This document shows, piece after piece, positions 1-64,000 of a stretch of 64,000 bases of DNA (its first letter is position 1; every line of letters starts with the position of its first letter). A program made the translations under genes and the position numbers. The stretch spans positions 310,001-374,000 of the forward strand of contig NZ_FQYI01000001.1 of assembly GCF_900141665.1 (NCBI RefSeq), given 5' to 3'. The DNA comes from Cruoricaptor ignavus (GTDB lineage: Bacteria; Bacteroidota; Bacteroidia; Flavobacteriales; Weeksellaceae). The notes beneath the pieces were generated by a model. The model searched no databases, was not told the DNA's origin, and saw only the letters and a list, made by a program, of their open reading frames with translations.

Positions 1-2178
1 ACAATGCAGGCCATTGCCTACAATGCGCGAACGGAGGAAAGCGAGGGGGTGATAGTGGCGCAGAAAACGAAGAAAGTAAATGATTCCGTATACTTTATGC
101 GCCGCGGAATGTACACCACCGATGAATATTTCATTAAAAAGAAGGACTCCGTGGCGGACTACCACCTGCTCGCGCCGGACATAAAACTGATACGCGGGAA
201 GAATGCGTCACAGGTGATCACCGGCCCCGTGCAGATGTACATAGAGCAGGTGCCTACGCCACTGATAATGCCATTTGCGATTCTCCCGATTACCGACAAA
301 CGCTCCGCGGGCATCCTCATCCCAAGCTTCGGGGAGCGGCAGGATATGGGCTTCTTCCTGAACGGGCTGGGCTACTACCAGCCGCTGGGCGATCATTTTG
401 ATGTAAAGCTACTTGCCGACCTGTATACCAAGGGCAGCTGGAACCTCCGCCCGGAGGTGAATTACAAAAAAAATTACCGCTACTCCGGCAACTTCTCCGC
501 AGAGGCGGGCACCACCGTCCGCGGCATCCGCGGCCTGGCGGATTACAACAAGAGCGGCACCTACCGCATCGGCTGGCGGCACCAGCAGGACCCCAAGGCC
601 AACCCTTACCTGAATTTTTCGGCATCCGTGGATATCGTAAGCCAGAAATTTTACAACAACACCGTAAACAACAATTATTTCTTCAACCAGAATGCGCTGA
701 ACACGCAGCAGAACTCCTCGGTGAGCATTACTAAAAGGTTCCTTACCCTACCGCTGTACATCACGGGGAGCGCATCCTACAGCCAGAATTTTGCGACGAA
801 TTTTGTAAATCTCAGGCTGCCGCAGCTTACGGTAGCGGTGAATCAGTTTTATCTTTTTAAACCCAAAAACGGCGGCGCGAGGGAGGGCCTGCTGGAAAAC
901 CTTACCGTAAACACAGGGCTGAATTTCTCCAACTATGTGAATGCCCAGTCTCAGGAGATGTTTACCAAAGGAATGTGGGACAAGATGCAGACCGGGGCGC
1001 AGAATAATCTCGCGCTTTCCACCAATACCACCCTGGCAAGGTACTTCACCCTGAGCCTCAGCGCAAATGCTAATAATGTACTGAGTACCAAGACTTTAAG
1101 CCGAGCGTATGACCCGGTAAAAAACGAAATAGTAAATGATTACCGGAATAAGATTGCCGGATTTTCTACCTTTTCCACATCGGCAAGTTTGCAGACCACG
1201 CTCTACGGCCTGCTGAATTTCAAAAAAAACAGTGCGGTACAGGCGATTCGCCATATGATGACGCCGAGCATCGGCTTTACCTACTCGCCAGATTTCGGCT
1301 CGCCATCCTGGGGCTATTATCGGCACTACTACGACGCGAGCGGCGCGATGACACCCTATTCCATCTTCGAGGGCGGCGTGTATGGAGCGCCTGCCAGCGG
1401 CCTGGTGCAGAGTTTAGGCTTCAATATCGGCAATAACATCGAGATGAAGGTACGCTCGAAATCCGACTCCGCCGGGGTGAAAAAGGTGAAGATTTTTGAA
1501 AGCCTGAATATTTCCGGCGGCTACAATTTCGCTGCAAAGGATTATAAATGGTCGATGATTAATGTAAGCGGGCAGACCTCGCTTTTCGACAGCAGACTAA
1601 GCGTGAACACCAGCCTGGTGGTAGATCCTTACAAAACCAACTATGATGAATACGGCATAGGTACCCGCACTACCAGGTTCGGCGGTTTCGGAATTCAGGG
1701 CTTCAATGTGCAGATGTCCGTGCCGCTGAGCGATGCCATTTTCGGCGAAAGGGAAAAACCGGAAAGCAAGTACCAGACCAGGGGCGCCATCCGCAATGAA
1801 AATTATTTCTTTGATGAGGAAAATTATGCGCGCTTCAGCCAGCCTTGGACGCTGAACATCAATGCCAACTACGCCTACTACCGCAGCTCTACGCGCTTCG
1901 GAAACGAGGTAGCCTCCGTAGGGCTGGACGGCAGCGTGAAGCTTACCCCGTATTGGAATATAAACTACAGCACGAACTACGACCTCGCAAGCGGGAAAAT
2001 AGGCTATACCAGGCTTGGCTTCAACAGGGACCAGCGCAGCTTCCTTATTACTTTCAACTGGGTGCCTTTTGGCGCATACAAGGTTTATGACTTCTTTATC
2101 GGCATTAAAGCAAACATCCTCCGCGACGCAGTGAAGTACAAGCAGAGAAGTTTTAATGATGCAAACGCGCCGTTCTGA
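1..2178 (+). CDS. lptD: LptD/OstA-like outer-membrane LPS-assembly protein, 5' partial
   Basis: The frame is open from the first base, so the signal peptide and most of the periplasmic domain lie outside the window; 725 residues are visible. They resemble the C-terminal part of Bacteroidetes LptD-like proteins, the beta-barrel that with LptE places lipopolysaccharide in the outer leaflet. The segment around QVPTPLIMPFAILPI (about residue 82) looks like the link from the periplasmic domain into the barrel. The rest alternates polar and aromatic residues rich in Tyr, Asn and Gly, as expected for outer-membrane strands, and ends without a globular tail. There are no catalytic motifs, so the call rests on overall resemblance. 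ridA follows 46 bases later from its own promoter. Confidence 0.75.
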   Translation, partial: TMQAIAYNARTEESEGVIVAQKTKKVNDSVYFMRRGMYTTDEYFIKKKDSVADYHLLAPDIKLIRGKNASQVITGPVQMYIEQVPTPLIMPFAILPITDKRSAGILIPSFGERQDMGFFLNGLGYYQPLGDHFDVKLLADLYTKGSWNLRPEVNYKKNYRYSGNFSAEAGTTVRGIRGLADYNKSGTYRIGWRHQQDPKANPYLNFSASVDIVSQKFYNNTVNNNYFFNQNALNTQQNSSVSITKRFLTLPLYITGSASYSQNFATNFVNLRLPQLTVAVNQFYLFKPKNGGAREGLLENLTVNTGLNFSNYVNAQSQEMFTKGMWDKMQTGAQNNLALSTNTTLARYFTLSLSANANNVLSTKTLSRAYDPVKNEIVNDYRNKIAGFSTFSTSASLQTTLYGLLNFKKNSAVQAIRHMMTPSIGFTYSPDFGSPSWGYYRHYYDASGAMTPYSIFEGGVYGAPASGLVQSLGFNIGNNIEMKVRSKSDSAGVKKVKIFESLNISGGYNFAAKDYKWSMINVSGQTSLFDSRLSVNTSLVVDPYKTNYDEYGIGTRTTRFGGFGIQGFNVQMSVPLSDAIFGEREKPESKYQTRGAIRNENYFFDEENYARFSQPWTLNINANYAYYRSSTRFGNEVASVGLDGSVKLTPYWNINYSTNYDLASGKIGYTRLGFNRDQRSFLITFNWVPFGAYKVYDFFIGIKANILRDAVKYKQRSFNDANAPF

Positions 2179-2211
2179 TGAAGAATATTTTCAAGGGTAA
2201 ATATATCGGAT

Positions 2212-2219
2212 TATCTTTG
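2212..2219 (+). promoter_or_regulatory. Bacteroidetes -7 box of ridA
   Basis: TATCTTTG matches the TAnnTTTG element used by the Bacteroidetes primary sigma factor. Only 5 nt separate it from the ATG at 2225, so the transcript would be leaderless or nearly so. Confidence 0.65.
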
Positions 2220-2224
2220 CCACT

Positions 2225-2605
2225 ATGAAAAAGATTATCAACTCAGAAATGGCGCCTGCAGCGATAGGGCCGTACTCCCACGCCGTGCTGGCGGGAGGCT
2301 TTCTCTACATCTCCGGGCAGGTGCCCGTAAACCCAGAAAACGGAAGCGTGCCCGAAGGCGTGGCAGAGCAGGCAGCGCAGGTAATGGAGAACCTGAAAGC
2401 CATCCTTACCGAAGCGGGGCTGAATTTTGAAAATGCGGTAAAGGCTACGATATTCCTTACCAATCTGGATGATTTCCAGGTGGTGAATGATGTGTATGCC
2501 TCCTACCTGGCCGAGGGTTCCTACCCTGCGAGGGAATGCGTGCAGGTCTCCCGGCTGCCGCGCGGGGTGGATGTGGAAATTTCAATGATCGCATACAAGG
2601 GCTGA
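2225..2605 (+). CDS. ridA: RidA family enamine/imine deaminase
   Basis: This 126-residue protein matches the usual length of the RidA/YjgF/UK114 family. These cytosolic trimers hydrolyse reactive enamine/imine intermediates, such as 2-aminoacrylate released by PLP enzymes, to keto acids and ammonia. Visible signatures are the N-terminal APAAIGPYSHAV block, YISGQVPVNP, and the C-terminal PARECVQVSRLPRGVDVEI block, whose Arg (PAR) binds the substrate carboxylate. The ATG lies 5 nt after a -7 box, which supports this start. Its stop codon shares one base with the next start (TGATG), suggesting translational coupling to the membrane protein that follows. Confidence 0.93.
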   Translation: MKKIINSEMAPAAIGPYSHAVLAGGFLYISGQVPVNPENGSVPEGVAEQAAQVMENLKAILTEAGLNFENAVKATIFLTNLDDFQVVNDVYASYLAEGSYPARECVQVSRLPRGVDVEISMIAYKG

Positions 2606-3054
2606 TGAATTTCCTTCGCAATACCCTGGGCGTGCTGCTGGGGCTCGCGGTTTCGGCGCTCATCATCGGGCTTGCCATCCGCATCAATCCTGAGTGGGTG
2701 ACCTATGACAAATTTCTGCCCTTCCAGCACTGGGCAAAGTTCTTGGAATCTGTAAGCCAGGAGAAGGGCTTCTTCTGGTTTCTAATCCCAACAATCGGCG
2801 TGGCATCCATTCTGGGCGGCGTGGCGACTGCCCTTGTTGTAAAATATGCTAAGGTGGCGTACGCAATGCTTACCGGCTTGCTGCTGCTGAGCCTTGCCGT
2901 TTTGGATATCCTGATTTTCCCGTATCACCCGTGGTTTTACAAGATTGCCGTCATCTTCATCTACTTTCCGTGCGCCTGGCTGGGCGGGAAGATTGTGGAA
3001 TACATCCTTGACAGGGCGGAGAAAAGGCGGCTTTCGAGGAAGCTCAATCTATAA
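2605..3054 (+). CDS. Small integral membrane protein, unknown function
   Basis: A 149-residue protein whose ATG overlaps the ridA stop by one base; that overlap decides the start over an upstream in-frame Met. It has four likely membrane helices: residues 3-24, about 59-80, about 82-105 and about 110-130. Short loops join them and the C-terminus is strongly basic (EKRRLSRKLNL), which should face the cytoplasm. I do not recognise a named family or a catalytic motif. The tight coupling to ridA says only that the two are co-expressed. A hairpin terminator follows directly. Confidence 0.75.
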   Translation: MNFLRNTLGVLLGLAVSALIIGLAIRINPEWVTYDKFLPFQHWAKFLESVSQEKGFFWFLIPTIGVASILGGVATALVVKYAKVAYAMLTGLLLLSLAVLDILIFPYHPWFYKIAVIFIYFPCAWLGGKIVEYILDRAEKRRLSRKLNL

Positions 3055-3058
3055 AAAA

Positions 3059-3080
3059 AGGCTGCAGTTGGTTGCAGCCT
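3059..3080. terminator. Bidirectional terminator between the ridA operon and htrA
   Basis: An 8-bp stem (AGGCTGCA / TGCAGCCT) with a 6-nt loop, with A-rich sequence before it and T-rich sequence after it. It sits between two converging genes and can serve both. Confidence 0.8.
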
Positions 3081-3099
3081 CTTTTCTTTTTGTTAACAT

Positions 3100-4620
3100 T
3101 TACTCCGGCATTCGGAAGCCTTGGGTGTAAATTCTTCCGTAGCCATCCACAAATTTTACGGAAACATTGCCCCTATGATTTTTCAGGATGTTTTCCACAT
3201 CTTTCTGTGAGTTTACGCCTTTTCCGTTGATTTCGGTAATGATGTAGTTATCACCAATGCCAATCTTCGAAAGCTCTCCTCCCTGAATTACATTCTTCGC
3301 AATCACTCCGCTGTACAGGCCGTATCTTGTTTTGAAGCTATCGCTCAGCGGCTCAAATTCCGCTCCGATTTTTTCACTAACAGTCAGGTCTGCCCGGCTT
3401 CTGGCAGAAGTGCCGCCTTTCTGATCGTGCAGGGTAACAGGCACGGTAGTTTCCCGACCATTGCGCAGGTAGCTCACATTTACTTTATCCCCTGGCCTTC
3501 TGCTACCCACCAGTACGGAAAGGTCGCTGAAACTGCTCACCGGCACATTATCGATTTTTGTAATAATGTCACCCTTGCGCAGTCCTGCGGACTCTGCACC
3601 GCTATTGTCCTGAACGCTGATGACATACATACCGTTACCCGGCTTCAGGCTGGTGCGGTACTGTTGGTTGTACCTTGCCACCGACTGATCATCGGAGAGG
3701 TCCAGCGACTGCACACCGAGGAACCCACGCTGAACTAGGCCGTATTTTTTAAGATCCTCCACCACTTTCCTGGCAAGATTGGATGGCACCGCAAAGCCGT
3801 AGCCCGCGTAATAACCGCTCGGCGAAGCGATGGCGGAATTAATGCCTATTAGGTTTCCATTGGTATCCACCAAAGCGCCGCCGGAATTTCCTTGGTTAAT
3901 TGCCGCATCCGTCTGGATGAAGCTTTCGATAGGGTTGGTGGCCGTGCCGCTTTGCGAAAGAATCCCGATGCCGCGACCTTTTGCGGAAACAATGCCCGCC
4001 GTGACCGTAGAGTTCAGACCGAGCGGATTTCCCACCGCCAACACCCACTGCCCCACTTCCACCGCATCAGAATTGGCGAAATTCAGGTACGGCAAACCTT
4101 TCTCCTCAATTTTAAGGAGGGAAATATCCGTGTTTGGATCGGTGCCCACAAGCGTTGCAGAATACACCTTTTTGTTGCTCAGCACCACATCGATTTTATT
4201 GGCACCCGCCACCACATGGTTGTTGGAAATAATGTAGCCGTCCGGCGAAATTATCACGCCAGAACCCATACTCGTCGGCATATTGTCCGGCATTCGCTGC
4301 TGGCGCTGCTGCCTTCCGAAAGGATCTCCGAAAAAGCGTTCAAAAATATCCTGCTCGGTAATTCTTCCGGCGGAGCGGTTGCTGTAATTTCTGATGGTAA
4401 CCACCGCAGGCACCGTGGTTTTGGAGGCTTTCACGAAATCATCACCGATTGCCGCGGAATTCAGGCCGGCAAAGGAAACATTTTCCGCCGTCTGGAAATA
4501 GCCCGTATCATTGGAAGCGCCGCCATTCCCAAAATAATGGATGGCGCCGAAAGTTGTAGCGCCGGACATTACGCCAACCAACGCATACGGCACAAGTTTT
4601 TTCAATCTATCCTTCATCAT
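3100..4620 (-). CDS. htrA: HtrA/DegP-type periplasmic serine protease with two PDZ domains
   Basis: About 506 residues from the ATG at 4620. An N-terminal membrane/signal segment (KLVPYALVGVMSGATTFGAI) is followed by a trypsin-like domain with the triad His135 (SNNHVVAG), Asp165 (NTDISLL) and Ser246 (GNSGGAL). Two PDZ domains follow, at roughly 300-400 and 415-500. HtrA proteins degrade or refold damaged envelope proteins and act as oligomers. The frame is open upstream to a TTG at 4650, but that lies within about 8 nt of the -7 box. The ATGs at 4620 and 4617 fit better, leaving a leader of about 30 nt. The gene converges on the ridA operon. Confidence 0.92.
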   Translation of the reverse strand: MMKDRLKKLVPYALVGVMSGATTFGAIHYFGNGGASNDTGYFQTAENVSFAGLNSAAIGDDFVKASKTTVPAVVTIRNYSNRSAGRITEQDIFERFFGDPFGRQQRQQRMPDNMPTSMGSGVIISPDGYIISNNHVVAGANKIDVVLSNKKVYSATLVGTDPNTDISLLKIEEKGLPYLNFANSDAVEVGQWVLAVGNPLGLNSTVTAGIVSAKGRGIGILSQSGTATNPIESFIQTDAAINQGNSGGALVDTNGNLIGINSAIASPSGYYAGYGFAVPSNLARKVVEDLKKYGLVQRGFLGVQSLDLSDDQSVARYNQQYRTSLKPGNGMYVISVQDNSGAESAGLRKGDIITKIDNVPVSSFSDLSVLVGSRRPGDKVNVSYLRNGRETTVPVTLHDQKGGTSARSRADLTVSEKIGAEFEPLSDSFKTRYGLYSGVIAKNVIQGGELSKIGIGDNYIITEINGKGVNSQKDVENILKNHRGNVSVKFVDGYGRIYTQGFRMPE

Positions 4621-4657
4621 TTTCAATTTTTTATTTGTGAATTTTCGCAATTCATTA

Positions 4658-4665
4658 CAAATTTA
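4658..4665 (-). promoter_or_regulatory. -7 box of htrA
   Basis: TAAATTTG on the minus strand matches TAnnTTTG. It implies transcription from about 4652 and so supports an htrA start at 4620 or 4617 rather than further upstream. Confidence 0.55.
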
Positions 4666-4884
4666 ATGCTAAACCCTGTTGAGCAAAGTAAAAAGGCACA
4701 AGTAAAAAGTAAAATATGGCTTGTGAAACCTTTCGCGCTGAGCCTTTTGAAGCGTTTTTTAAGATTTAAAAATTGAAAAAAATCGGTAAAGCTTTGCGTA
4801 TTTGCGTGCTATTAACTTTTTGCGTAAAATCTTGTTTCTCAAATCTCGGTTCTTGACTCTGAAATCCAAACTTCTGCAAATCCT
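4666..4884. other. AT-rich divergent spacer between htrA and the U32 gene
   Basis: No coding frame I would trust and no tRNA. It holds two copies of AAGTAAAAAG (4686-4695 and 4700-4709, 14 nt apart) and several TTTGCGT words. With the promoters of the flanking genes it makes up the upstream region of both. Confidence 0.5.
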
Positions 4885-4892
4885 TATCTTTG
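4885..4892 (+). promoter_or_regulatory. -7 box of the U32 protein operon
   Basis: TATCTTTG, a full match to TAnnTTTG, 26 nt before the ATG at 4919. It places the start of the mRNA after the in-frame upstream codons and so supports the 4919 start. Confidence 0.6.
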
Positions 4893-4918
4893 CAAAAATT
4901 TTTCAGGAACTAAAATTA

Positions 4919-6163
4919 ATGACGAAAAGCGGAAAAATAGAACTGATGGCACCTGCAGGCGATTTTGCATCGCTTCAGGCAGCGATTGATAACGGCGCAG
5001 ATTCCGTGTATTTCGGTGTGGAGCAGCTCAATATGAGGGCGCGCTCTACGGTGAATTTCACGCTGGATGACCTACCGGAAATTTCGCGGCGCTGCGCCGA
5101 AAAAGGCGTGCGCACTTATCTCACGCTCAACACCATCATCTACGATCACGACCTTTCCATCATCAAAACCCTTCTCAATAAAGCGAAGGAAGCGAACCTG
5201 ACCGCCGTGATTGCGATGGATCAGGCGGTGATTGCTTACGCCCGCCAAATCGGGATGGAGGTGCATATTTCCACGCAAATCAACATAACCAACATTGAAA
5301 CGGTAAAGTTTTACGCGATGTTTGCCGATACAATGGTGATGAGCCGCGAACTTTCATTAAACCAAATTCGGAAAATTTGTCAGCAAATTGAAAAGGAAAA
5401 CGTTCGCGGTCCTTCCGGAAATCTGGTGGAGGTGGAAATCTTCGGGCACGGTGCGCTGTGTATGGCAGTTTCTGGCAAATGCTACCTGAGCTTGCACTCG
5501 CACAATTCATCGGCAAACCGTGGGGCCTGCAAGCAGAACTGCCGCAAGAAATATACGGTGATAGACCAGGAATCCGGCTTTGAAATCGAGCTGGATAATG
5601 AATATATGATGTCGCCAAAAGATCTTTGCACGATTGATTTCCTCGATGAAATCGTGGATGCCGGTGTGAAAGTTCTGAAGATTGAAGGCCGCGGAAGAGC
5701 GCCAGAATATGTGGCCACCGTGGTGAAATGCTACCGCGAAGCGATAGATGCCATTGCGGACGGAAACTTTGATGCTGACAAAGTGGCAGGCTGGATGCAA
5801 AGGCTGGAAACGGTTTACAACCGCGGTTTCTGGGCGGGCTATTATCTTGGTCAGGAATTGGGTGAGTGGTCTCCAAATCCTGGATCAAATGCTACGCAGA
5901 AGAAGGTTTACATTGGGAAAGGCCGGCATTTTTATCCAAAATCGAATATTGCGGAATTCCTGATTGAAGCCTATGATTTGAGCGTGGGCGATAAGGTGCT
6001 GATTCAAGGGCCGACAACCGGCTCGCAGGAGATGGTGGTGGAAGAAATGATGGTGGATGAGAAAGGCATTGCGGAAAAAGCGACGAAATCTGATGTGATA
6101 ACTTTCAGGACGAATTTCCGCGTAAGACCAAGCGATAAGCTGTATAAGGTGGTACCGGCTTAA
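4919..6163 (+). CDS. U32 family protein (YegQ/TrhP type)
   Basis: This 414-residue protein belongs to peptidase family U32. It carries the family signature around EIFGHGALCMAVSGKCYLS (about residues 177-195) and the cysteine-rich NRGACKQNCRKKY block nearby. The nearest well-studied members, YegQ/TrhP, make 5-hydroxyuridine at position 34 of tRNAs rather than degrade protein. That role is inferred from family and length, not proven here. The N-terminal ELMAPAGDFASLQAAIDNGA begins a TIM-barrel-like fold. The start follows the -7 box; a longer frame reaching 4802 precedes the promoter and was rejected. A ferredoxin gene follows after 7 bases. Confidence 0.85.
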   Translation: MTKSGKIELMAPAGDFASLQAAIDNGADSVYFGVEQLNMRARSTVNFTLDDLPEISRRCAEKGVRTYLTLNTIIYDHDLSIIKTLLNKAKEANLTAVIAMDQAVIAYARQIGMEVHISTQINITNIETVKFYAMFADTMVMSRELSLNQIRKICQQIEKENVRGPSGNLVEVEIFGHGALCMAVSGKCYLSLHSHNSSANRGACKQNCRKKYTVIDQESGFEIELDNEYMMSPKDLCTIDFLDEIVDAGVKVLKIEGRGRAPEYVATVVKCYREAIDAIADGNFDADKVAGWMQRLETVYNRGFWAGYYLGQELGEWSPNPGSNATQKKVYIGKGRHFYPKSNIAEFLIEAYDLSVGDKVLIQGPTTGSQEMVVEEMMVDEKGIAEKATKSDVITFRTNFRVRPSDKLYKVVPA

Positions 6164-6170
6164 AAGTCTG

Positions 6171-6401
6171 ATGGTAATCGTCACTCTTCAACGCGAAAAA
6201 TGCATCGGCTGCAATTACTGTGCGGAGTTTGCGCCGGAATTTTTCCGTATGTCCAAAAAAGACGGGAAATCCGTACTGCTAAAATCCACTGAAAAAAAAG
6301 GCTTCCACACACTGAAAACGCCGCTACATCACGCTTTTGAGCCCTGTGAAAAGGCAGCGAAAGCCTGCCCTGTAAACATCATCACTGTAAAAGAAATCTG
6401 A
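6171..6401 (+). CDS. Single-cluster 4Fe-4S ferredoxin
   Basis: A 76-residue protein with CIGCNYC (Cys11, 14, 17) near the N-terminus and CEKAAKACPV near the C-terminus. This is the cysteine spacing of a monocluster [4Fe-4S] ferredoxin; a second cluster cannot be formed from the visible cysteines. It is a cytosolic electron carrier. It lies between the U32 gene (7-base gap) and the cyclo-ligase (one-base TGATG overlap), so the three form one transcript. Supplying electrons or iron-sulfur chemistry to the U32 enzyme is an attractive guess but only a guess. Confidence 0.85.
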   Translation: MVIVTLQREKCIGCNYCAEFAPEFFRMSKKDGKSVLLKSTEKKGFHTLKTPLHHAFEPCEKAAKACPVNIITVKEI

Positions 6402-6967
6402 TGACAAAGACTGCGCTGCGCAAAATTTACAGAGAAAAGAGAAAGGCGCTGAGCCTGAATGAAATATCTCAATTTTCAGAAAGGATTTTTGAGAATTTTA
6501 TAAATTGTTTTGATTTAAAAGATTCGCAAAAAATCCACATATTTTTATCGGTTTCAAAATTGAGGGAAGTAAAAACAAAAAGTTTTATTGACTATTGTTT
6601 TCAGCGAAACATCAGGGTTTTTGTTCCGAAAATGATGGGAGATAGTTTGATTTCTGTGGAAATTTTTCCTGAAACAGAATTGGAAATCAACAGTTTTGGA
6701 ATTTCTGAGCCAAGAACTAATGCTGATTCCGGCGAGAAATTTTTTGATTATATCATCACACCTTTATTGTATTGCGATGAATTTGGCAACAGGGTAGGCT
6801 ACGGCAAAGGCTTTTACGACAGGCTTTTTACCCAGGTTGAAAATTCTTTGAAGGTCGGTGTGAATTTTTTCCCGCCAGATGAAATTATTGAAAATGCCGA
6901 TAAACACGATGTTCCGCTCGATTATCTGGTGACGCCGGATGAAGTTTTTTCATTCGGAACTTTGTAG
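6401..6967 (+). CDS. 5-formyltetrahydrofolate cyclo-ligase
   Basis: A 188-residue protein of the MTHFS/YgfA family, which uses ATP to turn 5-formyl-THF into 5,10-methenyl-THF and so recycles a dead-end folate. The N-terminal MTKTALRKIYREKRKAL supplies the basic nucleotide-binding start, and the C-terminal GNRVGYGKGFYDRLF (about residues 128-142) is the family's hallmark loop. Length is normal. It is the third gene of the U32-ferredoxin operon, and its codons are much more AT-rich than those of the U32 gene. Its last 46 bases overlap the 3' end of the convergent lipoprotein gene. Confidence 0.9.
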   Translation: MTKTALRKIYREKRKALSLNEISQFSERIFENFINCFDLKDSQKIHIFLSVSKLREVKTKSFIDYCFQRNIRVFVPKMMGDSLISVEIFPETELEINSFGISEPRTNADSGEKFFDYIITPLLYCDEFGNRVGYGKGFYDRLFTQVENSLKVGVNFFPPDEIIENADKHDVPLDYLVTPDEVFSFGTL

Positions 6968-7506
6968 TCTAAATCTTCAAAGAAAAATTTAAATTCCTTT
7001 TTAAACTGCACTGGCTTCAGCTTCATCGTAAAGCGCGCAGTTCTCGGCAAAGTCCCTACAGCACGGTTATCCTGGTTAAAATATTCCACATCGAAAGTTG
7101 CAAAATTCACGGTGTCTTTCCCGATGATTTCCTTGTGAACATTCAAGTTGGAAACCTTCGCATTTTTCGCATTCAGGCTGTCGATTTCGCGAAAAAGTTT
7201 TTTTAAAATAAGCGAATCTGGTTTTTCAAAATAGGTTTGCATTTGCGCAAAAATCACTGAATCTATTTCAGAATCACCGTTTCCTGAGCGGTAAAGCGCC
7301 GCCAAATCCAACAGTTCCTGCGTTTTTTGAGTGGTAATTTGCGCTATTGCCTGTGCGCTGTCCAGCTTTGCAACAGGGTAGGTTTTCTCGTTTTGATTAT
7401 CTCGCCAACTTTCGTTATCGCTGATATTTTCTGTATTTTTATTACAGGAAAATAACAAATTTAAGAAAATTATGGATAAAATAAAATTATTCAGCAGGTT
7501 TTTCAT
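6922..7506 (-). CDS. Lipoprotein of unknown function
   Basis: A 194-residue protein. Its start is a signal peptide with a lipobox-like ending (IFLNLLFSCNKN, Cys about residue 21), so it is probably lipid-anchored in the envelope. The mature part is charged and mostly helical, with a hydrophilic C-terminus; I do not recognise a domain. The ATG lies inside the last 20 bases of the gene upstream, so the two are co-transcribed and probably translationally coupled. The 3' end overlaps the cyclo-ligase tail-to-tail. Confidence 0.7.
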   Translation of the reverse strand: MKNLLNNFILSIIFLNLLFSCNKNTENISDNESWRDNQNEKTYPVAKLDSAQAIAQITTQKTQELLDLAALYRSGNGDSEIDSVIFAQMQTYFEKPDSLILKKLFREIDSLNAKNAKVSNLNVHKEIIGKDTVNFATFDVEYFNQDNRAVGTLPRTARFTMKLKPVQFKKEFKFFFEDLDYKVPNEKTSSGVTR

Positions 7507-8641
7507 CGGTTTTCAATATTCGAAATTTAATCATATTAATTTTGCCTTTGGCATCGGTTTGTGTGCTTATCACATCTAGATTTTCCAGCGAGGTTGTCGG
7601 CAAAGTTACTAGGCTGATGTACCGCTGTTTGTCCATTGTTTCTACGCCGTATTGCTCGCTGTCGAACACCTGGTAAATCAGCGCATTATCTGCAATCAAG
7701 CGTTCCAGCTCTTGTCTTTTTTTCTTCAAATCCTTTATAGATCGCGAATAATAGTAAAGCATTTGTGCATAATCATTCGGCTGAAGCTCGATGGTTTCGT
7801 CTCTTGGCGCATTTTCAAGGTTTCGGTAAATTTCCTTTTCCTTGTAAAATGTCGATGAAACCACCATTTTCAGTTCCTTTGCCTTTGTGTTGTAAGTGAA
7901 TTCCTGCTTTGGCTGTAGCTTTACTAATATTGGGCTTTCGTCATTTGGCCGCAGGATTTTTACTTCTACAATGTCGGCTATCAGGCTGTTTCTATCGGCG
8001 TCGATAAATCTATAGGTGTATTTTTTTCTGAAAATCTCATCCTGAAAAATTAAAATCCCAAGCAAAACTGCCGCGAGAATCGTAGAAATCCACCAAAGAT
8101 GATCTTTGAATGATTTTTTATGTTTTATTTTTATCTCGCTTTGATTCTCATTATGTTTTACAAAAACCTGATTTTCAGTATAGTTTAATTGTAAATCAGG
8201 TTTTTCATCCGTTGTTTCATATTTTTCCGCAGAAATTTTTTCGGTGGATTTACTTAAAAGTTCTTCTTCACTTTCCGCAGCAGCAATTTCCTTTTCAAGC
8301 TCTTCGGTAGAAATGCCTTCATCATTTTCTTTCAGGATTTCATCAGCAAAAAGATGTTGCTTCTTGAAATCGTACCACGAAGCGTAACCCGCATAAATGC
8401 TGAGGATATTCAGCAAATCAATCCTTGGCAGCTTGCTGACCGGCGATGTTTTGAAGTAGGTGTAAAAAGATTTTTCGGAAATACTTCCCTTGGCAATACG
8501 GCGCAGTTCTTCCTGAAAGTAGATGATATCAATCCCTTTCCATTTAGAAATTTCTTTATCAGAAGGGCTGTGATTTTCCAGATACTTATCCTGAATCTCC
8601 TTTTTCAGCTGTTCAAAATGCAGTAAATCTATATCGTCCAA
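7487..8641 (-). CDS. Single-pass membrane protein with N-terminal helical domain, unknown function
   Basis: A 384-residue protein. Residues 1-100 form a helical domain (with FYTYFKTSPVSKLPRIDLLN) that I have a sense of seeing at the start of other Flavobacteria membrane proteins. An acidic Glu/Ser linker follows, then one membrane helix near residues 183-203 (HLWWISTILAAVLLGILIFQ). The C-terminal half, probably periplasmic, is mostly beta-like with a helical segment (IKDLKKKRQELERLI). The topology would suit envelope signalling or sensing, but I cannot assign a function. It shares 20 bases with the downstream lipoprotein gene, forming a two-gene unit. Confidence 0.7.
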   Translation of the reverse strand: MDDIDLLHFEQLKKEIQDKYLENHSPSDKEISKWKGIDIIYFQEELRRIAKGSISEKSFYTYFKTSPVSKLPRIDLLNILSIYAGYASWYDFKKQHLFADEILKENDEGISTEELEKEIAAAESEEELLSKSTEKISAEKYETTDEKPDLQLNYTENQVFVKHNENQSEIKIKHKKSFKDHLWWISTILAAVLLGILIFQDEIFRKKYTYRFIDADRNSLIADIVEVKILRPNDESPILVKLQPKQEFTYNTKAKELKMVVSSTFYKEKEIYRNLENAPRDETIELQPNDYAQMLYYYSRSIKDLKKKRQELERLIADNALIYQVFDSEQYGVETMDKQRYISLVTLPTTSLENLDVISTQTDAKGKINMIKFRILKTDEKPAE

Positions 8642-8680
8642 AATTGCTTAAATATTATAAAACACTGATTTTCAATTAAG

Positions 8681-8718
8681 TTAAATTGTAAATCACTTTA
8701 CAAAGATATTACAATTAA
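8681..8718. repeat. AT-rich inverted repeat between divergent genes
   Basis: Arms TTAAATTGTAA (8681-8691) and TTACAATTAA (8709-8718) pair with a one-base bulge across a 17-nt spacer. It lies between two divergent genes and could be an operator for either. No binding protein can be named. Confidence 0.4.
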
Positions 8719-8747
8719 TTTTCTATTGGATTTTTTTTTGGCTGCCC

Positions 8748-8755
8748 TACATTTG
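8748..8755 (+). promoter_or_regulatory. -7 box of the alanine-rich lipoprotein gene
   Basis: TACATTTG, a full TAnnTTTG match, giving a leader of about 50 nt. The leader contains a 5-bp hairpin (GTTCA/TGAAC, 8760-8773) and an A-rich stretch before the ATG. Confidence 0.6.
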
Positions 8756-8808
8756 CCCTGTTCAAAAGTGAACGAAAGAAAAAATTTTAACCCTTTAATA
8801 TTTTCATT

Positions 8809-9168
8809 ATGAAAAAATCATTGTTCGTAGCGGCTGTTGCTGCTCTTTCGCTTGCTGCTTGCAAGAAAACTGAAACTGTAGAAACCAACAATGCTGCTGA
8901 GACTGACGCTGTTCTGGCTTCTGACTCTGCTCAAGCTGCTGCTGAGGACGCTGCCGCTACAGTAGACTCTGCTGCTCGCGTAGTTTCTGACGCTGCTAAG
9001 GATGCTGCTGCTGCAACAACTCAGGCTGGTGTAGATGCTGCCAAAGATAAAGCAAACGCTGCCGGCGATGCTGCTCAGGCTGCTGCTGACAAATCTGCTG
9101 ATGCCGCTGCTGAAGCTAACAAAGCTGTGAAGGACGCTGTTGGAAACGCTGCAACTACTGTAAAATAA
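8809..9168 (+). CDS. Small alanine-rich lipoprotein
   Basis: A 119-residue protein. The first 19 residues are a signal peptide ending in the lipobox LAAC, so Cys18 is probably lipidated and the protein anchored to a membrane. The rest is nearly all Ala, Asp, Lys, Glu, Thr and Ser, in helical repeats such as DAAKDAAAA and AGDAAQAAADKSADAA. This resembles LEA-like or Lpp-like helical proteins in composition only. Alanine is coded mostly by GCT, a bias typical of highly expressed genes here, and the gene has a strong promoter and a 12-bp terminator. Function unknown; an abundant envelope structural or stress protein is plausible. Confidence 0.8.
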   Translation: MKKSLFVAAVAALSLAACKKTETVETNNAAETDAVLASDSAQAAAEDAAATVDSAARVVSDAAKDAAAATTQAGVDAAKDKANAAGDAAQAAADKSADAAAEANKAVKDAVGNAATTVK

Positions 9169-9187
9169 TTTACAGTAAAAGGTTTTG

Positions 9188-9219
9188 AAAAAGAGTCCGG
9201 TATAAATCGGACTCTTTTT
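9188..9219. terminator. Strong terminator after the alanine-rich lipoprotein
   Basis: A perfect 12-bp stem (AAAAAGAGTCCG / CGGACTCTTTTT) around an 8-nt loop, ending in a T run. Confidence 0.9.
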
Positions 9220-9273
9220 CTTTGAGTGTTGCTCGCCAGTTTGTAAAATATAATGTTTCTCAGAATCTACAGC

Positions 9274-9317
9274 TGTAATCCTTCCAAAACAAAAAATCCC
9301 GCCATCTTCACAGCGGG
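9274..9317 (-). repeat. Copy C (diverged) of the terminator-bearing spacer repeat
   Basis: The plus strand reads about 44 bases closely similar to copies A (11706-11787) and B (10710-10789), including the shared TCCCGCCAT core. On the minus strand CCCGC/GCGGG forms a hairpin (9298-9317) followed by six T, a terminator for the GLPGLI remnant and genes upstream of it. Confidence 0.7.
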
Positions 9318-9356
9318 TATTGATTTATTAAGAAACAGGATGTATTTTCAAGATTT

Positions 9357-9530
9357 TTATTTCGAAGGATAGTTGATGAGCTTGTCCCGCTCTATAGGGT
9401 TGTAATACTTCTTTATAGTCTCTTGATAGCTTCTCCTCCTTGCGTCAAGTCGGCTCGTGGAAGTTATTTCCTCGCTTCCAATCCTTATCGATTTTCCTTC
9501 TCTAAGGGACCCACTTTGGAGGAAATTATT
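9357..9530 (-). pseudogene. C-terminal remnant of a GLPGLI-family gene
   Basis: A 57-codon open stretch without a start codon of its own, in a different frame from the intact GLPGLI gene just upstream. Its end, with LDARRRSYQETIKKYYNPIE, resembles the C-terminus of the GLPGLI protein at 10866-11645 (LEENYEERLRRYNNFIEK). The stop codon and a downstream terminator are preserved. I read it as the remains of a third paralogue, or as the original tail of the neighbouring gene cut off by a frameshift. Both readings fit. Confidence 0.55.
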
Positions 9531-10356
9531 CTAATTCTAAAGGTAAATATAAGCGCTTCTTATTTTGTAGTGAAATTTCTTTTCCGTATTGGTCATATGC
9601 TTTACCGCTCATAAAAATACCTGGATTCTCGAAATAGTTTTGTTGCATCTTACGAAAATTCTCTCTTGTTACCGGGACAATATTTTCTTCATTTCTCCAA
9701 TAAATATTCATCTTCTTTTTTTCAATTGCTACAGCGGTAAAATCATAAGTGCCAACTTCATCTGTAATTTGTAGAATAAGACCAGGCAAACCCTGAAAAA
9801 TATAAGGCCCATCGCTTTTTGGAATTTCTTCGGTATACCAAGCATTATATTTTCGACCTCTAAAATCCGTTGATGCTGATTTGCATTTATAACCCAACAA
9901 TGTTTTTTCCGAGTTGCCCAATATCCATTTTATTTTCGGAATTGGTTCTGAATATTGATAGGTATTCTTAAATAGTCTTTCCTGATAAAGAATAGAATTT
10001 GAAAGATAATCTTTTAAAACACTTTTCTTATATGCAACATTAAATTGGCCTAATTCGTTTAATTCCTTTGCGCCTACAGACTCTAATTTACTATGTGCCT
10101 GTATTAAAGAATCTCTGCCAATGGTGTTTACATCTAAAAATTTAGAGTAATTATACCCACTTTGCAATAAGGTTTTTGCAATAGAACTTTTTCCTTTGCC
10201 GTCAGAAAAAGTAATTTCATATAAGACTACAAAATCTGACTTTTCTTTTATATCACTTCGAAATTTTGGCGCAGTAAATCTTTGAATCATAGAAAATTCC
10301 TGTCCAGAGAAAATGGAAAATTGACAGAATAAAAATAAAAAAAGAAAGTTTTTCAT
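9526..10356 (-). CDS. GLPGLI family secreted protein
   Basis: A 276-residue protein with an N-terminal signal peptide (FLFLFLFCQFSIFSG). It contains the family-defining GPYIFQGLPGLILQITD motif (about residues 190-206), preceded by YNAWYTEEIP. The GLPGLI family (TIGR01200) is common in Bacteroidetes, often in several copies, and has no known biochemical role; members are exported to the periplasm or outer membrane. The gene follows the 95-residue secreted protein by 8 bases. Its C-terminus (KKRLYLPLELE) is short for the family, and a GLPGLI-like tail lies directly downstream in another frame, so it may be truncated. It is AT-rich compared with the str operon nearby. Confidence 0.85.
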   Translation of the reverse strand: MKNFLFLFLFCQFSIFSGQEFSMIQRFTAPKFRSDIKEKSDFVVLYEITFSDGKGKSSIAKTLLQSGYNYSKFLDVNTIGRDSLIQAHSKLESVGAKELNELGQFNVAYKKSVLKDYLSNSILYQERLFKNTYQYSEPIPKIKWILGNSEKTLLGYKCKSASTDFRGRKYNAWYTEEIPKSDGPYIFQGLPGLILQITDEVGTYDFTAVAIEKKKMNIYWRNEENIVPVTRENFRKMQQNYFENPGIFMSGKAYDQYGKEISLQNKKRLYLPLELE

Positions 10357-10364
10357 TTAAATAT

Positions 10365-10652
10365 TCAATAAGGAAGATCAAAACCGTATCCTTCTCCACA
10401 TTGGGCATCAGTAAATTGTCTAGCGTCTTCTTGCAGGCATTCATAACAATCTTTATAATCATTCCCATCTAAATAAAAAACTTTCCCACATCCAGTTGTA
10501 ACACTCACCCAATCATGAATTATTGGCTTCCAAATAGATAGAGAACAAGATAAGTTAATGTTTTGAGATTTGATGGGAGAAATTATTTTCTCAGTTTTAG
10601 CGCTCAATAATCCTGCGAAGCTAAATGCTACGGATAAAAACAGTTTCTTCAT
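10365..10652 (-). CDS. Small secreted cysteine-containing protein
   Basis: A 95-residue protein starting MKKLFLSVAFSFAGLLSAKT, a clear signal peptide. The mature part has five or so cysteines (SCS, GCGK, CYEC, QCGEG) that could form disulfides in the periplasm. I do not recognise the family. A Met further upstream in the same frame would lie before the -7 box at 10704-10711, so I chose the ATG at 10652. It is the first gene of a two-gene unit with the GLPGLI gene 8 bases downstream, suggesting related export or function. Confidence 0.65.
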   Translation of the reverse strand: MKKLFLSVAFSFAGLLSAKTEKIISPIKSQNINLSCSLSIWKPIIHDWVSVTTGCGKVFYLDGNDYKDCYECLQEDARQFTDAQCGEGYGFDLPY

Positions 10653-10676
10653 ACCAATATTTTTAATTAGAGCTTC

Positions 10677-10700
10677 AAAACTAAAACTAAAACTAAAACT
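10677..10700. repeat. Four perfect AAAACT hexamers
   Basis: Four exact tandem copies of AAAACT (AGTTTT on the transcribed minus strand). They fall in the predicted 5' leader of the 95-residue secreted protein gene, between its -7 box and its ATG. Confidence 0.85.
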
Positions 10701-10703
10701 ATG

Positions 10704-10711
10704 CAAATCTA
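10704..10711 (-). promoter_or_regulatory. -7 box of the small secreted protein / GLPGLI unit
   Basis: TAGATTTG on the minus strand matches TAnnTTTG. It places the hexamer repeat at the very start of the transcript. Confidence 0.5.
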
Positions 10712-10789
10712 ATAAGACAAAACTCATATTTCATATTAAATTTGTAATCATTCCAAACAAAAAATCCCGCCATTTTCAAAGCTGGAATT
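10710..10789 (-). repeat. Copy B of the spacer repeat, with weakened terminator
   Basis: About 80 bases nearly identical to copy A, with three substitutions and a 2-nt shorter A run by eye. The hairpin has one changed base (GCTGG where copy A has GCGGG), so its stem carries a mismatch and termination after the upstream GLPGLI gene is probably weaker. Confidence 0.85.
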
Positions 10790-10865
10790 TGCTTAAATTA
10801 ATGAGGAAATTTTGAGGAAGCCAGGTATCGGCTCCGCTGACTTTTGAGAATGGGCAGTAGCAGGA

Positions 10866-11645
10866 TTACTTTTCAATAAAATTATTATAGCGCCTCAGTC
10901 TCTCTTCATAATTTTCTTCCAATCGTTTTTTACTTTCAGCATCAGCAAAATTATAAAGATTCTGCGAAGGCCTGGCATGCATCGATGCTTTAAAAACTTT
11001 TAAATATTCTTGATAGGACGAAATATTTTTTTCATTCTCGCCCTTTATAACGATGTCGTCTAAACCCTGTTCGTATCTGGCAATCGAAATCATTTCAAAT
11101 CTTATATCACCAGTTTCATCAAAAGCTTCAAGGACTAAGCCAGGAAGACCGTACAATTTAAAAGGGCCAGCTGGAATAGGAATTTCCGGTGTGTACCACA
11201 AAGTATATTTCCTTCCCGATAAATTGCCAACGGCTTTGTTGGCTTTATAAGGCCCGATTTGCCGGGTTTCTCTGGATAAATTCCATACATTCCCAATTTT
11301 ACTGGTGAATTTAAATCCTGTATCATCAATACGAATATGCTGGGTAATAGTCATATTTTTTAAATCACCTGTGATATACTCTGTCTTATTTCCTCGCTTT
11401 CTAGGCACAGAAAGGACGCCAAAATCCATACTTGCTTTAAATCGTAACCTCAGGGAATCAGATTGGATGCGAGCATCAGACGCATACAGGGTATGGTACC
11501 CATCTATGAATAATTTGGCACCATAGGGAATAACATCATTTTCTGCTACAGCTGAATCAATTCGGTGATGCACCCTGTATTCTACTGTAAACTGAGAGGA
11601 TAATAGTTGAAAAAAGAAAATGAATAAGATTGTAAATATTTTCAT
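10866..11645 (-). CDS. GLPGLI family secreted protein
   Basis: A 259-residue paralogue of the GLPGLI gene at 9526-10356. It begins with a signal peptide (IFTILFIFFFQLLSSQ) and carries YTLWYTPEIPIPAGPFKLYG followed by LPGLVLEAFDE (about residues 147-177). The C-terminus (RLRRYNNFIEK) is the family's usual amphipathic end, which helps identify the remnant at 9357-9530. It is an exported protein of unknown activity. It sits between spacer-repeat copies A and B, which suggests that gene and spacer were duplicated together. Confidence 0.85.
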   Translation of the reverse strand: MKIFTILFIFFFQLLSSQFTVEYRVHHRIDSAVAENDVIPYGAKLFIDGYHTLYASDARIQSDSLRLRFKASMDFGVLSVPRKRGNKTEYITGDLKNMTITQHIRIDDTGFKFTSKIGNVWNLSRETRQIGPYKANKAVGNLSGRKYTLWYTPEIPIPAGPFKLYGLPGLVLEAFDETGDIRFEMISIARYEQGLDDIVIKGENEKNISSYQEYLKVFKASMHARPSQNLYNFADAESKKRLEENYEERLRRYNNFIEK

Positions 11646-11705
11646 TAAACCAAAAGCTGAGGAGAGTTTACTTTAAGTAAAATTAAAAGAAGTTTCAAAT
11701 GAATT

Positions 11706-11787
11706 TAATATGACAAAAATCATATTTCATATTAAATTTGTAATCATTCCAAACAAAAAAAATCCCGCCATTTTCAAAGCGGGAATT
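11706..11787 (-). repeat. Copy A of the spacer repeat, with the rpsJ terminator
   Basis: An 82-base unit repeated at 10710-10789 and, more diverged, at 9274-9317. This copy has a perfect hairpin (CCCGC/GCGGG) and an eight-base T run on the minus strand. Confidence 0.85.
11755..11783 (-). terminator. Terminator of the str operon
   Basis: Minus-strand stem CCCGC/GCGGG with a 10-nt loop and eight T after it, about 50 bases beyond the rpsJ stop. A second small hairpin (GGCAT/ATGCC, 11804-11821) lies between. Confidence 0.85.
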
Positions 11788-11833
11788 ATTCATACAAACT
11801 TTCGGCATCAGGTCAGATGCCTTCAGCTAGTTA

Positions 11834-12139
11834 TCACACTTTAATTTCTACATCCACACCGGAAGGAAGCTCCAGCTTCATCAGGGCATCCACAGTTTTG
11901 GAAGATGATGAGTAGATGTCCATCAGCCTTTTGTGAGAAGAAAGCTGGAACTGCTCCCTTGCCTTCTTGTTCACGTGCGGCGAACGAAGCACCGTGAAGA
12001 TTCTCTTGTTCGTAGGGAGCGGAATCGGCCCGTTCACTACAGCTCCGGTAGATTTTACCGTCTTTACGATTTTCTCAGCAGATTTATCCACCAAGTTATA
12101 ATCGTAGGATTTTAATTTTATTCTGATTCGTTGTGCCAT
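11834..12139 (-). CDS. rpsJ: 30S ribosomal protein S10
   Basis: A 101-residue protein. S10 is part of the 30S head and, with NusB, of antitermination complexes. Signature: [20 protein letters not shown] at the start, [20 protein letters not shown] in the middle, and a C-terminal [19 protein letters not shown]. Length is normal. It is the last gene of the str operon, 99 bases after fusA, and a strong terminator follows. In many relatives rplC and the S10 cluster continue directly from rpsJ; here they do not. Confidence 0.97.
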
Positions 12140-12158
12140 ATTATGCTTTTTGCTTTAT

Positions 12159-12235
12159 GCAGTAAGCAGTAAGCTTTCTGCGAAAATTAAAACTTCAGGC
12201 AACTGGCGTAAAGCCTACTGCCTAAAGCTTATTGC
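12159..12235. repeat. Imperfect inverted repeat between fusA and rpsJ
   Basis: GCAGTAAGC and AGTAAGCTTT (12159-12175) face related words AAGCCTACTGCC and AAGCTTATTGC (12210-12235). The arms match imperfectly. It could fold in the mRNA and set rpsJ translation, or be a dispersed repeat. Confidence 0.4.
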
Positions 12236-12238
12236 GTT

Positions 12239-14356
12239 TTACCCTTTCGCCTTTGCAATTACTTCTTCGGCGATGTTCTGCGGTGCAGCCTCGTACTTCT
12301 CAAATTCCATTGTGGATGTTGCACGCCCGGAAGAAAGCGTTCTCAGCGCCGTTACATACCCGAACATTTCGGAAAGCGGCACAAATGCCTTGATAACTTT
12401 CGCGTTGTTCCTGTCATCCATACCGTTCACGGTGCCCCTCCTTCTGTTCAGGTCGCCCACAATGTCACCCATATATTCCTCCGGCGTTACCACCTCCAGT
12501 TTCATAATCGGCTCCATAATTACCGCTTTCGCAGCTTTTCCGGATTCCTTGAAACCAAGTTTTGCAGCAAGCTCGAAAGAAAGCTGGTCAGAGTCCACCG
12601 CGTGGAAAGAACCATCCTTCAGTGTTACCTTCATAGAATCTACTTCGAAACCTGCCAAAGGCCCGTTCTTCATCGCTTCCTTGAAACCTTTCTCTACGGA
12701 AGGGATGAATTCCTTCGGGATGTTACCACCCTTGATCTCATTCACGAATTCAAGGCCGCTTTTACCCTCATCGGCAGGCCCGATTTCGAACACGATGTCC
12801 GCAAATTTACCACGACCACCGGATTGTTTTTTATAAACCTCTCTGTGGTTTGCGTTTTTGGTAAGCGCTTCTTTGTACTCCACCTGAGGCTCGCCCTGGT
12901 TTACTTCCACCTTAAACTCGCGGCGCATTCTGTCTACAATAATGTCAAGGTGAAGCTCACCCATACCAGAAATAATCGTCTGTCCGGAAGCCTCGTCAGT
13001 TTTAACTTGGAAGGTTGGGTCTTCCTCGGCAAGCTTCGCTAGGGCATTACCCATTTTATCCTGGTCTGCCTTGGTCTTCGGCTCCACCGCGATACCGATT
13101 ACTGGATCCGGGAATACCATAGATTCTAGCACGATAGGGTTTTTCTCGTCGCAAAGTGTATCTCCAGTTTTAATGTCTTTAAAACCTACCGCAGCACCGA
13201 TGTCTCCAGCCTCGATGTACTCTATTGGCTCCTGCTTATTGGCGTGCATCTGGAAGATACGGGAAATCCTCTCGCGGCTGTCCGACCTTGTGTTTAGCAC
13301 ATAGGAACCGGCATCCAATCGTCCGGAATAAGCGCGGAAAAATGCGAGGCGACCTACGAACGGGTCTGTAGCAATTTTAAATGCAAGCGCAGCAAATGGC
13401 TCACTTACGGATGGCTTTCTGCTTACCGGCTCGTCAGTTTTTGGATCGGTACCGTCAATCGCCTCCTTGTCCATTGGGGATGGAAGGTAGCGACAAACAG
13501 CATCCAGCATAAACTGTACACCCTTATTCTTGAAAGAAGAACCGCAGGTCATCGGGATGATGCTCATATCCAGCGTAGCCGCTCTTAGTGCCGTATGGAT
13601 TTCCTCTTCTGTGATGGATTCTTCATCCTCCATATATTTTTCTAGAAGATTCTCGTCATAGGCAGCGATTTCTTCGATAAGTTTTCCTCTGTATTCTTTT
13701 ACATCGGCTTCCATCTCTGCAGGGATGTCCACAACATCAAAGGTAGAGCCGTGGTTTTCATCGTGCCAAATGATGGCGCGGTTTTTCACAAGGTCTACCA
13801 CACCTTTGAAATCTGCTTCATCTCCGATAGGCAGTACAATTGGTACCGCGTTAGAGCCAAGCATTTCCCTTACCTGATTACATACTGCGAGGAAGTCAGC
13901 TCCCTGGCGGTCCATTTTATTCACAAAGCCCATTCTCGGTACTTTGTAATTATCTGCAAGGCGCCAGTTGGTTTCAGACTGCGGCTCTACGCCGTCCACT
14001 GCTGAAAATAAGAACACCAGACCATCGAGAACGCGAAGTGAGCGGTTTACCTCCACGGTAAAGTCCACGTGCCCCGGGGTATCGATAATGTTGAAATGAT
14101 ACTGCTTTGCATCCGGAAGCGGCTTGCCCTGCTCTGTCGGGAATGTCCAGTTTACTGTTACGGCTGCAGAAGTAATCGTGATACCTCTCTCCGCCTCCTG
14201 CTCCATCCAGTCGGTGGTGGCAGAACCTTCGTGGGTTTCGCCCAGCTTATGGTTTTTCCCGGAGTAGAAAAGGATACGCTCCGTGGTAGTGGTCTTACCC
14301 GCGTCGATGTGGGCGGCAATACCGATATTTCTTGTAAGTGTAAGATCTCTTGCCAT
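12239..14356 (-). CDS. fusA: Elongation factor G
   Basis: A 705-residue protein of normal EF-G length. It is the GTPase that moves tRNA and mRNA through the ribosome after peptide bond formation. The G domain is complete: [15 protein letters not shown] (P-loop, residues 16-30), RGITITSAA (switch I), DTPGHVDFT and NKMD. Domains II to V follow, with the conserved [11 protein letters not shown] region and a C-terminal [20 protein letters not shown]. It is part of rpsL-rpsG-fusA-rpsJ, 6 bases after rpsG. Mutations in this gene confer fusidic acid resistance in other bacteria; I see no obvious change here. Confidence 0.98.
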
Positions 14357-14362
14357 TTCAGG

Positions 14363-14839
14363 TTAGAATTTAAAGTGTGAGAATGCTTTATTAGCTTCCG
14401 CCATTTTGTGCGTATCGGTTTTCTTTTTAAAGGCCGCACCCTCTTCGCGGGACGCTGCCAAGATCTCTGCCGCAAGCTTCTGCGCCATAGACTTATCGTT
14501 TCTTGCCTTGGAATATTTGATGAGCCACTTCATCGCCATAGAGATTTTCCTGTCGGCACGAATTGGCATCGGGATCTGGAAGTTCGCTCCGCCTACCCTT
14601 CTTGAGCGCACCTCTACATGCGGCATCACATTGGTGAGGGCATCTTTCCAGATTTCAAGGGCGTCTTTCTCAGTTTCGCCTTTTTTCTTTTCTACAATAT
14701 CGAGTGAATCGTAAAATATCCTGAATGCGATGGACTTCTTGCCGTCTAGCATCAGGTTGTTCACAAATCTTGTCACCAGCTGATCATTAAATTTCGGATC
14801 CGGCAGCAACGGTCTTTTTTTCGCTTTCGTCTTTCTCAT
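14363..14839 (-). CDS. rpsG: 30S ribosomal protein S7
   Basis: A 158-residue protein that organises the head of the 30S subunit near the decoding and exit sites. Signatures are [15 protein letters not shown] at the N-terminus, [20 protein letters not shown], and [17 protein letters not shown] near residues 84-100. It lies 23 bases after rpsL and 6 before fusA, the normal str operon order. Confidence 0.97.
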
Positions 14840-14862
14840 TGTACTTTTACCTTATTTAATGA

Positions 14863-15273
14863 TTACTTTTTCTTTCCTTTAGCATCTGCCGGTGCCTGCC
14901 CCGGTTTAGGGCGTTTCGCGCCGTACTTCGATCTGCGCTGCGTTCTTCCGTTCACGCCCGCGGTATCCAGCGCACCGCGCACGATGTGGTATCTCACTCC
15001 CGGTAGGTCTTTCACCCTTCCGCCTCTTACCAATACTATCGAGTGCTCTTGAAGATTGTGTCCTTCGCCCGGGATATAAGCGTTGACCTCCTTACCGTTA
15101 GAAAGCCTTACCCTCGCCACTTTCCTAAGGGCAGAGTTCGGTTTCTTCGGCGTGGTAGTGTACACACGGGTGCATACACCGCGTCTTTGCGGACAGGAAT
15201 CAAGGGCAGCCGATTTGCTCTTCTTGGCAAGCGTGGCTCTTCCTTTTCTTACTAACTGTTGAATAGTAGGCAT
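14863..15273 (-). CDS. rpsL: 30S ribosomal protein S12
   Basis: A 136-residue protein of the decoding centre. It contains the very conserved [20 protein letters not shown] (with the lysine linked to streptomycin response) and [20 protein letters not shown]. The lysine-rich end (DAKGKKK) is usual. It is the first gene of the str operon, with a -7 box 24 bases before the ATG and a leader of about 18 nt. Confidence 0.98.
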
Positions 15274-15296
15274 CTAAATGCTTTATTTTTAGGCTG

Positions 15297-15304
15297 CAAA
15301 AATA
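15297..15304 (-). promoter_or_regulatory. -7 box of the str operon
   Basis: TATTTTTG on the minus strand, matching TAnnTTTG, 24 bases upstream of the rpsL ATG. Confidence 0.65.
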
Positions 15305-15375
15305 AGGATAAATTCCGAAACCGCAAGCAGTTACAAATAATTAGCTCGCAGGGATAAAAAAAATCTTAGAAAAAA

Positions 15376-15470
15376 CGGAGCATCCCGGGGTTTCGCCCCC
15401 TTTTGCTTCGGTCTTCTCCCGGTCTGCCTTTCAAAGAGCAGCATTTTTCCGAACGGGACCGGAACAAACC
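15376..15470. other. GC-rich structured spacer between rpsL and the LRR gene
   Basis: A GC-rich island in an otherwise AT-rich divergent spacer. It holds a GGGG-TTTCG-CCCC hairpin (15387-15399) and an inverted repeat CCGGTC/GACCGG (15419-15424, 15457-15462). No coding frame is convincing. It resembles, in composition, the element at 33296-33405. Confidence 0.45.
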
Positions 15471-15535
15471 TGGACTGAATCTCGAAGATATCTGCACATT
15501 AAAAAAATCTCCTCTGCAAATTTTGCGGAAAAATC

Positions 15536-15543
15536 TACCTTTG
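15536..15543 (+). promoter_or_regulatory. -7 box of the LRR protein gene
   Basis: TACCTTTG, 14 nt before the TTG start at 15558. No ATG gives the signal peptide, so the promoter supports the TTG. Confidence 0.6.
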
Positions 15544-15557
15544 CCAAAACTACTCTC

Positions 15558-17156
15558 TTGAAAAAATTTTTACTCTTTCTGCTGATTTCTGTATGCTGCA
15601 GCGCACAAAGCGTTCTGCCGGAGGAAAAGGCGGCACTTATCAGGCTATACAACGATGCCGGCGGCGAGGGATGGGCAATCCCCTGGGATACGGATGCGGA
15701 GCCGAGCGAGTGGTACGGCATCACCACGGAAGACGGGCATGTGACGGAGATAAAGCTCAACTCCAACAACCTGAAAGGCAGGCTACCATCACTTGCAGCA
15801 TTAACGAAGCTGAAAACCCTCTACCTGAATGCCAACAACCTCGGCGGGGATCTGCCGCAGCTGCCTCCGACGCTGAGGGCGCTGGACATCCGCGAGAATT
15901 CTTTTACCGGAGATATTTCCCTGGTCGCCGGCTCGCTTACCAACCTTACGGAGCTGAACTTAGGAGGAAACGCGCTCTCTGCCAGCAGTTTTTCATTTCT
16001 GCAAAATTCTCCCCTGATGGCTTCACTCGATCTCTCCGGATTCGGGCTAAAGGAAATTCCTGAGCCACTAGGCCGCCTCTCTTCCCTGGAAATTCTTAAT
16101 CTCTCGGGCAATGAGATCCGGGATTTTTCAGCTCTGGCTAAGCTGAGCTCCCTGAAAGAATTAGATCTTTCCGGAAATCAGCTGGCAAAAGTTCCTAACG
16201 AGGCTTCTGCCCTGAAATCTCTGGAAATTCTGAATCTTTCCCAAAATAAAATCACGGACTTCTCTGCGCTCCATTCGCTCTCCGGTCTGCAATGGCTTTC
16301 CCTTGCAGAAAATGAATTGAAAGCAGCGCCTGCAGAGCTCGGGGCGCTGAAAGATCTGGCGCACCTGGATATGAGCGGGAATCGTTTGGAAAATTTTCAA
16401 ATCCTCGGCCGCCTGAAAAATCTGCAGCTCCTGAACCTCGACCGGAATGAACTTAGCGCCATACCTGCTGAAGTGGCAGAGCTCCCGAGGCTGCAGTATC
16501 TCTCGCTGATCGGGAACCAACTCAGCGGGGAAATTCCGCAAAATCTTCCGGATATCGTGCAGCTGCAGAACAACCGCTACAGCCTTAATGAGATTAAAAA
16601 CTTCCATTCCGCCAGGCGTTCGTTTACCGATATAGCCTACTCTCCGCAGAGGTATGACGAAACAGAAACGGTAGCCGCCAGAGAGGGCGGGGAAGCCACG
16701 CTGAAACAGAGCCTGCCCACGGATGTCTACAAAATCTCCTGGCTGAAAAACCTGGATGAGTACACAGGCGTGAGCACCAAAAACTTTCAGCTCGGCTCCA
16801 TTAAAAAAACCGATTTTGCAGACTATACTGCGGAGGCGTATTACCTGGAGACTTCCGGCGGGGGGTATTTCGAGCTCTCCCTCTTCCGCGAGCCCGTGAC
16901 ACTTGCCGACGGCGCGCTGGGCACGGAGGAAGCTGATGCAAGCTTTGCCGTTTATCCCAACCCGGCGAGCGATTACCTCCACATCCGCTGCGGCGGCGAA
17001 AGGCTGGAATCTGCGGTAATTTTTGACCAGAGCGGCAGAGCAATCATCAAAACAGACAGCATTTCCGTCTCTGTAGCCGCCCTGCCGGCGGGGGTTTATA
17101 CCATATTAATTAAAACCGAAGGAACCGTCCGGAGTTTTAAATTTATAAAAAAATAA
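15558..17156 (+). CDS. Secreted leucine-rich-repeat protein with T9SS sorting domain
   Basis: A 532-residue protein starting at TTG, with a signal peptide (KKFLLFLLISVCCSAQ). From about residue 55 to 340 it carries around ten leucine-rich repeats of the type LTKLKTLYLNANNLGG and LEILNLSGNEIRDFSAL, which form a curved protein-binding surface. A link region leads to a C-terminal domain of about 70 residues beginning FAVYPNPASDYLHI. That domain is the type A sorting signal of the type IX secretion system (TIGR04183). The protein is therefore probably exported across the outer membrane and held at the surface or released. The partner is unknown; adhesion is the usual suggestion for such proteins. 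Confidence 0.88.
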   Translation: MKKFLLFLLISVCCSAQSVLPEEKAALIRLYNDAGGEGWAIPWDTDAEPSEWYGITTEDGHVTEIKLNSNNLKGRLPSLAALTKLKTLYLNANNLGGDLPQLPPTLRALDIRENSFTGDISLVAGSLTNLTELNLGGNALSASSFSFLQNSPLMASLDLSGFGLKEIPEPLGRLSSLEILNLSGNEIRDFSALAKLSSLKELDLSGNQLAKVPNEASALKSLEILNLSQNKITDFSALHSLSGLQWLSLAENELKAAPAELGALKDLAHLDMSGNRLENFQILGRLKNLQLLNLDRNELSAIPAEVAELPRLQYLSLIGNQLSGEIPQNLPDIVQLQNNRYSLNEIKNFHSARRSFTDIAYSPQRYDETETVAAREGGEATLKQSLPTDVYKISWLKNLDEYTGVSTKNFQLGSIKKTDFADYTAEAYYLETSGGGYFELSLFREPVTLADGALGTEEADASFAVYPNPASDYLHIRCGGERLESAVIFDQSGRAIIKTDSISVSVAALPAGVYTILIKTEGTVRSFKFIKK

Positions 17157-17197
17157 GCTGTGGCGGGGCCTGGTTTTAAAACTATCCTTATAAATAT

Positions 17198-18370
17198 ATG
17201 TCAAGCATTCCTCTGAATTCGATACTTGATAACGATTTTTACAAAATCACGATGCAGTGCGCCGTGGTGCAGATGTTCCCGAGCGAGCGGGTGAAGTATT
17301 CCTTTATCAACCGCGGGCGCCACAGCTTCCCGGATGGCTTCGCCGATGAGCTCCGCAAGATCGTGGAGGCTATGGCGGGGCTGGGCCTCACCCGCGAGGA
17401 GAAGGCGTGGCTGCAGCGCACCTGCCCGTACATCAAGCTGCCGTACATCGACTTTCTGGAGGGCTACCGATACGACCCGGATGAGGTGAAAATCACGCAG
17501 AACGGGGCAGAGCTGGAGGTATCCGTAGAGGGCCTGTGGTACCGCACCATCCTATGGGAGGTACCGCTGCTTTCGCTTATTTCGGAGCTGCATTATGAGA
17601 TGAACCACCTGGAGAGGGACTCCAATGAATCCGTGGTGCAGACCACCATGAGGAAAGCCGAAAAGCTGAACGAGCTCGGGGTGTCCTTCGCGGAATTTGG
17701 TACGCGACGCAGGCACTCCTACAAGGTGCACGACTTGGTGGTGGACTCCCTCATCAAAAGCCATAATTCTAAATTCATCGGCAGCTCCAATGTGCACCTG
17801 GCGATGAAGTACGGCATAAAACCCATAGGCACCCACGCGCACGAGTGGTTTATGTTTCACGCGGCGCAGTTCGGCTTTAAAATGGCAAACGCCCTCTCGC
17901 TGGAGCACTGGGTAGATGTGTACCGCGGCGATCTGGGCGTGGCACTCTCGGACACCTATACCACGGATGTTTTCTTCCGGCAGTTCGACAAGAAATTTGC
18001 GAAACTTTTCGACGGCGTTCGGCACGACAGCGGAGATCCACTGGAATTTGCGGACAAAACCATCGCACACTATGAGAAGCTCGGCATCAATCCTTTGTAC
18101 AAATACATCATTTTTTCAGACGGGCTGAATCTGGAAAAGGTGGAGGAAATCACCAATTACTGCAGTGGGAAAATCGGGATCTCCTTCGGCATCGGCACCA
18201 ACCTCACCAATGATGTGGGCCTGAAGCCGATGAACATTGTAATGAAGCTCACCGGCGTGATGGCGCAAAACGGCGACTGGATACCGACTGTAAAACTGAG
18301 TGACGAGAAAGGCAAATATACCGGAGACCCGAAAATGATAGAGCTAGCAAAAGAGTTTCTGAGAATCTGA
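17198..18370 (+). CDS. pncB: Nicotinate phosphoribosyltransferase
   Basis: A 390-residue cytosolic enzyme that joins nicotinate to PRPP, using ATP, to make nicotinate mononucleotide for NAD salvage. Signatures are ILDNDFYKITMQCAVVQMFP at the N-terminus, the FGTRRRHSYKVHD block (about residues 168-180), GTHAHEWFMFHAAQF, in which a histidine is phosphorylated in studied members, and the PRPP region VRHDSGDPLEFADK. Length is normal for the E. coli-like class. Codons are GC-rich at third positions, unlike the AT-rich genes nearby. Confidence 0.95.
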   Translation: MSSIPLNSILDNDFYKITMQCAVVQMFPSERVKYSFINRGRHSFPDGFADELRKIVEAMAGLGLTREEKAWLQRTCPYIKLPYIDFLEGYRYDPDEVKITQNGAELEVSVEGLWYRTILWEVPLLSLISELHYEMNHLERDSNESVVQTTMRKAEKLNELGVSFAEFGTRRRHSYKVHDLVVDSLIKSHNSKFIGSSNVHLAMKYGIKPIGTHAHEWFMFHAAQFGFKMANALSLEHWVDVYRGDLGVALSDTYTTDVFFRQFDKKFAKLFDGVRHDSGDPLEFADKTIAHYEKLGINPLYKYIIFSDGLNLEKVEEITNYCSGKIGISFGIGTNLTNDVGLKPMNIVMKLTGVMAQNGDWIPTVKLSDEKGKYTGDPKMIELAKEFLRI

Positions 18371-18387
18371 AATTGAAGCCTTTTTCC

Positions 18388-18395
18388 TATTTTTG
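18388..18395 (+). promoter_or_regulatory. -7 box of rmuC
   Basis: TATTTTTG, with only 4 nt before the ATG at 18400. A leaderless transcript is likely. Confidence 0.55.
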
Positions 18396-18399
18396 AAAT

Positions 18400-19899
18400 A
18401 TGGAAATTTTGTATATCGCTTTGGCGTTTTTGGTGGGTGCGGTTTTGGCGTATTTCATCGGGAAATCTCAGTCGGTTTCAAGGAAGGTGCACGAGGAACT
18501 GAATGCTAATTTTATCAAAAGCCAGTCGGATTTTGATAATTCCTGCAAGAAAAATGATGAACTGAGCCAACTGATTGATAATGAGCGGAAAACAAACCGC
18601 GAACAGACCGAAATTCTTTCCCAGCTGAAAAATGATTTCGCACGAATTTCTGCGGAGCATTCCTCTCTGAATTCTCAACTTTCTGAGCAGAAAAATCTTA
18701 ACACAAAACAGAGCGAGGAAATTGCGTCGCTGCAAAAAAGCGGGCAGGATTATCACGCGAAAAACTCTGAGCTGGAGGCCATTAACAAAAATCTGGAACG
18801 CAGCCTTGCCGAGCAGAAAGAGGAGCTGAAGAAAATCCACGAGGCGGCGAAAAATGAGTTTAAAAACCTTGCGAACGAAATTCTGGAGGAGAAAACGAAA
18901 CGCTTCACGGAAAGCAATAAACAAAACCTGGATATCCTGCTGAAGCCGCTTGGCGAGAACATCGAGAACTTTAAAAAGCAGGTGGATGAGGTTTACAAAA
19001 ATGAATCCCGCGAAAGATTTTCGCTGAACAACACCATCAAGCTGATGATGGAGCAGACGAACAAAGTTTCTCAGGAAGCGAACAACCTGGCCGCCGCGCT
19101 GAAAGGCCAAACGAAAACGCAGGGTGACTGGGGCGAAATGATTCTGGAGCGAATTCTGGAAGATTCCGGGCTGACAAAGGGCAGGGAATATTTCGCGCAG
19201 CACACCATTACGAATGAGGACGGCGAAACGCAGCGCCCGGATTTCATCCTGAAACTTCCCGGCGAGCAAATTGTAGTCATCGATTCCAAAGTTTCGCTGA
19301 ATGCTTATGAACGGATGTGTTCCGCGGAAAATGAGGAACAGCGGCTGCAAAACCTGGCGCTGCATACCGCTGCGGTGAAAAGGCACATCGATACGCTGGC
19401 CACAAAGCGCTACGACAACCTGAAGCAATCGCTGGATTTCACGATAATGTTCATCCCGATTGAGCCGGCGTTTCTTTCGGCGGTGCAGCACGATACGAAC
19501 CTTTGGAACTACGCCTACCAAAAGCACATCATCCTGCTGAGCCCTACGAATTTAATCGCTTACCTGAAGCTAATTTCCGATGTTTGGAAACGCTCTGACC
19601 AGAAGGATAATGCCGAAGAAATTGCGAGAGTTGCCGGCGCAATGTACGATAAATTCGAAGGTTTCGTGCAGGATTTGCTGAAAATCGGGCGAAGGCTGGA
19701 TGAGACGAAAAGCGATTACGAAACGGCGATGAAGAAACTTTCCACCGGAAGAGGCAACCTCGTGACTTCTGCACAAAGAGTAAAATCGCTGGGTGCGTCG
19801 GCGAAAAAGAATCTGCCGGAAGCCATTGTGGAAAGGGCCAATCTGGAACTTCCAGAAAACGGGGACAATTTATTCCCTGAAAACAGCGGCGAAGTATGA
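18400..19899 (+). CDS. rmuC: DNA recombination protein RmuC
   Basis: A 499-residue protein. An N-terminal membrane anchor (LYIALAFLVGAVLAYFIG) is followed by a long coiled coil (about residues 30-170) rich in Glu, Lys and Asn. The RmuC domain (about 195-460) follows, with GQTKTQGDWGEMILERILED, RPDFILKLPGEQIVVIDSKV and FIPIEPAFLSAV. RmuC limits DNA inversions and resembles restriction-type nucleases; the DSKV motif fits that fold. It shares 4 bases (ATGA) with the following RNA methyltransferase gene. Confidence 0.93.
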   Translation: MEILYIALAFLVGAVLAYFIGKSQSVSRKVHEELNANFIKSQSDFDNSCKKNDELSQLIDNERKTNREQTEILSQLKNDFARISAEHSSLNSQLSEQKNLNTKQSEEIASLQKSGQDYHAKNSELEAINKNLERSLAEQKEELKKIHEAAKNEFKNLANEILEEKTKRFTESNKQNLDILLKPLGENIENFKKQVDEVYKNESRERFSLNNTIKLMMEQTNKVSQEANNLAAALKGQTKTQGDWGEMILERILEDSGLTKGREYFAQHTITNEDGETQRPDFILKLPGEQIVVIDSKVSLNAYERMCSAENEEQRLQNLALHTAAVKRHIDTLATKRYDNLKQSLDFTIMFIPIEPAFLSAVQHDTNLWNYAYQKHIILLSPTNLIAYLKLISDVWKRSDQKDNAEEIARVAGAMYDKFEGFVQDLLKIGRRLDETKSDYETAMKKLSTGRGNLVTSAQRVKSLGASAKKNLPEAIVERANLELPENGDNLFPENSGEV

Positions 19900-20666
19900 C
19901 GATCGAAAGTCTTCAGAATGAGAAGGTGAAGCATTTGGTGCGGCTTTCCTCGGACAATCGTTTTCGCAAGAAATCGGGAACTTTCGTGGTAGAGGGCAGG
20001 CAGGAAAACGAGCGCGCTTTGCGGTTTGATTTTCAACCTGTAGAGTTTTTCATTTGTGAAAAAATTTTTGATGGAAAAATTCCGGAAGGAAAAATAAATT
20101 TCGTTTCCGAAAAGGTATATGAGAAAATCGCTTACCGCGGAAGCTCGGAAGGCATCATTGGAATTTACAATGAAAAAGAAAATCTACTGGAAGACTTTCA
20201 GCCGGAAGAAAACTCAGCCATCATAATTGTAGAAGGCGCGGAAAAACCTGGAAACCTGGGTGCTATTCTCAGAAGTTGTGAAGCTTTTGGAATAGATGCA
20301 TTAATTGTAACTGATACAAAATCGGATTTTTACAACCCAAATGTGATTCGTTCAAGCGTTGGCTGTTTGTTTGGGATGAATTTTTTCTCGGCAGAAAGTT
20401 CAGCGGTTTTTGAATTTTTGAACAAAAACAATTTCAACATTTTCTCAACCTATATGGATGAAACGGCAGAAGAAATTCAGCGGAAAAATCTCACGAAAAA
20501 ATCAGCGGTGATTTTCGGAACCGAGCATTCCGGAATTTCGGATTTCTGGAAAGGCAAGGCTGAGAATGTTTTAATACCTATGGCAGGAACTATCGATTCT
20601 TTAAATCTAAGCAATGCCGTTGCAATTACGAATTATGAAATTTTACGGCAAAAAATTACGAAATAA
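19896..20666 (+). CDS. TrmH/SpoU family RNA 2'-O-methyltransferase
   Basis: A 256-residue protein with an N-terminal substrate-binding part (RKKSGTFVVEGRQENERAL) and a SPOUT knot domain. The three SpoU motifs are visible: EGAEKPGNLGAILRSCEAFG (motif 1), FGTEHSGISDFW (motif 2) and VLIPMAGTIDSLNLSNAVAI (motif 3). It methylates a ribose in rRNA or tRNA using S-adenosylmethionine; which position cannot be told from sequence. It is coupled to rmuC by an ATGA overlap. Confidence 0.9.
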   Translation: MTIESLQNEKVKHLVRLSSDNRFRKKSGTFVVEGRQENERALRFDFQPVEFFICEKIFDGKIPEGKINFVSEKVYEKIAYRGSSEGIIGIYNEKENLLEDFQPEENSAIIIVEGAEKPGNLGAILRSCEAFGIDALIVTDTKSDFYNPNVIRSSVGCLFGMNFFSAESSAVFEFLNKNNFNIFSTYMDETAEEIQRKNLTKKSAVIFGTEHSGISDFWKGKAENVLIPMAGTIDSLNLSNAVAITNYEILRQKITK

Positions 20667-20675
20667 ACATCCTTA

Positions 20676-21722
20676 ATGAAAAAACTTATTTTTTTCATCA
20701 TCACAGCGGTGTTTTCCGTCCTTGTTTTCGGGCAGAAGCCGAAAATCCGCATCCTCGCCACGGGGGGCACCATCGCCGGGGTGAGCAAATCGGCTACGGA
20801 GACCAGCTACAAGGCCGGTGAGCTCGGCATTTACACCCTCCTCCAGGCGGTGCCGGAGCTAAAAAATATTGCTGATGTCAGCGGTGAACAAATCGCGAAC
20901 ATCGGCTCTCAGGATATGAATGATGAGGTTTGGCTAAGCCTCGCGAAACGCTGCAACGAACTCCTCAACAAGGAGGGCTACGATGGCGTAGTGATCACCC
21001 ACGGCACCGACACTATGGAGGAGACTGCCTACTTCCTGAACCTGACCGTGCACAGCAAAAAACCGGTGGTGATGGTAGGCGCAATGAGGCCTTCCACAGC
21101 GATGAGCGCAGACGGCCCGAGGAACCTCTACAATGCCGTAAGCGTGGCAGGGAACGGAGCCTCGCAGGGGCGCGGAGTTTTAGTGGTAATGAACGACCTG
21201 GTGCTGGATGCCAAGGATGTGATAAAAACAAGCACCGTGGCGGTAGAGACCTTTCAGGGGGCGAATTTCGGGCCGCTGGCACACATCCGCAACGGCATCC
21301 CGTACTATGGCAGAAATGTGGAGAACAGGCACACCTGGCAGTCGGGATTTAATGTGGAAAATTTAAAAAAACTCCCGAGGGTTGGCATCGTTTACGGCTA
21401 TTCCAACGCTTCCGAGCTGCCAATGAGGGCGTTCATCGACGCAAAATTCGACGGGATTTTGCTTGCGGGGGTGGGCAACGGGAATCTTTACCGCACCAAC
21501 TTTGAACTCGCCGCGGAAGCACAGCAGAAGGGCATACAGATTGTGCGCTCTTCCCGCGTACCTACCGGCGCAACGACGCTTGAAGCCGAGGTGGACGATG
21601 CCAAATACCACTTCGTGGCTGCGCAAAACCTCAACCCGCAGAAAGCGCGGGTGCTGCTAATGCTCGCCCTTACCAGGACCAAAGACTGGCAGGCGATCCA
21701 AAGGTATTTTAATGAATACTAA
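20676..21722 (+). CDS. Type II (periplasmic) L-asparaginase
   Basis: A 348-residue protein with a signal peptide (KLIFFIITAVFSVLVFGQ), so it acts in the periplasm, hydrolysing asparagine to aspartate and ammonia. Both catalytic threonine motifs are present: ILATGGTIAGV (about residues 25-35) and VVITHGTDTMEETAYFL (about 106-122). It follows the methyltransferase by 9 bases, but its codons turn abruptly GC-rich. The aspartase gene lies 83 bases downstream with its own promoter. Together they convert asparagine to aspartate and then to fumarate plus ammonia. Confidence 0.93.
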   Translation: MKKLIFFIITAVFSVLVFGQKPKIRILATGGTIAGVSKSATETSYKAGELGIYTLLQAVPELKNIADVSGEQIANIGSQDMNDEVWLSLAKRCNELLNKEGYDGVVITHGTDTMEETAYFLNLTVHSKKPVVMVGAMRPSTAMSADGPRNLYNAVSVAGNGASQGRGVLVVMNDLVLDAKDVIKTSTVAVETFQGANFGPLAHIRNGIPYYGRNVENRHTWQSGFNVENLKKLPRVGIVYGYSNASELPMRAFIDAKFDGILLAGVGNGNLYRTNFELAAEAQQKGIQIVRSSRVPTGATTLEAEVDDAKYHFVAAQNLNPQKARVLLMLALTRTKDWQAIQRYFNEY

Positions 21723-21775
21723 TGCATTGCTTTCCTGCCGGTCTCTCCTACCGAAATTCCTATGGAAAAATGGAA

Positions 21776-21783
21776 TATCTTTG
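21776..21783 (+). promoter_or_regulatory. -7 box of aspA
   Basis: TATCTTTG, 22 nt before the aspA ATG. It shows that aspA can be expressed separately from the asparaginase gene. Confidence 0.6.
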
Positions 21784-21805
21784 CTAAACTAAATCATAAA
21801 GCATA

Positions 21806-23203
21806 ATGGATAGTTTCAGAATAGAATCTGACCTTCTGGGTGAATTGAAAGTCCCTTCCAGCGCGTACTACGGCGTACAGACGCAGCGCGCCCTAGAAAA
21901 TTTCCGTATTTCCGGGACCAAGATGGGCGACTATAAAGACTTCGTGAACGCCATAGCCTTTGTAAAACTTGCCGCAGCAAAAACCAATAACGAGCTGGGG
22001 CTCCTAAGCGACGAGCTCACAGGGGCAATCTCCGCGGCTTGCGAAGAAATCATCAGCGGTAAGATGCACGACCAGTTCCCTGTGGATATGATACAGGGCG
22101 GCGCGGGAACTTCTGTAAATATGAATGCCAACGAGGTAATCGCCAACCGCGCGCTGGAGATCCTTGGCCACAGCAAAGGTGAGTACCAGTACTGCTCCCC
22201 CAACGATCATGTGAACCTATCGCAATCTACCAACGATGCCTACCCTACCACCTTCCGCCTGGCAATGCTCAATATGAACAAAGAGCTGGTAAAGCATCTC
22301 GACCTGCTGATACAGGCATTCCGCGCAAAAGGCAAGGAGTTTTCAGATGTGATAAAGATGGGGCGCACCCAGCTGCAGGATGCCGTGCCGATGACTCTGG
22401 GGCAGGAGTTTGAAGCATTTGCTGCTACGCTTGAAGAAGAAATCATGCGCCTAAACAACAATGCCCACCTCTTCCTGGAAATCAATATGGGCGGTACCGC
22501 CATAGGCACCGGGCTGAATGCGCACCCGAGATATGCGCGCCAATGCGCCGAGAATTTAGCAAAAATCACGGGTTGGGAGTTTTTCTCCGCACCGAACCTG
22601 GTGGAAGCCACGCCGGATACAGGCGCTTATGTCATCTACTCCTCTGCGCTGAAGAGGCTCGCAGTAAAACTCTCGAAAATTTGTAACGACCTGAGGCTTC
22701 TCTCCTCCGGGCCGCGCGCCGGGCTGAATGAAATTAATCTGCCGCCGATGCAGCCGGGATCCTCCATTATGCCCGGCAAGGTAAATCCGGTGATTCCGGA
22801 AGTCGTGAACCAGGTATGCTTTAAGGTGATTGGGAATGATCTCACCGTCACTTTTGCCTCAGAAGCGGGCCAGCTTCAGCTGAATGTGATGGAACCCGTG
22901 ATGTGCCAGTCAATCGTGGAAAATATCACTTTCTTAACCCGCGCAATGGACACTTTGAAGGAAAAATGCATCGACGGAATCACCGCCAACCGCGAGGTAT
23001 GCTATAATATGGTGAAAAATAGCATCGGCATCGTGACGGCGCTCAATCCGCATATCGGCTACAAAAACAGCACGAAAATCGCTAAAGAAGCATTGGAAAC
23101 AGGGGCTTCCGTTTATGACCTCGTGCTGAAGTATGACCTGATTCCTCAGGCAAAACTCGATGAAATCCTTGACCCGGCTAATATGCTGGTGCCGCATGTG
23201 TAA
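21806..23203 (+). CDS. aspA: Aspartate ammonia-lyase (aspartase)
   Basis: A 465-residue enzyme of the fumarase/aspartase superfamily that splits aspartate into fumarate and ammonia. Signatures are GVQTQRALENFRISG near the start, the SPNDHVNLSQSTNDAYPT block (about residues 131-148) and the mobile catalytic loop GSSIMPGKVNPVIPE (about 318-332). Length is typical. Fumarate would feed the TCA cycle or anaerobic respiration. A terminator follows. Confidence 0.94.
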   Translation: MDSFRIESDLLGELKVPSSAYYGVQTQRALENFRISGTKMGDYKDFVNAIAFVKLAAAKTNNELGLLSDELTGAISAACEEIISGKMHDQFPVDMIQGGAGTSVNMNANEVIANRALEILGHSKGEYQYCSPNDHVNLSQSTNDAYPTTFRLAMLNMNKELVKHLDLLIQAFRAKGKEFSDVIKMGRTQLQDAVPMTLGQEFEAFAATLEEEIMRLNNNAHLFLEINMGGTAIGTGLNAHPRYARQCAENLAKITGWEFFSAPNLVEATPDTGAYVIYSSALKRLAVKLSKICNDLRLLSSGPRAGLNEINLPPMQPGSSIMPGKVNPVIPEVVNQVCFKVIGNDLTVTFASEAGQLQLNVMEPVMCQSIVENITFLTRAMDTLKEKCIDGITANREVCYNMVKNSIGIVTALNPHIGYKNSTKIAKEALETGASVYDLVLKYDLIPQAKLDEILDPANMLVPHV

Positions 23204-23227
23204 TCACAGGCGACTCGTTTTTTTACC

Positions 23228-23251
23228 AATCCCTGCCGAACGGCTGGGATT
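23228..23251 (+). terminator. Terminator of aspA
   Basis: Outer stem AATCCC/GGGATT with an inner CCG/CGG pair, followed by TTTTATTT. Confidence 0.8.
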
Positions 23252-23349
23252 TTTATTTAAAAAAGCACGGAGCAAGTTCCTTTACAAGTGTCGTTTTAAG
23301 ACAAATTTTCATTATATTCGCAAACTTTAATTTTCGCAAGATTTGCAGG

Positions 23350-26300
23350 ATGGAGACGAAGTTTGCAGAGTATAAAAGCCTGGACCTGAATGCGGTAGCA
23401 AGCCGCATCGCCAAGTTCTGGGATAAGAACGATACCTTCAAAAAATCGGTGGAAAACCGTGCGGGAAAGCAGGAATTCGTGTTCTACGAAGGGCCGCCTT
23501 CTGCCAATGGCCTTCCTGGAATTCACCATGTGATGGCACGCTCGATAAAGGATATTTTCTGCCGCTTCCAAACTCAGAATGGAAAGCAGGTTTTCCGGAA
23601 AGCAGGCTGGGACACGCACGGTTTGCCCGTGGAGCTTGGCGTGGAAAAGGAGCTTGGCATCACGAAGGAAGACATCGGCAAAAAAATTTCTGTGGCAGAT
23701 TACAACGATGCCTGCCGCAACGCCGTGATGCGCTACACCGATGTCTGGAACGATTTGACACGGAAAATCGGCTATTGGGTGGATTTGGAAAATCCGTACA
23801 TCACCTATGAGCCGAAGTATATGGAATCGGTGTGGTGGCTTCTGAAGCAGCTCTACCAAAAGGGGCTGCTTTACAAAGGTTACACGATTCAGCCGTATTC
23901 ACCGAAGGCTGGCACAGGACTTTCTTCGCACGAGCTCAATCAGCCGGGAACTTACCGAGATGTAAGCGATACGACCGTTGTGGCGCAGTTTAAAATCCGT
24001 GAAATGTCGGATGCTTTGCGCAAGAAGCTGGATGCTGGAAGCTTTGATTCTCAGGAAATTTCAGGAGCAACTTGTGGCGGTGCTTTGCATTGGGAAGAGT
24101 TTGATAACGAGAGCCAAGATACAGGATACGAGACACAAGACATCCACATTTTAGCGTGGACGACAACGCCTTGGACTTTGCCTTCCAACACGGCACTTGC
24201 CGTCGGGAAAGATATTGATTATGTACTGGTTAAAACTTTCAACCAATATACTTTTGAGCCGGTAAACCTCATTTTGGCGAAGGTTCTTCTCCAGAAAAAT
24301 TTCGGCAAAAAATATCACGAAGCTGAAAACAACGAAGCCTTTATCCAATTCAAGGCGGAAGACAAAAGCATCCCTTATCAAATTCTCGCCGAATTCAAAG
24401 GCAGCGATTTGGAGGGCACAACTTATGAGCAACTGATTCCTTGGTTTGCGCCGGATGAAGGTGCAGAAAAGGCTTTCCGCGTAATTACCGGAGATTTCGT
24501 GACTACGGATGATGGTACAGGCATCGTGCACATTGCGCCTACTTTCGGTGCGGATGACGCAAGGGTTGCCAAGGAAAACGGCATTCCACCGATGCTCGTG
24601 AAAGATGAGCATGGCAACCTGGTTCCGTTGGTTGATTTGCAGGGCAGGTTCATCGAGGGTGAAAATGTTCCCGAAGAATTTGCTGGAAAATACATTAAAA
24701 ACGAATATTACGACGAAGGCGAAGCACCGGAAAAATCCTGGGATGTTCGGCTTGCGATTTTGCTAAAGGAGCAGAACAAGGCCTTCAAAGTTGAGAAATA
24801 TTCGCACTCCTATCCGCACTGCTGGAGGACGGATAAGCCGGTACTTTACTACCCTTTGGATTCGTGGTTTGTGAAGATGACCGCCGTGAAAGACAGGCTA
24901 GTAGAGCTTAACAAAGAAATCAACTGGAAGCCGAAATCTACCGGGGAAGGCCGCTTCGGAAACTGGCTGGAGAATGTGAACGACTGGAATCTCTCACGCT
25001 CAAGATACTGGGGAATTCCGCTGCCTGTCTGGAGAACGGACGCTTCATCCGGGAAAAAGCAGGAAGAAAAAGTGATAGGCTCTGCAGAAGAACTTTACCA
25101 GGAAATCGAGAAATCTGTGGCGGCAGGCTTTATGGCGGAAAATCCGTTCAGAGGTTTTGAGCCGGGAAATATGTCCGATGAGAATTATGCAAAAATCGAT
25201 TTGCATAAAAACATCGTGGACGAAATTACGCTGGTTTCCGATTCCGGAGAGCCGATGAAGCGGGAAAGCGATTTGATAGATGTGTGGTTTGATTCCGGTG
25301 CGATGCCGTATGCACAGCTTCACTATCCTTTTGAAAATCAGGAACTTATAGACGAAAGAAAAGCCTACCCTGCGGATTTTATAGCCGAAGGTGTGGATCA
25401 GACGAGGGGCTGGTTTTACACGCTGCACGCCATCGCAACTGCGGTTTTCGATTCGGTGGCTTATAAAAATGTGGTTTCCAACGGATTAGTGCTCGACAAA
25501 AACGGACAGAAGATGTCCAAGCGCTTGGGCAACGCCATTGACCCTTTTGAAACGCTGGAAAAATTTGGGCCGGATGCTACGAGGTGGTATATGATTTCCA
25601 ACGCCAACCCTTGGGAAAACCTGAAATTCGACCTGGAAGGCATAGATGAGGTGCGCCGCAAATTCTTCGGCACGCTTTACAACACCTACTCGTTCTTTGC
25701 GCTCTATGCCAATGTTGACGGCTTTAAATATGAAGAAAAAGACATCGAAAACCGCCCTGAAATTGACAGGTGGATCCTTTCCGAGCTGAATATTTTGGCG
25801 CGTGATGTGAAGGAATTTTACGAAGATTACGAGCCTACAAAAGCAACGAGGGCGATTTCCACCTTTGTGAACGACAACCTAAGTAACTGGTATGTAAGGC
25901 TTTGCAGGCGCAGATTCTGGAAGGGCGATTATTCCGAGGACAAAATTTCCGCGTACCAAACGCTCTACACCTGCCTGGAAACCGTGGCAAAACTCTCTGC
26001 CCCAGTTGCACCGTTTTTTATGGATACGCTCTATCAGGATTTGAATTCCATCACCAAAAAAGATGCGGCAGAATCCGTGCACCTTACGGACTTCCCTGCT
26101 ATAAATGAGGCACTTATCGATCAAAATTTGGTGGAAAAAACACGGCTTGCACAGCAGATCACATCTATGGTGTTTTCATTAAGGAAAAAGGAAAACATCA
26201 AGGTTCGGCAGCCATTGCAAAAGGTGATGATTCCTGTTTTGGACAAAATTACGGAAGCGCAGATTCTGGCCGTGGCAGAACTCATTAAACAGGAAGTGAA

Positions 26301-26859
26301 TGTGAAGGAAATCCAGCTGATCGACGGTGATGAAGCGGCGAATTTGATTGTTAAACAAATTAAGCCGAACTTCAAAGCTCTAGGTGCAAGACTGGGCAAG
26401 GATATGAAAACCGTGGCAAATGAGATTTCTTCATTAAATTCTCAAAAAATTACGGAATTCGAAAAATCAGGAACGATGGAAATCGGCGGTTATGAGATTG
26501 GTTTGGATGATGTGGAAATCACCACGAAAGACATTCCTGGCTGGACTGTTACCAGCGAAGGAAGAGTGACCGTAGCTCTGGATTTGACCATTACCGATGA
26601 ACTGAAAGCCGAAGGAATTGCACGGGAATTCATCAACAGAATCCAGAATTTACGCAAGGACAAAGGCTTTGAGGTAACGGATAGGATTGAGATTTCCCTG
26701 GAAGAAAATATGCATTTCCGCAAGGAACTGGAATTGAACGAAGGCTATATTTCCGGTGAAGTTCTGGCAGAAAAAATGAACTTCATCCCAGAAATTTTAG
26801 ATGGTGAAAATCTGGAAATTGACGATGAGAAATTCACAATAAAAATTAGTAAAATTTAA
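23350..26859 (+). CDS. ileS: Isoleucyl-tRNA synthetase, type 2 (eukaryote-like)
   Basis: A 1169-residue class I synthetase, clearly longer than the usual bacterial IleRS of about 940 residues. It charges tRNA-Ile and edits mischarged valine. The KMSKS loop is DKNGQKMSKRLGNA. At the HIGH position it reads PGIHHVMARSIKD, so residues 57-60 are Gly-Ile-His-His (GxHH) instead of HxGH. Length and motifs place it in the type 2 clade. The CP1 editing domain (THGLPVELGVEKELG and WTTTPWTLPSNTALAVG) is complete. The C-terminal part is the long anticodon-binding extension of this clade. Type 2 enzymes are known for low mupirocin sensitivity. Confidence 0.95.
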   Translation: METKFAEYKSLDLNAVASRIAKFWDKNDTFKKSVENRAGKQEFVFYEGPPSANGLPGIHHVMARSIKDIFCRFQTQNGKQVFRKAGWDTHGLPVELGVEKELGITKEDIGKKISVADYNDACRNAVMRYTDVWNDLTRKIGYWVDLENPYITYEPKYMESVWWLLKQLYQKGLLYKGYTIQPYSPKAGTGLSSHELNQPGTYRDVSDTTVVAQFKIREMSDALRKKLDAGSFDSQEISGATCGGALHWEEFDNESQDTGYETQDIHILAWTTTPWTLPSNTALAVGKDIDYVLVKTFNQYTFEPVNLILAKVLLQKNFGKKYHEAENNEAFIQFKAEDKSIPYQILAEFKGSDLEGTTYEQLIPWFAPDEGAEKAFRVITGDFVTTDDGTGIVHIAPTFGADDARVAKENGIPPMLVKDEHGNLVPLVDLQGRFIEGENVPEEFAGKYIKNEYYDEGEAPEKSWDVRLAILLKEQNKAFKVEKYSHSYPHCWRTDKPVLYYPLDSWFVKMTAVKDRLVELNKEINWKPKSTGEGRFGNWLENVNDWNLSRSRYWGIPLPVWRTDASSGKKQEEKVIGSAEELYQEIEKSVAAGFMAENPFRGFEPGNMSDENYAKIDLHKNIVDEITLVSDSGEPMKRESDLIDVWFDSGAMPYAQLHYPFENQELIDERKAYPADFIAEGVDQTRGWFYTLHAIATAVFDSVAYKNVVSNGLVLDKNGQKMSKRLGNAIDPFETLEKFGPDATRWYMISNANPWENLKFDLEGIDEVRRKFFGTLYNTYSFFALYANVDGFKYEEKDIENRPEIDRWILSELNILARDVKEFYEDYEPTKATRAISTFVNDNLSNWYVRLCRRRFWKGDYSEDKISAYQTLYTCLETVAKLSAPVAPFFMDTLYQDLNSITKKDAAESVHLTDFPAINEALIDQNLVEKTRLAQQITSMVFSLRKKENIKVRQPLQKVMIPVLDKITEAQILAVAELIKQEVNVKEIQLIDGDEAANLIVKQIKPNFKALGARLGKDMKTVANEISSLNSQKITEFEKSGTMEIGGYEIGLDDVEITTKDIPGWTVTSEGRVTVALDLTITDELKAEGIAREFINRIQNLRKDKGFEVTDRIEISLEENMHFRKELELNEGYISGEVLAEKMNFIPEILDGENLEIDDEKFTIKISKI

Positions 26860-26871
26860 AAAATACGAAAA

Positions 26872-27252
26872 ATGACGGAAGAAAGAGCGAGATACAGCGA
26901 TAAGGATCTGAAGGAATTCCGTGAGCTGATTCAGGCAAAAATCGAAAAGGCAGAGAAGGATTTGGCGCGGATTAATGAAAGTTTCATCAACGACCAGAAC
27001 AACGGCACCGATGATACTTCGCCGACTTTCAAGGCGTTTGAAGAAGGTGCGGAAACGCTGAGCAAAGAGCAGAATGCAATTTTGGCAGGGCGGCAGGAAA
27101 AATTCATCCGTGATTTGAAGCACGCCTTAATCCGCATCGAAAACAAGACCTACGGCATTTGCAGAGTGACGGGCAAACTGATCCCGAAGGAAAGGCTGCG
27201 CGCTGTTCCGCACGCTACGCTAAGCATCGAGGCGAAAAATATGCAGCGCTAG
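26872..27252 (+). CDS. DksA/TraR-like protein lacking the zinc-finger cysteines
   Basis: A 126-residue protein with the architecture of DksA: an N-terminal helix, a coiled coil (about residues 30-85), a KTYGICRVTGKLIPKERL turn where DksA has its zinc finger, and a short tail. Only one cysteine remains of the four that bind zinc in E. coli DksA. It probably enters the RNA polymerase secondary channel to adjust transcription, but without bound zinc. It lies 12 bases after ileS and ends in a hairpin terminator. Confidence 0.8.
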   Translation: MTEERARYSDKDLKEFRELIQAKIEKAEKDLARINESFINDQNNGTDDTSPTFKAFEEGAETLSKEQNAILAGRQEKFIRDLKHALIRIENKTYGICRVTGKLIPKERLRAVPHATLSIEAKNMQR

Positions 27253-27277
27253 TTTTTAACCGAAAATGCCGTGAAAC

Positions 27278-27305
27278 TTCCGCTTCGTAAGCGGGAATTT
27301 TTAAA
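27278..27305 (+). terminator. Terminator between the DksA-like gene and lspA
   Basis: Stem CCGCTT/AAGCGG with a CGT loop, extended by further pairing outside, followed by ATTTTTAAAAATTT. Confidence 0.7.
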
Positions 27306-27320
27306 AATTTAAGAAGAACC

Positions 27321-27941
27321 TTGAAGAAAATCACACTCATTACGCTGTTGATTCTGCTGATAGATCAGGCATCGAAAATCTATGTGAAAACGCATTTCTA
27401 CCTTGGCGAAAGCGTGGATGTTTTCCCGGGCTTCAAGCTCACTTTCGTAGAAAATCCTGGTATGGCGTACGGCTTTCATTTCGGCGGCCTACTTGGCAAA
27501 TACCTGCTGGTAATCATCCGCATTTTCCTGATTGGTGGAATGGTTTACCTTTTCAGAAAATGGCTGAAGGAAGGCCGCACCACGAATTTCCTGCTGATAC
27601 CGATGGCGATGATTTTCGCCGGAGCCATTGGCAACCTGATTGACGGGATGTTCTACGGTATGATTTTCGACAGCGGCACCGTGTACGATGAAGAGCTCGG
27701 CCGCTGGATCGATTACGGCGGTATTTCGAACCTTGTGCCTTTTGGCAAAGGCTATTCGGCATTTATGAAAGGCTGCGTGGTGGATATGCTGCATTTTCCA
27801 CTGGTAGATACGCAAATCGGCAATACGCGCATCGAATTTTTCAAATACATCTTTAATGTGGCGGATTCTGCGATAACCATCGGCGTTGCTTTGCTGCTGA
27901 TTTTCAGGAAGAAAGCCTTTCCAAACGGACTGGATTTTTAG
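27321..27941 (+). CDS. lspA: Lipoprotein signal peptidase (signal peptidase II)
   Basis: A 206-residue inner-membrane aspartyl protease that removes the signal peptide from lipid-modified prolipoproteins. Four membrane helices are visible, and both catalytic Asp motifs are present: GAIGNLIDGMFYG and FNVADSAITIG. The start is TTG (27321), which gives the expected first helix LITLLILLIDQASKIYVK. It is somewhat longer than the E. coli enzyme (164 residues) because of a loop around residues 115-150, usual in Bacteroidetes. The many lipoproteins in this window are likely clients. Confidence 0.93.
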   Translation: MKKITLITLLILLIDQASKIYVKTHFYLGESVDVFPGFKLTFVENPGMAYGFHFGGLLGKYLLVIIRIFLIGGMVYLFRKWLKEGRTTNFLLIPMAMIFAGAIGNLIDGMFYGMIFDSGTVYDEELGRWIDYGGISNLVPFGKGYSAFMKGCVVDMLHFPLVDTQIGNTRIEFFKYIFNVADSAITIGVALLLIFRKKAFPNGLDF

Positions 27942-27948
27942 AATTCCT

Positions 27949-27956
27949 TACCTTTG
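27949..27956 (+). promoter_or_regulatory. -7 box of the mntA-hepT pair
   Basis: TACCTTTG, 5 nt before the mntA ATG, overlapping the spacer after lspA. A leaderless two-gene transcript is likely. Confidence 0.55.
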
Positions 27957-27961
27957 AAACG

Positions 27962-28261
27962 ATGGAAGGGCTGAATTTAACAGAAAAACAAATCCGTACG
28001 CTTTGCCGAGATCACAATGTGGAAGCACTCTACCTTTTTGGCTCGGCGCTCAATGATAATTTTAATGATGAAAGCGACATAGATTTTCTGGTAAAATTTC
28101 TGCCTATTGATTTGCAGCATTATTTCCGGAATTATCTTTCGCTAAAGGAAAATCTTGAAAACATTTCCGGCAGAGCTGTGGATTTGGTAGAAGAGCAGAG
28201 CATAAAAAACCCTATTTTCCGCAAAAATATTGACCGCTCAAAAGTAAAAATTTATGGATGA
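27962..28261 (+). CDS. mntA: MNT-domain nucleotidyltransferase, MntA-type antitoxin
   Basis: A 99-residue minimal nucleotidyltransferase. The polymerase-beta signature G-S-x10-D-x-D is complete (Gly27-Ser28, Asp39, Asp41), so the metal-binding centre should work. In studied MntA-HepT pairs this protein adds AMP to a tyrosine of the HEPN partner and silences it. The gene lies directly before a HEPN gene and overlaps it by 8 bases, the order and coupling typical of this toxin-antitoxin class. A repair or defence role is possible; the pairing is seen, its activity is inferred. Confidence 0.85.
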   Translation: MEGLNLTEKQIRTLCRDHNVEALYLFGSALNDNFNDESDIDFLVKFLPIDLQHYFRNYLSLKENLENISGRAVDLVEEQSIKNPIFRKNIDRSKVKIYG

Positions 28262-28604
28262 AGCTGTGCTGAAATATCTTCACGACATCCAAAATTCCAT
28301 TCTGGAAATTAATTCTTATTTTGAAAACAGGCCAAAGGATTTCTTTGAATATCAGCAAAATACAATGCTGAAAAGGGCGGTGGAAAGGGATTTGGAAATT
28401 ATAGGTGAAGCAATGAACAGGATTTTGAAAAAAGACTGTTCTGTCACTGAGCAAATCCCGGAATCTCGTTCGATAATCAGCTTGAGAAACTTGGTAATCC
28501 ACGCTTACGACAGTATTTCAGACGAAATTATCTGGTCCGTAATAACTCATCATTTGCCTAAATTACAGGGCGAAGTAGAACAACTCATTAACCATCACCA
28601 ATAA
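28254..28604 (+). CDS. hepT: HEPN-domain ribonuclease, HepT-type toxin (DUF86)
   Basis: A 116-residue all-helical HEPN protein with the catalytic motif R-x4-H-x-Y complete (Arg78, His83, Tyr85 in RNLVIHAY). HepT toxins cut RNA; the tyrosine is the residue that MntA modifies with AMP. RAVERDLEIIGEAMNRI, the middle helix, is the usual DUF86 sequence. The ATG lies inside the end of mntA. The pair stands between the housekeeping genes lspA and trpS without integrase, repeats or obvious foreign base composition. Confidence 0.87.
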   Translation: MDEAVLKYLHDIQNSILEINSYFENRPKDFFEYQQNTMLKRAVERDLEIIGEAMNRILKKDCSVTEQIPESRSIISLRNLVIHAYDSISDEIIWSVITHHLPKLQGEVEQLINHHQ

Positions 28605-28608
28605 AAAA

Positions 28609-29577
28609 ATGGCACGCATTCTCACCGGAATTCAGGCAACAGGCACACCGCATCTCGGGAATTTGCTCGGCGCAATCATCCCTGCCATCGAGCTTTCCAA
28701 AAACCCAGACAACGAATCCTTCCTGTTCATTGCCAACCTGCATACCCTCACGCAAATCAAAAACGCGGATGAACTTCGCCAAAATACGCAACAAATTGCG
28801 GCTGCCTGGCTGGCTTTCGGACTGGATACGGAAAAAACGCACTTCTACCGGCAAAGCGACATCCCGGAAGTTTGCGAGCTGTACTGGTATCTCTCCTGCT
28901 TTTTCCCGTACCAAAGGCTCACGCTGGCTCATTCTTTCAAAGACAAAGCCGACAGGCTGGATGATGTGAACGCCGGGCTTTTCAGCTATCCAGTTTTGAT
29001 GGCGGCAGACATCCTGCTGTACGATGCGGAAATTGTTCCAGTGGGAAAAGATCAGCTGCAGCATCTGGAAATGGCAAGGGATATGGGCGGAAGATTCAAT
29101 CATCAGATGGGCGAGACCTTCGTGCTGCCAAAGGCTGAGCTGGAAGAAAGCACGAAATATGTGCCGGGAACTGACGGACAAAAAATGTCGAAATCGCGCG
29201 GCAACATCATCAATATTTTCCTGCCAGAAAAGCAGCTGAAGAAGCAGATAATGTCCATAGAGACGGATTCTACACCGCTGGAAGAACCGAAAAATCCGGA
29301 CACCTGCAAAGTTTTCTCGATTTATTCCTTGGTTGCTGATGAAATACAGACTGAGGTTTTGCGCAAAAAATATCTTGCAGGAAACTTTGGCTACGGCCAC
29401 GCAAAAACCGAGCTGCTGAATTTGATTTTGGATAAATTTTCCAAAGAGCGCGAAACATTCAATTATTTCATCGAAAATCCTGCCGAGCTTGAAGAAAAAC
29501 TAAAGCACGGTGCCGAAAAAACGCGGCCAATCGCACAGGAAACTTTGGCAAGGGTTCGGGAAAGATTGGGGGTTTAG
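28609..29577 (+). CDS. trpS: Tryptophanyl-tRNA synthetase
   Basis: A 322-residue class I synthetase that charges tRNA-Trp. The HIGH-like motif is TGTPHLGNLLGA (about residues 11-22) and the KMSKS loop is GQKMSKSRGNII (about 190-201). Length is normal. It starts 4 bases after hepT, so it may also be read from the toxin-antitoxin promoter. Its last 4 bases overlap the convergent HAD phosphatase gene. Confidence 0.95.
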   Translation: MARILTGIQATGTPHLGNLLGAIIPAIELSKNPDNESFLFIANLHTLTQIKNADELRQNTQQIAAAWLAFGLDTEKTHFYRQSDIPEVCELYWYLSCFFPYQRLTLAHSFKDKADRLDDVNAGLFSYPVLMAADILLYDAEIVPVGKDQLQHLEMARDMGGRFNHQMGETFVLPKAELEESTKYVPGTDGQKMSKSRGNIINIFLPEKQLKKQIMSIETDSTPLEEPKNPDTCKVFSIYSLVADEIQTEVLRKKYLAGNFGYGHAKTELLNLILDKFSKERETFNYFIENPAELEEKLKHGAEKTRPIAQETLARVRERLGV

Positions 29578-30266
29578 AAGAAATTTTTCAGCTCTTCCAA
29601 TTTTTTGATAGTCGGAATATCCGAATCGAAATCATCATTAAAACGGTCGAAGAAAATTGCGCGAATTCCAAAGGCCAGTGCACCTTCAATATCGGCAATC
29701 CAATCATCACCTATCATTATCGAATTGGTTTTCAATGCATTAGCCTTGTTTAAAGCGTGGGCATAAATTTCAGGCTGCGGTTTCCTGATGCCAATATCAT
29801 CGGCAGAAGTTATCGTGCTGAAAAATTTACCAATGCCAGAATTCTCGCACTTTCTCAGCGTTTCTTCACCAAAGCCGTTGGACAGGATATGCATCGTGAA
29901 GCCTTTATTCATCAGGTATTCCAAAATTTCTGCCGCACCTTCTACCAATTCGTTGAAATTCAGAATTTCTGAGAGAAAGGTATTTTCGAAAAACTGAGAC
30001 AAGCCTAAATCGTCAATCCCGAAAAACAGGAAAGTATCGTAGAAACGGTGCTTCCGAAGGTACGCCTTGTCAATTTCCTTATCACGGATTTTCGCCCAAA
30101 GATTTTCGTTCACGGTGTAATATTCCCGATGAAATTCTTCAAACGAAATCCCGTACAAATCCTGAATCCTTTCCCGTGTAAATATCTGATTTAAAGCAAG
30201 ATAGGCATTTCGGCGATAATCCCACAAAGTATTATCAAGGTCAAAAAAAATGTGCTGAATTTCCAC
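29574..30266 (-). CDS. HAD superfamily phosphatase (YjjG type)
   Basis: About 230 residues. Haloacid dehalogenase signatures are IFFDLDNTLWDYRRNA (motif I, two catalytic Asp), HILSNGF (motif II), and KPQPEIYAHA with IMIGDDWIADIEGALAFG (motifs III and IV). The helical cap fits the YjjG/pyrimidine 5'-nucleotidase group that removes phosphate from nucleoside monophosphates, including damaged ones; the substrate is inferred. I chose GTG at 30266 because a -7 box ends 4 nt before it. An ATG at 30302 would lie upstream of that box. Confidence 0.88.
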   Translation of the reverse strand: MEIQHIFFDLDNTLWDYRRNAYLALNQIFTRERIQDLYGISFEEFHREYYTVNENLWAKIRDKEIDKAYLRKHRFYDTFLFFGIDDLGLSQFFENTFLSEILNFNELVEGAAEILEYLMNKGFTMHILSNGFGEETLRKCENSGIGKFFSTITSADDIGIRKPQPEIYAHALNKANALKTNSIMIGDDWIADIEGALAFGIRAIFFDRFNDDFDSDIPTIKKLEELKNFF

Positions 30267-30270
30267 AGCA

Positions 30271-30278
30271 CAAATGTA
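30271..30278 (-). promoter_or_regulatory. -7 box of the HAD phosphatase
   Basis: TACATTTG on the minus strand, 4 nt before the proposed GTG start. It points to a leaderless transcript and a start later than the first in-frame ATG. Confidence 0.45.
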
Positions 30279-30298
30279 AGCAATTCCGTTTTCAGGCT

Positions 30299-30433
30299 TC
30301 AATTTTTACAGACTACCACCCTACCTTTCGCAGTTTTAATCGCCGCAAGGCTTTGGGAATAATTCAGTAAAAATCGGATGGTTTCAGGCTTCGGCATTGC
30401 AGCCTTCACACTTAAAGCGTCGATTTTCTTCAT
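30299..30433 (-). CDS. 44-residue basic small protein, unknown function
   Basis: A short complete frame beginning MKKIDALSVKAAMPKPETIR and ending in AKGRVVVCKN. I have a sense of seeing very similar short proteins in Flavobacteriia genomes, but cannot check that here. It has ten basic and three acidic residues, no membrane segment and a probable helix with FLLNYSQSLAAI. It lies between the sigma factor gene and the HAD phosphatase on the same strand, and a perfect 18-bp palindrome precedes it. The frame starts and stops cleanly in a gap that would otherwise be empty. Function unknown. Confidence 0.6.
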   Translation of the reverse strand: MKKIDALSVKAAMPKPETIRFLLNYSQSLAAIKTAKGRVVVCKN

Positions 30434-30443
30434 TCGCGAGATA

Positions 30444-30461
30444 TTTAGGTTTAAACCTAAA
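30444..30461. repeat. Perfect 18-bp palindrome TTTAGGTTTAAACCTAAA
   Basis: Every base pairs with its partner. It lies 10 bases upstream of the small protein's ATG and 20 bases past the sigma factor stop. It could be a repressor site or a weak hairpin; no T run follows. Confidence 0.8.
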
Positions 30462-30481
30462 ACGAAGAAAACCGAGGAATA

Positions 30482-31072
30482 TTATTTCGTGAGCGTCACG
30501 GAATGCTCTTTCATTATTTTCCGCAGGTTCATCAGTGCGTAGCGCACCCTGCCCAAAGTTGTGTTGATGCTTGCGTCGGTTTGCTCGGCGATTTCCTTGA
30601 AGCTCAACCCGTCGAAAAACCGCAGCCTAATTACTTCCCTCTGATTTTCAGGAAGATAGGCAATTATTTTATGCAAATCTTCATTAATCTGCTGCTTCAC
30701 CAAAATTTCTTCGATGCTTTCGGAAGGCTCTTTCAGCAGATCGAAAATCGAGAAATCCTCATTTTCATAGGTGGTTTCGGAAATGTGTTGCTGCTTGGTT
30801 TTCAGCCTGTAATGGTCGATAATCAGGTTGTACGCCACGCGCTTCGCCCAGATGATAAATTTCCCCTCCTCGCGGTATCTGCCTTCTTTCAGGGTAATGA
30901 TGATTTTCACAAAGGTATCCTGAAACAGGTCATTTGCCAGCTCCTCATCTCTCACTTTTTTTAATATAAAGCTGAAAAGTTCGTCTTTATGGCGGCATAT
31001 GAGGCTGGCGAGCGCTACTTCACTGCCAGCCTGATACTGCAGGATCAGCTGACTGTCGGGATCTGAAATCAT
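30482..31072 (-). CDS. ECF-type RNA polymerase sigma factor
   Basis: 196 residues from the ATG at 31072. Region 2 (about residues 20-90) includes DELANDLFQDTFVKIIITL and a KFIIWAKRVAYNLIIDHYR segment that reads -10 DNA. Region 4 (about 135-185) includes LPENQREVIRLRFFDGLSF followed by KEIAEQ, the helix-turn-helix for the -35 element. The small size and missing regions 1 and 3 define the ECF group. No anti-sigma gene lies next to it, so control is probably by other means. A -7 box about 100 bases upstream gives it a long leader. Confidence 0.92.
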   Translation of the reverse strand: MISDPDSQLILQYQAGSEVALASLICRHKDELFSFILKKVRDEELANDLFQDTFVKIIITLKEGRYREEGKFIIWAKRVAYNLIIDHYRLKTKQQHISETTYENEDFSIFDLLKEPSESIEEILVKQQINEDLHKIIAYLPENQREVIRLRFFDGLSFKEIAEQTDASINTTLGRVRYALMNLRKIMKEHSVTLTK

Positions 31073-31173
31073 AAAACACAGAATTATCGTGCAGCAATTC
31101 TGCAACTGCCATAAGCGCACGGGTTAATCTGTAGTTTTACTGAATATGTTTTCTTTTAGTAAAGGTTTCGGTG

Positions 31174-31181
31174 CAAATATA
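31174..31181 (-). promoter_or_regulatory. -7 box of the ECF sigma factor
   Basis: TATATTTG on the minus strand, a full TAnnTTTG match. The leader to the ATG at 31072 would be about 95 nt. Confidence 0.55.
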
Positions 31182-31226
31182 AAATTTTCCAGGAACTGTT
31201 GAAATTTATTAAACAACATTCCCCAA

Positions 31227-31724
31227 TTATTTAAACAAATCCACCAGCAAAGGTATCGGCATATTCAGCGTAAGGCCGATGTTCAGGCCCTCCAGTTTCT
31301 TGCCCTTCAGGGTCTGATTTTTATAGGCAAAGCCATACCCGCCGGTGATGTCCAGCATACCGGCAATATTGAAGCCCGCCTTCGGCGCGATATATTTATC
31401 CGTAGCCTCCGCGCCTGCGAGGAAATACCAGGAATGGTAGAAATCCACATTCCTCCGGAAGTTAAACAGCACATCTGCCTGCGCCTTCGGCATAATGGCG
31501 AATTCCGAATTGGAAGACCCCATAAGCGCTGCCGCCCCCACACGGAATGCAACATCATCATGGCGCAGCAACAGAATGCGCCCCCCTACCTCGCCGAACC
31601 CGCTGTTCTGATACACATAGCCGATATGCACAAATTTATGCATCGTAAGCGGCTCCCGCGAACGAACCTGGGCATACAAGGAAAAATTGATAAGGAAAAA
31701 AAATACGGCAATCAGCTTTTTCAT
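31227..31724 (-). CDS. Secreted or outer-membrane beta-rich protein, unknown function
   Basis: A 165-residue protein with a signal peptide (KKLIAVFFFLINFSLYAQ). The mature part alternates small and aromatic residues (GGRILLLRHDDVAFRVGAAA, YHSWYFLAGAEATDKY) and ends in Phe-Lys, like a small outer-membrane barrel. I do not recognise a named family. It lies downstream of metK, separated from it by a terminator, so it is probably transcribed alone. I see no clear promoter. Confidence 0.7.
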   Translation of the reverse strand: MKKLIAVFFFLINFSLYAQVRSREPLTMHKFVHIGYVYQNSGFGEVGGRILLLRHDDVAFRVGAAALMGSSNSEFAIMPKAQADVLFNFRRNVDFYHSWYFLAGAEATDKYIAPKAGFNIAGMLDITGGYGFAYKNQTLKGKKLEGLNIGLTLNMPIPLLVDLFK

Positions 31725-31768
31725 CTATTTAAAATCTGGGCGTAAATTTAAAACTTATCTTAAAATAA

Positions 31769-31794
31769 AAAACCGCCTCCAGAGAAACGGTTTT
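31769..31794 (-). terminator. Terminator of metK
   Basis: Minus-strand stem AAAACCG/CGGTTTT with a 12-nt loop, followed by a T-rich stretch, 29 bases past the metK stop. Confidence 0.8.
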
Positions 31795-31822
31795 CAACCT
31801 ATACCTATACCAAGGAATTCTA

Positions 31823-33100
31823 TTAAATTCCGAAGGCCTTTTTAATATCATCCACCCTGTCCAGCTTCTCCCATGTGAAAAATTCCAGATTTTCAATAGT
31901 TCTGGATGTCCCGTCCGGCTTGGTGAAGGTTTTGGTCTCCACCTTATGCTCGCGCCCCATGTGGCCGTACGCCGCCGTCACCTGATAGATTGGGTTGCGA
32001 AGCTTCAGATTTTGCTCGATAGCATAAGGCCGAAGGTCGAAAAGCGCATTGATTTTCTCCGCAATCTCCCCGTCGGTAAGCTCTACTTTGGCGGTGCCGT
32101 AGGTATCCACAAAGAGGCCGCACGGCTGCGAAACCCCGATGGCATAAGACACTTGCACCAGCACCTCATCTGCCACGCCTGCGGCTACCAGGTTTTTCGC
32201 GATGTGGCGCATGGCGTATGCCGCACTCCTGTCCACCTTGGAGGGGTCTTTTCCGGAGAATGCACCTCCGCCGTGCGCCCCCTTACCGCCGTAGGTATCC
32301 ACAATGATTTTACGACCAGTGAGCCCCGTGTCCCCATGCGGGCCGCCAATTACAAACTTGCCGGTCGGGTTGATGTGGTAAGTGATTTCGTTTGTAAAAA
32401 GCCTGGCGATTTCCGGCTTCTGGCGAGCGCGCACCGCAGGGATGAGAATGTTGATAATGTCACTTTTAATTTTTTCCAGCATTGCGCCCTCGCTGGCGAA
32501 CTCGTCGTGCTGCGTGGATACCACGATGGTATCGATGCGCTGCGGTTTATGATCATCGGAATACTCTATGGTCACCTGCGCCTTGGCATCCGGGCGGAGG
32601 TAAGGTATGGTGCCGTTTTTGCGAAGGTTGGCGAGTTCGTACATCAACTCGTGGGCTAGGTCCAGCGCAAGGGGCAGATAGTTTTCCGTCTCGCTAGTAG
32701 CGTAGCCGAACATCATCCCCTGGTCGCCGGCGCCCTGCTTCTCGGCCTTGGTTTCAAAATCATCGTCCTCGGAGGCGCGGTCCACGCCCTGATTGATGTC
32801 TCCGGACTGCTCGTGGATGGCGGAGATGATGCCGCAGGAATCGCCGCTGAACATATATTCGCCCTTGGTGTAGCCAATATCATTAATGACTTTGCGTGCG
32901 ATGGACTGCACATCCAGGTAGGTTTCGGACTTTACTTCGCCGGCGAGCACTACCTGCCCGGTGGTGACGAGGGTTTCGCAAGCCACTTTGGACTGCGGGT
33001 CGAAGGCCAGGAAGTTGTCAATCAGCGCGTCGGAGATCTGGTCTGCTACTTTGTCCGGATGCCCTTCGGATACGGATTCTGATGTGAATAGGTAGGACAT
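31823..33100 (-). CDS. metK: S-adenosylmethionine synthetase
   Basis: A 425-residue cytosolic enzyme that makes S-adenosylmethionine from methionine and ATP. Signatures: [18 protein letters not shown] (about residues 11-28), [14 protein letters not shown] (about 126-139) and the glycine-rich [19 protein letters not shown] (about 277-295). It is slightly longer than the E. coli enzyme (384 residues), usual in Bacteroidetes. The leader carries a SAM-II class riboswitch, so the product should repress its own synthesis. A terminator closes the gene. Confidence 0.97.
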
Positions 33101-33102
33101 AA

Positions 33103-33160
33103 TTTCTTTTGTTTTTAAAATTTGCCCCGCGTGGATTTAACTGCGCAACTACAAAAGAAA
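33103..33160 (-). promoter_or_regulatory. Inverted repeat before metK, possible riboswitch switch helix
   Basis: Ten-base perfect arms (33103-33112 and 33151-33160) would pair in the metK mRNA and end 2 nt before the ATG, hiding the start region. A second candidate helix, CTAAAA (33178-33183) with TTTTAG (33161-33166) on the minus strand, uses bases that also belong to the SAM-II pseudoknot. The two could form the on/off choice. Inference from pairing only. Confidence 0.5.
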
Positions 33161-33171
33161 CTAAAATAGAG

Positions 33172-33227
33172 AATCTGTTTTAGCATTTTTTTGCGAGGTT
33201 GCAAGCAGTCAAATTTTTCCTCGGGGT
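33172..33227 (-). ncRNA. SAM-II class riboswitch in the metK leader
   Basis: On the minus strand, P1 is CGAGG (33219-33223) with CCTCG (33194-33198). The loop contains ATTTGACTGCTTGCAA, and the tail reads AAAATGCTAAAACAG. These match the SAM-II features I know: an AUUU-rich loop, UUGCAA before the 3' arm of P1, and the AAAUGCUAAA tail that makes the pseudoknot. CTG (33206-33208) can pair with CAG (33175-33177). The transcription start predicted from the -7 box lies only about 5 nt upstream of the aptamer. The ligand would be S-adenosylmethionine, the product of metK. Confidence 0.82.
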
Positions 33228-33237
33228 TTTATAGCGG

Positions 33238-33245
33238 CAAAGGTA
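33238..33245 (-). promoter_or_regulatory. -7 box of metK
   Basis: TACCTTTG on the minus strand. It places the transcript start right at the SAM-II aptamer. Confidence 0.6.
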
Positions 33246-33295
33246 GTTTCTTTTTTTTAATCTGAAAAGTCTCCTTTATGATTTTTGGCAGGTGT

Positions 33296-33405
33296 GGGCC
33301 GATGCGCGCGCCCCGGATAGCAGCGGATACCCCGCAGGGAGCCGCGGAGCGAAGCGGAGCGGCGATACGAGGAGTAGGAGCGGATAGCCGGAAATGGCGC
33401 CCAAA
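33296..33405. other. GC-rich structured intergenic element
   Basis: Part of the gap 33101-33486, which holds the metK leader, this element and the region before the catalase-like gene. It contains AGCGGATA twice (33322-33329, 33379-33386), a GCCGC/GCGGC stem (33341-33345, 33359-33363) and ends near GGCGCCCAAATTATT. It recalls GC-rich spacers I associate with Bacteroidetes genomes, but I cannot confirm that here. No coding frame is convincing. Confidence 0.5.
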
Positions 33406-33486
33406 TTATTGCCGAACGCGGGGATGCCCATCGAAGTTGTAAAAATTTTAAAGTAAATTTGATTTCTGAAACTAAAAAATACCGCC

Positions 33487-34791
33487 ATGGAGGGTAATAA
33501 TATACGGAACAAGGCGCGCACGGAGCAGCCAAAACCGGTAATGAGCGATTTCCTGCTGCAGGAGGAGCTTGCGGGCTTCGTACGGGAGCGCATCCCGGAG
33601 CGCGTGGTATTCGCCGGGGGGGCGGGGGCGTACGGCACATTCATCACCTCGGCGGACCTGTCTCGCTACACAAGGGCGGAACTTTTTTCCAAAGCTGGGA
33701 ACAGCTGCCGGATTTTCGCGAGATTTTCTTCTTTTTTCAATGAGAAAGGCACGCCGGACGGGGTGCGGGATGTGCGTGGATTCGCAGTGAAATTTATGCC
33801 GGAGGGCGGCGTGTGGGATCTTGCGGGGCAGAATTTCCCTGTGAGCTTCGTGGAAGATCCGGGGAAGTTTAAAACCCTGGTGCATGTGCTGAAGAAGAAT
33901 CCCGAAACGAATACGGAGAACCGCGCCGCGGCCTGGGAGTTTTTTTCGCAGAATCCGGAGACGCTGCACCTGCTGCTGATGCTTTTTTCCGGGCGGGGGA
34001 TCCCGGCGGGATATGGCAATATGGATGGCTTCGGGGTGAATACTTTTTCCTTCGTTAATGAAAATGAGGAAATTTTCTGGGTGAAATTTCACCTGAAAAC
34101 CCGGCAGGGCATAAGGAATTCCGAAGAGGAAAATCCCGGCAGGCTGAATTTTGCGCAGTCGCTGGTGGATGATGTATCCTCGGGGAATTTCCCGAAGTGG
34201 AAAATGTATGCGCAAATAATGACGCCAGAGCAGGCACACGCGCTGGACTGGAACCCTTTTGACCCGACAAGGGTATGGCCGCACGGGGATTTCCCGCTTG
34301 CCGAGCTTGGCGAACTGGAACTGAGCAGCCTGCCAAAAAATTATTTCGAGGAAGTGGAGAAAGCCGCATTCTCCCCTACCAATCTCATCGACGGTATCGG
34401 GATCTCCCCGGACAGAAATCTTCAGGCGCGCCTCTTTGCCTACCGAGACGCGCAGCGCTACAGGCTGGGCACGCAGGCTGCGCAGCCACAGAGCAGCAAC
34501 CCCCATATCCTCGGAGATTTCTCGCAGTACGAAACGGTTTCCTATCCGCAAGATCCCTACACCCAGTGCGGCTTATTCTATACCAAGGCCCTGAAAACGG
34601 ATGAGGAACGCAGCAGGCTTGCCGAGAACATTGTGAAAAGTATGATAGAAATCTCCTCCCCGCGTAAAAATGATATTATTTTCCGGCAACTGTGCCACTT
34701 TTTCCGCGCAAATGTGGAGCTCGGGATGAAGATTTCAACCGGGCTGGGTATCAATATTGATATGAATATGATGAGCCACGCGGGTTTTTAG
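33487..34791 (+). CDS. Catalase-fold haem protein with Phe in place of the distal His
   Basis: A 434-residue protein of the catalase family, with the catalase order of blocks: RERIPERVV (34-41), RFSSFFNEKGTPDGVRDVRG, ARLFAYRDAQRYRLG and NPFDPTRVWPHGDFP. The proximal haem-ligand Tyr319 and Asn116 are kept. The catalytic distal His, within RVVHA in true catalases, is Phe42 here (RVVFAGGAGAYGTF), coded by TTC. It is also shorter than usual catalases of about 480-500 residues. It probably binds haem but should not break down hydrogen peroxide normally; another haem chemistry is possible. Codons are GC-rich. The enoyl-CoA hydratase gene follows after 33 bases. Confidence 0.88.
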   Translation: MEGNNIRNKARTEQPKPVMSDFLLQEELAGFVRERIPERVVFAGGAGAYGTFITSADLSRYTRAELFSKAGNSCRIFARFSSFFNEKGTPDGVRDVRGFAVKFMPEGGVWDLAGQNFPVSFVEDPGKFKTLVHVLKKNPETNTENRAAAWEFFSQNPETLHLLLMLFSGRGIPAGYGNMDGFGVNTFSFVNENEEIFWVKFHLKTRQGIRNSEEENPGRLNFAQSLVDDVSSGNFPKWKMYAQIMTPEQAHALDWNPFDPTRVWPHGDFPLAELGELELSSLPKNYFEEVEKAAFSPTNLIDGIGISPDRNLQARLFAYRDAQRYRLGTQAAQPQSSNPHILGDFSQYETVSYPQDPYTQCGLFYTKALKTDEERSRLAENIVKSMIEISSPRKNDIIFRQLCHFFRANVELGMKISTGLGINIDMNMMSHAGF

Positions 34792-34824
34792 CTTAATTTT
34801 ATCAAACATTAAATTTCAAAAAAA

Positions 34825-35592
34825 ATGAATTTCGAAAATATCATCACAGAAAAAGATGGAAGAATCGCCACAGTCACCATCACCCGGCCGCAGGCACTGA
34901 ATGCACTGAATGCCGCGACCATCCGGGAACTCAGCGAAGCATTTGAGGAACTTGGAAATGATGCGGATGTGCGCGCCATCATCCTGACAGGGGCGGGAGA
35001 AAAATCCTTCGTCGCGGGAGCGGACATCAAGGAATTCAGTGATTTTGGCGAAGAAAAGGCCACCGAACTTTCCAGAAAAGGGCACGAAAGCCTTTTTAAC
35101 AAAATCGAAAATCTGAAAAAACCAGTGATTGCGGCGGTAAACGGTTTCGCGCTGGGCGGCGGGCTGGAACTGGCGATGAGCTGCCACATCCGCTACGCTT
35201 CGCAGAATGCGAAACTCGGCCTGCCAGAAGTTACCCTTGGGTTAATTCCTGGCTATGGCGGCACGCAAAGGCTGCCGAGGCTGGTGGGCAAAGGGCTTGC
35301 AAACGAAATGATTTTTTCCGCGAAAATGATTTCTGCCGAAAGAGCGAAGGAAATTGGCCTGGTAAATGAAGTATTTTCTGCGGAGGATCTTCTGCCAAAA
35401 GCCAAAGAACTCGCGGAAACCATCACGAAAAATTCACCGATGGCTATTGCCAAAGCCATCGAAGCCGTAAACCTTTCGGACGGCCCAGAAGGTTTTGAAC
35501 GGGAAATAAAATCCTTTGGCGAACTTTTCGAAATGGATGACAAGAAAGAGGGCGTGGCTGCATTTTTGGAAAAAAGGAAGCCGGAATTTTAG
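34825..35592 (+). CDS. Enoyl-CoA hydratase/isomerase family protein
   Basis: A 255-residue crotonase-fold enzyme. The oxyanion-hole motifs are AGADIKEF (about residues 66-73) and NGFALGGGLELAMSCHIRYA (about 107-126). The two catalytic glutamates are in GGGLELA and LPEVTLGLIPGYGGTQ. It adds water to trans-2-enoyl-CoA in fatty acid or amino acid breakdown; the exact substrate is not clear. Length is normal. A 25-codon frame and the dCMP deaminase gene follow directly. Confidence 0.92.
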   Translation: MNFENIITEKDGRIATVTITRPQALNALNAATIRELSEAFEELGNDADVRAIILTGAGEKSFVAGADIKEFSDFGEEKATELSRKGHESLFNKIENLKKPVIAAVNGFALGGGLELAMSCHIRYASQNAKLGLPEVTLGLIPGYGGTQRLPRLVGKGLANEMIFSAKMISAERAKEIGLVNEVFSAEDLLPKAKELAETITKNSPMAIAKAIEAVNLSDGPEGFEREIKSFGELFEMDDKKEGVAAFLEKRKPEF

Positions 35593-35594
35593 TA

Positions 35595-35672
35595 ATGGAC
35601 GAAGAACTCATTCTTCAGGAGAGGCTTTTCTGGGCAATCTGCTCCTGGGCGAAATCCCGAAGTAAATATTAA
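35595..35672 (+). CDS. Possible 25-residue ORF
   Basis: A complete short frame beginning MDEELILQERLFWAICSWAK and ending in a TAA 3 bases before the next start codon. It has an amphipathic look with two Trp. Its fit between two genes suggests it may be translated, but there is no homology evidence and it may be chance. Confidence 0.3.
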   Translation: MDEELILQERLFWAICSWAKSRSKY

Positions 35673-35675
35673 AAA

Positions 35676-36113
35676 TTGACCATTACAAAATTCGACAAAG
35701 CATATCTGAAAATGGCTCAGGAATGGGCGAAACTTTCCTATTGCCAGAGGAAAAAAGTAGGCGCGCTCATCGTGAAAGATAGGATGATCATCTCCGATGG
35801 GTACAACGGGACGCCTTCAGGCTTCGAAAATGAGTGCGAGGATGAAAGCGGAAATACCCATTGGTATGTGCTTCACGCTGAAGCCAACGCGATCCTGAAA
35901 CTGGCTAAGTCCACACAGTCTGCAGAAGGTGCCACTCTCTACCTCACTCTTTCGCCGTGCCGAGAGTGCAGCAAACTCGTGCTGCAGGCGGGCATCCGAA
36001 GGCTTGTCTACATCGATGATTACTCGGATTGCAGCGGTATTGCCTTCCTGAAAGATCGGGGCGTGGAGGTATTGCAAATCCCGCAAATACAACTGATGAG
36101 CGACGAAATATGA
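35676..36113 (+). CDS. dCMP/cytidine deaminase family protein
   Basis: A 145-residue zinc enzyme starting at TTG (35676). The zinc and catalytic motifs are LHAEANAIL (His and Glu, about residues 68-76) and LSPCRECSKLV (two Cys, about 91-101), the pattern of deoxycytidylate deaminases (ComEB type) that feed dUMP and then dTMP synthesis. VGALIVKDRMIISDGYNGTP near the start is also typical. It overlaps xerD by 4 bases (ATGA), so the two are coupled. Confidence 0.88.
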   Translation: MTITKFDKAYLKMAQEWAKLSYCQRKKVGALIVKDRMIISDGYNGTPSGFENECEDESGNTHWYVLHAEANAILKLAKSTQSAEGATLYLTLSPCRECSKLVLQAGIRRLVYIDDYSDCSGIAFLKDRGVEVLQIPQIQLMSDEI

Positions 36114-37006
36114 GGTGGGATGATAGTATTTCTGATTTTGAAAACTACCTGAAGTTCGAGCGAAATCTTTCTCAAAACACCGTCGCCGCCTACCGCCGCG
36201 ATGTCGTTAAACTGAAAAATCTCGCTGAAGACACCTCGCCCGAAACCCTCAGCTACGAGCAGCTGCAGGAGATACTGTACAGGCTCAGCCGGGAGGGCCT
36301 CGGCGAGAGGACGCAGGCACGCTGGATTTCCTCGGTGAAAACCTTTTTTAAATGGATGCTGGAGGAGGATTTCCGCAGTGACAATCCCTCCGCCCTGCTG
36401 GAAACGCCTAAGCTCGGCAAGTATCTGCCCGATACGCTCAGCTTTAACGAAATAGAAAAAATGATCGCCGCCATAGACCGGAGCGAGCCCACTGGCGAGC
36501 GGAACCGCTGCATAGTGGAGGTACTCTACGGCTGCGGATTGCGCGTCTCCGAGCTGGTAAATCTGAAAATTTCAGACATCAATTTTAAAGAAAACTACAT
36601 CCGCGTGCTGGGCAAGGGTTCCAAAATCCGGCTGGTGCCGCTTGCCGATTTCACGGCAGAAGTCATTACCGCTTACAAAACCGGCGCACGGGCAGCGGGC
36701 ATCATTCAGGCAAATTTTGAAGACTTCCTTTTCCTGAACAGAAACGGGCGACCGCTCACCAGAAATATGGTTTTCATCATCATAAAAAATCTCGCCGCGC
36801 AGGCGGGCATCCGCAAGAACATTTCGCCACACACCTTCCGCCACTCCTACGCCACGCACCTGCTGCAGAACGGCGCAGACCTCCGGTTTATCCAAGAAAT
36901 GCTAGGCCACAGCAGCATTACCACCACAGAAATTTACACACACCTGCAGACCAGGGAGCTGCGCGATGCGATCCTGAACTGCCACCCAAGAAATAAAAAA
37001 ATATGA
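36110..37006 (+). CDS. xerD: Tyrosine recombinase XerD
   Basis: 298 residues from the ATG at 36110, which overlaps the deaminase stop by 4 bases. The N-terminal core-binding domain (about residues 1-90) includes FERNLSQNTVAAYRRDV. The catalytic domain has Arg (GLRVSELV), Lys (GKGSKIRLVPL), His and Arg (HTFRHSYATHLLQNG), His (LGHSS) and the nucleophile Tyr (TTEIYTHLQ). XerD with XerC resolves chromosome dimers at dif. Length and N-terminus fit XerD rather than a phage integrase. It overlaps the Nudix gene by 4 bases. Confidence 0.92.
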   Translation: MRWDDSISDFENYLKFERNLSQNTVAAYRRDVVKLKNLAEDTSPETLSYEQLQEILYRLSREGLGERTQARWISSVKTFFKWMLEEDFRSDNPSALLETPKLGKYLPDTLSFNEIEKMIAAIDRSEPTGERNRCIVEVLYGCGLRVSELVNLKISDINFKENYIRVLGKGSKIRLVPLADFTAEVITAYKTGARAAGIIQANFEDFLFLNRNGRPLTRNMVFIIIKNLAAQAGIRKNISPHTFRHSYATHLLQNGADLRFIQEMLGHSSITTTEIYTHLQTRELRDAILNCHPRNKKI

Positions 37007-37515
37007 AGCAAATGAGATTCTGTCCGCAATGCGGCAAAAAAAGCCTCCGCTGGGATGGCGAGAAAAAATGGGACTGCCCGGATTGCGATTTTGTTCTGTT
37101 TCACAACTGTGCGGCGGCAGTGGCCGTGGTAGTGAAGTGCGGCGAGGAAATATTGCTGACGCGTAGAAACCAGGAGCCCTGCAAGGGGAAGCTGGATCTG
37201 GCTGGGGGCTTCTCCGACCCCGGGGAATCGGCTGAGGAAACCTGCGCCAGGGAGCTGCGGGAGGAACTGAAACTAGAAGCCGCGCCGGGGGATTTTAAAA
37301 TCCTCTGCACTATGCACAATGTGTATCATTACAAAGGCATCGACTACAATACGCTTGATATTTTCTTTGAGCTGAATCTCGCGGAGAAACCGGATCTCAC
37401 CCTTGCCGAAGAAGAAATCGGAGAAGTACTCTGGCTAAAGAAATCTGAAATAAAGCCGGAAGAAATCGCCTTTGAATCCCAGAAAAAATTCTTCCGGGAA
37501 TATCTTGCTCAGTAG
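37003..37515 (+). CDS. Nudix hydrolase with N-terminal zinc ribbon
   Basis: A 170-residue protein. Two CxxC pairs near the N-terminus (CPQCGKK and CPDC, about residues 7-30) form a zinc ribbon. The Nudix box, GGFSDPGESAEETCARELRE, then E-L (about 67-88), fits the G-x5-E-x7-R-E-U-x-E-E pattern and binds the metal. Similar two-domain proteins hydrolyse NADH or other nucleoside diphosphates; the substrate is not settled here. It overlaps xerD (ATGA) and, tail-to-tail, the haem-binding protein gene by 7 bases. Confidence 0.9.
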   Translation: MKQMRFCPQCGKKSLRWDGEKKWDCPDCDFVLFHNCAAAVAVVVKCGEEILLTRRNQEPCKGKLDLAGGFSDPGESAEETCARELREELKLEAAPGDFKILCTMHNVYHYKGIDYNTLDIFFELNLAEKPDLTLAEEEIGEVLWLKKSEIKPEEIAFESQKKFFREYLAQ

Positions 37516-37970
37516 TTGCCGCTCTTCAGCAGCCCGTCGAAATAGCTGACCAGCAGCTTGCTCTGTGCCTCGCTGAGCCGCGCATCGGGATGCTGAGCCA
37601 CATAGCCCGGCAGCGGCATCCGCTTCTCGATAATGTCTGCCGAGGAATTCTGAAGCATATTTTGCTTCAGGTAATCATTGTAAGTGCCCCACTCGGAAAA
37701 ATTTAGGTGGCGGCGGCCGGAATTGATGTGATTTTTTAATGACCAGGAAATTGGCGCTACATAAGCATAGTCGGGGTAAACGGTCTCGTTAGAGTGGCAG
37801 TCGTAGCAGGAATTTTTCAGCAGCTCGGCGATTTCCGGCGGAGTCTGCATCAGGTCTATGAAATTTTCACTTTTTTTCACCGGCTTATTGGTTCTGTCTA
37901 CCGGGATGAACTGAATGAGCGCAAAAACAATCAGCGACCAGTAGAGTATGTCAAGAAGTTTTTTCATCAT
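37509..37970 (-). CDS. Haem-binding domain protein, membrane-anchored
   Basis: A 153-residue protein. One N-terminal membrane anchor (LLDILYWSLIVFALIQFI) is followed by a periplasmic domain with a CYDCH haem c motif (Cys55, Cys58, His59), the pattern of the bacterial haem-binding domain family. A C-terminal MPLPGYVAQHPDARLSEAQ suits an axial Met ligand. It probably carries electrons or senses redox state. Its start lies in the last 20 bases of the Ig-like lipoprotein gene, so it ends a long minus-strand run of envelope genes. Confidence 0.82.
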   Translation of the reverse strand: MMKKLLDILYWSLIVFALIQFIPVDRTNKPVKKSENFIDLMQTPPEIAELLKNSCYDCHSNETVYPDYAYVAPISWSLKNHINSGRRHLNFSEWGTYNDYLKQNMLQNSSADIIEKRMPLPGYVAQHPDARLSEAQSKLLVSYFDGLLKSGNY

Positions 37971-39585
37971 TTCTCAAATCCCAGGTTTCTACCATTTCCC
38001 AAAGCGCGCGGATTTCAATTGGCTTTTTGTAAATGTACACATCTTCTGCAGGCGTCCCCGACTGAAAATCAGCATAATCGTACACTCCGTTACCGTCATT
38101 ATCCACCAAAATCCTCGCGGTGTACCGCCCCGGTTTCAGCGCGGAAAATTTTATCAAGCCTCCCTGTGTAAATTGGGAGTAAACTGGCTCAAATCTTTCA
38201 TCCAGCAGCTGGAACCAAAATTTCGAATCCGGCGCATTTTTCAGTTGAAATGTGATGGTGCCGAAATCTTCGCGGCGGGCGGTTTCAAACTCAAAGCGAT
38301 AAGAACTGGCGGGGCTTTCGTAATAGCTTCTCACGCTTCCTTTCGGGATATCCAGCTGCCACCGCCTAGAGGGCTCAAACTGAGATTTTACCAGAATTTT
38401 AAAGGGGTTGTCCGAAGAAATTTCGGCGGTAAATTGCTGGTTTATACTGTCTGTTTTCAGCGTCCATTTCTGGGTATCAATGGCGTGGATTTCATAATTG
38501 GAAACGATTTCAAAACTGTTTTCCGGATGAATGGAGCCGCCGCTGTAGCTCTGCAGCGTCATCTCATTTTTAGGGCTCATCCGATAGAAAATGGAAGCCG
38601 TGCCGCTAAGGGTATCCGCCCTGTAGCGGAATTTCATGTTTTCACTTTTGCCCTGCCCAAGGTTCTGTGCCTGCGCATCGAACCAGATACGCACGCTGTC
38701 GGATCTCGTTCTGTGCGTGGTTTTGTATTCCGTGAGCCTTTCATCTTCCGGGGAAATTTCCACCTGCTCCGGCCCGCCCTCGAAAAGCATCAGGATACCG
38801 CCAGGCACCTCCCGCGCTTCGGAGAACCTCAGCCTTTTTTTTACGGGCATCAGGCTCAGTTTCATCCCTGAAATATTTTCATTTAAATCAAAACCGCTTT
38901 TCAGAAATGCCACCGATTCCTTGCCGGCATCGTAAGCGGAATTCTGATTTTCATCATTGAAAGCCAAAATTCGGTACCGCCCCTCCGCAAGGTAAGACAA
39001 TTCGAAATACCCGTCTGGGTCGGCCCTGGTGATGTAGTAAGGTTTTTTGGTAAAATCTGCCCGGCCTGCCGTTTCAGGGTAAAGCCCCACCACAATATTG
39101 CTCTTCGGGTCCCGCTGCTCGGCTCCGCTGCCCTTCATCGCGTCGGAAACCTCGCCGCTGATGTAGAGGTTATCAATCTCAGGCCCCGTGGAAAAGGCAA
39201 AATTGAAATACGGTAGAGCGTTCCCCTCGTTCAGGTCTGCAATGGCGTTCCCAAAATTGAAACTGTAGGTAGTGTTTGGCTGCAGATCCTCCTCCCACCG
39301 GATTAGGATGTACCTGTTGCCAAGGTTGCTGGGCAGTATCCTTTTAATGTGCCTTATCTCCGGGGTAATGGTAAGGTTTCGGCTAATGTCCCTTAGCGTG
39401 ATGAGCTCATTAAACTCCAGCCTCAGCTCGCGCAAATCGGTAGGCACATTTATTCGTGTGGAGTCTATATTTGCCTTTACAAACTTCGGGGCTATGGTAT
39501 CCCTCGCACCGCCCACGGGCGAACCCACTCGGGCGCAACTGCCGAGGACCAGGGCGAAAAATATGAGAGAAAGCCAGCGCTTCAT
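37951..39585 (-). CDS. Large lipoprotein with Ig-like domain
   Basis: A 544-residue protein. The signal peptide ends in the lipobox GSCARVG (Cys17), so it is lipid-anchored in the envelope. Residues about 25-130 form an Ig-like fold of the SbsA type (RINVPTDLRELRLEFNELI, NTTYSFNFGNAI). A carboxypeptidase-regulatory-like beta domain (YISGEV...DGYFELSYLAEGRYRILAF) follows, and the end (GRYTARILVDNDGNGVYDY) is similar. It is a common Bacteroidetes envelope protein whose role is not known. It lies 24 bases after the serine hydrolase and overlaps the haem-binding gene by 20 bases. Confidence 0.82.
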   Translation of the reverse strand: MKRWLSLIFFALVLGSCARVGSPVGGARDTIAPKFVKANIDSTRINVPTDLRELRLEFNELITLRDISRNLTITPEIRHIKRILPSNLGNRYILIRWEEDLQPNTTYSFNFGNAIADLNEGNALPYFNFAFSTGPEIDNLYISGEVSDAMKGSGAEQRDPKSNIVVGLYPETAGRADFTKKPYYITRADPDGYFELSYLAEGRYRILAFNDENQNSAYDAGKESVAFLKSGFDLNENISGMKLSLMPVKKRLRFSEAREVPGGILMLFEGGPEQVEISPEDERLTEYKTTHRTRSDSVRIWFDAQAQNLGQGKSENMKFRYRADTLSGTASIFYRMSPKNEMTLQSYSGGSIHPENSFEIVSNYEIHAIDTQKWTLKTDSINQQFTAEISSDNPFKILVKSQFEPSRRWQLDIPKGSVRSYYESPASSYRFEFETARREDFGTITFQLKNAPDSKFWFQLLDERFEPVYSQFTQGGLIKFSALKPGRYTARILVDNDGNGVYDYADFQSGTPAEDVYIYKKPIEIRALWEMVETWDLRNDEKTS

Positions 39586-39609
39586 TTGAGAAATTTACAC
39601 AAAAATAGG

Positions 39610-40869
39610 CTATTCGGAGTAAACTTCGGCACTGTCTGCCTGCTGGGGATTCGCGTGCAGCTCTTTTCTCAGCCGGTCTGCTTCCGGCGGAAAATCTTCA
39701 AACATCGAGGAAATCGCCAGCGCAGAATACACCCTCCTGGAATATTTATTCCCAATGGCAACGATGGTGGCTTTGCTCTTCGGCAAATGCGCGAACACCG
39801 CGTTGCTGCCGTGCCACCAGCCGTTGTGGTAGGTGAGTTTTTCGCCATTATCAAAAATCTTCATGCGGAAGCCAAGCCCATAATTGTTCACCCCCGGTTT
39901 TTCGGTGCTGTACGGCTGGAAAATCCTATCCATCAGATCCTTCCTAAGAAATTTTTCGGAAAACATTGCCTGGGAAAACCGCAGCAGATCCCGCGGCGTG
40001 GAATAGACATTTTTATCTCCGTACACAAGGTCTAGCCGGTCTAGCGCAAACTGCTTCGGCCCTTTCGGGTAGAAGGACGGTGTGGCGGTAGCGGAATCTT
40101 TTTCCATAAAAATGAAGCTGCGCGACATTTTCAGCGGCTGGAATAGCATGATCTGCATAGCCTCTGGGAAAGGCTTTTTCGTAATTTTTTCAATGATGAG
40201 CGCCAGCATCGCATAGTTGGTATTGCAGTACATAAAGCCCGTGCCGGTAGGCCGCGCCAGGGGCGGCTGGTATCGGATGAGGAGATTCAGGATGTCCCTG
40301 TTGGTAAGGAATTTTTTGCTGAGCTCCTCCGGCGCAGGCTTTAGTTTTTCGATGAAATATTCGTATTTCGGCAAGCCGCTCCGCTGGCTGAGCAGCGTGA
40401 AAACTGTGACTTCGGGATACGGAAATTCTGGGAAGAATTTCGTGACCTTGTCCTCCAGGCTGAGTTTGCCGGTTTCTACCAGTTTCAGCGCTACCACCGC
40501 TGTCATCGGCTTGCTCACGGAGGCTATGTGCATCGGCGTTTCGGCATCTATCGGCTCGGTATTAGGCCCGTAGCGGTGGCCGCGGTACTCTTCCAGCAAA
40601 ACAACATCTGCCTTCGCCACCAGAATACCTCCCCAAAGATCGCCCGCCTCCCACACGGATTTATAATAATCCTGCAGCTCCGCTACCTTTGCCTGGCGGT
40701 CGGGCATTTGTCGGTCTCTTTCCGAGAAAATTTTGCTGAAATCCACCTCGCTGAAATCGCCGTACTCCGGCACCGCGCTGACCGGCTCTTTCCTCAGTTC
40801 TTCTTTTTTTTTGCAGGAAAGCAGGCTTATAAAAATCAATATTACCCAATGAAACTTTCGGATTCTCAT
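39610..40869 (-). CDS. Beta-lactamase-fold serine hydrolase, lipoprotein
   Basis: A 419-residue protein with a lipoprotein signal (WVILIFISLLSCKKK). It has the class C beta-lactamase/PBP4* fold: the S-x-x-K motif is IASVSKPMTAVVALK, a Tyr motif is GFMYCNTNYAMLALI, and the H-x-G motif is YHNGWWHGSNAVF. Such proteins act as D-aminopeptidases, esterases or DD-peptidases in the envelope; the substrate here is not known. It lies 24 bases before the Ig-like lipoprotein gene. Confidence 0.87.
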   Translation of the reverse strand: MRIRKFHWVILIFISLLSCKKKEELRKEPVSAVPEYGDFSEVDFSKIFSERDRQMPDRQAKVAELQDYYKSVWEAGDLWGGILVAKADVVLLEEYRGHRYGPNTEPIDAETPMHIASVSKPMTAVVALKLVETGKLSLEDKVTKFFPEFPYPEVTVFTLLSQRSGLPKYEYFIEKLKPAPEELSKKFLTNRDILNLLIRYQPPLARPTGTGFMYCNTNYAMLALIIEKITKKPFPEAMQIMLFQPLKMSRSFIFMEKDSATATPSFYPKGPKQFALDRLDLVYGDKNVYSTPRDLLRFSQAMFSEKFLRKDLMDRIFQPYSTEKPGVNNYGLGFRMKIFDNGEKLTYHNGWWHGSNAVFAHLPKSKATIVAIGNKYSRRVYSALAISSMFEDFPPEADRLRKELHANPQQADSAEVYSE

Positions 40870-40944
40870 TCAGAAATAAAAGGTAGCAATTTACTGGAAA
40901 ATGTCGCAATGGCGAAACTGTATTCTTTTAAAATTTTCTTAAAA

Positions 40945-41904
40945 TTAATCTCCTGCCAGGGTGCCGGAATAGAGTTTTAGTATTTTTTCGACTATGACTT
41001 TTGCCAGTTTTTCCTTGCTCTCGCGCGTCCAGCCGGCGATGTGCGGCGTGATGATAACTTTCTTGGAATCAAGGAGAAATTGGAGGTTCTCGTCCGCGGC
41101 TTTCAGGTTTTCAAAGGAGGATTTTTCATACTCCAGCACATCGAGCGCGGCACCCTTTATTTTTCCCGATTGTATGCCGGATGCCAGGTCTGCAGTATTT
41201 ACATTCTCCCCCCTCGCAGTATTGATGAAGTAAAAAGGCTTCTGCATTTTTCGTATAAATTCCTCATTTATCAGGTAGCGCGTCTCGGCACTCAGCGGAA
41301 TATGCAGGCTCAGGATATCCGCCTGATTCTGAAGCTCTTCCAGAGATACCTGCTTGGCAAATCTATCTCCAAGCCCAGAAACTATATCGTGGAAAATCAC
41401 CTCGCAGCCAAAGCCCGAGAGCCGCTTCGCGGTAGCCTTCCCCATATTTCCGTAGCCTATGATTCCGAAAGTTTTCCCCAAAAGCTCCTCGCCGCGGTTT
41501 TCCTCCCGTAGCCAGATGCCGTTTTTTACTTCGCTGGAGGAAATAATCAGCCTGTTCATCAGCGTGAGCAACATACCGAGGACATGCTCGGCAAGGGCAT
41601 CGCGGTTGCCCTCGGGCGCGTTCAGGAGTGCGATGCCGAGCCGCCCTGCCGCACCTGTATCGATGTTTTCCATCCCCGCACCTACCCTTGCGATGAATTT
41701 TAGGTGGGGAGCATTTTCCAGAAAATTTTCATCCAGAGGAATTCTGCTGCGGATGATGATTCCGTCAAAATCGTTTATTTTTTTTAAAACCTCGTCATAG
41801 TTTGAAGAAAAGTCATCATAAATTTGAAAGCCCCGAGCCGAAAGCTCTTCGGCAATCAGTGGATGATTCCTGTCCAGCTGCAGAATTTTCCCGGAGTTCA
41901 TCAA
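40945..41904 (-). CDS. D-2-hydroxyacid dehydrogenase (phosphoglycerate dehydrogenase-like)
   Basis: A 319-residue NAD-linked enzyme. The nucleotide-binding Rossmann motif is FGIIGYGNMGKATAKRL (about residues 145-161). Catalytic residues are Arg and Glu around NTARGENVNTADLA and GAALDVLEYE, and His in ITPHIAGWTRES. RVGAGMENIDTGAAGRLGIA is typical of SerA-like members. It could make 3-phosphohydroxypyruvate for serine synthesis or reduce another keto acid. It lacks the C-terminal ACT domain of long SerA proteins. It lies 41 bases downstream of the thioesterase. Confidence 0.87.
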   Translation of the reverse strand: MMNSGKILQLDRNHPLIAEELSARGFQIYDDFSSNYDEVLKKINDFDGIIIRSRIPLDENFLENAPHLKFIARVGAGMENIDTGAAGRLGIALLNAPEGNRDALAEHVLGMLLTLMNRLIISSSEVKNGIWLREENRGEELLGKTFGIIGYGNMGKATAKRLSGFGCEVIFHDIVSGLGDRFAKQVSLEELQNQADILSLHIPLSAETRYLINEEFIRKMQKPFYFINTARGENVNTADLASGIQSGKIKGAALDVLEYEKSSFENLKAADENLQFLLDSKKVIITPHIAGWTRESKEKLAKVIVEKILKLYSGTLAGD

Positions 41905-41945
41905 TTATTTTTTTCTGATTTTAGCTGACTTCTTGGCATTGGTAA

Positions 41946-42455
41946 TTACTCAAAAATCTTCCTCAGCTCGGCAGAATCTTCCGGCTTCATACGCCCGGAA
42001 AGCACGAGCGACAGCTCTTTGCGGCGCTGGGCAGATTCGTACCGCTCTTTTTCCTGCTCGCTCTCGGGCTCTATGGGCGGTACCGGCGCAGGTTTTTTGT
42101 CCTCGTCTATTGCCACGAAGGTATAGATGCCCTCATTGGTGTGAATCCGTTCACCGCGAATGGGATCGTCCAGCCAGACATCCACATAAATCTCCATGGA
42201 GGTGGAGAACGCACGCGTGACCTTGGACTCCACAATTACGATGCCCCCAAGGGGGATCGGCTTGTGAAAGGAGACATGATTTACCGAGGCGGTCACGACA
42301 TTTTTGTTGCAGTGGCGCGTTGCAGAAATGGATGCGCAGCGGTCCATACGCGCCAGAAGTTCACCACCAAACAGGTTGTGAAACGAATTGGTTTCGTTTG
42401 GCAGTACAATGTTGGTCATTACCGTAAGGGATTCAGAAGGTTTTTTTGGATTCAT
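41946..42455 (-). CDS. Hotdog-fold acyl-CoA thioesterase
   Basis: A 169-residue protein of the YciA/BFIT acyl-CoA hydrolase group. The catalytic hotdog motif is NSFHNLFGGELLARMDRCAS (about residues 22-41), with VVTASVNHVSFHKPIPLG following. The C-terminus is charged and probably helical (PESEQEKERYESAQRRKEL). It splits fatty acyl-CoA into free acid and CoA; chain preference cannot be told. It lies 15 bases after the HU-CCDC81 gene and so is co-transcribed. Confidence 0.9.
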   Translation of the reverse strand: MNPKKPSESLTVMTNIVLPNETNSFHNLFGGELLARMDRCASISATRHCNKNVVTASVNHVSFHKPIPLGGIVIVESKVTRAFSTSMEIYVDVWLDDPIRGERIHTNEGIYTFVAIDEDKKPAPVPPIEPESEQEKERYESAQRRKELSLVLSGRMKPEDSAELRKIFE

Positions 42456-42470
42456 GGCTTCAAAAGTAAG

Positions 42471-43025
42471 TTATTCCCAAAAAGGGCTTAATGCAAAATA
42501 TTCGCAGCCGATAAAATAGGCATTAATTAAAACCAACAAAACAATCAGTAGCCACCACATCCAGCCGAGTTTTTTTTGAATTCTGGCGGGTGGTCCTTGT
42601 ATTTTTGGGATTGAGTTTGGGTTTATTTTCGGAAGATGAATTTCCTCCAGCCCGAAAAAATTATCCGCGGGATAGGGCTGAAAGTTTTCCGCGGCTGGCG
42701 TAGAGCTCCCGGCGAAAGAGCCAAGTGGCGCAAGATCCAGTTGAGAGTTCATTTCGAGTGCAGAAAGCCAGGCATTGATTTCATTTGCCAGAAATCTTTC
42801 TGCTTCAGTGATATCCAGATGATTTTTTTGAGCAAAAAAATGAAGGAATTCGGCTGAAGCATCCCCGCCTTCCTCAAAAGAAATGATAGTAGCGGGAGGT
42901 TTCAGCACCTGATCTTCCTCCAGCAGGGTTGCTGGGTTTTGCCTTGAAACAAAGGTACCGAAGCGCGGCACAGCACAGCGGCCGTTTGCGTTTAAAAATT
43001 CAAAAATATCTTCTGGCAAATTCAT
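42471..43025 (-). CDS. HU-CCDC81 domain membrane protein
   Basis: 184 residues from the ATG at 43025. The start FEFLNANGRCAVPRFGTFVS fits the CCDC81-like prokaryotic HU domain found in Bacteroidetes cell-envelope proteins, which often carry a SPOR domain later. A second HU-like part follows (LANEINAWLSALEMNSQLDL), then one membrane helix near the C-terminus (WMWWLLIVLLVLINAYFIG). No SPOR domain is visible. A frame reaching a Met 36 bases further upstream was rejected, because a -7 box lies between. Confidence 0.7.
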   Translation of the reverse strand: MNLPEDIFEFLNANGRCAVPRFGTFVSRQNPATLLEEDQVLKPPATIISFEEGGDASAEFLHFFAQKNHLDITEAERFLANEINAWLSALEMNSQLDLAPLGSFAGSSTPAAENFQPYPADNFFGLEEIHLPKINPNSIPKIQGPPARIQKKLGWMWWLLIVLLVLINAYFIGCEYFALSPFWE

Positions 43026-43031
43026 TGATGG

Positions 43032-43039
43032 CAAAAATA
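43032..43039 (-). promoter_or_regulatory. -7 box of the HU-CCDC81 gene
   Basis: TATTTTTG on the minus strand, 6 nt before the ATG at 43025. It would start a transcript for the HU-CCDC81, thioesterase and dehydrogenase genes. Confidence 0.45.
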
Positions 43040-43070
43040 GCTGAATTTTGTTAGCCTTCAAAATAGGCTG

Positions 43071-43811
43071 CTAATGACAGCTGTGGCCCTGCGTTTTGCC
43101 CGCTTCATCGCGATCGTGCTGAACCTGCAGCGCCTCTGGCTTTGGGGAGATGTAAGGAATCCCGAGCTCGAGCCCGCGCAGTATAAACAGCCCGCCCAGG
43201 AGGAACATTATCACTGGGATGATTTTCAGCACCGCTGTACGGAAATTTTTGGAAATCATTCCGCCTGCGAGCGCTACGGCAAACATAAAGGGCAGCGTGC
43301 CGAGCCCGAAGAGGAGCATATAGAGCGCGCCGCCTGCGATGCCACCAGCCGCTAGCGATGCGGTAAGCGCCATATAGACCATGCCGCAGGGCAGCAGGCC
43401 ATTCAGCACGCCGGTGAGGAATCTGGAGGAGTAGCCTGTTTTCTGCAGCTGCCTCCCAAGGGCTATTTTCACCTTTACCAAAACGCCCGATACTTGGGGA
43501 ATTTTTGTCACAAAATCTTGGCCGCCGAATGAGAGAGCAGCCATAAGGATAAGAACTGCCCCACTGAAGATGGTTAGGTAGCTTTGCAGGCCGGCCAGCT
43601 CAAACCCTTTCCCGAGGATCCCGAGCAGGGCGCCAAACAGCGCGTAGGTAAAAATTCTTCCCAGCTGGTACGCCAGATTTTTTAAAACAAGCCGCCCTGC
43701 TTTCGCCCCGGAAAGCCCGAGGGATAGCGCGATGGGCCCGCACATACCGATGCAGTGGAATCCCGAGGCAAAGCCGAGCGCCAGAGCGGAGAAAATTAAC
43801 GGGGCATCCAT
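43071..43811 (-). CDS. SafE/DsbD-like membrane protein of the cbb3 oxidase cluster
   Basis: A 246-residue protein with about six membrane helices. It contains the conserved GFHCIGMCGPIALSLG motif (about residues 19-34), seen in the sulfite exporter TauE/SafE-like and UreH/DsbD_2 groups that stand beside cbb3 oxidase genes. The C-terminal tail (HDRDEAGKTQGHSCH) is rich in His and Cys and could bind copper. It overlaps ccoH by 16 bases, so it belongs to the operon. A role in oxidase assembly or metal handling is inferred from position. Confidence 0.82.
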   Translation of the reverse strand: MDAPLIFSALALGFASGFHCIGMCGPIALSLGLSGAKAGRLVLKNLAYQLGRIFTYALFGALLGILGKGFELAGLQSYLTIFSGAVLILMAALSFGGQDFVTKIPQVSGVLVKVKIALGRQLQKTGYSSRFLTGVLNGLLPCGMVYMALTASLAAGGIAGGALYMLLFGLGTLPFMFAVALAGGMISKNFRTAVLKIIPVIMFLLGGLFILRGLELGIPYISPKPEALQVQHDRDEAGKTQGHSCH

Positions 43812-44257
43812 AGTACATCGTAATCAATCTGATAATCTAGCGCGTCCTTCGTCCAGAGCATTTTCAGCGTGTAGCTGCCAGGCTTGAGGATTTTTGCCGG
43901 AAGGTAGACTGAATTGTTCTTGTCCAGCTTTATTTTGGCATTTACATCATAGCGGCGGTCATCCGTACGGAAGAGGTTGAAGGAGAATTTCGAGTTGGAA
44001 TTATTGATGCTCTCCGGGAAGCGGATGGTAATGCCGCTTTTGTCCTGGCTGTACTCGGGCTTCTCCGCGAGTCCGTCGGCGCGGTTTTTTGCATCTATTA
44101 CATTCTGATACACGAGTTCTTCCTCGTAGTAATTATCAGAAACCATTTCTGCATTCTGCTTCCCTATGGGGAAGAGAAAGATCATACCCAGTATAAAAAT
44201 AATGAAGGACGCCAGGGCGGCGATGATGCCGTGCCCCCAGTGGAATCTTTTAAACAT
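43796..44257 (-). CDS. ccoH: FixH/CcoH family protein
   Basis: A 153-residue protein. One N-terminal membrane helix (GIIAALASFIIFILGMIFLF) is followed by a periplasmic beta-rich domain with the family's NYYEEELVYQNVIDAKNRA stretch and a FixH-like end. CcoH/FixH is needed to assemble and stabilise the cbb3 oxidase, next to the CcoI copper pump. It lies 2 bases after ccoG and overlaps the SafE-like gene by 16 bases. Confidence 0.88.
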   Translation of the reverse strand: MFKRFHWGHGIIAALASFIIFILGMIFLFPIGKQNAEMVSDNYYEEELVYQNVIDAKNRADGLAEKPEYSQDKSGITIRFPESINNSNSKFSFNLFRTDDRRYDVNAKIKLDKNNSVYLPAKILKPGSYTLKMLWTKDALDYQIDYDVLWMPR

Positions 44258-44259
44258 AC

Positions 44260-45714
44260 TTAAAATTGCATTTTGAACGGGCCTTCAAAATATGTTTGAT
44301 ACTCGTCAATCTTTTTGCCCTTCTGGTCGTACACACCGATGGTGATGTTCTGCTTGGAGAGTTTTATAAGGGATTCCGGGAAGCTTACATTTATGGTGCC
44401 TTTCGTGATTTTATCCCCCTCTACCAGTATTTTATTTTTGCCGCTGTAGCTTATTACCCCGCCTTCCGGCTCTTCAATTTTAAATGTAACCTCCACTTTT
44501 TCGTTCGATTTATTCAAAAGCGTGTAGTTGTAGGTGTTGCTGATTCTGCCGTCCCTTATTACGAATGTGGAACCGGCGGGTTTTATGAATTTTGCCTCCA
44601 TGCTGCCACGGTTGTACAGCAGCACGCCGAGCGCAACCCACAGGCCAACGAGCACCGCGGTGTAGGCCTTCATTTTCCCGGTGAATTTAAACGGCTTTTC
44701 TTCCTCTATCTCTTCTTCTGTTGCGTATCGGATGAGCCCCGGCGGCAGGCCTACTTTCGTCATTACCTCGTCGCAGGCATCGATGCACGCGGTACAGTTT
44801 ACGCACTCCAGCTGCTGCCCGTTCCGGATATCGATACCTGTAGGGCATACCACCACGCACTGATGGCAGTCTATACAGTCGCCCTTACCGGCTGCCTTTC
44901 TGTCCTCTCCTTTTTTCCATTTCGCTCGGTTTTCTCCCCGTTTATAATCGTAGTAAACATTGATGGTCTGCTTGTCGATAAGGACTCCCTGGAGCCTGCC
45001 ATAAGGGCATACCAGCGTGCAGACCTGCTCGCGGAACCAGGTGAAAACGAAGTAGAACGCAGCGGTAAAGAATATCATTACCAGAAAATTGGTAGGATGC
45101 GCGAGCGGCCCTTCCTTCATAATTTTTAAAACCTCCTCCTTGCCGACTATGTACATAAACATGAAGTGTGTAACTATGAGGGATATAATGATGTAGATAC
45201 CCCATTTTAGGGAGCGTTTCCAGATTTTCTCAGCGTTCCAAGGCTGTTTGGCGAGCTTCATCTGCTTATTTCTGTCGCCCTCTATGGCGTACTCTATTTT
45301 TCTGAAAACCATTTCAAGGAAAATAGTCTGTGGGCAGATCCAGCCGCAGAAAATCCTGCCGTACACTACGGTGAACAGGATGATGAATACTATAGAAGCA
45401 ATGGCCCCGAGCGCAAGGATGGAGAAATCCTGTGGGTAGAAGGGCATCCCGAAAATATAGAATTCCCTGTCTAATATGTTGAACATAAGTACAGGATTAC
45501 CGTTGATTTTCAGAAATGGCAGAATAAAAAATACCGCCAGTAGAAAGTATGCGACAATCGTCCTGTAATTAGTATATTTTCCCTTTGGTTTCCTTGGGAA
45601 AACCCATTTTCGTTTTCCGGATTGTTCCATAGTACCCACGGAATCGCGGAAGGTTTCCGGATCGAGCACCTGTCCCTGCCCGCCACGCAGGTTTTCGTTG
45701 ATTTGATTTGCCAT
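44260..45714 (-). CDS. ccoG: Cytochrome c oxidase accessory protein CcoG
   Basis: A 484-residue inner-membrane iron-sulfur protein. After several membrane helices come two [4Fe-4S] ferredoxin motifs: DCIDCHQCVVVCPTGIDIR and CVNCTACIDACDEVM (about residues 277-312). GRIFCGWICPQTIFLEMVF and REQVCTLVCPYGRLQGV hold further cysteines. The C-terminal domain is Ig-like and periplasmic. CcoG reduces copper(II) for cbb3 oxidase assembly in proteobacteria; the same is inferred here. It follows ccoP across a strong hairpin. Confidence 0.94.
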   Translation of the reverse strand: MANQINENLRGGQGQVLDPETFRDSVGTMEQSGKRKWVFPRKPKGKYTNYRTIVAYFLLAVFFILPFLKINGNPVLMFNILDREFYIFGMPFYPQDFSILALGAIASIVFIILFTVVYGRIFCGWICPQTIFLEMVFRKIEYAIEGDRNKQMKLAKQPWNAEKIWKRSLKWGIYIIISLIVTHFMFMYIVGKEEVLKIMKEGPLAHPTNFLVMIFFTAAFYFVFTWFREQVCTLVCPYGRLQGVLIDKQTINVYYDYKRGENRAKWKKGEDRKAAGKGDCIDCHQCVVVCPTGIDIRNGQQLECVNCTACIDACDEVMTKVGLPPGLIRYATEEEIEEEKPFKFTGKMKAYTAVLVGLWVALGVLLYNRGSMEAKFIKPAGSTFVIRDGRISNTYNYTLLNKSNEKVEVTFKIEEPEGGVISYSGKNKILVEGDKITKGTINVSFPESLIKLSKQNITIGVYDQKGKKIDEYQTYFEGPFKMQF

Positions 45715-45731
45715 ATTTTAAAACAAAGAAA

Positions 45732-45766
45732 CATAACCCTCCACCTATGCAAGGCGGCGGGTTATG
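45732..45766 (-). terminator. Strong hairpin between ccoP and ccoG
   Basis: In the minus-strand mRNA, CATAACCC pairs with GGGTTATG. Within it a further six-pair helix (CCGCCT/AGGTGG, one G-U pair) closes a small loop, with one mismatch between. A TTTCTTTGTTTT tract follows. It can work as a terminator/attenuator or as a processing or stability element that sets less ccoG than oxidase. The G-U pair favours the minus-strand RNA. Confidence 0.7.
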
Positions 45767-45792
45767 CTTATAGATTTTATATTTTGTAAAAA

Positions 45793-46677
45793 TTATTGCT
45801 GCTTCTCCCAGTTAGCCTCGGTTCCTTGAGGCGCAGCACCACCCTCTGCCGGTGTAATTGGCGCCTGCTCCTGGTTAATATGATATACATATGCTGCAAT
45901 CTTTTCTATATCGTTTCCGGTAAGCTCCCCATTTTTACCAAAGCCCCTCATCGAAGGGTTGTTTGGAGACCCGTCCCATACAATGTGGAAAATGTTTTTA
46001 TACAAAGATGGTTCCACCTGGTTTATCCAGTAATTATCTGTCAGATTGGGGCCAATACCGCCACGCCCGCCGTCACTATGGCAGGAAACGCAGTTCGTCT
46101 GGAAGAGTTCTTTACCTTCTTCAATGTTATCAGCGCTGTATTCGGCTGTTTCCAGCGTTGCCTGAGGCACGGTTTTCATATATTCATCCACTGCGGCTAT
46201 CTGCATCTTATATTCATCTTCGTATTCCTTTATCGGATTAGCAAAATCTGTAAGGAAGAACGAGATAAGGTAGATAACGCAGTACGCCACGCCGAAGTAA
46301 AATAAACCAAGCCACCACTTCGGGAGCTGGTTATCCAGTTCCATAATCCCGTCGAAGCCGTGGTCGATAAGGATATCCTTCTCCTCGCTGGCTGTTTGTT
46401 TCTTAAAAGCTGCCTTGTATAGTCTTTGAAAATACGGGGTGTTTTTTACAGCCAGGTATTCTCTTTTTTCCTCATCATCCAGCTTTTTAAACTGTTCGTT
46501 TTCTATAAGATCGCCCAGCGCCTGGTTTATCATTGCAACGATTACAGTTATCAGCACCATACCCCAGAAGAACGGTGATGAGAGGAATGCCGAGCTCTGC
46601 ACAAACATATAAAAGAAAATGATGAGCAGTACGAATAGCGTTAGAATTGTAACCGCAAGCGGTGTTCTCTGTTTCAT
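45793..46677 (-). CDS. ccoP: cbb3 oxidase subunit CcoP, single-haem form
   Basis: A 294-residue protein. Two N-terminal membrane segments and the CcoP N-terminal domain (DHGFDGIMELDNQLPKWWLG) precede a single cytochrome c domain with one haem motif, CVSCH (Cys196, Cys199, His200). A Met ligand probably lies in NNPSMRGFG. Proteobacterial CcoP has two haems; only one CxxCH exists here. It overlaps ccoQ by 4 bases. Confidence 0.93.
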   Translation of the reverse strand: MKQRTPLAVTILTLFVLLIIFFYMFVQSSAFLSSPFFWGMVLITVIVAMINQALGDLIENEQFKKLDDEEKREYLAVKNTPYFQRLYKAAFKKQTASEEKDILIDHGFDGIMELDNQLPKWWLGLFYFGVAYCVIYLISFFLTDFANPIKEYEDEYKMQIAAVDEYMKTVPQATLETAEYSADNIEEGKELFQTNCVSCHSDGGRGGIGPNLTDNYWINQVEPSLYKNIFHIVWDGSPNNPSMRGFGKNGELTGNDIEKIAAYVYHINQEQAPITPAEGGAAPQGTEANWEKQQ

Positions 46678-46859
46678 AATTGTTGGTTTTTTTCGTCGTC
46701 ATCTAAAGGCAATTCCGCCTGGTCTTCATAGTACTTTTTCGGCTTGCTGAAAACATACCACAGCAGTGCGATAAAGAAAGAGAAGAAAATAAGGAGCGCT
46801 ATAATCTGGTAAAGGCTTTGGCCGTTACTCAAAATATCTTTAAAGCTCTGCGGAATCAC
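46674..46859 (-). CDS. ccoQ: cbb3 oxidase small subunit CcoQ
   Basis: A 61-residue protein with one membrane helix (LYQIIALLIFFSFFIALLWYV) followed by SKPKKYYEDQAELPLDDDE. This is the size and tail pattern of CcoQ, which stabilises the cbb3 oxidase. It lies 18 bases after the fused ccoNO gene and overlaps ccoP by 4 bases. Confidence 0.88.
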   Translation of the reverse strand: MIPQSFKDILSNGQSLYQIIALLIFFSFFIALLWYVFSKPKKYYEDQAELPLDDDEKNQQL

Positions 46860-46877
46860 CTTTAAATCTTAAATAAA

Positions 46878-49157
46878 TTAATTATTGCTTGCAGTCTGTA
46901 CTTCAGTAGTTTTAATGTCCGTACCCAACCTTTGCAGATAAGCAATAAGGGCAGTGATTTCTCGCTTCTCTAGCGGCACAAAGTTTCCGCCCTGCTGCGC
47001 CTTCTGTTCATCAAATGATTTTTTCACATCGGCAGCTTCCGCATAAATGTCCCGTACGATTGCCGCAGCCTGATTGTCTGCCCAGGCATTGGCAGAATCA
47101 ATTTCTGCTTTTGAGTAAGGCACATCAAATACATCCTTCATAAGGTTAAGCTTGTCTACCATCTGAGACCTGTCCAGCGTGTTGGCAATTAGCCAAGGAT
47201 AGCGCGGCATAATGGAACCTGCCGAAGTAGATCTCGGGTTGTACATATGCTTAAAGTGCCAGGAGCTCGGGTTCTTACCGCCTTGCCTGTGCAAATCTGG
47301 GCCAGTTCGCTTAGAGCCCCAGAGGAATGGCCTGTCATAAACGAACTCCCCAGCCTTTGAGTATTGTCCGTTTTTCCCGTTAAATCTTACAACCTCATCG
47401 CGGAACGGGCGGATCATCTGAGAGTGGCAGGCATTACATCCCTCTCTGATATAAAGATCCCTGCCTTCCAGCTCCAGTGGGGAGTAAGGCTTCACAGCAG
47501 CGATTGTAGGTACATTTTCTTTTATAGTAAGCGTAGGTACAATTTCTACCAGACCACCGATGGCCACTGTGATAAAGCCTAAAGTTGTGAGCAACCAAGG
47601 TGTTCTTTCCAGCCATAGGTGGAAGCCTTCCCCCTCTTTTCTTTTGCTGGTAATGTTCGCCAGAGCAGGTGCTTCAGCCTCAACTTCTCTTTGGAATGAG
47701 CCTTGCTGAGCGGTTTTTATCACATTTATGGTCATAAGCACCGCACCGATGAAGTATAGCAGACCGCCGACGAATCTCATCTGGAAATATGGGATGATAG
47801 CAGTTACGGTATCCAGCCAGTTTTTCCAAACCAGAGTTCCGTCCGGGTTAAACTGCTTCCACATCAGTCCCTGAGTAAATCCTGCGATGTAGAGCGGCAC
47901 GGCATAGAAAATAATACCCAGCGTACCGAGCCAGAAGTGCCAGTTGGCCATTTTTGTAGACCAAAGCTTAGTTCTCCAAAGGATAGGAACCAGATAATAA
48001 ATCATACCGAACGCTATAAAGCCGTTCCATCCGAGAGCACCTAAGTGAACGTGCCCAATTACCCAGTCGGTATAGTGTCCAATTTTGTTAAGGGTTTTAG
48101 TCGCCAAAAGCGGTCCTTCAAAAGTTGCCATACCGTAGCAGGTTACCGCCACCACGAAGAATTTCAGCACTGGGTTTTCGCGTACCTTATCCCAGGCACC
48201 GCGCAGCGTAAGAAGACCGTTCAGCATACCACCCCAAGACGGCGCAATCAGCATGATAGAGAATGCTGTACCGAGAGCCTGCGCCCATGCCGGGAGCGAG
48301 GTGTACTGAAGGTGGTGCGGCCCTGCCCAAATGTAGACAAAGATAAGCGACCAGAAGTGGATAATGGATAGCTTATAAGAGAACACCGGACGATCCGCAG
48401 CCTTTGGCAGGAAGTAATACATCAGGCCAAGCACGGGCGTAGTAAGGAAGAACGCCACGGCATTGTGCCCGTACCACCACTGCACTAGGGCATCTTTTAC
48501 GCCGGCATATGCGGAGTAAGATTTCCACCCCGTGAATGTCAGCGGAACTTCCAGGTTGTTAAAAATATGCAGCATCGCCACCGCCACCCAGGTACCCATA
48601 TAGAACCAGATAGCCACATATAGATGGCGCACGCGGCGCTTGGCGATGGTACCAATCATATTGATACCGAAAATCACCCAAACGATAGTGATCAGGATAT
48701 CTATTGGCCACTCGTGCTCTGCGTATTCCTTTGAAGTGTTAATACCAAGGAAGAAGGTAATGACCACCGATACAATCATCAGCTGCCATCCCCAGAAATG
48801 CACCCACGAGAGCACATCGCTGTACATCCTGGTCTTGAGAAGGCGCGGCATCGAGTAATAAACGCCGGCAAATATGGTATTACCCACGAATGCAAAAATC
48901 ACCGCGCTGGTGTGCAGCATCCGGATACGCCCGAAGCCGAATGCCCCCTGGGTGTTAATAAGCCCTTGCAGGTTTCCGGCCGCAAGACTTTTAATCGTCG
49001 GGTCATCCGTACCGAAAAGAAATTCCGGCAGCTCGGGATAAAATAGCATCAAAGCAGCCGTAAGCCCCAGCAGGAAGCCTACAAGGCCAAACACAATCGT
49101 AGCCCAGAGGAAGGCTCGCACGATGGTGTTGTCATACCTAAACTTTTGTGTTTCCAT
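46878..49157 (-). CDS. ccoN: Fused CcoN-CcoO catalytic subunit of cbb3 cytochrome oxidase
   Basis: A 759-residue protein. Residues about 1-500 are CcoN: twelve or so membrane helices with the haem and copper-B His residues of haem-copper oxidases (YGHNAVAFFLT, AGPHHLQYTS, VIGHVHLGALGWNG). Residues about 530-759 are CcoO, a membrane-bound cytochrome c with CNACH (Cys574, Cys577, His578). In proteobacteria these are two genes; the fusion is usual in Bacteroidetes. The complex reduces oxygen with very high affinity and pumps protons. It overlaps ccoS by 20 bases. Confidence 0.96.
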   Translation of the reverse strand: METQKFRYDNTIVRAFLWATIVFGLVGFLLGLTAALMLFYPELPEFLFGTDDPTIKSLAAGNLQGLINTQGAFGFGRIRMLHTSAVIFAFVGNTIFAGVYYSMPRLLKTRMYSDVLSWVHFWGWQLMIVSVVITFFLGINTSKEYAEHEWPIDILITIVWVIFGINMIGTIAKRRVRHLYVAIWFYMGTWVAVAMLHIFNNLEVPLTFTGWKSYSAYAGVKDALVQWWYGHNAVAFFLTTPVLGLMYYFLPKAADRPVFSYKLSIIHFWSLIFVYIWAGPHHLQYTSLPAWAQALGTAFSIMLIAPSWGGMLNGLLTLRGAWDKVRENPVLKFFVVAVTCYGMATFEGPLLATKTLNKIGHYTDWVIGHVHLGALGWNGFIAFGMIYYLVPILWRTKLWSTKMANWHFWLGTLGIIFYAVPLYIAGFTQGLMWKQFNPDGTLVWKNWLDTVTAIIPYFQMRFVGGLLYFIGAVLMTINVIKTAQQGSFQREVEAEAPALANITSKRKEGEGFHLWLERTPWLLTTLGFITVAIGGLVEIVPTLTIKENVPTIAAVKPYSPLELEGRDLYIREGCNACHSQMIRPFRDEVVRFNGKNGQYSKAGEFVYDRPFLWGSKRTGPDLHRQGGKNPSSWHFKHMYNPRSTSAGSIMPRYPWLIANTLDRSQMVDKLNLMKDVFDVPYSKAEIDSANAWADNQAAAIVRDIYAEAADVKKSFDEQKAQQGGNFVPLEKREITALIAYLQRLGTDIKTTEVQTASNN

Positions 49158-49362
49158 TTATATTTATATCGTTTTTTCGTCCGTCTCCTGCATCCGCCGC
49201 CGCAGGCTCTTTTGTCTTTTTCGCCTCATCATCCAGGAGGATGCGCACCGCAGGCGATTCATCATCCTCAAACTGACCCTTCCTGGCACTGACGATGAAT
49301 ATTACCAGAAAAACTGCGGCAAGCGAAACGCTGCAGATAATCATTAGGTAAAGTATATCCAT
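49138..49362 (-). CDS. ccoS: cbb3 oxidase assembly protein CcoS
   Basis: A 74-residue protein with one membrane helix (YLMIICSVSLAAVFLVIFIV) followed by SARKGQFEDDESPAVRILLD. This FDD-containing tail is the family's hallmark. CcoS is needed to insert haem and copper into CcoN. It overlaps ccoNO by 20 bases, and a -7 box lies 8 nt before its ATG. Confidence 0.92.
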   Translation of the reverse strand: MDILYLMIICSVSLAAVFLVIFIVSARKGQFEDDESPAVRILLDDEAKKTKEPAAADAGDGRKNDININGNTKV

Positions 49363-49370
49363 CTGGCTAA

Positions 49371-49378
49371 CAAAGGTA
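49371..49378 (-). promoter_or_regulatory. -7 box of the ccoS-ccoNO operon
   Basis: TACCTTTG on the minus strand, 8 nt before the ccoS ATG. The oxidase genes can thus be transcribed separately from ccoI. Confidence 0.6.
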
Positions 49379-49390
49379 TATTGTTTTAGG

Positions 49391-49415
49391 CATCAAAATT
49401 AAATAAAATTTGATG
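49391..49415. repeat. Inverted repeat CATCAAA/TTTGATG upstream of ccoS
   Basis: Seven-base arms around an 11-nt A/T spacer, centred about 37 nt upstream of the predicted ccoS transcript start. It could be an activator site or an AT-rich ccoI hairpin. The half-sites are in the opposite order to an FNR box. Confidence 0.5.
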
Positions 49416-49447
49416 ATATTCCTCATAGCGGATAATTTATAACGCTT

Positions 49448-51841
49448 CTAAATATTGCGCCCTCCAAAATTCCTTACGGATGCAGCCCAGGAGGCAAGGG
49501 AGGTAAAAACCACCACCGTGATGGAGCTTGCCGGCATCAGGATGGCCGCCACCAGCGGGGACAGATGCCCGGAGACTGCAAAACTCAGCCCGATGATGTT
49601 GTAGAGGAAGCTTATGCCCACCGTGATTTTCACAATGCGCATTGCATCTTTGGACATCTTCAGGAATTTATCCGCCCACACCAGCGCGCCGCCATGCATA
49701 ATTACATCCGACGACGGCGTAAAGGTGTTGGTGTCTTCCGCAATCGCTATACCCACATCGCTCTGCTTCAGCGCGCCGGCGTCGTTCAGCCCGTCGCCAA
49801 ACATCGCCACCCTATCTCCCTGGTTCTGAATATTCTGAATATAATCCAGCTTATCCTCAGGGCTTTGGTCGAAGGCCATCTTAGAGCCACGGGGCACTAT
49901 ATTTTCAAGGTTCTGCCGCTCGGCCTCGTTATCTCCGCTAAGGATGTGGATTTTGTAATTTTTCAATCTTGAGAAAAGATCTTCCAGCCCCGGGCGGTAT
50001 TCATTTTTAAAGACAAATTTACCAAGGAAAATTCCACCGCGGCTGATGTAGACCGCTGTTTCCAGATGCTCCGCCTGCTGGCCGCTTAGCGACGCGGAGC
50101 CCACCGTGTAGGCGTTCCCGCGCACCTCCGCCGAGTAGCCCTTGCCGGGGATTTCCGCAAAATTTTCTGCCGGGAGGTACGGATCTTCCACTGCCAGATG
50201 CTCGTATAGCGCCTTGGACAATGGGTGCGTGGAATTCTTAAGCAATGATTTTAAATCCTCAAGAGTTTCCTTCGGCAGCTCTTTGCCTGCATACTGGATT
50301 TCCGATTTCTTACTGTGGGTGATGGTCCCCGTCTTGTCGAAAACCAGCGTATCCACCCCGGAGAGTTTTTCTATCGTGTGGGTATCTTTTACATAAAAAC
50401 GGTGCCTGCCGAGGATGCGCATCACATGGCCCAGCGTGAATGGCGCCGCGAGGGCGAGGGCGCACGGGCACGCCACGATGAGGATTGCAGAAACTACCTG
50501 CCACGCCCGGCCGGCATCGATCCTGAACCAATACAGCGCCGCAAGCGCAGTGATGCCGAGAATCACAAAAGTAAAATACTTGCTGATGCGGTTGATCACC
50601 GTATCCAGCCCGGTTTCCTTCTTCCGGAAGGCGTCCTTGTTCCATAGCTGTGTGAGGTAGCTCTGGTCCACATTCTTTACCACCTCCAGCTCCAGCACCG
50701 CGCCCAGCTGCTTGCCGCCGGCATAGATTTTATCCCCGGGATTCTTCGGGACGGCAGCGCTCTCTCCAGTGATGAAACTGTTGTCTATATTTGCCTCGCC
50801 ATTAATGAGCACCGCATCTACGGGGATGATTTCCTGATTCCTTACCAAGATCCTGTCGCCCACCTGCAGATCCGAGAGCAGCACATTCTGCTGTGAGCCA
50901 TTAGCGATTTTCGTAACGGCGATAGGGTAAAAGGATTTGTAATCGCGGTCGTAAGTCAGGGCGCTGTAAGTCCTCTGCTGGAATATTTTGCCTAAAAGCA
51001 TAAAGAAGAGCAGCCCGCAGAGCGTATCGAAATAGCCCGGGCCATAGTCGGCGAGCACTTCGTAGATGCTGCGCAGGTAGAGAACCGCAATGCCGAGAGA
51101 TATAGGCACATCGATGTTTACCACCTTATTTTTCAAGCCATACCAGGCGGATTTAAAATAGCCCGAAGCGCTGTAAAACACCACCGGCGTGGCCAGCAGG
51201 AAGCCCGCCAGGCGGAAGAGATTTTTGTAGCGGCTGATCCAGAACTCCCCGTCCTGCACATATTCCGGGATGCTGAAGAACATCGCATTGCCGAAGGCGA
51301 AGGCAGCCACGCCGAATTTTATGATCAGGCTGCGGTCTATTTTCTCCGGTTTTTTCTCGGAGGATTCCAGCGAGATCGCAGGCTTGTAGCCGAGGCTTGC
51401 GAGGTATTTTGCCACATCGCTCAGGTTCATTTTCTCCTGATTGAAGGAAACCTGCAAGGTTTTTTTTGTAAAATTTACCTGGGTAAACTTAATATCCGGA
51501 TGGATGCTCGGCAGGCTTTCCAGCAGCCAGATGCAGGATGTGCAGTGGATTACGGGGATTTTGAAGGTCACTATCGCCGTGCCGCCGTCTGAGAAGTCGA
51601 TAAGCTTTTCGAAAACTTCCGGGGTATCCAGGTAATCAAATTGGGAGAGGTTGGTATCCGGGCGCACCCCGGAGTGCCTGTTCAGCGAGTAAAAATTCTC
51701 AAGATTGTTCAGGTTTAGAATTTCGTATACCGATTTGCAGCCCTGGCAGCAAAATGTTTTCTCATCGAAAAGTATCCGCTCTCGGCCTATTTCCAAACCA
51801 CAATGGTAGCATTTTTCCTCTGCAACTGTTCGGGATTCCAC
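49448..51841 (-). CDS. ccoI: Copper-translocating P-type ATPase CcoI
   Basis: A 797-residue protein starting at GTG. An N-terminal Cys block (CYHCGLEIGRE and FCCQGCKSVYEIL) precedes a heavy-metal domain with CTSC. The P1B ATPase core shows CPCALALA in the membrane, DKTGTITH (the phosphorylated Asp) and MFGDGLNDAGALKQSDVGIA. CcoI moves copper for cbb3 oxidase assembly. A -7 box ends 4 nt before the GTG. It diverges from the Crp/Fnr gene 75 bases away. Confidence 0.94.
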   Translation of the reverse strand: MESRTVAEEKCYHCGLEIGRERILFDEKTFCCQGCKSVYEILNLNNLENFYSLNRHSGVRPDTNLSQFDYLDTPEVFEKLIDFSDGGTAIVTFKIPVIHCTSCIWLLESLPSIHPDIKFTQVNFTKKTLQVSFNQEKMNLSDVAKYLASLGYKPAISLESSEKKPEKIDRSLIIKFGVAAFAFGNAMFFSIPEYVQDGEFWISRYKNLFRLAGFLLATPVVFYSASGYFKSAWYGLKNKVVNIDVPISLGIAVLYLRSIYEVLADYGPGYFDTLCGLLFFMLLGKIFQQRTYSALTYDRDYKSFYPIAVTKIANGSQQNVLLSDLQVGDRILVRNQEIIPVDAVLINGEANIDNSFITGESAAVPKNPGDKIYAGGKQLGAVLELEVVKNVDQSYLTQLWNKDAFRKKETGLDTVINRISKYFTFVILGITALAALYWFRIDAGRAWQVVSAILIVACPCALALAAPFTLGHVMRILGRHRFYVKDTHTIEKLSGVDTLVFDKTGTITHSKKSEIQYAGKELPKETLEDLKSLLKNSTHPLSKALYEHLAVEDPYLPAENFAEIPGKGYSAEVRGNAYTVGSASLSGQQAEHLETAVYISRGGIFLGKFVFKNEYRPGLEDLFSRLKNYKIHILSGDNEAERQNLENIVPRGSKMAFDQSPEDKLDYIQNIQNQGDRVAMFGDGLNDAGALKQSDVGIAIAEDTNTFTPSSDVIMHGGALVWADKFLKMSKDAMRIVKITVGISFLYNIIGLSFAVSGHLSPLVAAILMPASSITVVVFTSLASWAASVRNFGGRNI

Positions 51842-51845
51842 GCTG

Positions 51846-51853
51846 CAAAATTA
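51846..51853 (-). promoter_or_regulatory. -7 box of ccoI
   Basis: TAATTTTG on the minus strand, 4 nt before the GTG start of ccoI; a leaderless transcript is likely. Confidence 0.5.
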
Positions 51854-51884
51854 GCCTAAATTTGAATGAGTTTAAAAATTTGGC

Positions 51885-51892
51885 TACATTTG
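51885..51892 (+). promoter_or_regulatory. -7 box of the Crp/Fnr regulator gene
   Basis: TACATTTG, 24 nt before the ATG at 51917. It overlaps by two bases the CRP-like palindrome that follows. Confidence 0.6.
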
Positions 51893-51906
51893 TGACAATT
51901 ATCATC
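51891..51906. promoter_or_regulatory. CRP/FNR-like palindrome over the regulator's promoter
   Basis: TGTGA-N6-TCATC matches the CRP consensus TGTGA-N6-TCACA in eight of ten positions. It covers the predicted transcript start, where a bound protein would repress. Autoregulation is inferred. Confidence 0.45.
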
Positions 51907-51916
51907 TAAAACCGAG

Positions 51917-52627
51917 ATGTCACTCCAGCAACAGCAAACTATAGAAAAAAACCTGCGCGAAGCCTTCGATTTTGAGCGCCTGCGCACCAGCCTTGATCAG
52001 GAAACCTACGACCTTGCCAGCAATTCTCTTAAAGAAAAAACCTATAAAAAAGGCGAGTGTATCTTCGACGACGGGGAGTTTCCGAAAGGCGTTTACTTCA
52101 TCACCAAAGGGACTATAAAGCTCTCTAAATCAGGGACTTTCGGGAAAGACCAGATTCTCAGGTTCATAAAGGAAGGCGATCTGGTAGGCTACCGCTCCAT
52201 CCTCAGCGGGGAGGATTTCCAGGCGCGGGCCGAGGCGATGAATGATGTTTCCGCGACCTTCGTTCCCGCTGCCGTGTTTCTGAAATTACTGGAGGAAGAT
52301 CCAAAAATCTCCTACGCAATGCTTCAGAAAATCGCTTACGAACTGGGAGAATCTTCCAAAACCATTACCTTCCTCGCTCAGAAAACGGTACGAGAAAGAC
52401 TCGCTGAGGTGCTGCTGCTTCTGGAGCACAAACTTGGGGCTGACCAGGAGGGCTACATAAAAATCTCACTAACAAGGGAGGAAATCGCCAACCTGGTGGG
52501 CACCGCCACGGAGAGCGCCATCCGCCTCATTTCTGAATTTAAATCCGATAAACTGATCCAGACCGACGGCAGAAAAATAAAAATCATCAACCACGAGAAG
52601 CTCAGAAAGCTGGCGCATGTTCAGTAG
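51917..52627 (+). CDS. Crp/Fnr family transcriptional regulator
   Basis: A 236-residue protein. The cyclic-nucleotide-like sensory domain (about residues 20-150) includes FDDGEFPKGVYFITKGTIKL and GDLVGYRSILSGEDF. The DNA-binding domain has LTREEIANLVGTATESAIRL. It lacks the N-terminal cysteine cluster of FNR, so it probably does not carry an iron-sulfur centre; its signal is unknown. It diverges from ccoI and the oxidase genes, which it may control. Confidence 0.9.
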   Translation: MSLQQQQTIEKNLREAFDFERLRTSLDQETYDLASNSLKEKTYKKGECIFDDGEFPKGVYFITKGTIKLSKSGTFGKDQILRFIKEGDLVGYRSILSGEDFQARAEAMNDVSATFVPAAVFLKLLEEDPKISYAMLQKIAYELGESSKTITFLAQKTVRERLAEVLLLLEHKLGADQEGYIKISLTREEIANLVGTATESAIRLISEFKSDKLIQTDGRKIKIINHEKLRKLAHVQ

Positions 52628-52664
52628 GCATTTATTTTAATCTTAATTTTTCCATTCACGAAAA

Positions 52665-53480
52665 ATGTCCGTACACTCCGAAATAAAAAAAATCACTACT
52701 GAAACCTTCCGGGAAATGAAACGGCGCGGCGAGAAGATCTCCATGCTTACCGCCTACGATTTTACCACCGCCAAAATCCTGGATGCAGGCGGCATCGACA
52801 CTATACTCGTGGGCGATTCTGCCGCCAATGTGATGGCAGGTTTTGAGACTACGCTGCCTATCACCCTAGACCAGATGATCTACCACACGCAGTGCGTAGT
52901 CCGCGGCACAAAACGGGCACTCGTAGTAGCGGACCTTCCATTCGGCACCTATCAGGGAAGCCCTGAAAAGGCCCTGGAATCCGCCGTAAGGATGATGAAG
53001 GAAGGCGGTGCGCAGGCGCTGAAACTGGAAGGCGGGAGCGAGATTTCGGAATCACTGGAAAGAATCCTAAAAGCAGGGATCCCGGTGGTAGGGCATCTTG
53101 GGCTTACGCCTCAGTCGGTACATCAGTTTGGCGGGTACGGGCTGCGCGCAAAAGATGAGGCAGAGGCGGAGAAGCTGCTGCGCGATGCGAAATTGCATGA
53201 GAGCCTCGGTTGCTTTGCCATTGTTTTGGAAAAAATACCTGCAGAACTTGCGCGGAAGGTGAGCGAAAGCCTAAGCATTCCTACAATCGGCATCGGGGCA
53301 GGCGCAGGTTGCGATGGGCAAGTGCTGGTTTTTCAGGATTTTGTTGGGATGAATAAGGGCTTCAAACCGAAATTCCTGCGACAGTACCTGAATCTTTTTG
53401 ATGAAGTCAGCGCGGCAGTGTCCAGATTTGACGGGGATGTGAAAAGCGGTAATTTCCCGAACGAAAAAGAGAGTTACTGA
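52665..53480 (+). CDS. panB: Ketopantoate hydroxymethyltransferase
   Basis: A 271-residue enzyme that makes ketopantoate from 2-oxoisovalerate and methylene-THF, the first step of pantothenate (CoA) synthesis. Signatures are ISMLTAYDFTTAKILDAGGI (about residues 25-44), ILVGDSAANVMAGFETTLPI and VVGHLGLTPQSVHQFGGY. Metal-binding Asp and catalytic Glu are in VGDSA and GIGAGAGCDGQ. It lies 37 bases after the regulator gene. Confidence 0.95.
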   Translation: MSVHSEIKKITTETFREMKRRGEKISMLTAYDFTTAKILDAGGIDTILVGDSAANVMAGFETTLPITLDQMIYHTQCVVRGTKRALVVADLPFGTYQGSPEKALESAVRMMKEGGAQALKLEGGSEISESLERILKAGIPVVGHLGLTPQSVHQFGGYGLRAKDEAEAEKLLRDAKLHESLGCFAIVLEKIPAELARKVSESLSIPTIGIGAGAGCDGQVLVFQDFVGMNKGFKPKFLRQYLNLFDEVSAAVSRFDGDVKSGNFPNEKESY

Positions 53481-53492
53481 TCAGTTTTTCTA

Positions 53493-54179
53493 ATGCAGGA
53501 ACAGATTATCTACGAAGACAACCACCTCCTCATCATCAACAAAAAGGCCGGGCAGCTGGTGCAGGGCGATAAAACCGGTGATGAATCTCTGCTGGATTTG
53601 CTGAAAAACCACATTAAAATCCGCGATGAAAAACCCGGCAATGTTTTCCTGGGGCTGGTGCACCGCATCGACAGGCCTACCTCGGGGCTCGTGATTTTTG
53701 CCAAAACATCAAAGGCGCTTTCGCGGCTGACACAGATGGTAAAAAACCGTGAAATCCGGAAAATTTACTGGGCACTCGTGGGCAAAGAGCCGATGCCGCA
53801 GCAGCAGCGGCTGGTACACTACCTGAAGAAAAATGAGAAAAACAATAAAGCAATTGTTTTCCCATACGCTACCGAAGGCGCGAAGGAAGCCATCCTCACT
53901 TACAGAATTCTGAAAACGCTTGATAATTACCGGCTTCTGGAAATCGATCTGGAAACCGGAAGGCACCACCAGATTCGTGCGCAGCTTTCGCAGATTGGCA
54001 TCCCGATAAAAGGCGATTTAAAATACGGCGCACCACGCTCCAATCCGGATGGGGGTATTTCTCTCCTTGCCAGGAAGCTGTCATTCGTACACCCTGTCTC
54101 GAAGGAGAGTATAGAAGTCACTGCCCCTGTTCCGCAGAATGATGCGGCATGGAGAGTTGCCGAGCATTCAGAGGAATAA
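53493..54179 (+). CDS. RluA family pseudouridine synthase
   Basis: A 228-residue enzyme that isomerises uridine to pseudouridine in rRNA or tRNA. The catalytic motif is GLVHRIDRPTSGLVIFAKT (Asp at about residue 56), with TGRHHQIRAQLSQIGIPIKG near the C-terminus. There is no N-terminal S4 domain. The target nucleotide is not clear from sequence. It lies 12 bases after panB and ends before a terminator shared with aconitase. Confidence 0.9.
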   Translation: MQEQIIYEDNHLLIINKKAGQLVQGDKTGDESLLDLLKNHIKIRDEKPGNVFLGLVHRIDRPTSGLVIFAKTSKALSRLTQMVKNREIRKIYWALVGKEPMPQQQRLVHYLKKNEKNNKAIVFPYATEGAKEAILTYRILKTLDNYRLLEIDLETGRHHQIRAQLSQIGIPIKGDLKYGAPRSNPDGGISLLARKLSFVHPVSKESIEVTAPVPQNDAAWRVAEHSEE

Positions 54180-54212
54180 AAACATCCCGACAGAATTTCC
54201 ACCGGGATTTTC
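54180..54212. terminator. Terminator between converging rluA-type gene and aconitase
   Basis: Stem ATCCCG/CGGGAT (54184-54189, 54203-54208) with A-rich sequence before and T-rich sequence after, so it can serve both directions. Confidence 0.7.
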
Positions 54213-54230
54213 AATTTTTACCAATCGAAA

Positions 54231-56510
54231 TTATGCCAGGTTTCTCTTCGCTTCTTCAGCGATAAGGTTCAAGGCAGAGCCTGCACGGAACCAGCCTACC
54301 TGCTGTTCGTTGTAGGTATGGTTGGCAATCACGGTATCTTTTGTGCCATCGCTGTGGATGAATTCCAAAGTCAGCGGCTTACCAGGTGCGAACTGATTCA
54401 GGTCAAGGAAGTTCACGGTATCATCTTCCTGAATTTTATCGTAGTCGTCCTTATTGTCAAAAGTCAGCGCCAGCATACCCTGCTTTTTCAAGTTCGTTTC
54501 GTGGATTCTCGCAAAAGATTTTACCAGAACAGCCTTCACGCCAAGGTGTCTCGGCTCCATCGCAGCGTGCTCCCTGGAAGAGCCTTCGCCGTAGTTCTCG
54601 TCGCCCACAACGATGGACGGAACGCCGTTTGCCTTGTATTCCCGCTGAACCGCAGGCACTTCGCCGTACTCACCAGTCAGCTGGTTTTTCACTTTATTGG
54701 TTTCCATATTGTAGGCATTCACCGCGCCAATCAGCATATTGTTGGAAATATTATCCAGATGCCCGCGGTATTTCAGCCAAGGCCCAGCCATCGAAATATG
54801 GTCTGTAGTACATTTCCCGAAAGCTTTAATCAGAACTTTCGCACCGGTAATGTTCTGCCCGTCCCAAGGTTGGAAAGGCTCCAGCAACTGAAGGCGGTCA
54901 GAATTCGGATCTACAATTACCTGAACATTCGAGCCATCTTCAGAAGGCGCCTGATAGCCGTTGTCATCCACATCGAAACCTTTCTCAGGAAGTTCGTAGC
55001 CGCTCGGCTCGTTTAGTTTCACCTGCTCTCCGGCTTCGTTCGTCAGCGTATCAGTTATCGGGTTAAAATCCAGCCTTCCGGATATTGCCACGGCAGCCAC
55101 CATTTCTGGCGATGCTACGAAAGCGTGCGTGTTTGGGTTGCCGTCCGCCCTTTTCGCGAAGTTTCTGTTAAAAGAATGGATGATGGAGTTCTTTTCGCCT
55201 TTCTCCGCACCTTCCCTGTCCCATTGCCCGATGCACGGACCGCAGGCGTTGGTGAAGATTCTCGCGTTTTCAAATTTGCGGAATGAATTGAGGAAGCCAT
55301 CTCTTTCTGCGGTGAATTTCACCTGCTCAGAACCAGGGTTGATGCCCAGTATTGCTTTAGGCTTCACGCCTTTTGCCACGGCATCTTCCACGATGGAAGC
55401 TGCGCGGGAAAGGTCTTCGTAAGATGAGTTTGTGCAGGAACCAATCAGCGCCCACTCCACATCCAGTGGCCAATCGTTCGCTTCCGCCTTCTCGCGGAAT
55501 TCTGCAACTGGCGTAGCCAGATCCGGTGTGAACGGCCCGTTCAGGTGCGGTGTCAATTCATCCAGATTAATTTCAATTAATTGGTCAAAGTATTGCTCCG
55601 GATTTTCGTAAACCTCAGGGTCACCAGTCAGGTGCTCCGCAATTTGATCGGCAGCATCCACCACATCCTGTCTGCCCGTGGCAGCAAGGTAGCGGCGCAT
55701 CGCATCATCGTAGCCAAAGGTGGAAGTTGTAGCCCCAATTTCCGCACCCATATTACAGATGGTGCCTTTTCCGGTGGCAGAAAGGGATTTTGCACCCTCG
55801 CCAAAATATTCCACGATGCAGCCGGTACCACCTTTTACGGTAAGGATTCCCGAAACTTTCAGGATGACATCCTTTGCTGAGGTCCAGCCATTCATTCTGC
55901 CGGTAAGTTTCACGCCGATAAGTTTCGGCATCTTCAGTTCCCACGGCATTCCGGCCATTACATCCACCGCATCAGCACCACCTACACCTATGGCCACCAT
56001 TCCTAAGCCGCCGGCATTTACCGTGTGAGAATCGGTGCCTATCATCATACCGCCAGGGAATGCATAATTTTCTAAGACCACCTGATGAATGATCCCTGCA
56101 CCTGGCTTCCAGAAGCCGATGCCGTATTTATCGCATACGGAGCTAAGGAAATTGAAAACCTCCGAGTTTTTGTTGATGCCTTCCTGCAAATCCTGCTCTG
56201 CACCTACCCTTGCCTGGATTAGGTGATCGGCGTGCGCTGTGGAAGGTACGGCTACCTTTTTTCGGCCAGCCTGCATAAACTGCAGTAGCGCCATTTGTGC
56301 TGTGGCATCCTGCATTGCTACGCGGTCCGGCGCGAAATCCACATAAGAATTTCCACGCTCGAAAGTTTCCGTAGCCTCGCCCTGCCAAAGGTGGGTGTAA
56401 AGGATCTTCTCAGCAAGCGTAAGCGGGCGGTTCACAACCTTGCGGGCTGCCTCTATCCTTGCCGGATACCGCTCGTACACCTTCTTAATCATATCAATAT
56501 CGAAAGTCAT
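54231..56510 (-). CDS. acn: Aconitate hydratase, mitochondrial-type
   Basis: A 759-residue TCA-cycle enzyme converting citrate to isocitrate. The [4Fe-4S] cysteines lie in [18 protein letters not shown] and [32 protein letters not shown] and the swivel-domain [17 protein letters not shown] are typical. Length fits the mitochondrial-type aconitases (about 755-780 residues) rather than the 890-residue AcnA. A -7 box 37 nt upstream drives it. Confidence 0.96.
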
Positions 56511-56546
56511 AGTAATGATGTTTTTTTATTTACCAAAAATTATCAA

Positions 56547-56554
56547 CAAATATA
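56547..56554 (-). promoter_or_regulatory. -7 box of aconitase
   Basis: TATATTTG on the minus strand, a full TAnnTTTG match; a leader of about 30 nt follows. Confidence 0.6.
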
Positions 56555-56657
56555 CAAAATATGAACTTTCTCATTCAAAAATTATTACATTTAGATTCTT
56601 TATAAATAATGCCTGCCTTAAAGATAGGCACGCCAAAAAAAGCTGTGGAAGATTTCC

Positions 56658-56665
56658 TAAATTTG
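56658..56665 (+). promoter_or_regulatory. -7 box of the WG-repeat gene
   Basis: TAAATTTG, 8 nt before the ATG at 56674. It rules out the longer frame that opens further upstream. Confidence 0.55.
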
Positions 56666-56673
56666 CCTCTATA

Positions 56674-57453
56674 ATGAAGCGCTTAATCTTTTTCTTGAGT
56701 TTTACCGCCTCCATCTCGCTGAATGCTCAGGCGAAAAAACCCTCTGCCGCGAGTGCTCGGAGCAAAACCTCTGCAGCGAAAACTTCTGCAAAACAGGGAA
56801 TGCCCACCGCTAAATCCCAGGATTTAGCAAAAATAAACGACAGCGTGCCGGCCCTGCTTCCTTTTAAAGAAAACGGGAAGATGGGCTTTAAAAACCAGTC
56901 GGGGAAAATCATTATCCCAAATACCTACTCCAATGTGGGTTTTTTCTATGAAGACTGCACCCTGCTGCACTCCCCGAGGGAGCAGGCAAGGAAGTACGGC
57001 AGCGGCGAGTATGCCTCCGTGCGGGATGCGGCAGGGGACTACCGCATCGACAAGAATGGAAAAAAAGTTTATAAATTTAAAGACGAAGACCTCGGCAAAT
57101 GCCCGGCGGAATTTAAAAAACAAAAGTACCACGCTTATGTAAAAGCGGGGTTCTACGGGCTGATAGAAGACGAAATTTTCAAGGATGAGAGCGACTACCG
57201 GCAGTACAGCATCTACCCACAATTCCAATACCTGCATGTGCTGGAAGGCGATGATCTTGAGAACCCGATGATCATAGCCGCGTACAAGGACCGCTTCGGC
57301 GTGATAGATAAACACGGCAAAATCATAATCCCGTTTGAGTATGAGGACATTAAGCGGAACTACAGCTGGAAAATCGCGCGGCTATTCGAGGTGACGAAGG
57401 ATAATAAAAACTACTTTTTCGTGGACGCCAGCAACCGCATCTTGGGAAAGTGA
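56674..57453 (+). CDS. Secreted WG-repeat-like protein
   Basis: 259 residues with a signal peptide (LIFFLSFTASISLNAQ). An Ala/Ser/Lys-rich stretch follows. Two or three repeats of the type GKMGFKNQSGKIIIPNTYSN and DRFGVIDKHGKIIIPFEYED resemble WG/KWG repeats, which form beta-structures of unknown role in Bacteroidetes envelope proteins. The start follows a -7 box by 8 nt. Function unknown. Confidence 0.75.
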   Translation: MKRLIFFLSFTASISLNAQAKKPSAASARSKTSAAKTSAKQGMPTAKSQDLAKINDSVPALLPFKENGKMGFKNQSGKIIIPNTYSNVGFFYEDCTLLHSPREQARKYGSGEYASVRDAAGDYRIDKNGKKVYKFKDEDLGKCPAEFKKQKYHAYVKAGFYGLIEDEIFKDESDYRQYSIYPQFQYLHVLEGDDLENPMIIAAYKDRFGVIDKHGKIIIPFEYEDIKRNYSWKIARLFEVTKDNKNYFFVDASNRILGK

Positions 57454-57495
57454 TTTTCTTTCAACGATTTTAATACTTTTTTAACAAATATTTTC

Positions 57496-57503
57496 TAAAT
57501 TTG
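57496..57503 (+). promoter_or_regulatory. -7 box of the TPP-controlled TonB receptor
   Basis: TAAATTTG, placing the transcript start at about 57509, directly before the TPP aptamer. Confidence 0.6.
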
Positions 57504-57511
57504 CCGCTGAA

Positions 57512-57588
57512 TAAAGGGGTGCTGCAAAGGCGGCTGAGATTACACCCATAGAACCTGGAACGGGTAATGCCGTTTAGGGAAATCGGTT
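57512..57588 (+). ncRNA. TPP (thiamine pyrophosphate) riboswitch
   Basis: The classic THI box: GGGGTGC, then CTGAGA (57534-57539), ACACCC, GAACCTG, and GGGTAATGCCG, closing with TTAGGGA. Every conserved element of the TPP aptamer is present. It should switch off the TonB receptor when thiamine pyrophosphate is plentiful. Confidence 0.96.
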
Positions 57589-57619
57589 GAATGTAGCATT
57601 TTACTGATTTAACATATAA

Positions 57620-57655
57620 CAATTTTCGGGCGGGATTTCTTGCCTGGAAAAATTG
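57620..57655 (+). promoter_or_regulatory. Hairpin after the TPP aptamer, possible expression platform
   Basis: CAATTTTC and GAAAAATTG pair, with an inner GGGC/GCCT helix. No strong T run follows, so control of translation or a weak terminator is possible. Inference from pairing only. Confidence 0.5.
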
Positions 57656-57729
57656 GTAAACCGTTATATTTTTTCAAAACGCTGCACTGCGAAGCTCCTT
57701 TTATTCAATAATTTTAAAAAATTTATAGA

Positions 57730-59859
57730 ATGAAAGGATTTCTTATTTTGGGACTTTGCGCAAGCCCGGCAGTGTTCTTCGCACAGGCGCAGAAGGAAAG
57801 AATCAGCAGCGACAGCATCCGCGAGAAGCAGATACAGGAGGTGCAGCTCATCAGGCGGCTGCCCGTCGCGAAGGAAATCATCAGTGTGGAGCGCGACCTC
57901 GCCGTGAAGAACCTTGGGCAGGACCTGCCCATTTTGCTGGGCAACCAGATGTCGGTAGTGACGACCTCCGATGCCGGCAACGGCGTGGGCTACACGGGAT
58001 TCCGCATCCGCGGGGTGGGCGGCAATGCCATTAATGTGATGATGAACGGCGTGCCGTACAACGACTCCGAATCCCAGGGCACCTTCTTCGTAGATGTTCC
58101 GGATCTGATGAGTTCCGCCTCGCAGGTGGTGATCCAGCGCGGCGTGGGCACTTCCAGTAACGGCGTATCGGCATTCGGTGCCAGCGTGAATGTAATTTCC
58201 AAAGACCCAGAGGAAGTTTTTTCTGCGAAAATCGACAATTCCTACGGCTCATTTAACACTCAAAAATATGCCGGGGAGATAAACTCCGGCAAACTCCTCG
58301 ACGGGAAGCTGAGCCTGATGGGGCGCTATACAAAGATAAAGAGCGACGGATACATCGACCGTGCCACATCCAACCTTGATTCTTACAACGGCACCGCACT
58401 CTTCGAGGCGGGGGACACCAGGCTGCGCTTTATGGCCTTCGGCGGGAAGGAGATTACCTACCAGGCCTGGAACGGTATAGACCGCGAGACCTGGCTTACT
58501 AACCCGAAATTTAACTTCGGCGGGGCAATCTACAACGAGGATTGGTCGGAAATTGTCGGGTTTTATGACAATGAAGTTGATGATTACAAGCAGAACCACT
58601 ACCAGCTCCTCTGGGGCCAGAAATTCTCTGACCGGTGGAATCTGGAAACCACCCTGCATTATACCAAAGGCAAAGGCTATTTCGAAAATTATATGCAAGG
58701 GCAGGAGTTTGCCAATTACGGCCTAGCGGATGTTACTGGGCTGGGCTATGCCGACTTTATCCGGAAAAAATGGCTGAACAATGATTTCTACGGCATCGTA
58801 TCCACCCTATATGGCAACACGGGGAATTTAGACCTGAACTTCGGCTTGGTGGCCAACCAGTACTACGGCAGGCACTACGGAAATGTTAGCGGCGTGGCGC
58901 TTCCGCAGATTTTCGAACACGAATATTACAGGAACCGCTCCGTAAAAAACGAAATCTCCGGTTTTGCCAAGGCTGTGTACGCGTTGGATGATTTCGAGAT
59001 ATTCGGCGACCTGCAGCTGCGCAATATCGACTATGATACGAAGATCCTCCTGGAGCATCCGGAAGATGGGGCAAATATGGATAAAAACTGGACTTTCTTC
59101 AACCCGAAAGCCGGCATCAGCTACAGATTCCCTGCGGGCAAGGCCTTCCTTTCCGCTGCGGTGGCGCACCGCGAGCCGAACCGCGAAGATCTCCTCGCCA
59201 ATCCTGAAACCAAAGCGGAGCGCCTGTACGACTACGAAGCCGGGGTGGAGAAATCTTTCGGGAATTTCTCTTTCACTGCCAACCTGTATTATATGCAGTA
59301 TACCGACCAGCTGGTGCTGACGGGCGCCATTAACAATGTGGGGGCCTTCATCCGCGAAAATTCCGGGAAAAGCTACAGAACCGGCGTTGAGATTGGTGCG
59401 CTGGCAAACATCTCCGATATGCTGAGCCTCTCCGGAAACCTTACCTGGAGCGAGAATAAAAACAAAGACTTTAAAGTGGAAACCGATGCCGGCGCGGTGA
59501 ATCTCGGGAATACGGACATCTCCTTCTCACCAAAATTCATCGGGAATCTCGGCTTTAGCCTGAAACCTGCGAAAGGACTCTCCTTCGGGATGCAGGGAAA
59601 ATATGTGGGCAGCCAGTACCTGGACAATACGCAGAACGATGCACTGAAATTGGATGATTTCTTCCTCGCCGATGCCAACGCGCGCTATACTCTGCCGCTC
59701 AACAAGGTGGATCTCGACATCAAGCTTTTGGTAAATAATATTTTTGACAAGAAATATGTTTCCAACGGCTATGTTTATGATGCCGCACCTTACTACTACG
59801 CCCAGGCGGGAACGAATTTCCTAGCTGGGGTTACCGTAAAATTCACCAACAGAAAATAG
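57730..59859 (+). CDS. TonB-dependent outer-membrane receptor, probably for thiamine
   Basis: A 709-residue protein with a signal peptide and a TonB-dependent plug domain (about residues 45-160; LPILLGNQMSVVTTSDAG, FRIRGVGGNAINVMMNGVPY). A 22-stranded beta-barrel follows, ending in LAGVTVKFTNRK. The TPP riboswitch in its leader indicates uptake of thiamine or a related compound, as shown for riboswitch-controlled receptors in Bacteroides. No thiamine transporter gene (pnuT) lies beside it. Confidence 0.9.
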   Translation: MKGFLILGLCASPAVFFAQAQKERISSDSIREKQIQEVQLIRRLPVAKEIISVERDLAVKNLGQDLPILLGNQMSVVTTSDAGNGVGYTGFRIRGVGGNAINVMMNGVPYNDSESQGTFFVDVPDLMSSASQVVIQRGVGTSSNGVSAFGASVNVISKDPEEVFSAKIDNSYGSFNTQKYAGEINSGKLLDGKLSLMGRYTKIKSDGYIDRATSNLDSYNGTALFEAGDTRLRFMAFGGKEITYQAWNGIDRETWLTNPKFNFGGAIYNEDWSEIVGFYDNEVDDYKQNHYQLLWGQKFSDRWNLETTLHYTKGKGYFENYMQGQEFANYGLADVTGLGYADFIRKKWLNNDFYGIVSTLYGNTGNLDLNFGLVANQYYGRHYGNVSGVALPQIFEHEYYRNRSVKNEISGFAKAVYALDDFEIFGDLQLRNIDYDTKILLEHPEDGANMDKNWTFFNPKAGISYRFPAGKAFLSAAVAHREPNREDLLANPETKAERLYDYEAGVEKSFGNFSFTANLYYMQYTDQLVLTGAINNVGAFIRENSGKSYRTGVEIGALANISDMLSLSGNLTWSENKNKDFKVETDAGAVNLGNTDISFSPKFIGNLGFSLKPAKGLSFGMQGKYVGSQYLDNTQNDALKLDDFFLADANARYTLPLNKVDLDIKLLVNNIFDKKYVSNGYVYDAAPYYYAQAGTNFLAGVTVKFTNRK

Positions 59860-59924
59860 CCTGATATTGAGGAGGTTACACTTTTGGTATTCGTTTTGAT
59901 GGTAGTCATTCGAAACTTTTTATA

Positions 59925-60695
59925 ATGAAAAAATACCTTTATCTGGCTTGCGCTGCCTTGCTGCTGTTGCTTACTTCCTGCTCAGTCAATTCAGAATCTA
60001 CCTTTTACAAAGATGCCACTACGAGTATGGAGACCAAGATCCTTATGGATCAGGGGATGATTCAGATGCTGAATATGTACAACAGGGGCGATTTATCTGC
60101 TCAAACCAAAGGACTGACCCACGACTGGAAAAGCCTTTATGATATTCAGAAAGATAACAGGATTATTCTGAATGGAGACTCTGCAGCGGTGCTGAAAAAA
60201 GTTTTCGTAAAGCTGAATAATGAGCAGAACGAGGTGGCAGGCATCTCGCTGAAATATGATAAAATGAGCCAGGACGAGATTAATAAAATGTTTTCCCAAA
60301 GCCGCGAGATGAAGAATCTTCCTCTCCAAAATTTTGCCAACTGGGACGGCAGAACGCTTACCATTGATACCGAGAAATTCGATTTGGGGATGCTTGGCAT
60401 TATGGCGGAGGACAGAGGAAGATTTCCAGGGAAACAGCCAGAGACAAAGCGGGATTCCCTGCAGATGTACGGCAGAAAAATGGCAGAGGGGATGGCAGGA
60501 ATGATGCGAATGTTTAATGCCGATATCTCTGCCACATTAAAATTTCAAAGGCCGATAAAAGATATTGCAGGAAGACACGATTTTGTTCAGCAAGTGGATA
60601 ATAAAACCGTGAAGGTAACGCTCCGCACCAACGACCTGCTGAATCCCGAAAAACTGGAAAATAAAGATAAAAAAATCGTAATTACCACAAAATAA
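59925..60695 (+). CDS. Lipoprotein of unknown function
   Basis: A 256-residue protein with a lipoprotein signal (LACAALLLLLTSCSVNSES, Cys19). The mature part is charged and mixed alpha/beta (SLKYDKMSQDEINKMFSQSR, NDLLNPEKLENKDKK). I do not recognise a family. It starts 65 bases after the TonB receptor, possibly as part of that transcript, and a palindromic terminator follows. Confidence 0.7.
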   Translation: MKKYLYLACAALLLLLTSCSVNSESTFYKDATTSMETKILMDQGMIQMLNMYNRGDLSAQTKGLTHDWKSLYDIQKDNRIILNGDSAAVLKKVFVKLNNEQNEVAGISLKYDKMSQDEINKMFSQSREMKNLPLQNFANWDGRTLTIDTEKFDLGMLGIMAEDRGRFPGKQPETKRDSLQMYGRKMAEGMAGMMRMFNADISATLKFQRPIKDIAGRHDFVQQVDNKTVKVTLRTNDLLNPEKLENKDKKIVITTK

Positions 60696-60720
60696 AAAAA
60701 GCCTGAATTCAGGCTTTTTT
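60695..60720. terminator. Bidirectional terminator between the lipoprotein gene and serS
   Basis: A perfect palindrome, AAAAAAGCCTGAA paired with TTCAGGCTTTTTT, between two converging genes. Confidence 0.9.
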
Positions 60721-60734
60721 CTGTCCTAGGTCCT

Positions 60735-62003
60735 CTAAACAATCTCCTCAAACCTGCAATATTCCGCGATTTTCGCAGGAATTCTGATGCCGTTTTCCGT
60801 CTGGTTATTTTCCAAAAGAGCGGCCATAACTCTCGGCAAAGCCATTGCAGAGCCGTTCAAAGTGTGAACCAGCTGCGTTTTGCCGTCGGCTTTGTAGCGG
60901 CATTTCAAACGGTTGGCTTGGAAGGTTTCAAAGTTGGACACGGATGATACCTCCAGCCATTTCTCCTGTGCAGCACTCCAAACTTCGAAATCGTAAGTGA
61001 GCGCCGAAGTAAAGCCCATATCTCCTCCGCAAAGCCGAAGAATCCTGAACGGCAATTCCAAATCCTGCAGAATTTCCTTCACATGTTCCACCATTTCATC
61101 CAGCGCAGAATAGGAATTTTCCGGCGTCTCGATGCGCACGATTTCCACCTTCTCAAACTGATGTAATCGGTTCAGTCCGCGTACATGAGCACCGTAGCTT
61201 CCGGCTTCTCTTCGGTAGCATTGGGAAAACGCCGTGTTCTTTATCGGTAAATCCTTCTCCTCCAGCAAAGTATCGCGGTAAATGTTCGTCACCGGAACTT
61301 CCGCCGTAGGAATAAGGTACAGGTTGTCCTCATTCACGAAATACATCTGCCCTTCTTTGTCAGGCAGTTGCCCTGTGCCATAGCCCGAAGCCTCGTTCAC
61401 CACATGTGGCGGATTGATTTCCAGATAGCCAGCATCGGTATTTTTATCCAGAAAATACTGCACTAGGGCACGCTGAAGCCTTGCCCCTTTGCCAAGGTAA
61501 ACCGGGAAGCCTGCACCGGCAATTTTCACGCCGAGCTCGAAATCTATCAGGTTATACTTTTTCGCAAGTTCCCAGTGTGGAAGCGCATTTCCGCCCAAGG
61601 CATCCGCATTTCCGGACTGGAAAACCACTTCGTTATCCTCTGCAGAAACTCCCGGTTTTACGATCTCTGCCGGAATGTTCGGGATTTGGTAAAGCACCTG
61701 CTGAAGCTGCTCTTCCTTCTCCTTCAGCTGGGCCTGTAGGCTCTGGCTCTTCTCCTTAAACTCCGCGGTTTGCGATTTCGCTTTTTCCGCTTCATCTTTT
61801 TTTCCTTCCTTCATCAGTGCACCGATTTCCTTGGAAATACGGTTCATTTCTGAAAGATTCTGGTCGAGCTCAAATTGTAGCGCCTTCCGCTCATCATCCA
61901 GCTTTATGGCATCCTCCAGCAGATGGATTTCTTTGAAATTCCGCTTCTTCAGGCCTTCTTCCGCCCGAACTTTATTTTCCCGCAAAAAATTAACCTGTAA
62001 CAT
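60735..62003 (-). CDS. serS: Seryl-tRNA synthetase
   Basis: A 422-residue class II synthetase charging tRNA-Ser. The N-terminal long coiled coil (about residues 30-100) recognises the tRNA variable arm. Class II motifs are CYRREAGSYGAHVRGLNRLH (motif 2) and NGSAMALPRVMAALLENNQT (motif 3). A -7 box lies 13 nt before the start, and the lipoprotein gene is 24 bases upstream. Confidence 0.97.
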   Translation of the reverse strand: MLQVNFLRENKVRAEEGLKKRNFKEIHLLEDAIKLDDERKALQFELDQNLSEMNRISKEIGALMKEGKKDEAEKAKSQTAEFKEKSQSLQAQLKEKEEQLQQVLYQIPNIPAEIVKPGVSAEDNEVVFQSGNADALGGNALPHWELAKKYNLIDFELGVKIAGAGFPVYLGKGARLQRALVQYFLDKNTDAGYLEINPPHVVNEASGYGTGQLPDKEGQMYFVNEDNLYLIPTAEVPVTNIYRDTLLEEKDLPIKNTAFSQCYRREAGSYGAHVRGLNRLHQFEKVEIVRIETPENSYSALDEMVEHVKEILQDLELPFRILRLCGGDMGFTSALTYDFEVWSAAQEKWLEVSSVSNFETFQANRLKCRYKADGKTQLVHTLNGSAMALPRVMAALLENNQTENGIRIPAKIAEYCRFEEIV

Positions 62004-62016
62004 ATTGGCTTTTCAG

Positions 62017-62024
62017 CAAATTTA
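62017..62024 (-). promoter_or_regulatory. -7 box of serS
   Basis: TAAATTTG on the minus strand, 13 nt before the serS ATG. Confidence 0.55.
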
Positions 62025-62027
62025 AAA

Positions 62028-62528
62028 TTATTTAATGATTGTGAAAGCATTCGGCTCCGCCCCGGATTTTTTAAAGACGCATTTTCTGTTATAGCTAATG
62101 CTCTTCACGCTGAATTTCCGTGGCGTCCATTCATAAAGGACGATCATTGTGTCGCGGGTGATGTCGGTTGCGGAATCTTTCTTCAGTTCCAATAGCATCT
62201 CCGATCGGTAGAATTTCTGTTCCGGGTTTAGGGAATCGGTGAGGTTTCTTTTTGCGCCAGCGATGTATTCCGCGAAATATTTCCCGGCATCATCCCGGGC
62301 AATTTTGGCATTTCCCAAAGAAACAAGGTCGCGGATGCCGCCAAGGTCTTTCAGATGAACTTCCCGAAAGCCAGGTTTTGCATCTTTGCTAAGCAAATCT
62401 TCCCCCTCGGCATTTTGGAAATAAATGTGCACCACCTGATCGATGATCTGCGCATCATCCCCGTCATTTCGGCAGCCTGCCATTGCCAAAAGCGATACGG
62501 CAGCAAAGCTCAGAAATTTATTCTTCAT
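62028..62528 (-). CDS. Lipoprotein of unknown function
   Basis: A 166-residue protein with a lipoprotein signal ending in LAMAGCRNDG (Cys19). The mature part begins acidic and is mixed alpha/beta (VVHIYFQNAEGEDLLSKDAK). I do not recognise a family. It overlaps the flippase gene by 4 bases (ATGA) and lies 24 bases before serS, so it is the last gene of a surface-polysaccharide unit or a link to serS. Confidence 0.7.
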   Translation of the reverse strand: MKNKFLSFAAVSLLAMAGCRNDGDDAQIIDQVVHIYFQNAEGEDLLSKDAKPGFREVHLKDLGGIRDLVSLGNAKIARDDAGKYFAEYIAGAKRNLTDSLNPEQKFYRSEMLLELKKDSATDITRDTMIVLYEWTPRKFSVKSISYNRKCVFKKSGAEPNAFTIIK

Positions 62529-63790
62529 TTTGTAAAAATACGGCTTCGTGAGAAATTAATTTTTGAAAAATACAGTGCAAAACCTACCGCGCCAGCCACG
62601 AGCAGGGCTATGAGCATTGCCCAAGCCATGCCCAGAATACCTAATGGCGGTACCAGAACCGCCCCCGCGCATACGAGCACAAGCACAGAGAGAACCCCGG
62701 TAGCCGTATTTACCCGCACAAAGCCAGAAGCCGCCAGCAGGTAATTGGCCAAAACTTTGATGAGCATACTGATGGCGAAGGCAACAGTAAGCACGCGGAA
62801 TGCGCCGGCTGTTCCGGTATAGGTTTCCCCAAAGAAAATGCGGATAATTTCTTCATCCCAGATAAAGAGCACGAGGATAAGGACCGCCGACACCGGAAGG
62901 AAGAGCTTGTAGAACTGCAGAATGTAGTTCCGCACAAAAGCTCTGTCGGCATGCTTTTTAACAAGTTCGGGATAATCTGCCTGTAGAAAACTTTGCGCAA
63001 GGAAGATGATATTGGAAGGTATAAGGATCGCCGTGCGGTACTCCGCCACTGCCTGCTCATTCATCAGGAAACTGATCATCAGGATATCTGCGGAGTAAAG
63101 AAGCTCGGAGAGCGCATTGGTAATGCCCGTATGCAGAGAAAAAGACCTCATTTCCCTGATGCTGAACACTTTTGTAGCCTCCATTAAACTGAAATACCTG
63201 CCACGCTTCCAGAACAGACTTAGAAATGGGGCGAAGGCGAACGCGATGAGATAGCCGCGGAGCCCGCCCGCATATGCCGCAGCGACCACTATGGCGAACT
63301 GCAGAAGCGCATTTGTCAGGGTAAATCTTGCATAGGCAGCATTGCCGCGGCGCACCCTTAGCTCGCACTGTATGTGTGTGAAGACGAACAAACCGAGGAG
63401 GCGTACCGCAAACGCTGTGAAGATCGGGATAATGCCCTCGTACCTATCAATGTAAAAAAGCGAGCACAGGAAAAAAAGCACGGATAATATGACCTGAGAA
63501 AAAAAGCCCCGACGAAACAAATCTGCGGAGATCCTCCCTTGATCCTCTTCCGACTCAGCGAGCAGCCCGTAGCGCAGCAACGCGTTTGGGTAGCCCAACC
63601 CGGCGAAAGGTGCAAAAACCGTAAAAAATGCCGGCGCTATAGACAATAGCCCGAAATCTTCTTTTGTCAAAAAACGGATGAGCAGAACATTGGTGAAAAA
63701 TGAAGTAAGCTTCGCCACCGCAAAAGCGAGGAATACCCACTGCCCGTTTCCCCTAAGAAAACTCCGCAAGAAATGCCACAGACTTTTCAT
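62525..63790 (-). CDS. Polysaccharide/oligosaccharide flippase-like membrane protein
   Basis: A 421-residue protein with about twelve membrane helices, of the Wzx/MATE-like flippase group (LIRFLTKEDFGLLSIAPAFF, GLGYPNALLRYGLLAE). Such proteins move lipid-linked sugars across the inner membrane for polysaccharide or O-antigen assembly. The substrate is unknown. It overlaps the glycosyltransferase gene by 4 bases and the lipoprotein gene by 4 bases. Confidence 0.85.
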   Translation of the reverse strand: MKSLWHFLRSFLRGNGQWVFLAFAVAKLTSFFTNVLLIRFLTKEDFGLLSIAPAFFTVFAPFAGLGYPNALLRYGLLAESEEDQGRISADLFRRGFFSQVILSVLFFLCSLFYIDRYEGIIPIFTAFAVRLLGLFVFTHIQCELRVRRGNAAYARFTLTNALLQFAIVVAAAYAGGLRGYLIAFAFAPFLSLFWKRGRYFSLMEATKVFSIREMRSFSLHTGITNALSELLYSADILMISFLMNEQAVAEYRTAILIPSNIIFLAQSFLQADYPELVKKHADRAFVRNYILQFYKLFLPVSAVLILVLFIWDEEIIRIFFGETYTGTAGAFRVLTVAFAISMLIKVLANYLLAASGFVRVNTATGVLSVLVLVCAGAVLVPPLGILGMAWAMLIALLVAGAVGFALYFSKINFSRSRIFTK

Positions 63791-64000
63791 CCCAAAACTT
63801 CTTCATAAATTTCCGAAAACTGCGCCGCGATTTTTTCGGGTGAAAAGGTTTGCCGGGCAAATTCAGCGGTTGCTTTTTCGTTCAGAAAGCTTTTCTGTAA
63901 AATTTTGCGCATTGCAGTTTCCAAGGCTTCCGTGGAAATTTCTTCGAGCAAAATTCCCGCATATTCAGGGAAAAATTCCGCAATGCCGCCAACATTTGTG
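63787..64000 (-). CDS. Glycosyltransferase, C-terminal end, partial
   Basis: The last 71 codons of a gene that continues beyond the window. The visible end (NVGGIAEFFPEYAGILLEEI, then KATAEFARQTFSPEKIAAQF) resembles the end of a GT4-type glycosyltransferase, where the GIAE loop binds the sugar nucleotide. It stops within the flippase start (ATGA overlap). Confidence 0.75.
   Translation of the reverse strand, partial: TNVGGIAEFFPEYAGILLEEISTEALETAMRKILQKSFLNEKATAEFARQTFSPEKIAAQFSEIYEEVLG

Follow-up and report, generated by a model that had tools for sequence, protein, structure and literature searches.

A katA orthologue of Cruoricaptor ignavus that lacks the catalytic distal histidine, one of 13 such genes found at the same locus with the haem site retained

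We analysed a window of 64,000 nucleotides from Cruoricaptor ignavus, in which an open reading frame of 434 codons and a stop codon lies at 33487..34791 on the plus strand. The frame has no internal stop, in agreement with the sequence-only reading, which had described it as clean. Its 434-residue product has the catalase fold and the Pfam Catalase domain (PF00199, E=1e-124), together with the Catalase-rel domain (PF06628, E=4.5e-8), and its nearest solved structures belong to clade-3 catalases, among them 4e37, 6pt7 and 3hb6. Structure prediction gave a pLDDT of 39 from four sequences and a mean of 64 from 12; the partial model obtained from the 12 sequences had catalases as its top matches (probability 1.00, TM about 0.5) and supplied no distances, the distal pocket being weakly modelled.

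Downstream of the gene are an enoyl-CoA hydratase gene (ech, 34825..35592, plus strand) and then dCMP deaminase, xerD-type recombinase and NUDIX genes (35676..37515, plus strand); on the other side, across a gap of 386 bases (33101..33486), lies metK (31823..33100, minus strand). These genes were recognised as a conserved slot by comparison with relatives, in which the order is NUDIX-xerD-dCMP deaminase-ech-kat, then divergent oxyR-metK-omp-sigma-HAD hydrolase, some of the flanks being absent in some genera. The same slot holds the canonical, His-bearing katA and all 13 of the genes without the distal His described below (here called His-less), and the window has the entire slot except oxyR. 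Judged by alignment and gene order, the window gene is the organism's own katA, of clade-3 type, in its ancestral slot. A far paralogue is ruled out by the conserved chromosomal slot, and a sequencing error by the many co-located changes and the 12 further members. The other His-less genes tested, like the window gene, scored above the Pfam catalase cut-off.

In every other locus compared, the divergent oxyR occupies the position of the gap. It adjoins 12 of the 13 His-less genes, and OxyR retains both sensing cysteines in each of the four His-less loci inspected (L065-L068). No oxyR remnant was found in the 386-base gap of the window, and an OxyR query over the whole genome returned no match, the target being found in six of six control genomes. 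The downstream ech was ruled out as a functional partner, being an ordinary neighbour in canonical katA loci too. Within the metK-kat gap, the stretch at 33300-33400 is GC-rich, with recurring GCGGATA words, and resembles an intergenic repeat; no second copy of it was found within the window. Near the slot, a small protein encoded at 37509-37970 on the minus strand carries a CYDCH haem-binding-like motif.

To name residues we use human catalase numbering, in which we take the relevant positions to be His75, Val116, Asn148, Phe153 and Tyr358. In every alignment Phe42 of the window protein (codon TTC, 33610..33612, plus strand) is in register with the essential distal His75, as is Phe54 of 3hb6, so that the replacement described in the sequence-only reading is borne out. 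All 47 canonical catalase rows have His at this site, and none of the 26 slot orthologues, which were selected as His-bearing, has any other change there. The same reading had held that the catalytic Asn is kept as Asn116; that residue, however, aligns with human Asn149, and the position of Asn148, the first N of GNN, is taken by Gln115 (33829..33831). The alignments also place Phe83 (33733..33735) at the main-channel Val116 and Ser120 (33844..33846) at the gate Phe153, a residue whose role is discussed in PMC9687031; all these codons are on the plus strand. Thus, of His75, Val116, Asn148, Phe153 and Phe154, which are invariant in the 47 canonical rows, the window protein has lost four. The changes of Val116 and Phe153, together with the loss of most of the N-terminal arm and of about 45 residues of the wrapping loop, extend the list of losses given earlier.

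Arg72, Arg112, Phe161, Arg354, Tyr358 and Arg365 are likewise invariant in the 47 canonical rows, and all six haem-holding residues are kept in the window protein. The proximal ligand is Tyr319 (34441..34443, plus strand), as had been read from the sequence, and the Phe stacked on the haem is unchanged. Moreover, the proximal Tyr, its Arg partner and the three propionate Args are kept in 13 of the 13 His-less members. With the haem-site residues intact, the protein very probably still binds haem, as first proposed.

The shortened wrapping loop comprises 40 residues between Tyr319 and Gln360 (34444..34563, plus strand), where canonical orthologues have 84-85, and Phe42 is preceded by just 41 residues. 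In catalases the N-terminal arm has 47-58 residues from a conserved Thr to the His and hooks the long wrapping loop, and arm and loop interlock between subunits (PMC9687031). Because of this interlock, the joint loss of arm and loop predicts a different oligomer, a monomer or dimer in place of the tetramer. With clade-3 small-subunit KatA (OxyR-linked; 4e37, 1m85) the window protein shares the fold, the proximal Tyr, the propionate Args and, in relatives, the oxyR-side locus, but it differs in having neither the distal His nor the catalytic Asn, in its changed channel Val and gate Phe, and in the cut-back arm and loop.

We found slot genes without the distal His in 13 of 320 genomes of a Bacteroidota family, which gene content and genus sizes indicate to be Weeksellaceae; the 13 span six genera (g1, g3, g5, g23, g24 and g26). 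The residue at the His site is Phe in the window genome (G000) and in G306 and G320, Tyr in G002, G023, G241 and G300, Asn in G301, G307 and G324, Gly in G004, Ser in G310 and Ala in G252. The census combined a search of the 320 genomes, which gave at least five His-less genes among the matches listed, a re-search of lower-scoring genomes, which added eight, and a scan for the canonical motif, which 260 of the 320 contain; 13 is a lower bound, as only some of the motif-lacking genomes were opened. Of the rest, some have no KatA-like match, and others, for example most of genus g21, have matches chiefly of the strength expected for other types of catalase. A DNA pattern for Phe or Tyr, run over 396 genomes of the order and 395 of the phylum, matched only G000 and G023; this pattern misses Asn, Gly, Ser and Ala and cannot confine the trait to the family. 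The open-access literature searched contained no report of natural His-less catalases. Orthologues with His in close relatives had been named as evidence against the sequence-only reading, and most orthologues do carry His, including one that shares its genus with two His-less members; the idea survives this, since the residue has been lost in 13 genomes of six genera. The first trees suggested that the His-less proteins form one clade, but this is at odds with the flanking genes and with the positions taken when the other long branches are left out (see below).

What the loss of His does to activity is indicated by engineered proteins. The Proteus mirabilis variant His54Phe has the same substitution at the same position as Phe42, with which its Phe aligns, and its PDB entry is titled 'Inactive mutant H54F of Proteus mirabilis catalase' (3hb6). 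The HPII variant H128N is also called inactive (PMC9687031), and Asn is the state at the His site in three His-less members. By analogy, a loss of catalase activity is well supported. The Proteus protein, however, is a laboratory point mutant, whereas Phe42 is natural, is accompanied by other distal changes and belongs to a gene under selection.

The likely interpretation is that katA has been converted, through repeated losses, into a haem-holding, peroxide-dead protein whose haem-bound function is retained. Replacements affect both distal residues (His and Asn), the channel Val and one gate Phe, and the loop and arm are cut back; lacking the acid-base His, the protein would not form compound I at a useful rate, and its catalase activity would be nil. 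Haem would still be bound through Tyr319, as expected because the haem site is frozen, and what selection keeps may be a haem-bound function that can do without dismutation, the likeliest candidate being the binding or buffering of haem in connection with peroxide. A peroxide-linked role is favoured because oxyR still adjoins 12 of the 13 His-less genes; oxyR is missing in the window genome, and control by peroxide therefore cannot be general. The breakdown of peroxide itself would be left to a second catalase, and another haem catalase with its His is present in 12 of the 13 genomes. The exception is G002, which has no PF00199 gene besides the His-less one and lacks PF00141 genes altogether; this genome may be without a working haem catalase, and there the argument from redundancy fails. 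The window genome itself encodes an intact catalase of the large-subunit type (clade 2) that keeps the distal His (L107:4047-6149, contig C20) and a distant catalase-family gene of 378 amino acids directly after a putative DyP-type peroxidase gene (L106:2361-4867, contig C9). In G196, an assembly 75% complete, both catalase matches (L118 and L135) have interrupted or short frames, probably through assembly errors.

It is also conceivable, if rather unlikely, that a second catalase took over and left katA as an inactive and drifting remnant, the frame persisting as the losses are recent or as a misfolded catalase is harmful. The second haem catalase in 12 of the 13 genomes, the absence of oxyR from the window genome, the long branches of the His-less genes and the many different residues at the His site all agree with such drift. 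So does the rate of change: dN/dS was 0.175 for G023/G241 and 0.22 for G306/G320, two pairs that do not include the window gene, several-fold above the 0.03-0.07 of canonical kat and the 0.03-0.04 of oxyR and metK in the same genomes. Selection on the His-less genes is relaxed, but it is not neutral. Values still near 0.2 count against simple drift, as do the intact frames of all 13 His-less genes: when a canonical gene was taken to 50% identity by neutral simulation, it acquired a mean of 10 stops and a minimum of four, and the window gene has none. In g26, moreover, the His-less state has persisted through two or more species splits. Neither a broken frame nor a neutral dN/dS, the marks of a pseudogene, was found, the dN/dS coming from two close pairs without the window gene, and the earlier view that the gene is not decaying stands on the frames, the dN/dS of 0.18-0.22 in the two pairs and the stops expected from simulation.

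The pattern of losses within the protein points the same way. Among the 182 core columns that do not vary across 26 canonical orthologues, the average column is lost in 2.9 of the 13 His-less members (His75 in all 13, by definition of the set), but the six haem columns show no loss in 78 instances, which again is hard to reconcile with a remnant. Six random invariant columns would all be untouched with P about 0.001, an optimistic value since related genomes are counted separately; with the first four His-less rows only, the test gave P 0.05.

A further possibility, which can be combined with any functional reading and which we regard as improbable, is that a single old His-less allele, of one or at most two origins, passed between genera by replacing the gene in the katA slot. 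The full protein tree joins 12 of the 13 His-less rows (90/90), and loss of loop residues and replacement of Val116 are common to members. However, end branches in this tree reach 3.6, where the median is 0.12, and the grouping of 12 rows is what long-branch attraction would give, so that it is unsafe as evidence of a single origin. On a tree of flanking proteins, built by a quick method, the His-less state requires seven changes, and the well-supported (starred) branches by themselves force five; G004 and G324 share their genus with the His-bearing G034. When six groups were each placed without the other His-less rows, three landed beside or near their flanking-gene neighbours: G300/306/320 with G322 and then G289, G324 with G034, and G023/241 with G034 and near G012. 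G307/301/310 only trended toward the g26 group, and G000, the window's own, and G252 took no resolved position. Constrained vertical placements were not rejected in any test made (p-AU 0.37, 0.37 and 0.66; 0.12 and 0.31 in an earlier set). Also at odds with one old allele, loop lengths differ among the His-less members (40-66) and one member has the His change alone. From these sequence comparisons, about seven independent losses of His appears to be the best estimate, with five as the floor under vertical descent.

The member with the His change alone, G324, suggests how conversion to a haem-holding protein may have begun. Among the tracked residues it has only His replaced by Asn, the channel Val, Asn148, both Phe residues and a loop of 85 residues being intact, whereas the other 12 members have also lost the equivalent of Val116, which is never replaced in the canonical rows compared, and 19-45 residues of the loop. 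Because of this one transitional genome, His was probably lost first, and the channel Val and wrapping loop afterwards. At the codon level, His to Tyr is one step and Tyr to Phe another, and the window's sister by flanking genes has Tyr (97/97 in one tree, unsupported in another, with SH-aLRT 9); the codon steps fit this order of events.

The catalase fold has been diverted from catalase work before, in the coral catalase-related allene oxide synthase and hydroperoxide lyase, and a new enzyme (a peroxygenase, a peroxidase or a hydroperoxide-processing enzyme acting on a bulkier substrate through the changed channel and short loop, the substrate giving the acid-base group) would accord with those precedents (PMC5617202), with the replacement of the channel Val in 12 of 13 members and with the peroxidatic activity gained by a yeast Val to Ala variant with a broader main channel (PMC9687031), but it is very unlikely, as the coral enzymes retain both the distal His and the Asn, with a chemical role for the His (PMC5617202), the residues at the His and Val sites vary between members, the window's changes to Phe would narrow the pocket rather than widen it, and no biosynthetic genes adjoin, ech being an ordinary neighbour of canonical katA. 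Since the coral enzymes keep both residues of the distal His/Thr/Asn set that the window protein has replaced (Phe42, Gln115), they are not models for it.

We favour, then, a peroxide-dead protein that still holds haem. In haem catalases the distal His is regarded as essential, and its repeated loss in the same slot suggests a second, retained job for haem in place of peroxide breakdown. More tentatively, with the odds somewhat against the full proposal, there may have been some seven conversions in the family, all at this one locus, each yielding a peroxide-dead haem protein that selection maintains for a new role, be it the buffering of haem, the sensing of gas or peroxide together with OxyR, or an oxidation assisted by the substrate. 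The His-less genes form a graded natural series, from His replaced by Asn alone up to heavily remodelled Phe, Tyr, Gly, Ser or Ala forms, with the haem site frozen throughout, and this series lets one ask what a peroxide-dead catalase is kept for. It also carries a warning for annotation, as His-less genes would count as functional katA, including in G002. If the interpretation is true, the family holds a natural repeated experiment in which an enzyme that ranks among the most conserved known was turned into a pseudoenzyme.
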